This document shows positions 1-64,000 of a stretch of 64,000 nt of DNA, one piece after another. The stretch comes from Panopea generosa (Eukaryota; Mollusca; Bivalvia; Adapedonta; Hiatellidae), in the NCBI GenBank assembly GCA_029582155.1, contig CM055898.1, positions 37,891,458-37,955,457 on the forward strand, given 5' to 3'. The number at the start of each line of letters is the position of its first letter. Positions within the stretch are counted from its first letter, which is position 1. The notes beneath the pieces are model-generated. The model did no database searches. It saw only the letters and a list, made by a program, of their open reading frames with translations, and was not told the origin of the DNA. Position numbers and translations under genes: made by a program.

Positions 1-1877
1 TGATTTGGTTGGATACTTAAGATAGCTGAATTAAGCAAGCACAAATATAATTATTGTATATAATTGAGTTTGTGTGGCTTATCAGCCGTCCTTGCCGGTA
101 TTCAGTTGTCATTGCGTTTAGAACACACAAAAAAAACATTAAGCAATCACAAATATGTATACAACTTGAATGCAGTTGTAAGACCTATATTACTTACTGG
201 ATGACCCTCACTCTTAACAAAGTAGTTTCCCGTGATTGCCTTTTCCGTCCAATACTTTTTTATTATCCTAAGCCTCGTATAAAGTTGTTTCCAATTTGTG
301 GATTGACATTATCCTTATGTATAGCGTATACTGTCACATTTACATATGTGTTATGTTCTTAAATAAGCTTGCACGTTAACATTGTTGTCTCTAAGAAATA
401 TTTATTCCAAAAGAGTAGGTACACTTTAAAGTATAAAATGTTGTTTTTTTGCCTGTTTGTTTTGATTAATTAAAACAAATCGAAATATTGTTTTTGAAAT
501 ATGATACGTAAAGATTGCAGATTCCAAATTTTATTAAAAAAAATATACAACAGTTTTAAGTTTTAAATGCAATGTTTAAAGAAATGTAAAAATAATAGTG
601 GACCCACTGCTTGTTCTAATCAAGTTATTATATCATGTTTTTTACTTTAAGTTGTTTTACACCGGGAGTCTATAGAATAGTTCTGGTAGAATAATTAATT
701 ATAATGTTTCCATCTCACAAAAATAACACATTAGTGTCTTCATTTGGAATGCAAACAAGCAATATGAGGAGATGAACATTTACATGTCGTCTGAAAATGA
801 TGGCATAGCGAAATAGTGAAGTCAATATATTTTTAAATTTCTGCGATTGAAAAATTCTTTATTTTAGTTTTTTCTGGTATTTGCGGATGTATTTTAGTTT
901 TTTGTCTGGAATTTGTGGATGAAAGGATTCTTTTTATCAATATTCATTCTGTGCTGCTGGGGTATTTATCTACCTATAATATTGATTGACGTATATTTGT
1001 TGACTTTTTGTTTTTCGTTCACATACTATTTGAATGAAATAAAAAAGACACCTCTCTTGCAATAAGGTGATCGGACATATTCACTCAAATTAAACAGCTA
1101 GCCGTATCATGTTAATATAGAGAAATAATATAATCATATCTATGGCAACTGTTATATTATATAAACCTTCAAATGAACATTAAGTTCGATCCACATACAC
1201 ATGCCCAGTATTATTTTCTACATGTATGTGTGTTTGATGCTTATTTGCACCTGCCTCCGTCATGCATGTATTGCTGTGCATCTGTGTTTACTGGTGTGCT
1301 TGTGTTGTATCGTATTTGTTTGATACGATGGTAAGGTTAAAAACAATACACTTCTGGTCTGGTTTGTTGCTTAAATGGTAAATACAAGCGTTCCTTTTCA
1401 ATGTGATTTAGATAGTTTAAACTACATGCACGAGACGGTGGTCTTATATTGATTTTAACATGTTTCTTATGACGTGATCTACTTTTTCATGCAAGACATG
1501 GAAGATTGGTATATCAACATATTGTCACATAGTTTATATGCATATTATATTCTTCTTCTATATATATTTTAACGTAAATAATGCATGCAATTAATAAAAT
1601 CCTAGACATTTTACATGCAATTCATTAAACAAGGCTGACACCATTAAATAATTAATGGACTAATATTTTATGACAAATTATTATATTGCTTTGCTAGACA
1701 CGTGCATTGTTATATGCCAATGTAAATATTGATGTTGCGTGCGCTTTTCAATGTTTCACTGGTCATTATTAAATAATTCATATACTTAACTTTATAAATT
1801 GCGTATTGCAACCTTAAGTATTTTTACTGGCTTATTGCTGCCTTTGATTATTGTTACGATGCTAAGGTATGTAACGT
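1..1877. other. Gene-free AT-rich DNA
   Basis: Only short frames with biased composition occur, including the 102-codon frame at 54-362, which has no recognisable domain. I see no RNA gene or repeat that I can name. Confidence 0.5.
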
Positions 1878-2377
1878 NNNNNNNNNNNNNNNNNNNNNNN
1901 NNNNNNNNNNNNNNNNNNNNNNNNNNNNNNNNNNNNNNNNNNNNNNNNNNNNNNNNNNNNNNNNNNNNNNNNNNNNNNNNNNNNNNNNNNNNNNNNNNNN
2001 NNNNNNNNNNNNNNNNNNNNNNNNNNNNNNNNNNNNNNNNNNNNNNNNNNNNNNNNNNNNNNNNNNNNNNNNNNNNNNNNNNNNNNNNNNNNNNNNNNNN
2101 NNNNNNNNNNNNNNNNNNNNNNNNNNNNNNNNNNNNNNNNNNNNNNNNNNNNNNNNNNNNNNNNNNNNNNNNNNNNNNNNNNNNNNNNNNNNNNNNNNNN
2201 NNNNNNNNNNNNNNNNNNNNNNNNNNNNNNNNNNNNNNNNNNNNNNNNNNNNNNNNNNNNNNNNNNNNNNNNNNNNNNNNNNNNNNNNNNNNNNNNNNNN
2301 NNNNNNNNNNNNNNNNNNNNNNNNNNNNNNNNNNNNNNNNNNNNNNNNNNNNNNNNNNNNNNNNNNNNNNNNNNNNN
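1878..2377. other. Assembly gap (500 N)
   Basis: Exactly 500 Ns, a conventional gap size rather than a measured length. Both sides show the same short motif (ATGTAACGT on the left, TATATAACGTAAATA on the right), so the gap lies within or beside a tandem repeat. Open frames crossing it are artefacts. Confidence 0.97.
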
Positions 2378-2570
2378 AGAGGTAAATGACGAAGATAAAT
2401 ATACCGCAAATGTAATCAAATCCATATATAACGTAAATATATATAAGGTATATGCATATAACGTCAATGTATATAATGTAGAGACATATGCCATAAATTG
2501 AGATTTATATGACGTTGATGTATATGACGGAAAAATATACAAGTAAATATATATGACGTAAATGTATATA
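2378..2570. repeat. Degenerate minisatellite, ~15-nt unit TATATGACGTAAATG
   Basis: Repeated variants of TATATGACGTAAATG/TATATAACGTAAATA flank the right edge of the gap. The frames here are products of the repeat. Confidence 0.6.
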
Positions 2571-2639
2571 AATTAATGGCAATAGTGTATATGTATTATA
2601 TATATATAACTGTATTATATATAAGTTTGATATGTATAT

Positions 2640-2641
2640 GC

Positions 2642-2668
<27 letters not shown>
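2640..2668. repeat. (TA)n microsatellite
   Basis: Uninterrupted TA dinucleotides. Confidence 0.9.
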
Positions 2669-2673
<5 letters not shown>

Positions 2674-3170
2674 GCATGTAAGATGCATGGTCACCACTAA
2701 TACGCAACCTATGAATGTATTCAAGTCAATTGAAAGTAATTTCCATCTTGGACTTATTCTTTACAATCTTCAAACGAAATTTCTTTAATGGTTATGCTGG
2801 AGTTGCAAAATGAAATTCGCTGTTGATAAAATCTCTCCTTACAGCGAGAAAAATCATTGTTTTATTTCTACCAATCATTGAATGCCACTATACGCTAGCA
2901 TGGGAACCACGCATTTCGATCGGGATAGAAAGACAATGTAAGGCATCATTAATTATAGCTAGAAACATTTAATTGTGAAATTGTAGTGCGGCGTAACATT
3001 CTTTCGTCTTTGCATTAGTTAATGTGATAAAACTGTGTGGTGCATAATGTCACAGTTTTCGCTTTTCAGTTAAGCATTACACACGCCTCATATTTTCATA
3101 AATATATATATATGTTTTGTAACAAGAAATTGCAAACGTTCAAGTTGATAAAATATTCTTTTTTCTCCTT

Positions 3171-3246
3171 TTTCTTCTTTTTCTTCTTCTTCTTCTTCTT
3201 CTTCTTCTTCTTCTTCTTCTTCGCCGTCGCCGTCGCCGTCGTCGTA
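3171..3246. repeat. (TTC)n followed by (GCCGTC)n microsatellite
   Basis: TTC triplets run to about 3222 and change abruptly into GCCGTC hexamers. The long Phe or Lys frames here are artefacts of the repeat. Confidence 0.9.
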
Positions 3247-3727
3247 TTCTGATAATTAATATCCGGTACTAGTTGTACCAACGAAAGGGACTCGGGAGAA
3301 ATTCATCGGCTTACTCAAGCAAACTTTCAAGAAAACGCAGTAATTACGATTTATCATATATACTCTGTTGTGTTTATTAAAACGTGACGTACCTTTGCAC
3401 TTTAAAAGAAGTCATTATTATAATTACAACAAATATCAGTAAAGTATTACTGTTTTTTAAAAAAATGTTTGGTACTTTCTTTAATATATAGACTAAAATG
3501 TATGTAACATGTCTGTAGACATTTATGCGTGAGATACTAACTTGAACTAAACTCCCATAGGGGAAAACTCTTCTGCGAACAAGAATCTAGCTTGATATTC
3601 TAGGAGATCATTAAGATTTCTAGAGCATATGGCGTTCTCTCAATATTCTTACATCATGTAATATCTATTACAGTGGGAAATCGGGATGATTCCATTTATA
3701 TTGTAAGTGTAAAATATCACCATATCA

Positions 3728-3965
3728 TGTCAGACAGACAAACATATTGACAAATAGAATACCAGAGATACGGACGGACGATTATCGAACAATGTAGACA
3801 GACGAATGTGCGAGCCGGTGGGAGGACAGACGAGCGTGTGGATGGGCACGTATGATGGTAGGCTCCGCGGCAGACAGGCAGTTGTAATACTGACACAAAG
3901 AGGACACTGCAAAACTCGATTGCAAACCAGGATTAAAGAAATACGGACGGACAGACAGACGACGG
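3728..3965. repeat. Degenerate GACA/GACG-rich simple repeat
   Basis: Scattered CAGACAGACA, CGGACGGACG and GACGGACAGACAGACG motifs indicate an old tetranucleotide array. The minus-strand frames over it are not credible genes. Confidence 0.6.
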
Positions 3966-5429
3966 TCACAGAATGTAGATTGTAGGCATTTAAATGTAAC
4001 TGACATTGCTTTCTTCTTATACTTATTTTAACAGACCAAATCTAAAGTACGAATTGGTTGCAGATTTATAAAAGTAATTAAGATCTTTATTTATATAAAA
4101 AGCTGAGTTTGAGTTTAGTTATGCTATCTTGATTATATCTACACGAGGCGACAGCGAAGTTTGACATTTTATATAGTCTAAGGAGTGAGGCACACAAAAT
4201 TGTTATATTATTATGGTTTGGAATTATCTATATTATAAATAACCATCAGTTGTTTAAGATACAGTTAAGAAATTATGAACACATGGCTAACATAATATAA
4301 ACGGTCAACTTAATGGGAGTTTATGACAAGCAAACTTAGCCTTAAGGTTATTGTCGTTTAGAAATGACAGGTCGGGTTCGGGGTAAGATATGAGCGTGTT
4401 TGATATAGAAATTAACCAATGAGAAGGTTATAATGAATTGACTTATGAGAAAATAGAGCTCAATGCCGTTTTGGTTGTGCAGAGGGGCAGTTATAGAAAG
4501 ATCTTGGCCAGCTTAATATGGGAGTTTAAGAAAGACCTTTAACATTCTAAGACATGTGCTTGTGAGAGTTAAAGAAAGACCTTGGTCGGGTTAACATTGC
4601 AGTTCGTGGAGTAGAACTTTGATTGAAACAATTATTAAGAATAATAAAATTTGTGAATGAAATGAATTAAAGGGTTTAAATAAAACCTAGTTACAGTGTC
4701 TGTTATGACACAATATATTCACGAACTAGATTAGAGACACACAAGCTTCTTTGGCAAACATGCAATTCTTTAGATATTGAATTTCAATTAAAATTCCAAC
4801 TTGCAATGACAAAAGAAACCCATAGTAATGGCAACTATTTTTTTATTTGATATCAGAGTAAGTTTTGAAGCTTTTGGAATACGATAATATATTATGAATA
4901 ACATCGATATCATAAAGTTGTATATCATCGTAAATCGTGAACTTAATCATTACGACATAACTAGTCATGATATATCATACATGTAGTATTAACTCATAAT
5001 GTCCATTCTTATATAAGTATATGCATACATGTTGGGTATGTGGGTATGTCATGATCAGAAAATTTAACATTTTGCATTAATGAAGTATTCTTATTCTTAG
5101 ATATATTGCGATATAATTGTACAATTTTCAAGGTGGAACAAGTTAGTGTCAGAAAGTATTGAAACATGAAAGTGTCATGAAACATTATTTCCATTCTGCT
5201 TACAGATGAACACGGTTTCCGGAGTGTTGTGCTTCCTACTAAGATAAAATGTCGATCTAGTAACTAATGAATTCCCATGACAATTTGTGTCATTCGGTAT
5301 ATTTCATTTTAGCAAATTGTGTTATCACAAGAAATTATCTAAGAAAATGACAGGCCAAGCTTTATATATTTTATATTTGTAAATTTTTACTTAATTAGGT
5401 TTCATCATGACATTCACATATTTTCTATT

Positions 5430-6215
5430 TTTCTATTTATATGATAAAATTCGTCATTTGTATGGTAAAGACTATCATGCATATGGTAAAAAATGTCATT
5501 TGTAGGGTAAAATCTAGCACTTGTAGGGTAACATCTACCATTTGTATGGGAAAAAATATTTATTGAGTAAAATCTAGTACTTGCAGTGTAAAATCTACCA
5601 TTTTTATTGAACAAACTATCATTTATATGGTAATTTTCTCTGTTATTTGTATGGTAAACTGTCATTTGTATTGTTAATACTATAATTTATATGGTAAAAT
5701 CTATCATTTATACGTTCATATATATCATTTGTATGGTGAATACTATCATTTATATGTTAATATGTGTCATATGTATGGTAAATACTATCATTTACATGTT
5801 GATATATATTATTTGTATGGTAAATACTATCATTTACATGTTGATGTATATATCATTAATTTTGTATGGTAAATACTTACATTTATATGTTTATATATTT
5901 CATTTGTATGGTAAAAACTATCATTTACATGTTGATATATATCATTTGTATGGTAAATACTATCATTAACATGATGATTATATCATTTGTATTGTAAATA
6001 CTATCACTTATCTGTTTATATATATCATTTGTTTGGTAAATACTATCATTAATATGTTAATATATGTCATATGTATGGTAAATACTATCATTTATTTATT
6101 AATATATGTCATATGTATTGTAAATACTATCATTAATATAATAATATATATCATTTGTATGGAAACTACTATCATTTGTATGATAAATATTGTCATTTGT
6201 ATGCTCAATAATATC
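5430..6215. repeat. Degenerate minisatellite A, ~30-nt unit with TATCATTTGTATGGTAAATA
   Basis: About 25 diverged units are recognisable by the core TATCATTTGTATGGTAAATA. Unit length varies around 30 nt. Open frames on both strands (repeating ICMVNTIIYML or YHTND-like peptides) come from the repeat. No spacer and leader structure is present, so it is not CRISPR-like. Confidence 0.9.
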
Positions 6216-6229
6216 TGTATTGTATCGTA

Positions 6230-6503
6230 GAGAATAGAAAACAATTGAATAACTTTGAATTCTTTGTTAACTTGAAACTGAATTTGAAAGCTTTAGTAAT
6301 ATAAATGGAAAAGGGGTATACAATTTGGGTTCCATGAATGTCAATGAAACGGTGTAACAGTTACGATAGTTATTAGCCCTCAGAACTCAGTCTCAGTTAA
6401 AAACCTAAAAGCGTTTTCAATTACCAACACGGGTGTCCCTTGTGTAACTGTCAGAAGAGCTACTTTATGATAATAAATGATGACAGTTTGTTATTAAATA
6501 TTA

Positions 6504-6548
<45 letters not shown>

Positions 6549-9500
6549 ATGGTAATTTAACGTTTTATTTTATTATAATAAAATAACACTTAAACACTAA
6601 AACATTAAGGTCAATAATAATTTGCCAATGTTAATTAACTTTAACTATTGACCACTTAAAAAAGGTAGATAGTTGTTTTTATTATATTGAGCGACAGTAA
6701 CAAAAGTAGATAATAGGTTTACTGCTTCTTAACAGATGTGTGAAAAGCCAAAGTATAAACGCTCTGTGTATCCTTTGCATTTCTGTTTTCCACTAATAAT
6801 TCAAAGTGTTACATTCATAATAATGAAGTAAATGCATAGCTTGAATAAGGAATTCACTTATTTAAACAAATGCTTTAATTATTCAGAGTTAATTTCACAG
6901 CTACCTTTTTTTGGTGTTTCAGTGTCAGCTTTAATTAACACAATTGTATGAGTATTTCATTTAACAGGTACAACGGAACACAACAGTTGAATAAACCCAC
7001 ACAAATGGGTAAAATATATCGCATAAACTATTGACTCCGGTAACCGGATGAAATAGGTTTCGGCAGAATAAGTGATCAATTTGTTCATTTTGAAGAAATA
7101 TGTGGTCAATAGTTCGTACTACTTTACTAGTTTAGTTCAGTTTTCCACCAATAAGACTGGAAGCATGTATGATAATATATCATAAAATTTATGATTTACT
7201 TATATTTCATGTCTGTGCTTGCGATCGATATAAAAGACCGCGGAAAACGTCTGAAATGACATGGGTGCGCATTGATACATGACGTATATATTGACAATAT
7301 ATGCCAGTGACTGGTATGACATTACTGACAAATAAAGACGACATTTGAAATAGTCCGAAGCTAGACCTGAACGCTGGAAGCAACGTTTATGATGTAGTCG
7401 ATTATCAATTTCAATGTTGGGGCGTTTATGTTAATTTTATGAACATCTTCATTGTAAATCCTTCTGGCTAATAACTTCAGTGTTATAGATTTTTGTCAGC
7501 AAATGTCTATTAATGAAACCAGAGTTATCGATAATGAAGAATAAAATCATTAATTTGGTACATTTCCCAAGGTCGTATAAATCACTGATTTGCATACTGT
7601 ATGATAGACTTATGTCTATATCAGTCCGTGAAATATATATATATATAGATCTGAAAATCAAAGCTTCAAAATTCAACAAGGTCTATTGTATAAAGATAAG
7701 TACATGGAAGTTTGCTGTCATCATGGAAATGACAATGAGACAGAGTGCAGTGCACAAGAGGCTTTTGGCATACTATTTACTCTATTTTGATATTCTATTT
7801 TGGATATATGGTTGGTCTCTCATTGGCTTGAGCATTAAGTAAACTTGAAAACCATCAGAAATAAGTGTGTGAAATTGTACACAAATATGTTATCACAACG
7901 ATGCGAAATAGAGTGCTCAAGGGTATTACTTCTTGGTTAACTTTGACGAAATCATTTTCATTTTTTGTAATTTTCTATATAGACGTCTGGCTCATCCGAT
8001 TTCGGATAATTACTGTAGCATCTACGAAGATAATTATATAAAACTATTTATAGATGGAAATCTAAGGATTAGGAAGGCTATTGTACTTGCTCTGGCATCA
8101 GCGTGTCAGTCATGGCAATGCTTTGGCATGGCGGGGGCACATATTTACTTAATGTTAAGTGTACTTTTCACCTGTCACCATTCTCTTACATATTTCTTCC
8201 ATCAAGTTGTTACTTTGTTTTTTCGACACATACATTCCCAAAGTATTACTGGCCTCGGTTTCACAATTATACCTATCACCTTTGGTTAGCTCAAACTTCA
8301 AATAAATACATAAATTGCATTGATCGGATTGTATATAATCATCCTGAACCAATGAGTAAGAATAAGTTCAGTCTTTAGTTTGATTTGTCATTTAGAGTGT
8401 TACATGTTCAAATAATAAATTACGGATATTGCGATTTTGTGAGATGAGGAATATCACATGTAGCGTGTAACCGGGATCAGATAATGCAATGCTTAGCTAT
8501 AATTCTTATTTCACGCCACAGATTGGTGGATATGTAATGAGCGACTTGAAAGATATCTTTGTAATGAGTTGTCAAATATAATTGCCACACTTTGAAGAAC
8601 CTCTTTCCCGCAAAAACAAATATATCAAGGAACACATTTTTTATCCGAACAGAAAAAAGACATAAATAATTCTTTTTCTTGCATATAAGGCACATTTATT
8701 ACTATATTTAATTCAATTCATCCGTATATTTTAGCAATATCACTTTCAGACGAATTTAAAATCTAATTATATAATTTACGTCATATAGTATTGACATAGT
8801 TTAGTCACTGTCACAGATAGTTATAACGTCATTGCGGGAGAATTTTATTACGGTCCTAAGGTGAGATACATATACCTAGCCCCGGTAAAAAAACAGAAAT
8901 CCTTTTCTGGTATGTAAAACAGTTTGTACCCAGTTAGGGATGAATCCCGCCAAGAATTCTTGAACGTTAACGACGAATCGTTCATGTAAACTTAAAAACA
9001 AAATTATTGTTTTGATAACTGTCCTTAACAAACGACCCTTGGTAGCCTCTCGTTATTGACTGCAATAAAGTGATTTGTGACGTAATAGGGGGTGCTACAT
9101 TATCACGCATATATGTCAGAGCGGATCCTGAACAAGAGTTACCAGACCAAACTAGTATTTCATACTGAGTCTCATTGTTTTCCAGTGCGTATCAATAATA
9201 TAATGCGTACATCGTTTTATTGCAGACATCAATATATTTATATTAAAAAAGAAAATCCAAAAACGATACATAATATAAGTGAAGCTTATAAGTGACCACT
9301 TATCTAACGGTCTTAATCCGCACACTTCCACTGCAGTATTCATTTGTGTACTTCCGAACACTGGCGGAGATGCAGTCAGAAAGCAACCTTTACGGATGTA
9401 AACATGTAAACAAAAGCTCAGTCAGCTCGCCTAAGAAATAAATATTTCGATCGAAGTTATTTATTTTCTCACTTTTTAAAAACTGTCACTAAGGGGTCTA

Positions 9501-9580
9501 CAGGAATGGTTTGAGCAACACAATAAACACATTTAATTATAATCATTTCTGTAATTCCAAAAAGTGTGCATTTCGAAAGT
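6230..9580. other. Gene-free AT-rich DNA
   Basis: Frames of up to 118 codons (for example 7933-8289) lack domain signatures or splice structure that I can defend. Apart from the TA tract at 6507-6544 nothing is recognised. Confidence 0.5.
6507..6544. repeat. (TA)n microsatellite
   Basis: Uninterrupted TA dinucleotides. Confidence 0.9.
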
Positions 9581-9593
9581 TTAATGAGACTTT

Positions 9594-10200
9594 AACATAA
9601 TGGTAAATAACACTTGTATCGTAAGATATATCGTTTGTATGATTAATATAATGGTAAATAGCATTTGTATCGTAAGATATATCGTGTGTATGGTTAACAT
9701 GTAGGTAAATAACATTTGCATCTTAATATATATCGTTTGTATGGTTAACATAATGGTAAATAATATTTGTATCGTAAGATATATCGTGTGTATGGTTAAC
9801 ATGATGGTAAATAACATTTGTATCGTAATATGTATCGTTTGTATGGTTAACATAATGGTAAATAACATGTGTATGGTAAGATATATCGTTTGTATGGTAA
9901 ACATAATGGTAAATAACATTTGTATCGTAAGATATATCGTTTGTATGGTTTACAGAATGGTAAATATCATTTGTATGGTAAGATATATCGTTTGTTTGGT
10001 TAACATAATGGTAAATAGCATTTGTATCGTAAGGATATATCGTTTGTATGGTTATGGTTAGCATACTGATAAATAACATTAGTATCGATATATATATCGC
10101 TTGTATGGTTAACATAATGGTAAATAACATTTGTATCGAAAGATATATCGTTTGTATGGTTAACATAATGGTAAATAACATTTAAATCGTAAGATATGTT
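9594..10200. repeat. Minisatellite B, 51-nt unit, ~12 copies
   Basis: The phrase ACATAATGGTAAATAACATT recurs at 9595, 9646, 9697 and 9748 and onward, giving an exact 51-nt period with few substitutions. Each unit also contains CGTAAGATATATCGTTTGTA. It shares the core TTTGTATGGTAAATA with the array at 5430-6215. Frames on both strands are repeat products. Confidence 0.93.
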
Positions 10201-10814
10201 ATTTTTAACTGTATAATTATATTAGTTTTATTTCTAATATAATTTGTATTTTTTTATAATATACAGTTTTCACTTGTATTGTAGAATTTATCATTTTTAT
10301 TGTCGAATTAATCAATTGTACCGTTACAATCGTATTTATCTTCCTATTAATTTATCATTTGCACGTATAATTTATCAGTAATTTCAGAATCTCTTTCAGT
10401 CTGCCACATAAACGTATCATAAAATATCAAATTTATTATATTATATATCTATTGTATTTTAGCATTGATCAACTGAATTTACCACAGGTTTTGTAGAATA
10501 TATTATTTTAATGATTGATACATTGTACATCGTATATATCTCATAGTAGTGCATTTTAAGATTTATCACTTGTACTGTTGCATTTATTTGTTAACCCAAT
10601 AGTCTACTGAGTATAATACGTGGTATGCAGCAACCAAATTAACTGAATTCAAACGGCTCAATTATATATGCACTTTATACGAATTTGGGTAGAAATACTG
10701 TCCTTTGCAACTGAATGTTAAGTAATGTAAAGTGTTTTTTTGTTAAAGTGCAATCCTTATTAGATTTACCAGTCACAATTGGCTTATGATACACTTTATG
10801 TTGTACACAATTAC

Positions 10815-11005
10815 TTTCTGAAAGCTAGCCATGTCAGGCGTCAGACTGGTAGCCAAACGGTACCTCTCATTTAACTAGCTGCTGAGTAAGCTACCAGTCA
10901 CATCAGAAAAAAACGCACAAGTGCCTCCATTAGGATTCAACCCGTCGACCTAAGCTTCCGAGGCGGATGCCTAACCATTAGGTCACGGAAGACGGTAACT
11001 GGTAA
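10815..11005 (-). repeat. tRNA-derived SINE (minus orientation)
   Basis: On the minus strand, GACCTAATGGTTAGGCATCC resembles an RNA polymerase III A box and GGGTTGAATCC a B box, spaced as in a tRNA. A non-tRNA body continues towards 10815. It does not fold as a complete tRNA by inspection, so it is called a SINE head. Confidence 0.55.
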
Positions 11006-11099
11006 AACTTTCTAACAAAAATCAAATTGACCGATAATGATTCAAGCCTGAACGGTTAGAGCTCAAGTCACCCACGTCCGCCACTGAGCATCCCTGACC

Positions 11100-12800
11100 G
11101 TAACATGGATATATTAAGTAACTCTTTTATCAGATAATATTATTTTATTTTGGTGCATTCGTAAAATTTTACAAATCCAAGCTAGTGGTATTACCACAAC
11201 AGTATTAACGTAGTTGATCTCCGTATATTCTAATTAAATATTAATTTATATAAATACACAAATAGTACAATGCTATACTGGTTAATAACCCGACAACGTT
11301 GGTGATATTTATATATGTGTGCATTCACAGGAATGACAATTCCAAATTCAAATTGTTTCCGGGAGCTTCGTTTTTTCTCATAATAAATATGACAAATCTA
11401 TAATTTGAGCATCATATTTTGCATAAAACATGTAATTCATTTAATGAGAAAATTGTGGTTAGACGTTTTTTTGTTTTATATATATGCAATGGTACACTAA
11501 TTTGAAAACAAAACATAACCTTAAGACAAGGAAATGTTGTCCCAAGCACATCAGACCGTTTTAATTCAAGTCGTATATGTTTATGTGTCCGTTTGTTCAT
11601 TAATCTTTATTCAATTTCTAATTTACACTACACAATGTTTAAAGCAATATTAAATTTACCCTTTGCTCCATAAGCATTTTCTTTGACTCTTCTAAATTGA
11701 AAGCATTAATTTACCACGTATCAACAACGGGTGAATCATGATTATATTACTTGACAGAGTGGAAAACATGTGCAGGAATCGTTCAGATTGCTCGTTACCA
11801 GCAATATGAACTCTTACTGCACTGTTTTCAAAGGCCCACAGTGATTGGTTAGGGAAAATGCTTATCTATGGAGTAAAGAGCAAATAAAAAAACATTACAA
11901 TGCTTAATATAATTTGATGCTTATACTCTTAGCCTTTGTCTTTTATTGTTCTGATTATGAATCTAAATAGTATTTCCCTACTCATTGAATTACTTGTTTA
12001 ATCACTTTGTAAATTACCTAATATACGCGTTGTATATAAATGACTCTACTATTTCTAGAATCGTGTATCTGAAGTGTCTTTGGCCAAAATACTTTAATAT
12101 TCGCATGTGCTTAGTACTTGTCATACCCAGGAAGGTTTTGAGAGTGATTGTAATAACTTTTTCATTCACCATATAAATAAGTTTTATCTGAAAAAAGGTT
12201 ATTTTATATTTTTTATCTACAAAAATAACTTTTTTATAACTTTTATCTGAGAATGTTTACTTTCTACTACTATTTGAGAACTACTTTTTTCTATATAATG
12301 TCTATATTACTGTCTTTATTTTCTAACTTCTATCTAAGAAAGCCTATTTATTGACGATATCTGTTTATTACAACATTAAACGTCATATTTAACACATAGC
12401 ACAACTGTAATAATTGCTTTTTTCACCTCTATAAAAGCAAAATGAAATTTTAACATATTACCTTTTATATGTATGTTCTAATTTATAAATTGTAGAAATA
12501 TTAGGCAAAGTAGTCATTTCCTAATTAATATAAGAAAATGTACACCATTTTACAATAAAATAAAATATTATCGTATTCTTTAACAAATTAAATTTTGTTG
12601 TTTAATTTCCTCAAAACTAATTTTTAAATTTACATATAATATATTCTATCTATTATATTTCTGATAACAACAGTTATATACTTTTTTCGTCATAATTTCA
12701 TATTTCACACAAACAATGGTAAAACACTACAACTGAAATAAAGTATATTACCAACATAATATCCTTTAATTCCTTATCAGTTCACACTATGATGATATCC
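11100..12800. other. AT-rich DNA, weak short repeats
   Basis: Around 12180-12350 the phrase AACTTTTATCTGAGAA recurs in degraded form every ~30-60 bases. No coding content is seen in the stretch. Confidence 0.4.
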
Positions 12801-12807
12801 CGACTGT

Positions 12808-13055
12808 CTACCTGATCGACTGAAATCCACTGCTTCGCTGTAACACCGCGTTATGCAGTGGAGGTAGTGCGCGTATTCCAATATCGTCAACTGTAGATTC
12901 CGCTGGATAAAACTTGAAATCATAAAAGTTCGAATGATCGTAAAAGGAAATTCCCATCATACACGATTGACCAAATTTGGCAATGGCCATACAATTATCT
13001 ACGTACAATAGCTCATTGTTAATGACGTCATATCGCACAATAATATATCTATGGT
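12808..13055 (-). CDS. Possible terminal exon of an unidentified gene
   Basis: A minus-strand frame of about 80 codons ends in TAG at 12808-12810. It is preceded, in its own reading direction, by a CCATAG acceptor-like site at about 13050. It encodes VRYDVINNELLYVDNCMAIA, then GISFYDHSNFYDFKFYPAES and a Leu/Pro-rich end. Base composition and codon variety differ from the very AT-rich flanks, and the peptide is not low-complexity. I cannot name the family; a weak resemblance to the C-terminal region of ependymin-related proteins is only an impression. No upstream exon was found. Confidence 0.33.
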
Positions 13056-13144
13056 AGATAGTTCATTTACAGTTTGGTTAGGTCTAGGTAATACTATATA
13101 CCAGCTATATTAAATGTTAAAGTGAAATAAATGTGTAATGCTAT

Positions 13145-13262
13145 AAGCCGTTTTCAATAGTATTTCAACATATGCATGTATTTATGAGTATTTTTTAAAA
13201 AATCTCAGAGTGTCACTGCACCCTTTTGTCTAAAAACAAACCCAAAGCGATCAACCTACAGA
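13145..13262 (+). repeat. Repeat R1, left half
   Basis: Resembles 18870-18990, sharing ATTTCAACATATGCATGT, then a T-rich run, then TGTCACTGCACCCT-like and TCAACCTAC. It stops exactly at TCAACCTAC, where the GC-rich module begins. Confidence 0.65.
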
Positions 13263-13560
13263 CCCTAAACCGCTCAAGTACCCAATAGCACGCAAACGGA
13301 GTGCACTCAGTGCGTTAACGGAGCGCGAAACGTAGCGCAGACGGAGCGTGAACGGAGTGCGAACGGAGCGCAGATCGAGCGCTGACGGCGCGGACCTGGA
13401 CTGTTAGTTAACGCTGGATTTTGAATACTAAACGCACTCCTGAACGCATGAAATATATCGAGTGTACTCAGATGCGAAATATATGCACTTTAAGCTAGAC
13501 ACAGTCAGATAACTGATAACTAAACTATGCGTGCGCTACTGAGCGCACTCGTTCATTCGG
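13259..13560. repeat. GC-rich module (CGGAGCGC array), copy A
   Basis: Begins ACAGACCCTAAA and carries about ten degenerate ~10-11-nt units of the form AACGGAGCGCG. Composition differs sharply from the AT-rich surroundings. Related blocks lie at 16935-17218 and 24247-24495. Confidence 0.7.
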
Positions 13561-14303
13561 ATACACTCTTTCTTCATAATTTGAACGTGAAGTCAATAAT
13601 CAAAATCGAGATAAATAAGATTTTTTCTGTTCACATAGATATAAACCATGTAGTATATAAAAATGTTTTTTGGTGTAACTCATGATAAAACTAATTTTGG
13701 TCAACAATTTGTCAATTATATCATAAATATCAATATTTAGCTAATCAATATAATAAAGTTAAAAAACGTATTATACAATAGACAAAGCATCATGTTTATC
13801 TACGGTTTCAAGGCCAATTTAGTTGCACATTTAAACATGATTTCATTTGTGCAACAAAAATATAAATAAATTGATATATTATGTAAATAACTGTTCGAAA
13901 ATATGTTATATGAAATCACTATTTGCCTTGTTATTTCGATATAAATTAGTCAAAACATACAGAACATATATTTCAATGGGATTTAGGGCGTATACAGCTC
14001 TAAACACACAAACAAATTAAAGCATTTGTGAATCAAAGAAAACATAGATATGCAAAAATTATATGATTATGATTTTATTTGTTTGAGTATTTTGGTAAAA
14101 TTAAAATTACCCATTTTCAATTCGATTTGGAGTTATATATTTTCCGTAAACATAGTTACACCCGAATCTGTGCTTAGTTGTGAAAAAAAGTGTACGTACA
14201 ACTGTTTTATTGCAATTAAAGTGAAAACAGTATACTCGTGCACATCTCATTTGATTATGCAATAATAGTACTGTACAAAGTTAATATCATTCTGAAATAT
14301 AAA

Positions 14304-14480
14304 GTGGGTCAGTAGTGCAGTGGATAGAGTGCTGGCTTCAGACGACAGAGGTTGCGAAGTTTGACCCGCGCTCTAACCTATGACTTTCGAAACACAATTC
14401 AGTACCAGATCTAATAAACTAATGCACTGGAGAATGACATGCATAAGCTCCGAGCTTACTTCACAATCAAGCTGAATTAA
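14304..14480 (+). repeat. tRNA-derived SINE, family A
   Basis: A degraded tRNA-like head (A-box-like TAGTGCAGTGG) is followed by a body ending in CATAAGCTCCGAGCTTACTT and CAATCAAGCTGAATT, shared with the copies at 28531 and 62165. Confidence 0.7.
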
Positions 14481-14817
14481 ATTAATGTAAAATAAATGTA
14501 TGTATGCCAAAACAACACGACAGGCCGAAATAACACGAAAGACACAGGAAATAAAAGCTAGTAAACCCACATTTCTAGGTGACCTTTTGTCATTTGTGAT
14601 TTGAGGTGGTGATTTTATACTGACTTAAGAACATAAGAATAGCAACAACTTTTGATCATGCGGATGGCTTAATAAACAAACAAGAACATGTATTCACTGT
14701 CCTATAAAATAGTAAATATAATGATTTCATACAAAATCGATACGCCTATCCACGTTCACGTAAGCAAGTAACAATTTATACAATATAAAAGCTGTGGCAA
14801 GGGGCAACACGTAAGAA

Positions 14818-15150
14818 ATAACAACAATAATAATAATTTTAATAGTTATAATAATAACGATACTTGTATTATTTTATAAAGAAGAAAAAATACTAAAATA
14901 ATAATAATAATAATATCTATAAAATGATATTTATAATAATAATAACGATTATAATGATAAAAATAAAAAGTATAAAAAGTAATAATAATAATAAAACCAA
15001 AACTATACGATAATATTAATAATAATAATAATGATGATAATAATAAAAAATAATAATAGTTGTAATAATGATAATAATAAAATGCTACAATAATAATGAC
15101 AATGATATTAATAATAAATAGTAATTATAATAATGATAATAATAATATTT
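14818..15150. repeat. (AAT)n-rich low-complexity tract
   Basis: Imperfect AAT/ATAATA repeats over more than 300 bases. No coding content. Confidence 0.85.
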
Positions 15151-15199
15151 TGAAAAAAAATCTGCATTGTTTTTAGTATTGATTTTGACTATATATTTC

Positions 15200-16930
15200 T
15201 TATTTAATCACATGTCGTTGGTTAAATTAAGATTCATTAATATGGCACAAATTATAATCAAAATACACGCACGCACGTATCCAATATAAAATCTTTGACA
15301 AATCAAGAAGTCAACATATATATATATATATATTAATAACAGATCCTATGATAATAATATTTCAATTAATAATTCTGATTTTTAATTTTATCTGTTATTT
15401 ATCAAAAGATATGCTGAGAGATTGGGAATGTAATTGACTTGTTTATTTCAACCCATAGGACTTATGACAATTAACGGACAAAAACTGAAAACTGTCAAAT
15501 ATGTTCGTAATTTATAATAAATGCTTTTGTTACGTAAAATAAAACAACTAAATTGTAAGTATAATGCCCATGCATGCACGTTGATTATTTTTTTTGTTTT
15601 AAATTCAAGATCCAGAATGCCAGCTGTGGTAAATTGACAGCCCTAGATACACATCCCTTAATACGTGTATGTCACACTTTCTACCATTCACTCAGTAATG
15701 GTTATATTTTATAACGTGGGGTTTTCGTTTCGTTAATTTAATGATATTAATATCATGGGTTTACATACTAATGTATCGTGCTGAAACCTCGAAGTCAAAT
15801 ATCTTAAATGAATTTGTCTTGATTTGTTTTTAATTGGCAGGCAGATTTTTCTTATATCTTTTCTTTTCAATCACATACTGCGGGTTCAATTAAGATTCTC
15901 TGTCTGGCACTAATCACAATCAAAATGAAAGCATCCGCAGGGTTCTTCCGTGGTCAATAGACCGGTAAGTCACCGCTTTGGCGTATAATTTAATTGATAC
16001 GGCTCTCACTGGCATGTGACATAACGATTTTAACACCGCGGGTGTCTGTATTGCTGCGTGTCATATACGTAGCGGTATTGCACAGTGGGTATATTTTCAA
16101 ACAAGTTTAATATTGTTTGTATTTTAAATAATATATTAACATGAATCATAGTATCAGTAAAATAAATAGTTTAAGAAAAGTTCATTTCAGGTACATTATA
16201 TATAAACATATATACATAAAGATAACGAAAATATTTATTAAATCTTATAATATCAGAATATCTTTTTTAAGTTTAGTGAAGCCACATTTAGACCAAAATC
16301 GAGAAAAACATTATTTTTCAAAAATCATTTGTTATTTTATATGTCAAATCCCATCGCACGAATTATAATAAAGTTTTCATCACCCATGCAGTGCATAATT
16401 TTATTATTGATTATAAAGCTGATTTTAGTTTGAACATTAACAAAAACCAGTGACAAATCAACATATTGTTAGGTCACTGCTTCTAGTGAGCAAATGAATT
16501 GATTACTTTTAATCAAAAGATGTATAAGCGGTTTGAATTATTAATAACAATTACAATATATTTAGTTTATGTTGATGATGTATCTGAAAATTTTGTGAAC
16601 AACTTTCGTTGCTTTCCTGTAACAAAGGGCAAACGGCTTATGGTATATCAAAGAAGTTACTGACGCAAACACATTTCGGTCCGGATAATAGAAGCTGGTA
16701 GAGCGTTCGATATTCTTTGATCACACAGACCACTGATCACATATCAAAATATAGACACTTCCGTTAATTTTCCCTACTATCAGTAATGGTTTACCCGAAA
16801 TTTACAACCTTTCGCCCAGCGGGCGACACAATATGTAAACACACAATCGAATTATGAATTCAATTACCTTGTCAATGACTAAATCCCATGGATACATTTA
16901 ATTTATTGCTCCATTTTTAACAGCTCAAAT
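15200..16930. other. Gene-free AT-rich DNA
   Basis: Contains a short TA run near 15318-15333 and a 75-codon Ile/Lys-rich frame at 16141-16368 that reads as composition noise. Confidence 0.5.
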
Positions 16931-16934
16931 TAAA

Positions 16935-17218
16935 AAGTCAATATGGAATCATTTGAAGAGTTGACATGATGCGATTGGTTATGGACCGGAAACTGAACTG
17001 AACGGACTGAAAGTTGAGTGAACGCTGAACAAACAAAGCGAATGCTGAGAGGAATATAAAATAAAGATAGTATACATCGCTCCTGAGTGAATAATTGCGT
17101 TTGTGAGTGCATTACATTAACCGCTCTTAATCGAGTGCACGCAATACGGAGCATAAACGGAGCGCGAACGAAGCGCAAACTGAGCGCGAACGGACGCGAA
17201 CGAAGTGCAAACATAAGT
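16935..17218. repeat. GC-rich module (CGGAGCGC array), copy B
   Basis: Contains GATGCGATTGGT, GAGTGAACGCTGA, and an array of AACGGAGCGCG/AACGAAGCGCA units ending at about 17213. It runs directly into the right half of repeat R1 at 17219. The 94-codon minus-strand frame across it is a product of the array. Confidence 0.75.
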
Positions 17219-17375
17219 TATTGTGCATTTTTATTTGGGTTTACATTCCTGCTATGAAAAACAAAAGTGACAAAAAAAGTCTTTGTAGAATTCTTTTTTT
17301 ACCATAGAAATACTAGACATTATTTTATAAAGAACAAAGAACACAATTCAACTGTGTAGTGAGACCTTAAGAAAA
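17219..17375 (+). repeat. Repeat R1, right half
   Basis: Matches 18992-19150 from TTATTGTG through GGGTTTACATTCCTG, AATTCTTTTTTTACCAT, AGAACAAAGAACA and AATTCAACTGTGTAG. The reverse complement recurs at 63860-64000. Confidence 0.8.
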
Positions 17376-18869
17376 ATATGATCAAACGCTTGTAAAAAAG
17401 CGCCACAAAGACACAGATCATTTTTTTCAGTCAGAATATTCACAGATGCAGTAAATTTAGTGAATTTGATGTGTTTAACGGTGTCATTTTATGAGAAATC
17501 AGGGGATTTGGACAAATATTTGACAATATTATGGCTATAATATTGATGAAAATGCAAGTAGAATAAATTGGATTTGTATCAATCAGTTGTTTTGCTCTTC
17601 TAGCAGTGATATTGAGAAAAGAAGTGCACATTAATGTATGACAATAGGCACTAGGGACTCATTTTATTGTTTCTACCAACTTAGCAATGCTTATGGTATT
17701 GACAAATTGTCAGATTATTCGAGGAAGACTTAAAACAGTCATTGTTTCTGTTTACAATTGTAACTTTCTAACATAGAATCACATTTTGGCATCATGGAAA
17801 GGCGGATACAATTGTATGATCCAACCTTGTGGGCATGTTTACAACATGTAAAGTGTCCAAATGGCCAGTTATAGACAATTTTTAAAACAATTCAAGCATA
17901 TTTTTATATTGACCATGTTAGAAATGTACCCCACCCACTTTCTTTTATAGAGTCAACATAATCTCAGTTGAGATAATGAACATGTCTGAGTAGCCGTTAA
18001 CTCTTCGTGAGTTGTTGTAACATAACATGTCGCTTGTCGTTTTAGTTTGTAATTTTCATCAAATACTTTGGAGAATCGTTTGATTTTGTATTTTCCGGTA
18101 TTTTATATCAATTTCTTGTACAAGTTTTTACCTAGAAATGTTTATGAAAACTGTACCATTTTAACCAATGATAACACGCGATATCACCAAATGCTTCTTA
18201 ACTATTAAGCAAAAAAAACTGCACTTGAGTCTCTTCTTATTTCTAAATATTTAAAGTACAAAAACAATACTTAGCCTATATTGAAACTGGCAATTGATTT
18301 AGAGTTTATGTTTAGATAGCAATTTCCATAATGGCATGTTTAATACACATGAAGTTATTATGAAATAAAGTATAGTACAGTAAAATATTGCACAATTTAG
18401 ACAATGTACACACTGTTACACAATACAGAAGCATTTTAAAAGAAAACCATTCAGCAACTGAAATCTTACAACTCATGAGCTATGGAAATGTAATGGGACA
18501 AACTTTCAACTTTTATTGGTGAAAAGTGGCCAATTTTACAAAAACAAATGAACTTTGTATGAAGCCATCAGTCCTTAAAATCTACATAAATCAACTTTTT
18601 GATGCACTTTTTGTTCAGATTACTATCTAAAGTTGTCGCAAGTCAAATTTTGTCCAAAAGGTGCGCATGCTCTCTCCTATAACGTCTCCCTACACAGTTA
18701 CGCCCCCCTTTTCCTCACAACAACTTGATTCTTACGCTTAAAAACAAAACCCATGTAATTTGGTTTTGAAATATTTTCAAAAAGGTTCATAGAAGCTGTG
18801 ATTTCTTGCTGCAGATGAGTAGAGCAAACGTTGGTATAGTATATACTGCAACTAAGACATCACGGGTGT
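17376..18869. other. AT-rich segment between two direct R1 copies
   Basis: Not recognised. It is bounded by the R1 right half (17219-17375) and the full R1 copy (18870-19150) in the same orientation. It might be the interior of a larger non-coding transposon, but no frame over ~65 codons is present. Confidence 0.4.
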
Positions 18870-19150
18870 TAAAAAGTGACTTTTATAGGATTTCAACATA
18901 TGCATGTGTTTATAAGCTTTTGAGGACTCTTTTTTTCAAAAGATTTCATGTTGTCACCTTCACCCTCTTTAAAAAACACAACTTGGTCAACCTACCAGTT
19001 ATTGTGTATTTTTATGTGGGTTTACATTCCTGTTATGAAAAACAAAACTGACAAAAAAATTCTGTGGAATTCTTTTTTTACCATGGAAATCATAGACGAT
19101 ATTTTATATAGAACAAAGAACAAAATTCAACTGTGTAGCGAAGACCTAAA
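18870..19150 (+). repeat. Repeat R1, apparently uninterrupted copy
   Basis: Left half (ATTTCAACATATGCATGTGT to TCAACCTAC) and right half (CAGTTATTGTGTATTTTTAT to CAACTGTGTAG) are contiguous here, with no GC-rich module between them. Two overlapping frames of 81 and 87 codons cross it but have no recognisable product. Confidence 0.75.
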
Positions 19151-20944
19151 ATGTACTTATATGAATAAAATATTGTTTAAACTAAACATGACTATTTTTC
19201 AACAATTCTAAATAAGCATAAGGTTATTAAACTTTACTGCCTTATCTCTATTGTAACAGAACAGTATTACTGTGCTTATTTTTTCATTCTTTCATATATA
19301 AAATGTTATATTTTCATGTTTCTGTTGAGAAAATATCATTTTCATTTAGAAGTGAAGCAACTTCAAGATGCATTATTCCTGCTTAAAACTGCAACATATT
19401 TTGTGATGTATTGATTGAGACACCTGATTTCATTTTGATTTCAATTTGATTCATTACACAAGGTTTACACGTAGAAAAACATTTTTAGCTTAGAATGAAT
19501 CCGTTTTCTGATGTGAAGGTCGTCAATCAGTATTTAAGGGATGTTTTACTATCAGAATGAGCTTTAGTTTCAAGTATACCTCTTCACTTAAATATTAATT
19601 TTGTTACGTGTTTGTGTACTTGACACACTAAACTATTCAGATTGTATTTAATCAATACTAATGAGATATTTTTTACATATTTTAAAAATAGTTTTATTTT
19701 TAAAGACAATTTGTCTCCTGATATAATCTCTTAAAGAGTAAAAACTACAAATTGAAGATTTTGAAGCAATTAGGAAAATCAACATAACATATTACAAGCA
19801 AGTTAAAATAATATCCGAGGTAATGGAATATCGGAAACTCAGAGAGCACAATTACCTCTTGCAGTACAAGCATGTGCTATTATGAACAATGCCATAAAAG
19901 ACTTTACGGAGCCTTATTGAGATTAGTTAATAAGACAACAAGTGTTATACAAGGGTGACAAACATATCACTCCACATTAGCTGAATTCGAACGTGATCGA
20001 ACTTCATTTTCCGAAGAATCTGATTGAAGAAATATAAAAGCTGAGATTGTTGTCGAAATCTACGTCAATAAAGACATGTATTAATCAACTGGTCAAACAG
20101 CCATGATGAAAATGCAACAGTGAAAGGGGGCTAATAACAGCTTCAAACGGACACAGCAATAGCTTGGAACAAACAGTTGCATATGTATTCAAACTTACTT
20201 TTTCAGTGCCTTATAACTTTATTGGAAAGTAATTTTGACATTTCAAAATAGTTTTTTTCAAAAATGAACTTTCTGGCAACCCATGTGCCAAGTTTGATTT
20301 TTTCTTGTTCCAGTCTCTTAAAGAAAGCTAAAAGACGCTACTTTGAGAACGAGACTTTAATTTTCTAAATCAACCGTGCTTCAGTTTTTCTGTTATGTTA
20401 ATCGGGTCAAAGGGTGTACATCAGTTGATTAAGTGTCAGCGCTACTTTAATACAAATTACATGACAGAAATTGAACAAAATTAACAAACTGTCTATGTCA
20501 CCGAAAGATAATATTCCGTTCTACAATTGTACATGTATTTGAATTAAACAATGTTGCAGCGATTACTTTAATATTATATTAAAATACAACAAACAATTTG
20601 CTAATATCAAAATAAAATATTTCACATTCGAAACATATTCAAATTAGATATAGGATTGATAACCAACACACAAAAGTATCAACATAATTTATTTGCGTGT
20701 GTGTGTGTAAAATAATATGGATATGGTATCTAAACGCACTCAGATGGGAATGTTTTTTCAATTTGAATTGTTAATGAGGAAGAATAGCTGTCTTTACATC
20801 ACACCACATTTGATATATATTTTCACACCACACTTGATGTATATCTTTATTCGGTTTGTAAAATTATCCGTTCAACATTGCTGTGTATTATTTTTGGCCC
20901 TAAGCAATTAAAAAAATCACGTTGAATATTATAAAAAAATAAAC

Positions 20945-21420
20945 TGCCGGCTTTCGTATTCGGTATAGCATACATCGATCCTAAATGAAATTGGTTTAAC
21001 ATTAAAGTTCTACAGAAAATTGTAACCTTCTCATTAAAGAATATGGCGGTTCTAATTAATAGTACCTTAACCTAAAATGCTATTGAAAACAGTACCTTCT
21101 TATTACAGCATACAGCGATCTCATTTCAAATGTGACTTTTCCTAAAACTCTACTGAAAATAGTATTTTCTCATTGCAGCATAATTATAGCGATTCTAATT
21201 AAAAGTGACTTAACCTAAAATGCTTCAGAAATTCGGATCACTGGCTTTCTCATTTCAGCATAAGGCGATTCTAAGAAAATATTCTCGGAATCGTATTAAT
21301 TATCCGAGTGCCGGCTTTTACACTACAGGAAGCGACAGTCTACATTCACCCTGCTTTAAATATTGCTGAACATCGGAACGCTGACTTTTTCATTATAGCA
21401 TGTGGCGATCCTTTATAAAA
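20945..21420. repeat. Degenerate tandem array, ~70-80-nt unit, 5-6 copies
   Basis: Recurring order of CTTTCTCATTACAGCATA, GCGATTCTAATTAAAAGTGA, CTTAACCTAAAATGCT and CTGAAAATAG. Copies are diverged, with insertions. Confidence 0.75.
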
Positions 21421-22194
21421 TAATGTTATTATATTCATACTTAGTTTTTCTGGGAAACGAATAGGAGTAGGACAATGCTCAATTCTTCATCAGTGTCTAT
21501 ATGCATGCTGGAATATATAACAAAGTGTAGCATATAACGACCATAAATAGAAGGTTATTTTAAAGAATTATTGAAAACCCAATCCAAAAGAAAATAAACC
21601 CCAGACTGAACAATGGTGCTATGGCACCAGGACCTGGCAACCGACTCACAGAAATAAACTTAAATTTTCCATGATGGTGTTGATATATCTATTTGACTTG
21701 TTTATGAAAGTCGTGTGTCTGTTTGGATTATATTTACATTTATCTCAATGACTTCCGGATTCTTTACAAAGTGTTACTGTTCTGTAACACGGAATACGTG
21801 CCTACCTTTCTGGCCAAGTGCCAATATACACTGAACGGAATAGCTGACCCGCCAGTTTTGCATTTCCAAATGTATTGTCAAAACTTTGAATAGCGTTATT
21901 AATTGATATACTACATACACATACAATATATTGATTTTATATAGTCTAAACGTTCTCTCGTATTTAAGTCCAAATTTCAAGAAAATTGTTTTGATAAAAA
22001 TAGACAAAATGTCATGTAAAAAAATGTCAGGTGATGGGTTATCTGGTCCGTTCAGTATATCTTCTTTCCAAACATGACACATCCTAAATCTATAACTGCC
22101 ATACACTGGAAAATTGTTGGCACTAAGCAGTTGAATTATGTTCTTAATTTGTTCTGTTTAAAGTAATGTCTAGGATATCTACGGTAAAAAACAT

Positions 22195-22385
22195 TTTTCA
22201 CATTTTGTTTTGAATATTTTTTTCATAACAGGAATGTATCCCAACATAAAAATGCACAATAAATGGTATTATGTTGACCAGCTTGTTTTCTAAAGAAAGA
22301 ACAGTGACAGCTAAATATTTTTTATTGAAAATGAAGTTATCAAGTACGCATCAATACATGCATTTTTTGAAATACTATACACGTC
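22195..22385 (-). repeat. Repeat R1, inverted copy
   Basis: The reverse complement shows the R1 right-half phrase around TACATTCCTG, joined through about ten bases to the left-half phrases GTTGACCAGCTTG and CATGCATTTTTTGAAATA. No GC-rich module is present. Confidence 0.65.
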
Positions 22386-22654
22386 ACTTTGTTATTACCA
22401 GTCTCATTGCAGTATATGCTATGACAGCGTTTGTTCTTCTCGTCTGCGCAAAGGAAATTACAAACGTTATTTACAATTTTGAAAATATTTAAAATCAAAT
22501 CATAAAGGAAATGTGTAAGTCCAAGAATCCTGTTACCGTGGCGAAAAGAGGGCACAACTGTGTGGTGAGACGTTAATTCTATATTAAACAGAACTTGTTC
22601 TAAAAAAGTGGAAGAAGTAACTGGGTCAGCCAGGTCAGAATAATTCTTTGTTCG

Positions 22655-23390
22655 AATGGGTTTGGTTTTGTGTGGATAAACCAACATGTACAAAATGAAA
22701 GTGTGTTCATGTTGTCATTAGTTCGACGTTTGAAAGACCAGTATGTACAGAGTTGGATAGAAGCAATTAATATGTCGTCTAAATTGTGTTTCTACAAAGA
22801 ATATAAACTAACCTATGATCATGAATTATATCTAGATATTTTGTTTGTTAAAAAATTCAGATATTCACTTGCAAAGTTTAGATCTGGTTCACACAATTTA
22901 GAAATTGAAACTGGAAGACATCATGACACTGATAGGAACTTACGGGTTTGCAAAATATGTACATCAAATGAGGTAGAGGACGAGTATCACTTTTTATTAT
23001 GTTGTACAGCCTACTCTTATCTTTGAGGGGTATATATTCCACAAAAATACTTTTGTTATTCTAATATGAACAAATTCCGAATACTTATGTCTACAAAAAA
23101 TGAGAAATTGTTGCAATCAGTTGCATGTTACATTTATTATGCATTCGAGAAACGTAAAGAATTGATGATGATATAAAAAAAAACTGAAGATACGATATTC
23201 TATTATGTATATGCCACATCCAGGATACTGCTTATTACAATGCTCTTACAATGATTTATTGTTGACATCTTAATTCAGATGCATTTTTTACATCGTGTAC
23301 AATTTCATAATTAACATGTTTGTATTATGTGTTGTGGGCTGGAGGCCTTATATCACAATAAACTTTGTTGTTGTTGTTGTTTTAAACAAA
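22655..23390 (+). pseudogene. 3' end of a LINE (non-LTR) retrotransposon: C-terminal part of ORF2
   Basis: The frame reads GFGFVWINQHVQNESVF, then RLKDQYVQSW, then a conserved tail LAKFRSGSHNLEIETGRHH followed by CKICTSNEVEDEYHFLLCC, a Cys/His cluster found at the C-terminus of many invertebrate LINE reverse transcriptases. A single TGA at 23024-23026 interrupts it. The same frame then continues YIPQKYF to YYAFEKRKELMMI and a TAA. About 190 bases later AATAAA and a (TTG)n run (about 23368-23390) look like the element's 3' tail. The piece is 5'-truncated, as usual for LINEs. Confidence 0.75.
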
Positions 23391-23580
23391 CCGCTATAAT
23401 GTGTAATAAAGAGTTCTACATGCGATCAGTTCTGATCAGTCTTTTTATCCTCTTACAAAAGCTTGTTTCCAGAATTTACAAAGGACCATGTCTGGTATAA
23501 TTTATACATTTTGTACATGTATTACCTCAATGAACACGCCTAAAAATTATTATTTTGTATAACATTTCAAGATCAAACTA

Positions 23581-23810
23581 GTCTGTAAAACGGACACAGT
23601 TTTCCCGATTGGTTCTGTTAAATAGCAATGTTGAGAAAGAGTTATTTCAGCAAGTGGATTGGTTAGTTGCTTCCACTGATGTTTGGATGACGTCACAGTT
23701 TAGTAAGCGTTCAACTGCAATTAGCTGAAGGACAGACATAGAAATCCCTGCCTTTTCATTTGGGTTTGATAGACCTGATTCGGGAGAGATCTGGTTCTGG
23801 GATAGACTAA
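23581..23810 (+). repeat. Dispersed ~230-bp repeat, copy 1, with CRE palindrome
   Basis: Homologous to 36107-36332 by direct comparison. It contains TGACGTCA at 23688-23695. I see no open frame. It could be a short non-autonomous transposon or a segmental copy of a promoter region. Confidence 0.8.
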
Positions 23811-24246
23811 GGCTAAACGTTTGTCACCGTAACCCAAATGGAGATCACTTGTTGAAGAAATGAATGGACATCGTATATGGTATCGTTTACATGCTTTACC
23901 AAATTAATCTCAAGAATGCAAGGAGCCTCTGGTAGCATGTTCGTATTTTGATTTTTCATTTAACATATTTGCATTTGAGTTTGCCTTGGTCAGAGAAGTC
24001 CCAAATTTCTGAGACTTGATCTTTGGAAAATCGATTGCAAACATATGTCAAATGTTGACTGAAACTATATTCACTGTCCTGATACAGCTACGTTGTCCCA
24101 GATGAAGTTTTGTTTTATAGAAACACAACTGTATGAAAAGTGTTGAGTTACCATTGCAGTTACGTCCGTTCTGAAATAGTTAATGTTTGAAACTTATATT
24201 CTGTTTTTTTATATGTGTTGTTTTATGAACAAAACATGTATTGTTA

Positions 24247-24495
24247 CAGACCCTAAATCATTCGAGCTCAGTTTGCGCTCTGTTTGCGCTCCGTTCACGC
24301 TCCGGTTGCGTGCAGTTAATTTAGTACACTCAATTGAATGCACTAACACACGCAACCAATCGTTCACGAACAATGTACACTGCATTTCCGAACGCTATTT
24401 ACCTTGTTCATTCAATTCTTGTGTCAGCGTTCACTCAGCGTTCACTCTATGATAAGGTCGGCTGACCAATCGCAATATCTCAACATTTCGTCAAA
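24247..24495. repeat. GC-rich module (CGGAGCGC array), copy C
   Basis: Starts ACAGACCCTAAA as in copy A, then reads GTTTGCGCTCCGTTCACGCT, the opposite strand of the array in copies A and B. It ends with CAGCGTTCACTC and CTGACCAATCGCAATATCTC, the complement of the GCGATTGGT end of copy B. Confidence 0.75.
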
Positions 24496-24499
24496 TAAT

Positions 24500-26750
24500 A
24501 TATTATTTTATTTGTTGCAACCCAGCAATCACGCTAAATGGCGGCATTAAAACGGAATCGATTAACTGTGTCAACGAAAAACGCTTTCAGCTTTACGAAG
24601 AAGTGAGATGTCCCCCGTTTAGATTCAGAGGACACTTGAACGCCTGCTATTAATTAAAACAACGAGACAGTGTGTTCGTCGTTTTCTTGTATATATGCAA
24701 TATCTTGTTTTAACGAAGGAGGAATACCTCAATGTAAATCTGAATTGAACCACCGTCGTTCCGCAAGCAGTCTCCAAGGTTTAACGCATAAAGGTTTTGA
24801 ACTGAGCCAAGCTAGAATTCATGACTTTGTTTAATTTTACTTCGAGATACTTTGTATTCATTTCTTTTATCACATTATGTTGTCACAGTATTTTTTATGA
24901 ATATTTAATATTGTTTGATTTATTGATTGGTTTATACAAGTATTTTGAACTTTCATTTTACTTCGAGCCTAATTGATAATAGTTATGTGATAGATTTGTG
25001 AAAATGTATTATTTGTGCAATGAATAACTATAATACTAGTACAAATGCAACTTACGTACCGCCTAGTTGTAAGCTCATACATCAAATGTTCAATAATTAT
25101 TTACCGTTACTCTTTTTTTTAATAGTTTTTACATAACAATAAACTTTGATTTGTGTTAACAAAAAGTGAATGTTTTTTTATATCTCACTGTTACGCTATG
25201 GCTTTATCTATATATTTTCAAATATTTAGTAAGAAGTTTTCCTGTCTCCCTTCGTGTCTGCTGACAGTAACACTTTTAATTAGTGACTTTCATCGTTATC
25301 CATCGTGAATGCTCTTCCACGTTAGTGTTTGTAGTCGGAAATAAAGTCCACGTTGGTGTTTGTTGACGAAAATATGTGAACAAACACTTACAGATCAAAT
25401 TTTCAATTGTAAAATGCAAATAGGTATACCCTGCTTTGACAACTATCTCAGATAGTTAAGAGAATTTAAAAACATAGAACAAATCTTAGTACAATCGAAA
25501 TCCAAACTAGAAATAAAATATGGCGCTCAATAAAATTCGAAATATTTAGAAAAGCAACCTTAAATAATCAACATCAATATGAATGGATCTAATTTGGTAA
25601 ATTAATCTCTCTCTCGTTCTCTTTCTCTCTCTCGCTCTCTTTCTCTCTCTCCCTCTCATTTTCACTACACTAAATCATATGACTTCTGTTTTAAATGCAA
25701 TTATTCTATGTACAATGTTTTATTGTATGTATGACAATGAAAATAAATAGTTCTTGGTAACTCAAAAATATATATATATATAAATAAATAAAAATATAAA
25801 CTTTCAGAACAGAACAACAGAACCAGAATTACTGGTCCGCATTAACAAAATAGAGTAATTTAATTTCATATTAATATTATATAGATAAAAAACTTTCGGA
25901 AATGAAAATATGTATTAAGATATCCATGTGTACCAACTTGCCATTCCTAGAGGAATGTTGAAATAACAGTAAGCCGTTGTTCTATCATAAAACCATTCAA
26001 TCCGCATTACACACAACGGCGAGCGTTTTTGCAGTTTTATCTCATTAAATAAGATATATGGAATAAATAAATTTACCTATAAATCATCATTTATGTTAGC
26101 TTAATCAATACTCACTCTATGCATGGTAATCATATTTAATAAACATAGTCGATTTCTATGAAAAACTCATGGGAAATCTATAATAGTTCATACGTATATT
26201 AATCTGTTTCCTTGGAAAATGCATTTAAGTTGTATTATGATATTCCCTGCACGAACTTATTTAGAAATCAGCGTCATTGCAGTGTGTTCTTTTTTCTCCA
26301 ATTACTGGTGAGCGCCTTTATTGTGTCCTTCAATACATTTTTTATACGTCAACTGTGGGCTATTTAAAAGGCAAACCCAGATGTATTTGTCCTGCGCATT
26401 AATATAAATGGGTTTTGTGATGCGATATTGATTTTCTCTGAACAATTTTCTAGCAAATAACGACGCTATATTTCCGGAGTCAACAGACTAATGATCCAAG
26501 TCCTCCTCGGAGCAGTTATAGCGCCAAACAATGTTAGTTTACTTTAAAAGCTTTTGTTCGGTTTGGGATTTATGGCGATGCACATCATAAAATACCCACT
26601 TGGAAATAAACTTTTTCTCAGTCTGAAGGACAATAGGTCTTGCTATATTGATTAAAAGCATTCCTTTGTGGAACGATCAATGCAAGATCAATAGTATTGC
26701 AATATGGTTTTATCAGTCAATAAATGTGTGAAATATGCGGCAATGCATAT
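24500..26750. other. Gene-free AT-rich DNA
   Basis: Nothing beyond the TC microsatellite is recognised, and there is no convincing frame. Confidence 0.5.
25607..25660. repeat. (TC)n microsatellite
   Basis: Imperfect TCTCTC with TTTC and GCTC interruptions. Confidence 0.85.
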
Positions 26751-26756
26751 TGTAAA

Positions 26757-27005
26757 TGATGATATTGCGGCAAAGCAGTCTGTGTTTTAGGAGATGGCAT
26801 TGCAGTAAAGTAGTCGTGTTTAAGTAAATGATATTGCTACAAAGCAGTCTGTGTTTTAGGAGATACTAATACTCCAAAGTAGGCGTGTTGAGGTAGATGA
26901 TATTGTCACAAAGTAATCGTATTTAGGTAGATGATATTGTTACAAAGCGGTCTGTGTTTTAGGAGAAGTGGATGTGTTCGAGTACACGCTTATTTGGCAA
27001 AGTAG
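26757..27005. repeat. Tandem array, ~35/70-nt unit
   Basis: GATGATATTGCGGCAAAGCA followed by GTCTGTGTTTTAGGAGA recurs about three times, alternating with a variant reading AAAGTAGTCGTGTTTAAGTA. This gives a higher-order period of about 70 nt. Confidence 0.75.
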
Positions 27006-27338
27006 CGTTTGTTTAATTTGTTTTGTTTAAATTGTATTGTCTTATGAACAAATATTGCATTTAAGTATATACTGTGTATATCAAACATATCATATACAAC
27101 TAGAAGTAAACATGTTTAGCCGCAACATCTCCCAATAAAATTATTTGTTTAAAAGTCATGTTTAAACATTTTTTCTTGGTTGTAAACTGTCTTTATTCTG
27201 TGCTACGAGCTGTGAAAATACACAATGTAGCAATATCGAAAGAGTTTCTGAGCCTTTATTCGCATGACGCTGCCTACAGCAATATTCTTTAATTTGATTG
27301 TATACATATTGTATAATGACTTATATGTATTAATATGG

Positions 27339-27339
<1 letters not shown>

Positions 27340-27383
<44 letters not shown>

Positions 27384-27396
27384 CACACATATATAT
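27340..27396. repeat. (CA)n(TA)n microsatellite
   Basis: CA dinucleotides with one AAAC interruption, followed by TATATATA. The Cys/Val frame on the minus strand is an artefact. Confidence 0.95.
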
Positions 27397-27934
27397 ATCA
27401 ATGTATTGGATCAAAAATGCAGCTAGGAGCAGCTTAAATGTATAATTCTACTATAACACTAAACTTCTAAAATCATTTTTTATGTAATACAGAAATAAAA
27501 TCGTACATTATTTAAACTTTTTTTGTTCTGACAGTTTTTGTAAGATAATTTGAAAGTATGATTTGTAACTAATATGATTTCAAGTAAGGAAGTAAACCAA
27601 ACTTATTAATTTTTCATATAGTCTAAGACATCATTCATTTAATTCACGTTTTTCCTTTCTATTAGGTTGACACACTTGGTGCTCAGTATAAACAGACTGG
27701 CAGGTTATAACAGGAAACTCATGTAATAGTGTATATGCATGAATTGCCTTGAATGTGATGTGGGTATGAAAACAATTATGAGTATATCTGTATTAATTAT
27801 GTTAAGCTTTCAATCATTTGTTCATTACGATTTCATGATATTTTTCTCAATTTCCCTTATTCATTTTTCAAAGATTCAAACAATCATACAACCTTTAACC
27901 AACTGAAGTTTAAGACACGCATTATATTATTTAC

Positions 27935-28110
27935 TTCTTCATTTATCTATGTTGACCTCTTCATGTTTTATGTTCATCTCTTCGTTTTTGTTGACAGTTT
28001 ACATATTTCAGATTTACCTATGTTAAATACTTCATTTTCCTATTTTGACTTCTTCATTTGGCCATGTTTACTGCTTATTTTGTGTATGTTTGCTACTTTA
28101 TGCTTTTAAA
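27935..28110. repeat. Degenerate ~22-25-nt tandem repeat
   Basis: Repeated CTTCATTTATCTATGTTGAC-like phrases, weakly conserved. Confidence 0.45.
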
Positions 28111-28530
28111 ATCTAGCTTTATAGACAAAACATGATGATACATTTTTTACAATAAGGTTCAAGATAATAGCAAGCGCAAACCGCTGATATAGTAACATAT
28201 ATATTGAACAGACTTAAAACCCTAATGATAAACATGTTACCGGAAGTTGTTCCATGGGGAACTTAACTTTGGCTGCTGTTAAAGTAAAATCTGCAGCTGT
28301 GTATTAAAACAATCACTATGAAAATGAAGGTTTATCTACTGAAATAGAAATGTGAGAATGTTGAAAGATACGTTTTAAAAACGTCGCTTTATACGCCAAA
28401 AGCTCTTTGGTAATCTCATTTTTGCAGCATACTATTACCCTGTCTATTCTGAAGTAGTCCCAGACTGGCACTCTGACTGATTTAATGAGTGGCAGTCTTG
28501 ATTATCAGCGAGGCTTGCTCTTCCTAAAGC

Positions 28531-28712
28531 GGGGTGGTAGTGTAATGGATAGAGTGTTGGCCGCTCACGCCAGAGGTTGTGCGTTCGATTCCCTGTTTGC
28601 CCCGATGACTCTCATAAAACAACACTCAGTACTGGTTCTACCCAGGAAGAAGACTCGAGAGCGTTTCATATAAGCTCTGAGCTTTCATCGCAATCGAGCT
28701 AAAATAAATTAG
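28531..28712 (+). repeat. tRNA-derived SINE, family A
   Basis: The head GGGGTGGTAGTGTAATGGAT has an A-box-like part and the B box GTTCGATTCC at 28583-28592. The body contains CACTCAGTACTGGTTCTACC, CATATAAGCTCTGAGCTTTC and ATCGCAATCGAGCTAAAATA. Head ends pair (GGGG/CCCC), but the anticodon loop lacks the usual T33, so it is not an intact tRNA. Confidence 0.85.
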
Positions 28713-29535
28713 TATTAACTAAAAAACTAAAATACAAACGTATCTTGGCCTTCACCCTGTTGGGTTTACCTTCTTCTTATTAATACTTGTAGATTATTAC
28801 ATCCATATGGTTAAACGTGATTGAGTAAAGATTGATTTGGTGAGTGTACCCGAGTACAATTCATTTTAAACATTGTCGTCTGCTGCTTTACATCTTCCGG
28901 TATAATCCAGTTTACGTGACAGCATGCTTTTACGAAATGTTTCGCATGGTTTGACTTATATTGGAAAATATCGCTTACGTAAAACTGAATATTTTATTGC
29001 TTAAATAAGACTTTATACGTACGTCATGGTAAAATCAATTACGCAGTACTCAACATTTGAATAACAAAATAAGGGTAGGATGAATTTATAGAGCACAAAT
29101 ATTTGTTTAGACATTCCACTTCCACAATACTTAACCAAGGACGACCCTCATACACCTTAAGAACTGATGTATCCAGGCAGTTATTTTATTTTTATACGAG
29201 TAGGTCACTTTGTCTACAGCAAAATCAGCTTCACTGATACAGGGGCTGTATGAAGAGACTCGTTTTGATAAGTTAGCGTCTGTTTGGACATCTCCCCTTT
29301 GTCTATTCCCGGGGTCAGCGTCATTCTTACAGCACCATTACAGTAACACCTCGCGCTATATTGTTGGCAAAAATTGTAATTTTTACAAAGTGTTAGACGC
29401 GCAAAGTACACATCGTTGTGAAGGATTATTTTATCAATTAGAGTATTAAATTTACGTTGAATCGGTGATTGATATCAAAGTAGGAACTGTTTATAAGGAT
29501 GCTATATAGTTGATTTAACATTTAATCATTAGATT

Positions 29536-30776
29536 ATGTCTTGAAGGAGAGGTAGACGCAGGACTAGTCGTGGCGGTAGGAGAAATGGTTCCTCGTCGCC
29601 ATCAGAGAGACACGACAGCAAATATCGAAGTCGTTCTCCTCGTTCATCAAGATCATCACCAACTATCGACCAAAGCCTACCAGCCAATTGGACTACCGCC
29701 AAATTAAAGGTAGAGCTGCACAATAGAGGGGGCAATTTGCCGAGTACTACGCCGCATAAAACCTTACTCAAAATGTTCAAACAGCTGTCGGACAACGATC
29801 AGCAAGCTATTAATAGTAAGGCAGTTAACGCATCGCTTGATGAGCCTAGTGGTACGCACTGCCCACAAACTGATGAAGTAACTAACAAAAATGGCAACGC
29901 ACACGACAGTAGTAGAACGTTAGATGTACACCATCTTCAGCAAGAGATTAGTGCCATGTAAGCAAACTTGGCACATATTTTACAACAATTGAAAGAGGTA
30001 GGCCTACAATTAACAACAATGAATCGTCTTCAAATTAACAATTGTCTGGCGATTTTGCGGCTATGGCTCCGTTGAACGTTCGAGATGTAAATGTAAATAA
30101 GCGACGGCCCATAGATGAACTTCCGCCAGTGAATATAATACCTCAAAAGGTACGGAATGATATACTGGCCCATAGACACATCAATTTTGCTATGCTCCTC
30201 ATACCCGGAATGTACTGCAGCACCGAGACACAGATCATTAATCAGCATGGTCAGCAAGTAGTGATTCGGTCTGGTGACCATAGGCTGAACAGGCAACTGA
30301 CAATTGAAGAGTTCAGGGCTGCTTTCACTAAATTCAAGAATGTAGTATGCGAAGTGGAACCACATAGGCGCATAGAATTAGAGTCCATATGCGGATCTAA
30401 TCGATGGTATGTAACGGCAGCATGGTGGAACCCATTTGTTTCGAATACAATACTGCTTGCTACAGGAAGGCAGAACAATATGAGACCCAAAGGATCGCAG
30501 TTGACTGGTCTTCCTGCGATACTAATTTCGAGACTACGGAACATAACATGTGACGGGTGCCACAGCTCTGAGCACACAACTGTCTTCTGTCCAATGATTG
30601 CCCACAAAATGACCACTGCAGGCCCAAAAGACAAGTATATGCAAAGGTATCCGGTATGCTCAGCCCCTGCTACTAGCCAGTACCAGGGTACAAGGATGGA
30701 CGTCATGGAAGGCCAAGAAATTTTCATAACGGCAAAGAAATTTGTATCAAATTCAATGCTACAAGTTGTTCTGTAA
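29536..30776 (+). pseudogene. Gag-like ORF remnant with SAP domain (DIRS-like element)
   Basis: The frame opens at ATG 29536 but meets TGA two codons later. It then reads an RS-rich stretch and WTTAKLKVELHNRGG near 29690-29730, which fits the SAP DNA-binding motif. A TAA follows at 29959, then a frameshift before 30042. From 30042 to 30776 a 244-codon frame encodes a gag-like region (LTIEEFRAAFTKFKN, EPHRRIELES, and CDGCHSSEHTTVFC with Cys/His spacing). In intact relatives this protein packages the RNA. Confidence 0.75.
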
Positions 30777-31760
30777 ACCATCATAATTCGAATATCATTC
30801 ATGTTTGTGAAATTTGCAAGGTCGGCGACCACCCTGCCTATGAATGCCAAAGCAGAAAACCGACTTCTAAGCCTGCCCTTACAAGGAGACAATGTCCCGA
30901 ATTCCAACTAAATTTGCAAGCCTCTACACCAATTAATGTTGACAACCTGGAGAAAGAGTTGCTTCACAATCCCGACAAGCAGTTTGTTGCTCAATTGATA
31001 AATGGTCTACGGTATGGATTTGATACTGGAATAAAAGAACCTCCAACTGAAAACCAACAGTGTAAGAACTTGAAATCGGCTATGAAACAGCCAGAAGTTG
31101 TATTAAACTTACTACAGAAGAAATTTGAAAGTGGTTATATGATTGGACCTTCAGTGAACCACCATTCAATGCTTATAGGATCAACCCAACTGGCTTAGTG
31201 GAAAGTTAATATTCAAAACAGAACAGGCTTATTGTTGACCTTAGTGCACCACATGACAGTATATAACACTCTGGTGTAAATAATGTCATTGACAAAATAC
31301 TCTGTTTCATATGTTAGGGGTGATGGTGCTATAAAAGTTATTAAGGACTGTGGTCAAGGAGGATACTTTGTAAAACTGATAAAGTTGACGCTTTCAAACT
31401 GATTCCTATCAAACCAGACTTATGGCCGTTTCATGGAATTTCCTGGGATAAAATTCTACTTTTTCAAAAGGCTTTGTTTTGGTTCAAGGAGCAGTCCCAA
31501 TTTTTTTTTACATTATTGTCTGAAGCGATTAATTGGATAGCCACGAATAAATATAGAATTTTAAACTTATTATATCTTCTCGATGACTTTTTATCAATTA
31601 TACCCAGCAATTATGATGGACATCGAAATATCGGTTTTTGACACACGTATTTGGAACTCTAAATATAAACATCCACCCTAAAAAAAACTTTGGGCCTAGA
31701 TACAAGTATGACATTCCTTGGAATTGACTTGGACTCAAATGAAATGCTTGCTACCCTGCC
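30731..31760 (+). pseudogene. Zinc-knuckle and reverse transcriptase remnant (DIRS-like element)
   Basis: This frame overlaps the end of the gag frame. It starts with GKEICIKFN and a C-x2-C-x4-H-type cluster near 30800-30870, then TPINVDNLEKELL, NPDKQFVAQLINGLRYGFDTG and KQPEVVLNLLQKKF, all typical of DIRS reverse transcriptases. A frame change occurs near 31165, after which YRINPTG, RLIVDLSAPHDS (about 31224-31262), KTDKVDAFKLIPI (about 31375-31415) and the catalytic-type YLLDDFL (31573-31593) follow between further stops. It is non-functional. Confidence 0.8.
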
Positions 31761-31939
31761 ATGGGAAAAAATGACAGAATAAGGATGATCCTAAATGATG
31801 TTTGCGATAATAAAATCAATCACAAAGCGAAAACTGCTGTGCGTGTTAGGGTATCTTAATTTCGCTTTGCACGTTATCGTGCAAGGGAAGAGCTTCGTAT
31901 TATATCTACTTACACTGGCGTCATCTGTAAAATAATGGC

Positions 31940-32507
31940 ATCATCATGTGAAACTTAATAAAGACTGTCTCTTGGATATTAATATGTGGAGATACTTTCT
32001 GAAAAATTTAAATGGGAAATCTTTTTTCTATGATGACAATATCACAGAATCAGCCGACATGCAATTGTATACGGAAGCAAGTGGCAAACACAGGTATGGT
32101 GGTAATTACCAAGGAAAATGTTTTTTTTCCGAAGCATGGCCTGAAGACCCACTGTAGCTAGAAGAACTCAATATGTCAATAGCTCTGATGGAGCTAATTC
32201 CAATCGACGTCAGTGTGATGTTGTGGCACAGCGTATGAGCCAAGAAACGAATTGTATTTCATTGTGACAATCAAGCAACAGTAGCGATAATTACAGTTAA
32301 TCGCCAGCTATCATGAAACTGATGCGCAGATTAACCGGGTGCGTAGCAAAAGGCAATTTTATCATACATGCAAAGTATATTTCAGGAAGAAACAATGTAC
32401 TAAGTGATTGTCTCTCTCGTTTGCAGATAAACGACAATTGGCCCCCAACGCCGACAAATACCAGACAAAAGTGCCACCACTGTCAGAACTTTATCTGTCC
32501 TAGATGA
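31940..32507 (+). pseudogene. RNase H remnant (DIRS-like element)
   Basis: LYTEASGKHRYGG near 32065-32105 corresponds to the first RNase H block, with E where D is usual. RIVFHCDNQATVAII (about 32249-32292) is the block with the second acidic residue. AKYISGRNNVLSDCLSRLQ (about 32370-32427) is the C-terminal block with the last acidic residue. The three pieces lie in different frames, so this is a pseudogene. Confidence 0.75.
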
Positions 32508-32760
32508 TACAGTGTACAACATATGGGATGCTGCTTTGACAGAAGGTACTATTAGTCTTTAAACATCAGCTTATAAACTTTTCAAGAGATTCTTGGAGCA
32601 GCATTCATTGTGGCAAGATTATAAACCAGTAACCCCACCGGTTAATGAACAAACCCTCATTTTGTTGTATCCACACAAATAAGCATTCATCTCACTCAAC
32701 ATCGTCTATGCATGTAGCATGGCCACGTGAGGTATTTATTCACGTGCTACTGCGTCTCAA
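32490..32760 (+). pseudogene. Truncated tyrosine recombinase N-terminus (DIRS-like element)
   Basis: The frame reads TVYNIWDAALTEGTISL, a TAA stop, then SAYKLFKRFLEQHSLW and PVNEQTLILF. This resembles the SAM-like N-terminal domain of the tyrosine recombinases that follow RNase H in DIRS elements. Similarity fades by about 32760, and the catalytic R-H-R-Y domain is not visible, so the 3' part appears deleted or decayed. Confidence 0.6.
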
Positions 32761-32769
32761 AATGTTTTA

Positions 32770-35440
32770 AAATTAAACGATGCAGGTAATTGCAATAATC
32801 GTAATTATATAGCATTCCTTGAAACGTAACTACATATATAGTTTGTCTAGAAGAATAAAAGTATAACTGCTGTTGGTGTATTTGCAACCGATGAAAACAA
32901 CTTTTCAATACAACTTTTTAGTACAAAAACGTTTGTATTTTCTGTTACGCGTGTCTGATTTATCTCTTTCTTCGTCGTTGAAAACCAATGATTTTTCGTG
33001 GTTTGGGAGTTGGTGGGAACAGGACTTTTCGATGGAGATAACATTATAGTTAACCCTCGTCGGGGTCTCGCAGTATAGTTTGCCTTTCATTAAGTACCTC
33101 TTTCGGCCCAATCGTTCAAAGTTTTATCCTCATAAATTTGTAAGTTTTGGAATTTGTTGTACCTGTTATAGTGTATTCTATAATGTCTTAAAAATATTTT
33201 AAAATTTTCGTACTATTTGCACGAGTGATCATTCACTTGATTCCTTATACCATTTAAGAGACAACATATATTTAATTCATTATCCTGCTTAGCATATGTG
33301 CTCATTCCTTCTTACTAATTTCAAATTGATTATTCACTCTCCTTTTGCACACTGTTAATTGATGTCAAACTAGCGTACAGTTATATTAACTTTTTGCATT
33401 AATTTAATAATTCCTATTTCCAACACAAACCGAAATCTTAACTTATTGAATATATGTAACTTGCCACGCTTGCTCAAGCTGTGCATACATGTATGAATAA
33501 ATGTTTAAAAAATATATATGTTTATTCCTCAAACATATGCCAACAAGAAAACTTATTAGGAGAAACGCAAAATAAATGAAGTTTCAAATGATTACAAGTT
33601 GCTTAGGTATATGATAAAATAATAAATACCACATCACTATATGCGCTGTTTCAATACTAAGCCCATCAACTGCTCCCGCGTCGTACAGGCTCCCCAGGAG
33701 TGTAGCGTAATTGCAGCAATTTAAGTTTTACGACATACTTTGGGTGTTGGCTGCCAGTATGTCGCAAAACTTACATTTTGTTGGCGCTATTTGAATCTTG
33801 CATCTCTTTTAAAGGCACATTATTGAAATATAATAACTTATACAGATGTTTGTTATTTGTTTAGACACGAAATACGTCTATACAGCAATAAATTAATGCT
33901 ATATACCACTCGTACATCGGTTTTGCTACATATACTGTAATTGATACCAGAAATAGTGGACCGATTGATATGTTAACGCTAGAAAAGTTTTTTTAGAAAA
34001 AGATCAAAATAATATGAAATATTTATACTCTAATGTGGAAAGCGCTATTATCTCAAGTTTTTTAATAATGATACATTAAAAACCAGGACCACGTTATAGC
34101 GTAAAGCGCTGTTAGTTTGAATCATGAAATTAATTTGAGCTGCAAAGCATTTTAAACTCGTTCCGGTTATAGAAACAGTGTTAGTATGAATCTAGTATAA
34201 ATTTACATTATTCTGATAAACTAAAAAAAATGATTTATTATAAACATTTTATAATTTATTTTAGAATAGAGTTAAGTAAATGTATTATTTACATCTTGAT
34301 ATATTTAAATATTTGATTGTTTTAAAAGAAATCATTGTAAAAAGCATACTTGTTCAAGGATTATACAACTGCCTGGAAGCAACGTATCACCTTAAGCCTG
34401 TTTGTCTGTACCATGAATCTGTCGAGTAATAACAATTGATTATGGAGTCCTGTAATACCATCAGAGTAATGTCTCTTGCAACAGCTATGGTAAATGAATC
34501 ATCACTAGAAAGGCGATGCATATGTTAGTACGTGAATCTCAACATGAATACATTCGAGACTTTAAAATTTTAAATTGGGTTAGTGGCATTTTTAATAAAT
34601 ATCAGAGGAATTTCATGTTATAATTATGAAAAAATAAACAGTTCTCAACCCAGTAGTTCGCAAATATTCTCAATACTAAACATATAATAAACTATAAAAA
34701 CATAACCTGGTGAAGATTCAGTCATATTGTTTTAACCAAGTTGACACTCAAACTCTTATGACAAAAGTTAAAGCCTAAAACTAATTCAATATACATTTGG
34801 TCGTGTTTTGAGTTTTTAGATATATACAAAGCAAGGTTACTGTTTCTGAAACCCGGTTTAGCCCGGTTAGTTTGTAATGCCAATGATGGAGCACTCTGCT
34901 TTTGTCGTTTGAGCCACAGTACGATGCCACTTTGTAAAGCCGCTGCACATCACGAAAAACTACGTTTGAGAAAGAGCATAAGACATAATGAGAGGATAAA
35001 AAAGAACACATCCAGGACGATAACCTATTACAAAATGTTCGATGCAGGAGTGTCAGGAGACATTTTTCTTATATTAACCTTGTTTAATATCACTTCCGAT
35101 TATTTTGAGACGTCACGTCATATAAGACTCACGGAAACTATTATGTCCGATTGTTTTCGTTCCTTACAGAGGTGATGTATTGAATAAATGCTACCTGAGA
35201 TGTGTGATTAAACGAATCTTACGTTTATTATTGACTTTATTTAACAAGTTAGAGACTCGTATAATATTAATTGACTGTGCTTGATATTTAATAATAACTA
35301 AGCACTCTTGTACGATTTTCTATCTGTTAGTTGGTTTTATTGATTCTGTGCATGAAGGTTTATGAACTTACGCAACTAGTATCACCTTAAACATTATTAT
35401 ATTTCAGAGAAAGAATCGAATGAGTTGCGGGATCTCATAA
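32770..35440. other. AT-rich intergenic DNA
   Basis: Minus-strand frames at 32847-33111 are short, overlap each other and lack a known domain. They lie just past the DIRS-like remnants and may be decayed 3' element sequence. The hairpin at 33723 is the only clear structure. Confidence 0.4.
33723..33771. repeat. Near-perfect hairpin, 17-bp arms
   Basis: AAGTTTTACGACATACT (33723-33739) and AGTATGTCGCAAAACTT (33755-33771) are complementary with one mismatch around a 15-nt loop. No run of T follows that would suggest a terminator. Confidence 0.8.
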
Positions 35441-35443
35441 AAA

Positions 35444-35688
35444 CAGTCCCCAGTTTCACTTAACATCTCAACTTGAGATTTTCCTCAACTCATTTTTTAA
35501 ATGCTTTCACTCTTTTGCATCAATTTAATACTTTTGCATGCTAGTTTTAGCCAATGAAAAAGACTTGTTATTATTTCAATTGTGTTAAATCATTTAATGT
35601 GTAATGAGTTTAAGTTGTCATTTAAAGAAATTGAGATATTTGAGTTGAAGAGAAACATAGCTTGAGATGTTTATTGAAACCGGCCCCA
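35444..35688. mobile_element. Miniature inverted-repeat element (MITE-like)
   Basis: The left end CAGTCCCCAGTTTCACTTAA and the right end, whose complement reads GGGGCCGGTTTCAATAAACA, share TTTCA, AACATCTCAA and CAACTCA at corresponding positions over about 50 bp. The interior is non-coding AT-rich DNA. The transposon superfamily is not assigned. Confidence 0.7.
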
Positions 35689-36106
35689 GAGCCTAAAACA
35701 TCACTGTGACTGATAATACATCAACTTTAATGTCTTAATCTTGGTTTGTATAAAGAACTCTTCAACTAAGGCAATAGCACAGCAAAATGTTTATCTAAAC
35801 ATGTGATTTCCATATCTATTTTATGAAGCAACCATTGTTATTGATTTTTATCTGGGATTTTGAAAGTCAATTGTAAATTCTTTGTTTAATTTATCATAGA
35901 ACTGAATAAAAAATCTAATCAAATAATCAACTTTTTGATCAATTTGGGGCACGGTTAAAATGTGGAAATATGAAGTTATATATTCGAATGTTTTTTAAGT
36001 CAGTTTCTTTGCATATTAAGTTATCTACATTAAATTTTGTAAGTTTTGATATCATAATGTTACTAATTGCTACTTTATATCCAGAGTACGATGAACATTT
36101 GGTTAT

Positions 36107-36332
36107 TCTGTAAAACGGACCCAGCTGTCTCGATTGATTCCGTTAGGTATCGATGTTAGGAAAGCCTCATTTGAGCACGTTAAATGGTCAGTGGCTTCAA
36201 CTGAAAGTTTGGATGACGTAACAGTGTAGTAAGTGTTCATTTGCTATGAATCGTTGGACAGGCAAATTATTCCCTGCTTTTACATTGGGTTAATAGACCT
36301 GATTCAAGAGATATCAGGTTCTGGGATAGACT
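36107..36332 (+). repeat. Dispersed ~230-bp repeat, copy 2, just upstream of the SLC22-like gene
   Basis: Matches 23581-23810 along its whole length, from TCTGTAAAACGGAC to CTGGTTCTGGGATAGACTAA with small gaps. It carries TGACGTAA (36214-36221) where the other copy has a perfect CRE, TGACGTCA. It ends about 400 bp before the SLC22 start codon, so it may lie in or near the promoter. Confidence 0.8.
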
Positions 36333-36730
36333 AATATTTAGTAGATTTAGAAACACATATTTGTTTCTTGATTTTCCATGATCTTAACTCGGTCAATGAT
36401 GTTATCCATCTATCTAATGTGAAGGACGGAATTATAGACATGGCTATACTATCCTACATGCAGCACAGCTAAATTGTAAATGTGTATATTAAAGTATATT
36501 TAATAATTGAAAAAAAAACTAATATCAAATAAGAATATCCATAGCATACAGATTTGAATTACTGTGAGTTTGCATGAAAGTTTGTTTCAATACAGTACAT
36601 AGCATTCAAATACACTTCTGTCGCATACGGTATCACTATGTCTACATTGACCGTCGGCTGTTATCTTTAGTACACTAGTAAAGAAAAAAGACGCATTGTG
36701 TGTTTGCAGCTAAAGTGATAGAGAGGCAAC

Positions 36731-36876
36731 ATGACAACATTTGACGATATTCTAAAGGAAATTGGCGAGTTTGGATCTTACCAGAAACGATTATATTTCC
36801 TGTTATGTCTGCCAAGTTTTACTCTGGCATCTCTTTTGGTGGCAAATGTTTTTATACTTGGTGTACCGGACCACAG
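36731..36876 (+). CDS. SLC22-like exon 1: N-terminus and first membrane segment
   Basis: Encodes residues 1-48 plus two bases of codon 49. It has the family's opening pattern, FDDILKEIGEFGSYQKRLYF, followed by a hydrophobic stretch and PDH before the junction. The donor is CACAG|GTATAG. A possible non-coding upstream exon may join at the TTTGCAG acceptor ending at 36709, which would place the transcription start further upstream. Confidence 0.9.
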
Positions 36877-39800
36877 GTATAGTTATGATAATCGTTTAAA
36901 CAAATTTTGCTGTTAAATTATTTACTTTTGTGTTGTGTGCTGGGAGGCGGGAGTGTAAGTAATGACTGCAAGTTGTGTATTCATTTATATTCCCGTTTTT
37001 TAGATATGCAATGTTCTGCGGTTAAATCATTATGGTTCCAGATACACCAATAAGTGTGACAAACCTTATATGCAATTTTAAAATGTTACAAATGATTGAC
37101 TAAAATGAATAGTATTTACATCACGCGTCAAACTAGATGAAAAACAAAATATCTACAGATATATATTGCAATAATTAGCTGGGCCCAATTAGCTCGGTCG
37201 GTTACGCGTCTGACTATCAATCCAGGGGTCGTGAGTTCGAATCCCCCGCCCGGCAACAGTCTCCGTGATGATTGATATACGACATTGTGTCTCAATATCA
37301 TTCGTATCTCACCACTGATTCAAGTGGGAAAGTTATCAGTTAACTTGCGGAGATGGGATGTGCTCGAAAACTGGTTTATACCATGAAACAGTGGTTTGGT
37401 TAACTAATCGTCTGTTAGCCCTCGATGGCATAACAATGACGCTTAATATTCAATCAATCAATCAATGCAATAAGTCATATAAACATATAGCTGGTAAATA
37501 TACCTCCCTTGCATTTTAATCAATACTAGTTGTTATCTTATATATGACTACCTTTAAAGTAGTTGAGAGCTATTAAAGACAGTATTGCAGGGAAAACCGC
37601 TATAACTGTCTTGAAATTTTACTTTGTTTTTATACTGGAAACTCTTTCCAAGATGAAGCAAATTCAGGTATGTAAACCAGTGTGACGGATAAACTCTAAA
37701 TCAAAATAGATATCACAGGTACGTCACTTATTTGATACGTCACAATGTTGCAAAGTTAAGCGGGAAATTAATTTTAGTGTAGTCTGGGGTAGAAAAATCT
37801 CTTTTCAATTAATTAATTTGGTTTATTTATATGGCATAGTTATTGCAATGCGTACGAGATCAGTGAGCTCATATAAAAGCAAAATATATTGCAAAAACTA
37901 TTTTTGGTCAATTTTAAATTATTGACAAATCCTGATATAGATGTACTTCCTTTAAACATAATTATTTAGAATGACACGAACGGTAATGTCAGTTATGCGA
38001 TTCTTTAAATGTTGAATATTCATATCTTTATGATAATAAATATGTCCAATATACTCCAACATAAGACATAAATGGATTTCGAATTGTAATACCAGACTTC
38101 CAGGAAGATTTTACTTTATTTGTTTATTTCAGTCAAATAAAAACTGAATTAATAAATTTGAGTAAATATCTTCATAAATATTTTTTTCAATTAGTTTGAA
38201 TGTTTTATACAATTTTGATTAGTAATCCATTATATAGCTTTAAACCTGTTATTGCTTAATGCCACGTTATGAAATCCCATACCATCATAGTGTCATATAA
38301 CTAATGAAAATATGAAATGAGTTAAATTCACTATAAAGTTTGTCCTCTTATTATAAAGTTTAAACTTTTTAATAAAAATAAATATGTAATGTGTATGATA
38401 TCTGTCACATACATGCACAACATGTACACTACAGTTTGCCAGTTACTTTCCTAACGATAATATTTCAACCAAATGCATGTTATATACAACATCTGTTTTA
38501 ACTAGTTGTCACACACAACCAATATTACGTTTACAAATGTGTTGTATCCAATTACAACCTGTTATAAGGAAACGTGTAGATCTACTACAAACACTGTTTA
38601 AATAAACTATTAGTGTCAAACTCTTATGTTGTTAAGCAAAATAAATTAGATGTATTCTATCTCAGTCGGCAAATTAAACAATAGATAAAGAAGCGCACAG
38701 ACACGCGGCTATTACGTACAATACTAGCTACTCCCAGATAACCCGTATCTCGGCATGCTTACCGACATTAGTAACCTATCAATTTACTGATTAGTTTCTT
38801 CATATAATTGGCTGTAAACTAAAAGCTACGACATAGACACTGTTCGTTAGCTTTGTATGCTGTGTGCAATAAAACGGAAAATATTGGTTATATTAGTTTT
38901 TTAACTGCATAGTATTTTATCATTCTTGTCGTTTTGTCAAATATGATTATATGTCGCCAAATGTATGTCTTCTGATGTCGGGTAAACACATGTGTTAGTT
39001 TAAGAACTCTTACATTATACCGCCCAAGGTCGTGGTGGGTGGTACTCCATTTCCAAATAAAATATGATAGATGATTGCCAAGTAATGGCAGAATGACTTG
39101 GTACTACTAATATAAAAGCATATGAAACGCGTGGTACATAATGCTTATAATCATTGTATCATCAAACATTGAACACGCTGAACGTAGTTTAACATGATAG
39201 TAACGTCTCAGCTTCTCTCTTGAACCTCTATTCGCCTCAATATCGAATGCCTTTGTACATTTATCGCCTCTGCCTCTCTCCCCAAAAAACAGGTTAATTA
39301 TGTAAATAATTCAATCCCATCTGTCGATATAAAGCGTATGATATGTATAACATCAATGTAACATTATTGGTAAATATACCATTAGACAAATTAAAAAAAT
39401 AGTTTCTCAAGAATTTTATCTCTCGTAAAACGCACATAAAACGTACGCATCCTTGGAAAAGTGATATACTGTAAATGCCCATACACACTGGCCTTGCAGA
39501 AACTAGGTGACAAATTAAATCAAATTCCTAAAGAACATGATAAATTAAATTCCACACTGTATCAATGATTTATTACTCGCATACGTTTAATAATAAACTT
39601 AAGTAAACAAGTGATTTGCAATATTGCAACTTTAGCAGAGAAACATTACATTATTGTACCACATTAACCATTTGCTTTATTTGTCAGTTAAAATAAAGCT
39701 TTGTCAAATTCCTGTATACTAGTATATTGATTTGCTACAGGGCAATACAGGACCAATGGACGAGTGTTATAATGCTCGGTCTCTTATCTCTCATCGCTTA

Positions 39801-40356
39801 GGTCGTAGGTTCGAGTCACGCACTAATTGTGTTGTTTTTTTAATGTAAAATTTCGAGACATGCTCATCAGTTCTCTATGTATATATATATACGTTCTTGA
39901 GAAATAGCTTTTCGTGTGTAACGTTAAAAAAGGGCATTCTAACATTAGCATTCGTACGGCGATGACGCGTTAATGGGAAGAGTCCGAAGTCACCATCACA
40001 GCTGCGAAGATAATGATTCTAAAGCCAATACTCCTCTATATGGCATCATTTTATACTAAAATATACTTTAAAAAGAACATTATTGCAAACCTAAAGACAA
40101 ATAAATTATTTGGGAATTTGAAACTGATAAATACTCCTGCCAACCGACAGTTGAACACACTGTCAAAAACAATAGGGGGATGGACATTCCGTGAGCAAAG
40201 AACAGGAACATTCATAAGTTAACAAAGTATTTCAATAATAGACATATTTCGTTCTAAGTTTCGGTTTGTATGTGTGTATGTATGTATGTATGTATGTATG
40301 TATGTATGTATGTATGTATGTATGTATGTATGTATGTATGTATGTATGTATGTATG

Positions 40357-40388
<32 letters not shown>

Positions 40389-43300
40389 CGCCTTGATGAT
40401 ATAGGTGGACGACTTTACACCGACTATTACATCTAGATAACATATGGAGTAGAATATTTTCTATAATCGTATAATTTTTTATGATTCCAATACATGAACA
40501 TGCATAACGTTATATATGTTAAAACTAGTAAGTAGAAGGTTATGTTAAAAGTAGTAGGTTAGATCATTGATCATTGATCTAATATTACGTCCAGGTTTGC
40601 TTGTCCTTCCCAATTTATTAACTGTCGCAATCGTGTTGTACTTGAAAACTGCAATGTTCGACCAAGAAGTGAACTATAACAACTATACACAGAACTGACC
40701 AGAAAGTTCAGATGTGATAATACTTTAATAGCATTGTTACAAGAGCTTTAAAATAAACTGACAAATTCATATTTCTGTTTATTTTCTTTCCAACTTCTTT
40801 GTATTTAGATGCAAACTGCCCGGTTATGAAAACGATACATTTTCCATACAAGATGACGTTCACAGAGCTATTATTAATGCCACGATACCGGCGGACAGTT
40901 CTGGGGATCATCCCTACGATCGATGTCATATCTACACCATGTCAGAGAATCTAACACGAACTGTGACGACCTGCAATGAATGGGTGTATAACTCAGAAGT
41001 ATTTAAATTCACATTTGCTCAACAGGTAAACGTAGTTTATTTCCAATACACATGTATTTATGAAACAACAAATTTACTTCTTGGAAAGGAATCTAAAGGA
41101 GAGACCATTAATACATTAGCGCCGGTGACATGTAGACATAATAGAAAGAAGTTATATGTAACAATTGTTAAAGTGGTTTACGGCTGTCTATCTTTAAAAA
41201 TAATAACAGCCTCAAGAGTATCATTAATTTGGTTTATTAATATAATAATTAAGAACCTGGCTCGAAACAATGAAAGTAATTTGATTATTTTAATTCGGTT
41301 GAAAACTATAGTCATTTTGATCTTAAATAAAATGCTACCAATATATTACCGTTCTCGTTTTCAGCATTTAATTTTGTTTAATTCTTAAGCTAACACTTAT
41401 GCTAAACGTTTTTATTCATAAATTGATAAAAATGGGATCATTTTGATACCATTCTATTATATGAATGAAACTGATCTTAAAATTTGGCTTCTAAATAGAA
41501 AAAGATGATAGTACATGTGGTAATCTTTGAAAATAGTGACAATTATGTTTTTCTCTTACATATACTTATTTTTGCCTTTAAATATTTCAGCTTTACTTAA
41601 CCGACTTTTTATTTCTTTCATTTCTTGAACGAACACATAAAAGAGGATAATAACACTGTTTAATATTTCTGTTTCCTTGGTCCCATAAATGTATGTAAGC
41701 TCTTTTATTATTAGAAGATAAGCATAAGTTTATGAACACTGTATATTTTGATGTTACTTCAAGTAGAAATTAATAACATCAGAAAGTGATAACTGTGAAA
41801 TCACCATTTGTTTAATTGAAAACAAATCAACTTAAAATTACCCTCACATAATCGTTCTTGTTGATAAAATTATAGGCATAGGTTTATGAACATTGTATAT
41901 TATGATGTTACTTTAAAAACAAATTAATAACATCAGAAAGTAATTACTGTGAAATCACAATTTGTTTAATTGAAAACAAATCCACTTAAAACTACCCTCA
42001 CATAATCGTTCTTATTGATAAAATAATGGCATAGGTTTATGAACATTGTATATTTTGATGTTACTTTAAAAAGTAATTTATAATATCAGAAAGTAATTAT
42101 TGTGAAATCACCATTTGTTTAATTGAACACAAATCCACTTAAAGTAACCCCTACTCATAATCATTCTTAGTGATATAATAATGGCAAAATTTGCAAAGAA
42201 TATTGCAAAAAAAAATTTTTTAAGAAATGGTTATGTGTGTGACATAGAGTGCTTAATATATTAAAAAGCATAATACTTAAAACAAAAATAAGAATGTCTT
42301 AAAAGAAATACAACTTGATTTAAAATATAACATATTGAAAATCTTGAAACTTTCTAGCTTACATCCATATATATTGTCGAAAATATATCATTTATAACGC
42401 TTGTCGACACACACACAACTAGAAAAAAAGAAAACATATCGCTATAACATATTCGTTTTGAATACAACTACACTACAATTATACATCTTATTTAAAACAA
42501 AATCCCGTACAAATGACTGGAAAGTTTCTTTCCTTAAATATACATAATTGTTGTTAGACAGTTTCACAAGTGTAATGAAAACGGTGACGCAGTCTAAATG
42601 CAATGCATCCTGGTCAATATAAAAAATAACGATGCTGACGACAAGAAGAGATCAGAAAAGGTCAGATTATAATATACAATCAATACGCTGTAAATGTCGT
42701 CTGCGTCGATTGCTAACAACTATTGTAAATAACATAAAAATACAAACTGTACGTGTTCAGAATGGTCAAGGCATATTTACAATCCAAGATTGATATAATT
42801 ATAGAGTGGTTAGAGAACCTATCAGGAAAGGATATTTATTTTCATTATTTACTTACAAATGTTCTCCGGGCCCGATTAGCTCAGTCGTTAGCGCGTCTGA
42901 CTATCAATCCAGGGGCACTCTCTTCGTGATGGTTGATATACGATATTGCGTCTCTTTATCATTCGTTTCTTCTCACCGCTGATTCAAGTTGGTAAGTTAT
43001 CAGTTACTTGCGGAGATGGGATGTGCTCGAGTATTGTTTAAATTTCCAGAATCCCAAGAAACAGTGGTTAGGTTAGCTGATCACTGTTAGCTCTCGAAAG
43101 CATAAAAATGACGCTAAATATTCAACCAATCAATCAATTATTACAAAGGTTCATATAAAAACCATAATATATTTCCTATTTTTAAAATACGTGAGCTGTG
43201 GTATTTGATGAATTGCACATGATAATGAATGCTATCAAGCACGTACGACTGTTATTCCTAATATGAAACTTTTCCCGAATCTTCATAACATATTGTTTAC

Positions 43301-46300
43301 CTGGCACAATATGGCACTATATGACGATGACCTTATTCATTTCATTGTAAAAGAGACGAATTATGATAATTAATGATTCACAACGTCATTGAAACCAACG
43401 TGTATACATATTCCCCCAAAACCTTAGCAATCAAATTGCATAGGTAAAGCGTGAAACGATGTTGTTTGATTTTTCTGTATTTTTGTACTTTCAGCTTAAT
43501 ATGGTATGCAACGATTCCATCAAAATTCCAAACGCACAAATGATTTTCTTTTTCGGGGTACTCTTCGGTTCCATTTTTTACGGTCAGCTTTCTGATCTGT
43601 AAGTACAAAGAGTCTTAGCACTGTTAAGGACGATTGCTAATGTTTTTCATGCTCACCAACTCCGCGCACATAGGGAAGCAATTTTGTCAAGATCTGCCAG
43701 AGCCACTACATTCTGCTATACGACAACTAACCCTATTTCGGATTTCACAATTATTAACGGATACGCCTGAAATCGGTCTCTTATATTTTATTTATCATTT
43801 TCATGATTATTAATATTACATGCATAATATTAATATATACTAGTTTTAATTAATACTAGATATAAACAATTTTAATTGCTTGTTAAATCTCCAGCTTTTA
43901 AGGACGGATATGCTAATGAGGAGCTAATACCAAAACTTCTGTACGGTAACTTCTATCCATAAGAAAAAATTGACAAAAACCTTAGCAATCGTCTTTAATG
44001 TCCTTATTAACGTAAACTTAACTCTGCATTGATTTTATAAAACTCTTGCACGCTGTTTATTGCTTATAAATTACTACTTCATACAAAACTTTTGATAAAC
44101 CGCTAAATCGCTAATGCAGATGAACAAATAATATAATAAATGTAAACAAGATTTATATTGATTTCCAACAATGATACTTTTCATTCTAAATTACAAAAAC
44201 GATTTCGTTGACTAGTATTTTTTTCTGTGTTAAAACAAGTTAAACAAGTGTGTTTTGTTTTATCGCCATTTACTGCAAATTTGAATTATAAATGACACAT
44301 TCTTCTCAAAATATCCGTAAAAAGGTCGCACGAAGTATATCAGAGACGCAACACGCAGTATCAATGACTTTAAAGTAATACGTTCCTGTATCTTCGAATG
44401 TTTTGTTTATATCTCCGTGTAAATCTTTTCCCGTTAGAATCGGACGACGAAAGACGTTGTATTTGTGTATACTGGTACAATTGGGATCGTCGTTAGGTCT
44501 GATTGGGATGACAGAATACATTGGGTTTTGTGTACTCATGTTCGTCCTTGGGGGAGCGGTTCTTGGCCTTTACATGACTGCATACGTTATGGGTGAGTGC
44601 TCTTTTTAAACTATACATTTATTTACATTAATTGTTTCCTGTGTTTGGATGTCGTTGAGAACTTTCTGTATTGATTTTAATAAATTGTCAATAAATAATC
44701 GATACCGATAATTGTATACACACTTTATGCAATCTACTACGGAAAACAGCGTATGTTTAGCTGATTGTGCTTGAAAAGTCGCAATCTTGAATTTTGAACT
44801 GTTCAATATAAAAATTTTAAATAGAGCTGTTCGGCTATACACGTTAAGGTATGGAATAAATGTTTATTATTGTACGTAATAATCACATATTGGTTTTATG
44901 ATAGCAATAACCTATATATATATATATATATTGTACTGAATAAAACTCAGCTGTATTATTGCAATAACCAAATTCTTAAGAAAAAGAATGCTTATTTCGA
45001 TAAAACAAGTATAGTCGTTTCTATTTTATTACATATATTTCCATTTTTTCTCAATAAAATTATATTTCCTTCATCAGAAGTTGTGTTATCTACATTTTAC
45101 TTAATGATACTTGTCAATACAATACATAATAGTGGTAGCAGTAGCATTAGTAGTAGTGGTATTAGTAGTAGATGAAGAAGTCGTAGTAGCAGTAGAAGCA
45201 TTAGAAGTATTGGTTGTATAATCAGTAAATTTAGTTGAAATTACAACGATAAAAAAAAAAAACAACCGACAAAATATTCCGCATGACGATGACATTGAGA
45301 ACATCCAAGTAGGGCCAATCGGTCACTGCAGATCTTTCGTCTGCCGCTTTGATTATTTTAATAATTTTATTTATTTTAAAGGATCTTGATCTTTATTTAC
45401 TCTTCTGATAAGTTTTGATAAGTTTTTTTGGAGATTGAGGTACAGAATAAAAAGGTCATTTTACCCGCTGTTTTGTACAATATGGACATTATTGTACTCG
45501 CACGTATTGTGGAGAAAACCATATTGGACTCGGCGCCTACGGCGTTTTGTACAATATGGCTTTCACCACAATACATACTCGTACAAAATATTCCCATATT
45601 GTACAAAACACTGTAAAATAATCTTATAGTATTACTATCATCCCAATAATTTGTCTTTACTATAGAATGTTCAAGTTATAACTATCATGGTACAATATAT
45701 TATTAACTTTCATTGATACGATTACACCTATATGTGTTTACAAGTTAGTTCTGTCATTGCTCATGCTTGTATTTATAGCAGCATATACATGTTAGTACTT
45801 TCCTGGCACCCATATTATGTTTATTGCAGTATATAGTGATTGCTATAATGATTACTATCATACTATAACTATTTTTATCATACCTATATGTATTTATTAG
45901 AGCCGTATTAAGCTATTTATTTCTATCATGGCACATATGTGTTATCATGTTACCTATATGTGTACTATACTGGCACCTATATGTGTTTATATAAAAATCA
46001 TGTTATTCAAACACCATGCTGTAAATCACCGTGGTTTGTATTATAATGGTAACTAGCATAATAAACCGGATTTTAATACTTGGAGGGATACAATAAATTG
46101 TATACCTAACAGGTGTGCCACTTAGATGCAAATGTTGTTAGACTTAAATCTTGGGAAGAAACGAACAGTCTATCAAATAATTATCATAAAAGTGTTATTA
46201 ACAAGTCTATAACACAAGTGTAATTAACATGAATTCACTTCTACAGGTATGGAACTTGTTGGCCCAAGTAAGCGACTATGGACAGGTAACATCATCCAGA

Positions 46301-49300
46301 TGTTTCTAACCACTGGGGTATTGTACTTGCTTTTGATGGTGTACCTGATACGGGAGTGGAAATACTTCACCCTGGCAGTAGCCCTTCCTGGCTGTATCTT
46401 TCTGCCTTATTACTGGTAACAATATAAGAAGTTTGTATAGGCAATATAATAAGTAACATATGTATGTTGATATTTTTTTCTAAATTCTTAAATTAAAAGA
46501 TATTGAGCATTTCAGAGAGATGGGTCATTTAAACTATAATGGAAAAGGTGTAAGATTCAAATGAACCATCTTCCTGACCTGTTACATGTAAGGCGTTCTT
46601 TTTATTTTTCATGCGAACAATACGTTCATGATGAAATTCTGATACATATAAACTGATTAATAATGATATCTTATATCTGTATAGTGACTCATAAGTTTTA
46701 AAACTAGTTGTGTGTGTTCAATTTGGTTCATATTGGTGTATATAATCTCAAAATGTTTTTCATTGTATTAAATATATAGTTAGGTAAATCATATTCATTT
46801 TCAAAGTATTTTATACGACCGACTGTTTTCTAATCACAGTTTACATATTCAGTATATCAACTAATTTATCACAAATGTTCGTAGTTTTTCACAATCATTG
46901 TGTTTATATAATATTGAATAGTTAATTAAAAATCATATTCATTTTTAAGTATTTCACACGACCTACTGTTTTTTGTCACAGTTTACATCAATAACTCATT
47001 CTGAAAGTATATTAATGACTTTTTGTTTTTGTTTTTATACATAACTTGTTTTAAATATTTAATTGTATGTAGGGGAGATTCTTTTATATAAATGACAGCA
47101 ATGTGTCATTATGCACTGATAAGTTATTATAGGAGACGTATGCATGTTCAAAACTATAATAACAAGCAAAACAAGATGTAGAACCTTTCTTTTTTCTCAG
47201 CATTTTAATGGCTAAACACAACCAAATCCATGTACATTTCGTTAGTGCTGTGTGGAAGTGGTAAAAAAACAGACCCGTACTTTTTTTAATTACTTGGAAT
47301 TATTGAGGTAATTCTGAATGTTGCAGGATACTGATTAGGAAAGGTGTTGTGAGCGAGAGGGGTATTGCATATTTCATAACCCTTGCGAACAGACTAAAAA
47401 GTTCAAGATTGCCTTTTTCCTTTCTTTAACACATGCCGTGCTCCAAAGATATACGTTTGTCATATATTTAAAATAGAAGCTACCCAAATTACATTCAAGG
47501 CTTGTGCCAGACTCCTGTCGATGGTTACTCAGCAAGAATAAAACCGAAGAGGCAGGTGCCATTTTACAAAAGATAGCAAAAAGCAACAAAACAAACTTCG
47601 ACAAAACACTTCTGGACCGTTTACCTCCAGCACCCAAAGAAGGAAGAATCTGGCAATTATTTTCTAACAAAGATCTAGCTGGAACGACTGCTATTATTTT
47701 CTTTAACTGGTTCGTAACGTTATTATACTTATGGAAATATTCATTAATACAGCAAAATGACAAAGTACAAGGGAAAGACATTGAATTACGTTAGTGGCAC
47801 ACCATTTGCGTCACGCACATCTACACTGTATGCAAAACTGTATTTTACTCCTCAAAGTTTGTGATTCGGTAAATACGGTTTTGAATTTAAGTGCAAGAGA
47901 AAGAAGTATGCATGGAATTAGGTCAAAGTCACAGAATTAACACACATCTACACTTGATGCTGATTGTGTACCAAAATTTCAATCAATAACCTGAACATTG
48001 TGAAAATCGAAGGAGTATGCTCTACTGTAATGCATGGTCCAGCAGTAGAGCATCGAAGCCATGATCGCAGGTCGTCGGTCACGGCAATGTGTGGTGTATT
48101 TGACCAAGCCACTTTACTCACTTATACTTAGTACTTGTTTTTCTCAGGACGACCTCAAGCGTGATTTGTCTAGGTTACAAGAACTTATTTCACAATCGAT
48201 GTAAAAATTAATAAGTTAATCACAATAATTGCAAAAAGTAAATCTTGCATGGAATTTAGCTAGCGTCGAAACATTCTTATAGTAATACTACTAAGTACAA
48301 GGGACATTACTCTGCATTAAATTAAGCCACCACACGCGTCACGCACATTTACACTTGATGTTGATTGTGTATGCAGTTTCCTTAACAATGTGTTGACGAT
48401 CTCTATTGCGGTCGGCCCAACAGACCGACTGACAAAGACCGAGCAACCGACACGGTTAATCATATATGCCCCTCTTAAACTTCGTTTTCGGGGTTATTAT
48501 AAGGTTAATACATGTTATTACCTCATTGGTAATGCTAACATAAAATATATCATTTTGGCGTTATCTCAAAACAAAATAAATTGCCCTTACACGTACCAAA
48601 CCGCTGGACATTACGATTTATTTATTTCGTAATATACTCCAAATAAACGTGCTATGATTAATAGTGCTTAAAAAATATGTTACGTAGGGTATCTTCCAGT
48701 TCTTAGAAAATAAGTATATATCACTGAAACTTCCTTTCCAGGTTTGTGTGCAGCATGTCATATTACGGTGTTGTGTTGAACATCGGTAACCTTGGTGGGG
48801 ATTTTTATCTAAATTTCTTGTTACTGACCATAGTAGAATATCCCGCAAAGCTCGGGGTTATGCTTCTGATGAACAGGTTGGGACGGAAGAAGCTATACAT
48901 TATGTTTATGTTGACAGGTGGCGTTGCTTGCATAGCAACACTATGGCCGATAATAGATGGAAATGAAAGTAAGAATTTATGCATTTTTGTAATTATTCAA
49001 ATAAGTAGCAATCAGTTCTTTCTAAATTACTGATACATGTACATACCATGTGTTCTATATGAAATATACTCTTTTGAAGAGGTAATGCCTATATAGAACT
49101 TGATATAATAAAACCTAACGGTAACTTCAAAGTTTGTGGAGAATAGATTCTAAATATGAAAAATTAATGTTTTAAATTATCTTTTTTAACATCGACAAAA
49201 CGCGTATGATATTTAATGCGTGATTTTTATAAAAACTCGAACGAGTTTTAAAATAATTTTAGTTTGTCAGTATTGGGAAATCTTTGTTCAACTTGGTTAA

Positions 49301-52300
49301 ATAGAAGTCAGAAGTTTGCCGATGCAGGGCCTAAATATTAGCTTGGACATTAGCCCAAATGCCGATTAAATTCTACAGAAAAAATAACTATGAACTAAAT
49401 AAAATACTCAATTGATTTGAGGTAAAGGAGAGCGGGTACAGTACACATCCTTTATTAATATACAAATACATATTAAGGATTATATCGGAAAACAATTTAA
49501 ATTCTCAGAGAGGACATTTCACGCAAAATAAACACATTCGATTGCATACTGATGTTCTGATCGCATGGTTACACTCTTAAATGCAGACAGGCAGCAATTA
49601 TAACATTTGAAGTGGAGGATGCTGAAACAAGTTTAATCTAGAAAACTATTGTATAATACTAAACTGTGCAAATTATTTCTTCATTGTGGTGATGAGGAGA
49701 AAGTATGGATTATCGTCCAGTCCCTACAATGTACAGTCATATGTTCCAAATTGAACTCGGAAATTTCAAAGCCCAAACAAGAAAAGCATAGTCTACCAAT
49801 TAAATTAAACGTAGAATATCTCAGTTTGTATAACATTTATAAAAATAAATACGCTGATGCTTTTTTAATGTTTTGAGATTATGTGTTGTCAAATATCTTT
49901 ACTATATCTTATAACTATTTAACAGCTACCGAAGTACATATAAAATACGCGGGGCAATTAAAATGAATTACTCGCACGAACAATATCAAACAAAAGAATT
50001 AAAAATTACGAGTGCATGTGAAACATCTAGTTATATTTGTATTTAACGTAACACTCTTAGTTTGAGTTAAATTGATTTTCTGTAACACATATTTTTGGTA
50101 ATTTCTGCGAAAATTGTAATTATGTGGGTCTATCCATCTAAATTAAAGATTCACTGAGCAAGAAATCGATTTAAAAATGTAAAAACTGAAATAATTAGTA
50201 CTTTGTGAATACGTTTATTGGGCAAGTAAATTTGAATGTATAGACGCACAGCATGATATAACGCTATTATCATCATCAGTAGTATTATGATTAATTATGT
50301 GTTTCACCATCAAAAGGCCTACTAGTCATTAAGTGTATAGTTTTTACAATCTTTTTTAGAACTACATCCTGTGCTTATAGCATTGGCTATGATTGGAAAG
50401 TTGTGTGTGACAGGAGGGTTTGCGACCATATACGTGCTCTCGGCTGAATTATTTCCGACCGTTGTCAGGAATGCTGGAATGGGGTCAAGTTCCGCATTTG
50501 CCAGAGTGGGAAGCATGGTTGCACCCTATATTGCCAACTCTGTAAGATTTTAAACTAATTTATAATTGGTTTTACAATTCAGGAACATGGCTGACCGAGG
50601 ATTGTGTTCAATTATCTTCGCGATGCTTAAATCATAGCAACTAAACTGTCAGTGAGATGTGTATTATATTTTAATGAATACAATGTAGATGGAATCGTTT
50701 TATATTGTGAATGACAAAACACAATTGGAATGATCACGAACAGGTGAAGACCACTTTTAAGAAAACATGATATTACATTTATTAGACTTGTGCTCATCAA
50801 TGATGAAACTGTAATTGATGCCGTTATGCTTAACATGTATATATACTTCAATACGTCGTTATATAAGCTAACAATTGGATACATCACACCCATGCTCATC
50901 TTAAAACACATGATTACATTGCTTAAATTCCTGTTTAAAATATACCTTGTGTCGTTTAGTTCAGACTACATGTATATATTAGGTAAATGTAGACAAATTT
51001 TACGTGTTTAACAGCGAATGTTGAAAACGTTACAGGTCATATATTGGGTTTAATTGCTATGTCAGATGAATACATCAGAATGAATTTGAGAACAGCATAA
51101 AAAAACAACTGATGTATGTATAGTTCTTATTGTATTAAGTATTCTGAGTGCTTGCTTGAGCTAAACCTATTAAGGAGAGTTATAAACGACTGGTCCCGAG
51201 GTTATAAAAATGATCATGCTCCAATCAAAAGTTCTACTCAAACATTATATCCAGGATTAATATATAAACACAAATTAAATCACAAACACTCGACTAAAAC
51301 CCTCGACTTTAAAAGAATTAAGATAGATATTGAAGTTAATGTAGGAAGATAATTTTGCAAATAATTTCATTTATTTTGTTGTAATTATTCCAACCGTTTT
51401 TGGGTTGAGCATGAAATCGTGAGTGGAACATCCTATTGAATGTTAAACTTGTGGCCCAACCCGTTTGCTTAGTATGTGAATTATGCAATATATTTAAATC
51501 ATTCACGTGACTTTTATTTGTTTTTATAAAGCTTGTTGTAAACTTAGAACACACACAGGAATGATGACGGCATTCACATGACATTTATTGATTTGTATAA
51601 AACTGTGGTGTAAACTCAAAACACCCACACAGACATGGTGACGTCCTTGATGTGTTATTTCTATCGAACGTATAAAACTTTGGCAATATGATTACTAGAA
51701 ATCATCAAGGGATAAAACAATAAAAACATAAAACGCGCATGTCATTGCAATTGTCGTGTCTAAATTCTGAAACAACACAAAACTAGATTAGCTGACAGCA
51801 ACAACCGAGACAAAACGGATACGAGTTTGAGTTTTTGAAACGAAAGATAATTTTGCCTGTTATGTCGTCAGATTTGAATTTCCTGATTAATCAATTTATA
51901 GTTTCCATCATATCCATTAATTTCGATTTCATTAAGCTGAGCTTATCAGCAGATTAACATTTTAAATAAATTGAACGACTTAAGTTTATTATAGAAATGT
52001 TTTTTCATAAATATGATCTCTGTTGTTGTCTGTTCTTTATGAATAATTTTGAATGATAATTTTCTATTCATACAGAGTATTAAGTTATTCTGTATTTGAC
52101 GAAATAGTATCAATTGTTTGTTTCTGTATAATTATATCGCTATTCTAAATACAATTTGAAAAAAAAGTCTCTTAAAAGCACAGATCGAAACGTAGATAAA
52201 TGAAATAAAAGAAATGAATGAATCCTTTGATGTAAAGTAAACCTTATTTATTGTTAACATTTAATTGTTTCTTAAGATTTGTCGCCTAAAAACAGGCGCC

Positions 52301-54448
52301 TCTTTATAAAATAAATTGGTCGTTAATAAGAATCGAAATCAAATCGTCCCATGATTCATATGATATGGAAACATTTGTTAAATGTATTTTTTCTTCACTG
52401 TTGTATCAAAATATAGAAACTCTTAATGCCACCATAATGATCATTATAATTGTTTGTTAAAATGGAATTTACGGACATTTCCAATATAGTGCATGTCATT
52501 TATAAGTTTTGATAGACTTGTGATCTTCTTCACAAAACGTGTAAAGCGAGTAGTTTGTCATTTAGGGTAATCGATAATTTATAAACAGTTTTATATCATA
52601 TTATTATATAGCATTATAAAAAAAATGCCACTGTTCAAACGTTGAATGGCTGTCAATAATTTGTATTTACAAACTTTTATTTATCGCAAACCATGCACTT
52701 TATACTGCAGGCCGACTTGATTGATGGTGTTACTGGGCAGATAATACCGCTCACCCTGTTTGGTGTGTCAATGTTCATAGCAGGGGCGCTCACGCTACTA
52801 CTACCCGAGACAATGAACAGACAATTACCGGAGTCAATTAGAGATGCACAAAACTTCAAAAAGTAACCTATTACAATTGTAGTCAATGAATGTCAATAAT
52901 CAAACTGCTTAAATAATTTTAAATCATATTGTTCTCACAAATTAATTTCTTTTTTAATCAGGTTTAATGCCATTTTCAACACATTTCAGGTTATATTTGG
53001 CATATCCAGTTTTACTGGTGGAGGAAGACCTCAGGCTAAGTAGAACCACCTTCCTTCTGCAAATAACTGGAAACTTCCTCACATAAAGTTTCACACAAAA
53101 CAATTTTCATAACCTTTATAAAACTAATTTAATACTTTTGTTAACCTCTTGTGTTTTGACCACTTGATAAATAAAAATCAGTTGTTTATGTCGATTTCAA
53201 AATAGCTTTAATCTACAGTCTAGAAATGCTGCTACTGGGACAAAACTATGTAATTTTAAGATATTATTATCACAAAAAGCTAGTTTTAATTTAACAACTA
53301 TTTGTGATGAAGAAACGCTTACAACAGAATATTATTTAATTTAAAAACTTGTCCTAAGACATGTTTTTCAAAAACTTAACATTTTTCTCCGTGTTCTAAC
53401 TCACCTGAAAATAACTCAAGATGAGCTACTGATTCTGGTTGCTTTATAATCATAATGTATCTCAAACTGACCAAATAAGACAATAATGACCATTGAATCA
53501 GCATTGCTTTTCCGTCCGTAAGAGTGCGGTCTTGAACTAGAAGTTTTTATTGAAAGTTTCATTGACCAAACTTACACAAACATAATATATCTATAATATC
53601 TTGGACAAGTTCTTAAACTGGAAAATCAAATAAACAGTGAAGGTATGACCCTTCAAATAAAAAATATGTGTGATATGATATGTTATACATGGCATTTACA
53701 GTTTTTCTCATTTGTGTACAAATATTGTATAGCCATGATACTTTGGAAGATTTCTTTCATCTAACTTAAACAGATAATCCATACTGTGGTTACGGTCATT
53801 GAAAATGCGCTGTGTGACGTATGTGAACTCTAGCTACTGATGTTTTATTTATATTTTGCACAAAAATTTGTTGTAAAGCTATAATATCTATTTGACTAAA
53901 TTTAAACATCCGAGGTATGGCCCTTGTATCATCAAATATTGTGTTCTAGCACATTTTCTACATAACCACATATGAGAAATTCTGGACTAATGTGGTCCCC
54001 TTATTTATATTATAAGATGATAGTTGACTAGATGACTGTTTACTTGACTAAAATGTGTTTAACTTGTTAAAAAAAACAAAATGTATTTCATCAAAGAGAC
54101 AAAACTGAAGAAGAAAAACAAGTTTTCTGTAGTTTATATCTAACATATTATTACATTTCCAAGATTTGCAGATAATGTCTAGAACATCTTTGTATACATT
54201 TAACGTATTTCTAAAACATAATTACAGATTAAACAGATTTTACAATTGTAACATAAATTATTGCGGTAAAAAATATCAGTCTGGGTTTGGTTAATAGGTA
54301 TTTCAGACACTGTTTGATTTATTTGTAATTTACTGTATTTTTTTCCATTTTCAGAAACACGCAAAATAAAAAGCACGACGTTGACATCGTACCGGCAATA
54401 ACTGATATAGCACCTGGAGATAATACCGTATACAATATCAAAATGTAA
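36731..54448 (+). CDS. SLC22-family solute carrier (organic cation/anion/carnitine transporter-like), 10 coding exons, 551 aa
   Basis: The coding exons are 36731-36876, 40809-41025, 43495-43598, 44438-44592, 46247-46415, 47500-47709, 48742-48968, 50360-50541, 52711-52862 and 54355-54448. They sum to 1656 nt and stay open to TAA. All introns are GT..AG. The product is a major-facilitator membrane transporter expected in the plasma membrane, moving small organic ions; the substrate cannot be read from sequence. Visible landmarks are a first membrane segment at about residues 20-42, a long extracellular loop (about 43-130) with several cysteines and four N-glycosylation sequons, the MFS/SLC22 signature GQLSDLIGRRKT (151-162), VPDSCRWL (266-273, where the family usually has VPESPRWL), a second GRKK turn, and ELFPTVVRN (439-447). 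Exons of 104 and 155 nt match lengths I recall for vertebrate SLC22 genes. The start ATG has A at -3 and an in-frame TAG 12 nt upstream. The subfamily (OCT, OAT or carcinine-type) is not resolved. Confidence 0.93.
37181..37467 (+). repeat. tRNA-derived SINE, family B, in SLC22-like intron 1
   Basis: The head GGGCCCAATTAGCTCGGTCG carries an A box, and GTTCGAATCC (37234-37243) is a B box. The body contains GTTATCAGTTAACTTGCGGA and GATGGGATGTGCTCGA and ends in (AATC)n. A second copy lies at 42868-43139. A full tRNA is unlikely given the long body and tail. Confidence 0.88.
39744..39835 (+). repeat. tRNA-like SINE head in SLC22-like intron 1
   Basis: GGACGAGTGTTATAATGCTC and GGTCGTAGGTTCGAGTCACG resemble A and B boxes at tRNA spacing, followed by a T run. 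No clear body is visible, so this may be a truncated SINE or tRNA pseudogene. Confidence 0.5.
40268..40386. repeat. (GTAT)n microsatellite, ~29 units
   Basis: Uninterrupted tetranucleotide in SLC22-like intron 1. The His/Thr/Tyr-rich minus-strand frame is an artefact. Confidence 0.97.
40809..41025 (+). CDS. SLC22-like exon 2: large extracellular loop
   Basis: Completes an arginine codon across the junction and encodes residues 49-121. The segment is hydrophilic. Its cysteines and the CNEWVYNSEVFKFTFAQQ stretch match the SLC22 pattern C-x-W-x-Y-x3-F-x2-T that precedes membrane segment 2. The sequons NDT, NAT and NLT fit a glycosylated outer loop. The acceptor is TATTTAG and the donor is CAACAG|GTAAAC. 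The frame runs on without a stop into the intron, which is read-through and not coding. Confidence 0.9.
41714..42190. repeat. Three tandem ~153-nt copies in SLC22-like intron 2
   Basis: GTTTATGAAC recurs at 41728, 41882 and 42035. Each unit also carries TATTTTGATGTTACTT, AACATCAGAAAGTAATTA, GTGAAATCACCATTTGTTTA and CCCTCACATAATCGTTCTT. Copies differ by scattered substitutions and no long frame is conserved. Confidence 0.93.
42868..43139 (+). repeat. tRNA-derived SINE, family B, in SLC22-like intron 2, B box deleted
   Basis: Same body and (AATC)n tail as 37181-37467. The segment from GTCGTGAGTTCGAATCCC to the CAACAG region is missing, so the internal polymerase III promoter is broken. Confidence 0.85.
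43495..43598 (+). CDS. SLC22-like exon 3: membrane segment 2 and start of the MFS signature
   Basis: 104 nt, residues 122-155 plus two bases. It begins LNMVCNDS (fourth sequon), runs through a hydrophobic segment and ends in GQLSD, the first half of the GxLSDxxGRR signature. The acceptor is TACTTTCAG and the donor is a consensus GATCT|GTAAGT. Confidence 0.92.
44438..44592 (+). CDS. SLC22-like exon 4: rest of signature, membrane segments 3-4
   Basis: 155 nt. It completes the leucine codon and continues IGRRKTLYLC, then two hydrophobic segments, ending at YVMG. The acceptor is CCCGTTAG and the donor is ATGG|GTGAGT. Joining exon 3 to exon 4 restores GQLSDLIGRRKT, which strongly confirms both junctions. 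Confidence 0.92.
44911..44931. repeat. (TA)n microsatellite
   Basis: TA run in SLC22-like intron 4. Confidence 0.85.
45125..45220. repeat. (AGT/AGC)n trinucleotide repeat
   Basis: Imperfect AGTAGTAGC array in intron 4. The Ser-rich and Thr-rich frames on both strands are artefacts. Confidence 0.85.
45455..45624. mobile_element. Fold-back (palindromic) MITE in SLC22-like intron 4
   Basis: The left arm (CATTTTACCCGCTGTTTTGT, then ACAATATGG, TTGTACTCGCACGTATTGTGG, AACCATATTG) is mirrored by the complement of the right arm over about 80 bp, meeting near GGCGCC at 45530. Almost the whole 170 bp can form one hairpin. The three overlapping short frames here are a consequence of the symmetry. Confidence 0.85.
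46247..46415 (+). CDS. SLC22-like exon 5: membrane segments 5-6
   Basis: 169 nt, beginning MELVGPSKRLWTGNIIQMF, the family's E-x-V/G-x3-R-x3-G motif, and ending PYYW with the tryptophan codon split. The acceptor is TTCTACAG and the donor is TACTG|GTAACA. Confidence 0.92.
46787..46995. repeat. Partial tandem duplication, ~144-nt period, in SLC22-like intron 5
   Basis: AATCATATTCATTTT, then a T-rich stretch, then CGACCGACTGTTTT and TCACAGTTTACAT at 46787 recur from 46931 with few changes. Confidence 0.8.
47500..47709 (+). CDS. SLC22-like exon 6: central cytoplasmic loop and start of membrane segment 7
   Basis: 210 nt, residues 264-333. It begins with LVPDSCRWLLSKNKTEEA, the family's VPESPRWL region with P replaced by C and E by D, then a charged cytoplasmic loop, then TTAIIFFNW. 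The acceptor is a weak TTCAAG. An upstream AG ending at 47476 would create an immediate TGA, so it is excluded. The donor AACTG|GTTCGT is kept because the alternative GT four bases later shifts the frame. Confidence 0.88.
48036..48215 (+). repeat. tRNA-derived SINE, diverged, in SLC22-like intron 6
   Basis: CAGCAGTAGAGCATCGAAGC and GCAGGTCGTCGGTCACGGC form a decayed tRNA-like head. The body GTACTTGTTTTTCTCAGGAC and TTATTTCACAATCGATGTAA parallels the family A SINE tail. Confidence 0.6.
48742..48968 (+). CDS. SLC22-like exon 7: membrane segments 7-9
   Basis: 227 nt. It encodes FVCSMSYYGVVLN, then NIGNLGGDFYLNF, both typical SLC22 sequences, then VEYPAKLGVMLLMNRLGRKK, the second-half counterpart of the GRR turn. 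The acceptor is CTTTCCAG and the donor is GAAA|GTAAGA. Confidence 0.92.
50360..50541 (+). CDS. SLC22-like exon 8: membrane segments 10-11, ELFPTVVRN motif
   Basis: 182 nt, residues 410-470. It contains MIGKLCVTGGFATIYVLSAE followed by LFPTVVRNAGMGSSS and ARVGSMVAPYI, the most conserved C-terminal block of the SLC22 family. The acceptor is CTTTTTTAG and the donor is TCT|GTAAGA. Confidence 0.94.
51500..51690. repeat. Tandem repeat, 71-nt period, ~2.5 copies, in SLC22-like intron 8
   Basis: ATTCACGTGACTTTTATTTG at 51501 recurs as ATTCACATGACATTTATTGA at 51572, each followed by TATAAA, GTAAACT, ACACACACAG-like and ATGATGACG-like blocks. A partial third copy begins near 51646. Confidence 0.75.
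52711..52862 (+). CDS. SLC22-like exon 9: membrane segment 12 and LPET tail
   Basis: 152 nt, residues 471-520 plus two bases. It encodes the last hydrophobic segment and LLLPETMNRQLPESIRDA, the conserved SLC22 end of the transport domain. The acceptor is ATACTGCAG and the donor is AA|GTAACC. If the intron is not removed, TAA at 52864-52866 ends the protein at 521 residues. Confidence 0.92.
53400..53640. repeat. Possible degenerate dispersed repeat in SLC22-like intron 9
   Basis: TCACCTGAAAATAACTCAAG, TGAGCTACTG, CCGTCCGTAAG and CCAAACTTACACAAACATAA appear in the order of a very common molluscan genomic repeat that I recall (a 'TCACCTGAG...TGAGCTA...GTCCGTCCG...' block). The match is from memory. 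Confidence 0.35.
54355..54448 (+). CDS. SLC22-like exon 10: cytoplasmic C-terminal tail
   Basis: 94 nt including TAA (54446-54448). It encodes a short charged tail rich in Asn, Lys and Asp. Its low conservation in the family means the assignment rests on the splice acceptor CCATTTTCAG and the phase match to exon 9. A polyadenylation signal AATAAA follows at 54543-54548, with another at 54712-54717. Confidence 0.75.
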
Positions 54449-54585
54449 ATGCAATCATAGGTTATTTGGGTGTCATATTTTCATGTATTTCTTTTAATTT
54501 GGCATACTTGAGTATATCCCTCAAGAGAAACACTGCAAACTTAATAAAGCCGTACACAATATCAAAATATAAATGCAATCATTAT
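54426..54585. repeat. Short direct duplication over the SLC22-like stop codon, 124-nt period
   Basis: CCGTATACAATATCAAAATG at 54426 recurs as CCGTACACAATATCAAAATA at 54550, both followed by TAAATGCAATCAT. The first copy contains the stop codon; the second lies in the 3' UTR. Confidence 0.8.
54543..54548 (+). terminator. Candidate polyadenylation signal (AATAAA) of the SLC22-like gene
   Basis: AATAAA lies 95 bases after the stop codon, a normal distance for a short 3' UTR. A second AATAAA at 54712-54717 could give a longer UTR. Confidence 0.5.
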
Positions 54586-54936
54586 TTATATATATGACAT
54601 AAATGTCTGTGAATTGTTTTTCAATTTTGTAAAAGAAACATGAAAATAACTTTTATTTAGTTTAAACAATATTTTATTCACATAAGTACATATATTTTGC
54701 ATACATTTAACAATAAAGTCATACGTTTAACGAATTATGTGGAAAGGATACAGAAAAAAGCTTTAGAAGCTTGTGTAAATCTGCTTCCATAACAGTTATT
54801 TTACATTTCTTATAAACTTTATCATATTGTTCCGAAATAATTTCAATTTGGCCAAATGTGCGAAAATTGGTTAAAGAAATAATGGTTTATTCAGAATATT
54901 TCAAAAACTAAAAAAGAGAGTATTGGTTGAAGAGAA

Positions 54937-54957
54937 GGAAAGAAAGAAAGAAAGAGA
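54937..54957. repeat. (GAAA)n microsatellite
   Basis: Short GAAA run. Confidence 0.75.
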
Positions 54958-54999
54958 CTCCACTGATTTTATTTTCTTTATCGGTTCATTCCGATACAG

Positions 55000-57760
55000 G
55001 GGATAGGTATTTTCCAAGTTTATGTTTATCAATCCAATCCATTCATTAGCCATTGTTTCTTACTATCCAAGATCAAATAGATAACTTTTATTTGCATGAT
55101 GCAATTAAGAAATTTTAAATATCCCAGTTTGTATGCAGACTTTTACATTGTATTTTGGAAAAGCGCATACCATTGGTTAATATTTTCATGTTATCTATCC
55201 TTATTGACACAATGTTGGTCGTTTTATGTAACTAATGTGCAAAATATATTTTATAATTTTATCAGTATACATTGTCCAAGAAAATAACAATTTGATTTGA
55301 TTTGATACATTCGAACTCATATTTCGAAAACTACTTTTACACGAGCTACACTATGTATTTGGACAAAAGTGTTTCTAAAATCACCGATTTGATACTTGTA
55401 CAGATCTTATTTCAACATTGTCTTTTGTCTCTTCAGTACCTTTTAAAGTATCTATAATATTGTTTTCATAACTGTACAAATCATTGCAATTGCATATTGA
55501 CCAGAAATAATAATATCCCTCCATATTTATACATTACACTATAAGATGTACATGCGTTTATACTTAAAGAAATGTATTATTGCATTCTCTATGATCTTTG
55601 ATGTCATTAAGCTGCATATTTCAGTTGGTACGGTATCCATTAGAAGTGTATTGTCTTTTTTTGTCTATTCCATAATTTTCATTGTATTAGAAGATGGCCA
55701 ATAATTTACATACCTGCATATCGCATACAATGTATAAACATGTACATGTACCACTAATAATGTTACGAATAGAAATAAATCAAACAGGAGTATCATTACA
55801 GAGATCAATAAAATAAAATCGGTATAAATTGAAGATATGATGGTACTTTTAATTGACTGCTTTCTTACTTGTCTTTCATAACATCATAACATCAATATTA
55901 AGTTAAAAATGGGTACATTAACGTGTGTGGACTGCCTCTTGATTTAGTTTTTAAAAGTTGGCCATAGCAAATTATTAGTATCATTTATACAAATATAACT
56001 TTTTAGACCACTCGGCCACAGAGTACCCCAAAGATGTGATAAAGTCCATGATCGTATACATAAATCGTAACCGCTATGCATATCCTGATTGCTCCTGCTC
56101 TTGCTCAGAGGACGACATGAAACATTATATAAAGCGAACTACTTTTTATATAATTCTCAGATAATATATTTTATATTTTTCTACAATTGTATACTATGAT
56201 TTATTCTGGGTTGCTTGTTTAACCAGAGCACGATGTTCACGAATTCTATATTTGCTTAATACAATATCACTAGAGTGTACATAAACTGCGAAAGTATGCA
56301 TTGTTCCTACATTTTAAGCAACTTTACATAATTATGTCATGGTTTTAATAGTGAAGCTTGCCTTATTACTCAGAGTGTACCAGACAATTATCAGGATATA
56401 TATATTTGTTTGGCAAGAATGCTTTCATACTTAAACGATATTTAAATGCCAGAATAGGACAAAATTGGGAGGAATTGAGCGTTTTCCTTAATTTTCGCAG
56501 TCATTTTGTAAAAGGAAAAACATGAGATTAAAAAATAAAATACACATGTTTTTAAAGATTATATTATATTTGATACAAATACACCAGGATTTGCTGAAAC
56601 ATATTTTTTTAAAAGTAATGCATTTTACAGGGCCGATATTGGATCTAATGTAGAGGCTGAACGAATATTATGTTAAAGCTGAGGTTGATAAGTACACAAT
56701 TAAGTGATTATTCAATTTAGATGAGATGTTTTTGTCAATTTGCATTAATTGTATTATTTTTATCCATATGCAATAGGACGACACGTCTGTGTAATTTAAT
56801 CGCATTTGCAGCGAAATATTCAGCATGAACATTAATAACAAGAGCATCAAACAACTGTATTGTTACAGTTTACGTGAATTGATTCCATTTATAACTTAAA
56901 TTCCAGACACTATCGACAAATATGGATGCATCCACTGTTAGATTAACAGTGTATGATCACATAAATTGAATAAATAATTAATTATATAAAGTCTAGCAAC
57001 GGATATTGATATATAATTATAAGGACGCTAGGATAAAGTTCTGTTATTTGTTTAGAAACGTATAAGCACAAGTCATATTTCTTTTAAAAAAACGTTTTGT
57101 CCAATCATCAGCCGCATTTCTTCAATGCATTAAACAGTATAATGGCAGAACAGTACAAGCAAGGAGCGTGTATATATTTACATGTAAATGAAAGGCTATG
57201 GAAGGAGGAATACAAAAGTACTTTCTTAAAAATAGGCAGTGTGATTACGTTTGAACATAATGTTTGACCCTATACTGTAATGGTCTTCACTTAGCAAATG
57301 GGTCTCTCTTATGGTCTTTGCCAAATAAAACAGTTTTTAAGTAATTTTTAAAAGATATTTATTGAATGGGATTAAATGACACGTAAATCTCTCATAATAA
57401 ATACATAAGTACGTATCGAACACTTTTGCCCGACTTTTTTGGATTCCGAGGAGATTTATCGTAAACACCTTATTAAACAACAAATTAAAACAAACGATTC
57501 ATCTTTTTATTTTGTTATAAGAAGTATTGCATCTATTGACGATAATTCACTGGGTAACACGTGTTCAGATAAGTACGCTGCAAAGTTTTCAAAACACACA
57601 GGTCATATTATTTATAATTTATTCAATTCTAATCAAGATATATCATTCAAAATTACAAGGTACAATGATGAATATCATTTAAATATCACTAATGAGCGTT
57701 TATAATTAACAAAGGTACAGCACTAACATTAGCGCATGGTCGAACTACTCAAGTCACTCA
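55000..57760. other. Gene-poor AT-rich DNA
   Basis: An 88-codon frame ends at 57705 (from about 57439). It is rich in Asn, Ile and Ser, opens with TTG and has no recognisable family, so I do not call it a gene. The rest is featureless. Confidence 0.4.
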
Positions 57761-57764
57761 TCTA

Positions 57765-58745
57765 ATACCGTGTTTATGACCCATTTGTACGTACACAAGC
57801 ATCTGCACCTCATAGAGAGAACGATTGTTGCTATACGGTGCTGCTGGATGTTAGCCCATTCCTGTACAAGAGCCTGACACAACTCTGGAACTGTACGTGG
57901 ATGGGGCTAGCGAACACAAACCCTTCAACATGTTCAATAGCAGACATAACGGGTCAATCCATGACAGTTACGTTGTTCTGCACCAAGAACTGTGCGGTTA
58001 TACGGACTCTATGTGTAGGGGCATTGCCATGTTGAAAAACTTAACGTAACGGGGGAAAATGGGAGGACCATTCTTAATATATGATTGAGCATTCACATTT
58101 CCATTCAACACAACACGCTGTGTTCTGGCAAATTGTGTCAGCCAATACATCGACACTACCACCACCCCACCTGTTCCATTTGAGAACACGTTCCAGATGA
58201 CGTTCTCAAGAGCCCTGTAAACGTGTGCACGGCCATTCGCGTCATTTTAATTAATTTTTGATTCGTTTGAAAACACAACTGTTCCCCACTGCCACTGGGT
58301 ATATCTCATTTACCTTCTAGCCCATTGGCCGCGTGCAGCATTATGTCTGGCAGTCAAGATAAGATCCTTTTAAAGGTTCAATCCGACGTCACGAAGCCGA
58401 CGGCGTACAGTGCAAGGACGAGTTTGTCTACAAGTAAGGAAATCAAAATTAAGTTCTTATTTTGATGTGTTTTAAAATTACAGTAAACAGTTTTATCTAA
58501 AACAAATCAAATCCGGTCTGTAAAGCATGCCCATCTGCTAATCCTGTCTCATCGTGGATATTCGGCACTAACCTGGTCCTAGGCGGTCATTCGCAGTTCC
58601 AGTTAGTTGCATGCGTTTTTTTGTAGACGCATAATAGTTGAATGGTGCCAATTGCAGTGTCTTGCCACGGTGCTAAAGTTCATCCTGGCGTGAAACATGC
58701 AGATAGCTTCAGACCTAACATGTTCTGGTAAGCGCAGCATACAAC
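57765..58745 (-). pseudogene. Broken Tc1/mariner-type transposase
   Basis: Reading the minus strand from about 58745 down, fragments in shifting frames match Tc1-like transposases in order. They are a helix-turn-helix part (MNFSTVARHCNWHHSTIMRL), CTVRRRLRDVGLN, TARHNAARGQWARR, TQWQWGTVVFSNESK (first catalytic D replaced by N), NDANGRAHVYR, VVLNGNVNAQSYI, ITAQFLVQNNVTVMD and ELCQALVQEWANIQQHRI. Many stops and frameshifts are present and the element is dead. I did not identify the terminal inverted repeats. Confidence 0.8.
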
Positions 58746-58959
58746 AGGTGTGTCACGATAAATCTAAATGTAGTGTTTTCGAAATAAAAATCTGTAGTGT
58801 GCATTTTATTGATATTTGGGTCTTGCTAAATCATTTACTTCGAGCGCCACGTACAAAACATGGGATATGAGCTCAACCGTGACTACACACCATTTGCACG
58901 ATAAATCAAGTGAAGTAGATAGCTAATAAACACGGCACGTCAGATAAACATAACTTTTT

Positions 58960-60680
58960 ATTAAACTACATTCTCTTTTGGTATATTTGGTTCGGACTAT
59001 CTGTGCGCTTTTTAAGCTGTTCAGTGTTTATACAGCGCGGAAATAATCTTAAACAAATCGGTGTTTATTCCAGATCTGAATATGTGTTGTTTCTATGTAT
59101 TTTACGGTATATACATTTCAATTATTTCAATTTGAATTTCCTGAAACTATGGTCAATGTTAAAATCCGTACAGTTAAATATCTACATATTTTTGTAGCAA
59201 TGTGCACATTGTTAAATGATAAACAGAGTTACTGTTGATATAATTACTATAACATTAAAAAAAATATATAATTTTGATTTGCTTAAATTAAATATCATTT
59301 TTCTTAATTATGTTTATCTAATAATTTATAGTGTATGTTAATTATGATATTTATAGAATTATAAAAGTGTTATTTCTAGATCTACATATGTGTTGCTTTT
59401 ATGTATTTGAAGTTCAAAGACGTACTGTTATCAGAAATACTACCCTAAAGTATTGTCACACTTCCGTAAGACATAATTTATAAATTGAAATTTTCATTTT
59501 GACAAAGCATATATCTTTAAAATACCTCTATAATTCGTAGTTCTGGCAAGGATAATTTTACTTGCATTTGTCTCATTTTATGATGTGAGAACACGGTAAG
59601 AGCGAGATTTGGGGCAAAGGTTATTCAAGTTAAAGTAAGTATACAGTAATTGTGGTTTTATCACTGATCGTTTAAAGGCGATGTATTCTATTGTGACTAT
59701 GTATTACACGCTTTTTTATTAATTTGTATTTTAATAGTTTATGCTGTTGTGTTCTCTGTTCTCCTTTGAAAGCTACATCTTCTATTGTCCATGATTTGTT
59801 ATCTATATCGGTTATTGGATACTATTTGGGAAACAATAGTGCAGACAGTGACTTGTCAAATTAGTAAAATACATGCAAAACAATATGTAAAACAAAATAT
59901 AGTTGAAGACAAAAATGGCGATAAAATGCGAAAATGTAAAATGACCAATGTTAGGGATTGTCATGAAATTAAAGCATTTTCTGAATAGATGCATGCATAT
60001 CTACACGACTTCTTTTCTTTGTTATATTTTTTTGTATTAAAGACATATTTTAGGATTGTTTTGATATTTACAGATAATGTTATGAAAACAAGTTTTGAAA
60101 ACAAAATATCTTTTCAACTCAGTTATGTGACATTCCAAATAATGCTTTGTTTCACCGAAGTTTAGTAATTCAATATGCTCATAAAATCATCCTACTAGCT
60201 TTTGTAATTGCTTCAAATATATATTGTTGAAACCAAACTAAATTTTTTAACCAATGCACAAACTTGAGTGATAAACAGAAACTCATGCAGAACTATAGAC
60301 AATTATTCATTGCCAAGCTTTTGAGAACAAACTAACGGTAGACGAATATCTAAAAAGTTGTTGGATCCGTTTTCACTTATTTTACTGTTTTTTAACGACC
60401 AACATGTACACGTTGCGTTGTATTTAAAGTAGGCTGATGTTGGTATTTTGGTGAACGGGATGGAATAAAACCTCTGTTTGGATTTTAAGAAGGGGTTCAA
60501 TAAAGTACTCATTTGTATGCATACATACATCGATTTTTATATATGAATAAACACATTCTGGAAACCCTTTCAGATGTTCTATTCCGGTCTGTTTTGTTAA
60601 GTAAATTAATAAAAACCTTATATTCAAGAAACAAAACCAAATTTCTTGGCTTGAACGATGAAATCAAAACAACAGGATTT
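58960..60680. other. Gene-free AT-rich DNA
   Basis: Only short frames without domain signals are present. Confidence 0.5.
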
Positions 60681-60689
60681 GACCAACAT

Positions 60690-60995
60690 TTCATCTGTAT
60701 GATACTTGTTTCTCATAAAACTTAAAAATATTGCTGCGTTTGATGACAGTTTTAATAATTCAAACGAAGATAAGGTGCATATTTAATGAAATAATCTCCT
60801 CAATTACGTGGTTATTTGTCATAAAATGCAATGGGAATTGGCAAACGCTTCATCATTGTGATACTTGTTTCTCCATAGACGTAAAAGATTTGCTCTGTTG
60901 ATAACAAATATAATGATTCAAACGAAGATAATGTGAATATTCAATGAAATAATTGTCTCAATTATTTAGTTATTTGTCATAAAATGCAATACATC
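60690..60995. repeat. Two tandem ~159-nt copies
   Basis: GATACTTGTT at 60701 and 60860 begins two similar blocks containing AATAATTCAAACGAAGATAA, AATGAAATAAT, TTATTTGTCATAAAATGCAA. The copies are moderately diverged. Confidence 0.85.
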
Positions 60996-61289
60996 AAACT
61001 GTCAGAACGCGCATGCATCGTCCGATCTAGTGTCCCTATCATGTTTCACGGAAAATATTCAATAAAAGGATTGGACTCGTATTTAAATTGCAGTATTCTT
61101 CTCTTTGATATATGAAACCGAAACGATGAAAGAAAACAATAGTGTTTATACAAATTGAAGAACAACAAACCAAATAGTTAAATTAATTTTAAAAACAATC
61201 GTTCCTTTGATTCTACAAGCAAATCACTTTGAATAATGATTGTTTAATATCTTACCAGTTATTTCGGATTGGGGCCCCAGTTTCAAAAT

Positions 61290-61336
61290 CACCATGGCGG
61301 CCGAAAATCAAAATGGCCGCCAAGATGGCCGCCAGT
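61290..61336. promoter_or_regulatory. Cluster of ATGGCGGCC/ATGGCCGCC motifs (YY1-like)
   Basis: Three closely spaced motifs, ACCATGGCGGCC, AAAATGGCCGCC and AAGATGGCCGCC, stand out as a GC-rich island in AT-rich DNA. They resemble the YY1 core (AAGATGGCGGC). No gene is seen nearby, so they may be part of a repeat rather than a promoter. Confidence 0.3.
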
Positions 61337-62164
61337 TTAACATCTCTTCAAATTTTGTAATGTATGTGTAATATTCCACGCTAAAAATGTATCATGTCGA
61401 CGTTTATGTTCTTATATGTGTAATACATTGTGAAACTATAAATGTGAATAAATGATATTCAAATATATCCGCCAAAAATATTTGATCGCTAATAAGAAAG
61501 ATTGTATTGTTTTATAAACCAACCGCTTGATTGTTACATATATAAATAAGGTACTTACTGTGTGACCAAATACTTTACTTTTCGCCGCTATACAAGTAAT
61601 GGTTGATAAACGTTGATGGTGAAAACGTGAGTTTTAGAATAAATGCATCAATACAACTGATTTGATTTATATCTGCAAAAGGTTCTTATTTGTCTTTAAT
61701 TTTGACTTAAAATTAATACCTTAGCACGTGGATCAGATTTAATATGCCACACACCCTAGAAAATGCTCTATTACCTTTTCCAACCAATCTGAATGTGCTA
61801 AATATGTATCACACAATTTTACTCTGTTTTACATAGAGAAATGCCCTTATGGAACACTGGTGACATTACCAATGATTCTAAAAGTGATTTCTTTCCATAA
61901 ATAGTCCTATGTTAGTGGTCCAAAATGCAGAAAAAACATGGGGTGGACCAGGATGCTTTTTTACAATCCGAATGGTTTGATAACACCCCTTTATGTTTGA
62001 CAAGTCTGCCCATTTGTTGAAGTATAACACTACACATCTTTTAACTATTATAGCTTCATCAAAAACAGTCTTCCAAATTGACACAAATCATGAAAATAGT
62101 CCAATGTTCTCATATGAACAAAGACATATGACAATTTTATGCACTGTATTGCTCAACCGATTTA

Positions 62165-62345
62165 CAAAGCGGAGCGGTTATCAGTCGCTATGGATATAGC
62201 CACTCATACCAAAGGGAGGTTGCGGGTTACGTAAGATACCTCTCAAAAACAGCACTCAGTACTGGTTCTACCAATGAATCGGACCCGAGATCGGTTCACA
62301 TAAGCTTTAAGCTTTCTTCGGAATCAAGCTAAGTAACATAGCATA
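62165..62345 (+). repeat. tRNA-derived SINE, family A
   Basis: The body CAGCACTCAGTACTGGTTCT, GTTCACATAAGCTTTAAGCT and TCGGAATCAAGCTAAG matches the copy at 28531. The tRNA-like head is strongly altered, with no intact B box. Confidence 0.75.
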
Positions 62346-62349
62346 AAAC

Positions 62350-63855
62350 TGAGTCACAGTACGTGTTGAACATTTTAAAGTCGCAACATGTCCTTTTGTG
62401 AAAGACAATATCAACTAGTAAAATTAGTTAAACTGCATAACGCAAAAAAAAAAAATAAAAAAGTACACTCGATTTTATCGATTTACTCGAACAAAATTAT
62501 CTTAGTACCAGTAGCTTTAATTGGTAAACACTTTATGTTAAATACTATGCATATATATCAACAAACATGCAAATTATATAAACAATAATGTAAATATGAA
62601 AGTGTAATAGATTGTTTTAAAATACGTTTTAACATAGGACTTTAATAAAGGTTGAAAAGGCAGTATATTTATTTTAGAACTGTTTACCATATCTGAAATA
62701 AGTAGCAACACTTAGTAATAATAACATATAAGATAAAACAATTAAATGAAGTTGTAATTCTATTTTCTTTCACATGCCCACCATACGATGTTTAGTGTCC
62801 TTTCAACAAAATGATTTTTTCTATCAAAAAATTTAAAGTTCTGTGTGACATCAAAATATGACATTCACTACTCTTTCGTGTGATGTGTTTTGATATAAAT
62901 TTAACTGTACCGTATACTATTAATACGATACCATGGCATTGTTTTATGTTTCCAATGACAAAATATGTTATTCTATATACTAGCGTCAAAACTATAGCTT
63001 TGTCAGGGGATAGATTATTAACTTTAATTATAAAACTCCTTTTAGTTCAGTTTGTTTGCTTAATGTGACCTGTTTCAATAAACCTTATGTTTGTTTATTC
63101 TTCATTAATCTTTAATTATAATATAAATTCCATATCTGACTGTCAATATGCCATCGAATGCTGTTTTATACTAATCAAAGAATGATTAAGAATGGATGCA
63201 TGGCTTTTCTGTTTCTTGTCAACCTCCTTATTCACATGTTTACAAGTAACGGTGACGCCTCACCATGGCGACTGTATAATGATTGGTGGCAATCCAATTT
63301 TCATTAGTTAAGAAGACAAACACATGTACGCTGTGTTGCAATCGAAATAAGGAACTTGAACTGGAAGTGAGATATGGTGCCTTTTTTCGTAAGATTTATG
63401 TGCAAATTGCACTATCATACACTGTTAATATAATAATTTATACGTCCTGTCTCTCAGTGCCTTTAAATAATTAACAGTGTTGTACAAATCGCTAAAAGCA
63501 GTAGAGATATATGCCATGTGTTATCAAATAAATCAATTAGTGGTATGCTTTCGTAACTGCTTGACACGGCTAATAAGAAATATAAAGCTTTTAGCAAAGA
63601 GAAAAGCATCTTTGAGGGTGGAAATTCCTATTTTTTGTGGAATGAAAAAAAAGGACTTGTTATATAAGTAGTAAATGTATTTTAAATATGGAGACATACG
63701 TTTTTTGCGTTTGTTATGTTTATTGTAGTATGTTGTAAATGTATAACGTAGTTTTCAACAGAAACCGTATTGTTGACTTGTGCCAGTATCGTATCAAAGC
63801 TTTAACATATTGACGAATCACGTCGCAAACACATGGTATAATACTTTATGAAGTC
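62350..63855. other. Gene-free AT-rich DNA
   Basis: Short frames of 60-70 codons without domain signals. A poly-A run sits at 62446-62462. Confidence 0.5.
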
Positions 63856-63859
63856 TCAT

Positions 63860-64000
63860 AGATCTCACTACACAGTTGAATTTCGTTCTTTGTTCTATAT
63901 AAAATAAGGTCTAGGATTTCAATGGTAAAAAAATAATTCCACTTAGAATTTGTTTAAAGTATTTTTATTTTCATAGCAGGAATGTATACCCACATAAAAC
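63860..64000 (-). repeat. Repeat R1, inverted copy cut by window end
   Basis: CACTACACAGTTGAATTTCG, GTTCTTTGTTCTATAT, TGGTAAAAAAATAATTCCAC and GCAGGAATGTATACCCACAT are reverse-complement matches to R1 at 18992-19150. Confidence 0.8.

What the first reader, a model, noticed from the sequence alone, without database searches (positions are those of the whole stretch)
13145..19150. GC-rich CGGAGCGC module appears nested in repeat R1
R1 is contiguous at 18870-19150 (TCAACCTAC directly followed by CAGTTATTGTG). At 13145-13262 R1's left half stops at TCAACCTAC, exactly where the GC-rich module starts. At 17219 R1's right half starts at TTATTGTG, exactly where another module copy ends. This looks like filled and empty sites at one preferred position, or a modular composite element. 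The module itself is an array of ~10-nt GC-rich units, very unlike the surrounding DNA.
Basis: seen in the sequence. Interest (0 to 1): 0.7.

Follow-up and report, generated by a model that had tools for sequence, protein, structure and literature searches.

The report
Ordinary transposon inserted in another repeat
The GC-rich "module" is the pair of ends of a common four-kilobase jumping element that happened to land once inside a copy of another repeat, so the striking junction is an ordinary nested insertion and not a special site.

Summary
The junctions are real. One copy of R1, a roughly 460-bp MITE-like repeat, is split: its left part ends at 13258 and its right part resumes at about 17214. 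Complete relatives elsewhere in this 1.47-Gb genome have ~36-bp terminal inverted repeats (CAGACCCTAAACCRCTCAAGTACCCC...), TA target-site duplications, and arrays of an 11-bp GC-rich unit (AACGGAGCGCG) inside both ends, in the same direction. Genome-wide, 1174 of 1182 exact terminal 27-mers are preceded by TA. Only one exact R1/element junction exists (the window's), against 1631 exact uninterrupted R1 sites, about what chance gives: no preferred R1 site. "Filled versus empty site" is right; "preferred position" and "modular composite element" are not. The window copy has lost the last ~38 bp of its right end. None of seven copies checked has an open frame over 128 codons, and no autonomous partner was found; assignment to Tc1/mariner-like transposons rests on the TA target and is inferred. 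New family of a known kind; low interest.

The parts
13087..13258 (+). left part of one R1 MITE-like copy (from about R1 position 150-160 to ...TCAACCTA), eroded
13257..13258 (+). TA target dinucleotide at the left junction
13259..17212 (+). one copy of a 3.5-4.0-kb non-coding DNA transposon (3,954 bp here, 78-80% to L067/L068 in collinear pieces)
13259..13293 (+). left terminal inverted repeat CAGACCCTAAACCGCTCAAGTACCC...
14300..14496 (+). 197-bp dispersed (SINE-like) repeat embedded at the corresponding place in 5 of 6 other family members; part of the family, not a later insert
17133..17212 (+). right subterminal array of the same 11-bp units, same direction as the left one; the element's last ~38 bp (right inverted repeat) are missing in this copy
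17214..17366 (+). right part of the same R1 copy (TA, then AGTTATTGTG... to the R1 3' end)
18682..19146 (+). uninterrupted R1 copy (empty site, CAACCTACCAGTTATTG)
24247..24490 (-). diverged right end of a related element (array plus TTTAGGGTCTG, then TA); its left end was not recognised in the window

Best explanation
A non-autonomous cut-and-paste DNA transposon of 3.5-4.0 kb inserted at a TA dinucleotide that happens to lie inside an R1 MITE copy (TCAACC-TA-CCAGTTATTG), splitting it. Shown: element boundaries, inverted ends, TA target and duplication in relatives, subterminal 11-bp arrays at both ends, many dispersed copies, no long open frame in the seven copies checked, and no R1 preference. 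Inferred: it is moved in trans by a TA-targeting transposase of the Tc1/mariner kind encoded elsewhere, and the GC-rich 11-bp arrays next to the inverted repeats are binding (or accessory) sites for that transposase. After insertion this copy lost its right-hand inverted repeat plus two R1 bases (CC).
For: Complementary R1 parts. All 21 left junctions examined (window plus 20 fetched of the 39 other places listed) begin at the same position directly after TA; pairwise BLAST of the 200-bp flanks finds one related pair, L049/L051. Six complete copies (L067-L072) are bounded TA...TA with ends in inverted orientation. L067's insertion has an uninterrupted homologue at window 61816-62063, with one TA where L067 has two. 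1174 of 1182 exact 27-mer ends are preceded by TA (reversed-pattern controls 0). Of the first 100 exact ends listed, 37 inward-facing pairs lie 2144-4036 bp apart, 33 of them 3542-4036 bp. The window copy aligns to L067 and L068 over 3427 of its 3954 bp, and no stretch of 16 bp or more of it is missing from all six other copies. Its left end differs at 13 of 161 positions (8.1%) from the consensus of 20 copies, close to the R1 parts' 6.6-9.4%. The longest open stretch in any of seven copies is 128 codons; four ORF segments gave no Pfam match at or above a curated cut-off (one weak Gypsy hit, E 0.074).
Against: The window copy has no right inverted repeat and no clean right TA duplication, so its own duplication cannot be read. 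No transposase could be tied to these ends: two DDE_1 loci fetched (about 2 kb either side of the domain) lack them, apart from one isolated 12-mer with 2 mismatches in L074. Of 14 DDE_1 places listed on C1, the nearest to a listed end is 2.2 kb outside an unpaired end at C1:43038257 and was not read. Arrays run in the same direction at both ends, and 3.6 kb is long for a non-coding Tc1/mariner relative (recalled), so the superfamily is not settled.
Confidence: 0.93

Rival explanations
1. The GC-rich module is itself a small mobile or satellite-like unit with a preferred insertion site in R1.
For: Exact junctions on both sides of an R1 copy in the window.
Against: One exact R1/module junction genome-wide; 14 places with up to 1 mismatch, that one included; reversed control 1. 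Against this, 1631 exact uninterrupted R1 sites. Opposite orientation: 0 exact, 3 with 1 mismatch, 23 with up to 2, reversed control 9. By BLAST, 0 of 20 other left flanks contain R1 and none of the stretches L067-L072 does. Modules occur as the two ends of one element.
Confidence: 0.02
2. R1 parts and modules form one composite element that transposes as a unit (R1-left, module, core, module, R1-right).
For: The order of pieces in 13087-17366.
Against: The other 20 left flanks hold no R1 and are unrelated to each other except L049/L051; six complete copies end at the inverted repeats; R1 copies exist without the element.
Confidence: 0.01
3. The element belongs to another superfamily that can use TA targets (for example a Mirage-like CMC or ISL2EU lineage, recalled) and not to Tc1/mariner.
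For: Subterminal direct repeats are described for CACTA elements (PMC2613891, seen only in search listings). No transposase identified. Length about 3.6 kb.
Against: Strict TA duplication and a CAG start fit IS630/Tc1/mariner (TA as shared trait: PMC7325037, passages read; the CAG start is recalled).
Confidence: 0.3

Closest known systems
IS630/Tc1/mariner DNA transposons and their non-autonomous derivatives
   Same: Terminal inverted repeats, TA target-site duplication, dispersed copies, ends starting CAG (last point recalled).
   Different: No transposase found in any copy checked; 3.5-4.0 kb of non-coding DNA; GC-rich 11-bp arrays in direct orientation at both ends; partner unknown.
CACTA (En/Spm) transposons with subterminal repeats
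   Same: Short repeated motifs just inside the inverted ends.
   Different: Ends are CAGACCC, not CACTA, and the target duplication is TA, not 3 bp (CACTA traits recalled).
MITEs (for the host repeat R1)
   Same: About 464 bp, ~17-bp inverted ends, over a thousand copies (1631 exact 19-mers), 4-bp duplications in 8 of 21 copies with both ends.
   Different: Superfamily of R1 not determined here.

Membership tests
Class II (TIR) DNA transposon, non-autonomous | terminal inverted repeats | tested here: met
   36-column alignment of the two ends with 33 identities, one mismatch and one 2-bp gap in L067 and in L068; inward-facing pairs. The window copy lacks the right one.
Class II (TIR) DNA transposon, non-autonomous | target-site duplication at unrelated sites | tested here: met
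   TA on both sides in 6 of 6 complete copies; one TA in the empty homologue of L067's site. Of 21 left flanks only L049/L051 are related.
Class II (TIR) DNA transposon, non-autonomous | no transposase gene in the copies | tested here: met
   Longest open stretch 128 codons in seven copies; four ORF segments searched in Pfam, none at or above a curated cut-off.
IS630/Tc1/mariner | TA target-site duplication | tested here: met
   1174 of 1182 exact ends preceded by TA; TA on both sides in 6 of 6 complete copies.
IS630/Tc1/mariner | DDE/D transposase of this superfamily acting on these ends | tested here: inconclusive
   152 DDE_1 (pogo-type) matches, 150 candidates scored of 281; two loci fetched do not carry these ends. 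DDE_3 and mariner-type models were not searched.
CACTA (En/Spm) | CACTA ends and 3-bp target duplication | tested here: not met
   Ends CAGACCC, duplication TA.
MITE (R1) | short element with inverted ends and target duplication | tested here: met
   464-bp consensus and inverted ends from 28 copies, all fetched by similarity to R1 (27 from the hits, L009 as the window's neighbour); both ends found in 21, of which 8 show a 4-bp duplication, 4 a shorter one and 9 none recognised. Absence of coding in R1 was not tested separately.

The most novel reading that the evidence does not exclude
The family could represent an undescribed transposon lineage that strictly targets TA and whose ends are defined by direct (not inverted) GC-rich 11-bp arrays, allowing unusually long (3.6-kb) non-coding passengers to be mobilised in trans to many hundreds of copies.
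Probability: 0.12. Interest if true: 0.35.

Novelty: new member of a known kind. Interest (0 to 1): 0.13.

Why it matters
It removes an apparent site-specific or composite element and replaces it with a well-bounded transposon family plus a MITE family, useful for repeat annotation of this genome. The nested insertion orders the two repeats at this place: R1 was there first.

Tried and rejected
Preferred R1 site: tested with exact and near-exact junction patterns in both orientations and rejected. Composite R1-module unit: rejected from 20 other left flanks. Two independent half-R1 copies: rejected because the parts meet at consensus positions 313/315 and have similar substitution levels. Coding function of the core: no long open frame, no Pfam family at cut-off in four ORF segments. 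RNA function: no Rfam match up to E 0.1 in 12500-25000 and no tRNA in the window. Sample of 200 kb from ten 20-kb places that I picked by round coordinates (L029-L048): R1 in 2 of 10 places (4 BLAST pieces, about 3 copies), the module by BLAST in 0 of 10, the 11-mer end with up to 1 mismatch in 0 of 10; isolated 9-mers ACGGAGCGC with up to 1 mismatch in 4 of 10, no arrays. Autonomous partner: a DDE_1 search and two fetched DDE_1 loci gave no match to the ends. Family search for the diverged copy at 24.3 kb: not completed, so its family status is open. Literature (four searches): only listings with starts of abstracts seen, plus passages of PMC7325037; nothing describing this element was noticed, which is weak evidence of absence.

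Full report
Setting. The window lies in a 1.47-Gb genome of 39 contigs (window = contig C5, 37.89-37.96 Mb).

What R1 is. R1 was aligned from 28 copies, all obtained through similarity to the window copy or its neighbourhood. The consensus is 464 bp with ~17-bp inverted ends (CGTCTCACTACACAG... / ...CTGTGTAGTGAGACC). Both ends were found in 21 of 28 copies; 8 of these 21 show a 4-bp duplication, 4 a shorter one and 9 none recognised. It is MITE-like. The exact 19-mer across the site in question (CAACCTACCAGTTATTGTG) occurs 1631 times in the genome (795 + 836); the reversed-pattern control gave 0.

What the module is. A search with the 162 bp from CAGACCC onward gave 1004 first-look candidates, of which 40 were scored; all 40 matches start at query position 1-3 (the query itself began there). 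The left junctions of 20 of the other 39 places were fetched. With the window copy, 21 of 21 begin at the same position directly after TA. Pairwise BLAST of the 200-bp flanks finds one related pair, L049/L051, so there are about 20 independent sites. R1 was found by BLAST beside the window copy only.

The whole element. Two long stretches (L067, L068) hold complete copies of 3570 and 3578 bp, 98.6% identical, with inverted ends (36 alignment columns: 33 identities, one mismatch, one 2-bp gap), TA on both sides, and arrays of the 11-bp unit at both ends pointing the same way. Four more copies (L069-L072; 2144, 2896, 4036 and 3883 bp) are also bounded TA...TA. The window stretch 13259-17212 aligns to L067 in collinear pieces at about 78-80%, covering 3427 of 3954 bp; the six other copies cover between 2083 (L069, internally deleted) and 3596 bp (L072), and together leave no stretch of 16 bp or more unmatched. 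The 283 bp absent from L067 (13749-14031) are present in L069-L072, the 197-bp dispersed repeat (14300-14496) sits at the corresponding place in five of six other copies, and 15373-15616 is matched mainly in L071. The window copy is therefore a long family member rather than a pile of later inserts. It has lost the last ~38 bp.

Empty site. L067 itself inserted into yet another repeat. An uninterrupted homologue of that repeat lies in our window at 61816-62063 and has one TA where the L067 flanks supply two. This is a direct demonstration of the TA duplication.

Genome-wide counts. The terminal 27-mer CAGACCCTAAACCRCTCAAGTACCCCA occurs 1182 times (570 + 612), and 1174 (564 + 610) of these are preceded by TA; the reversed-pattern controls gave 0. 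Of the first 100 ends listed, 74 form 37 inward-facing pairs 2144-4036 bp apart, 33 of them 3542-4036 bp. Since only exact ends were counted (the window's own end has a deleted C and is not among them), these numbers are lower bounds.

No preferred junction. The R1/element junction CAACCTACAGACCCTAAA occurs once exactly (the window); 14 places have up to one mismatch, that one included; reversed control 1. By simple arithmetic, about 1.1 of 1174 TA-flanked ends would be preceded by CAACC by chance. The opposite orientation (ATAACTGGTACAGACCCTAAA) occurs 0 times exactly, 3 times with one mismatch and 23 times with up to two, against 9 for the reversed control. One of the one-mismatch places (C1:28184266) is L072, which holds no R1 by BLAST (about 50 bp of flank on each side). 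The other near matches were not fetched, so a few further chance insertions into R1 cannot be excluded.

Age. The R1 parts differ 9.4% and 6.6% from the R1 consensus. The element's left 161 bp differ 8.1% from the consensus of the 20 others. This fits insertion into an existing R1 copy and similar ages; it is rough.

Mechanism. Shown: TIR element, TA targeting, no long open frame in the copies checked. Inferred: movement in trans by a TA-targeting transposase, most likely of the IS630/Tc1/mariner group. TA is the shared target of that group (PMC7325037, passages read). The genome contains pogo-type DDE_1 transposases (152 matches, 150 candidates scored of 281), but the two loci fetched do not carry these ends, and of the 14 DDE_1 places listed on C1 none lies within 2 kb of a listed end (the listing of ends stops at 56.5 Mb of C1). 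The partner is unknown. The role of the GC-rich array as transposase binding or accessory site is by analogy with subterminal repeats of other transposons (recalled).

Verdict. The explanation is an ordinary nested insertion of a non-autonomous DNA transposon into a MITE. It is a new family of a known kind as far as could be seen here; no library of repeat consensus sequences was available, so it may already be catalogued.

Noticed in passing
contig C1 of G000: Among the first 100 exact ends listed, most lie at 24-57 Mb of the 101-Mb contig C1 and few at 5-22 Mb, whereas the first 100 R1 sites look evenly spread over 0.5-81 Mb. The listings stop before the end of the contig, so this is only a hint of regional bias.
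   Followed up: no
window 14300-14496: A ~197-bp dispersed SINE-like repeat embedded in the transposon family at a fixed place. Diverged copies lie at window 28525-28723 and in samples S4 and S10, with fragments in S8 and S9. SINE-like is my impression; ARAGORN found no tRNA.
   Followed up: partly
window 24247-24490 (minus): Diverged right end of a related element with the same array and TTTAGGGTCTG end but no recognised left end in the window; it may belong to another subfamily.
   Followed up: partly
G000 C1:43826975-43834212: Two element-sized pairs of ends lie side by side, about 77 bp apart (listing); not fetched.
   Followed up: no
   Followed up: no
window 63863-64000 continuing into L009: A further R1 copy runs across the window's right edge.
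   Followed up: yes
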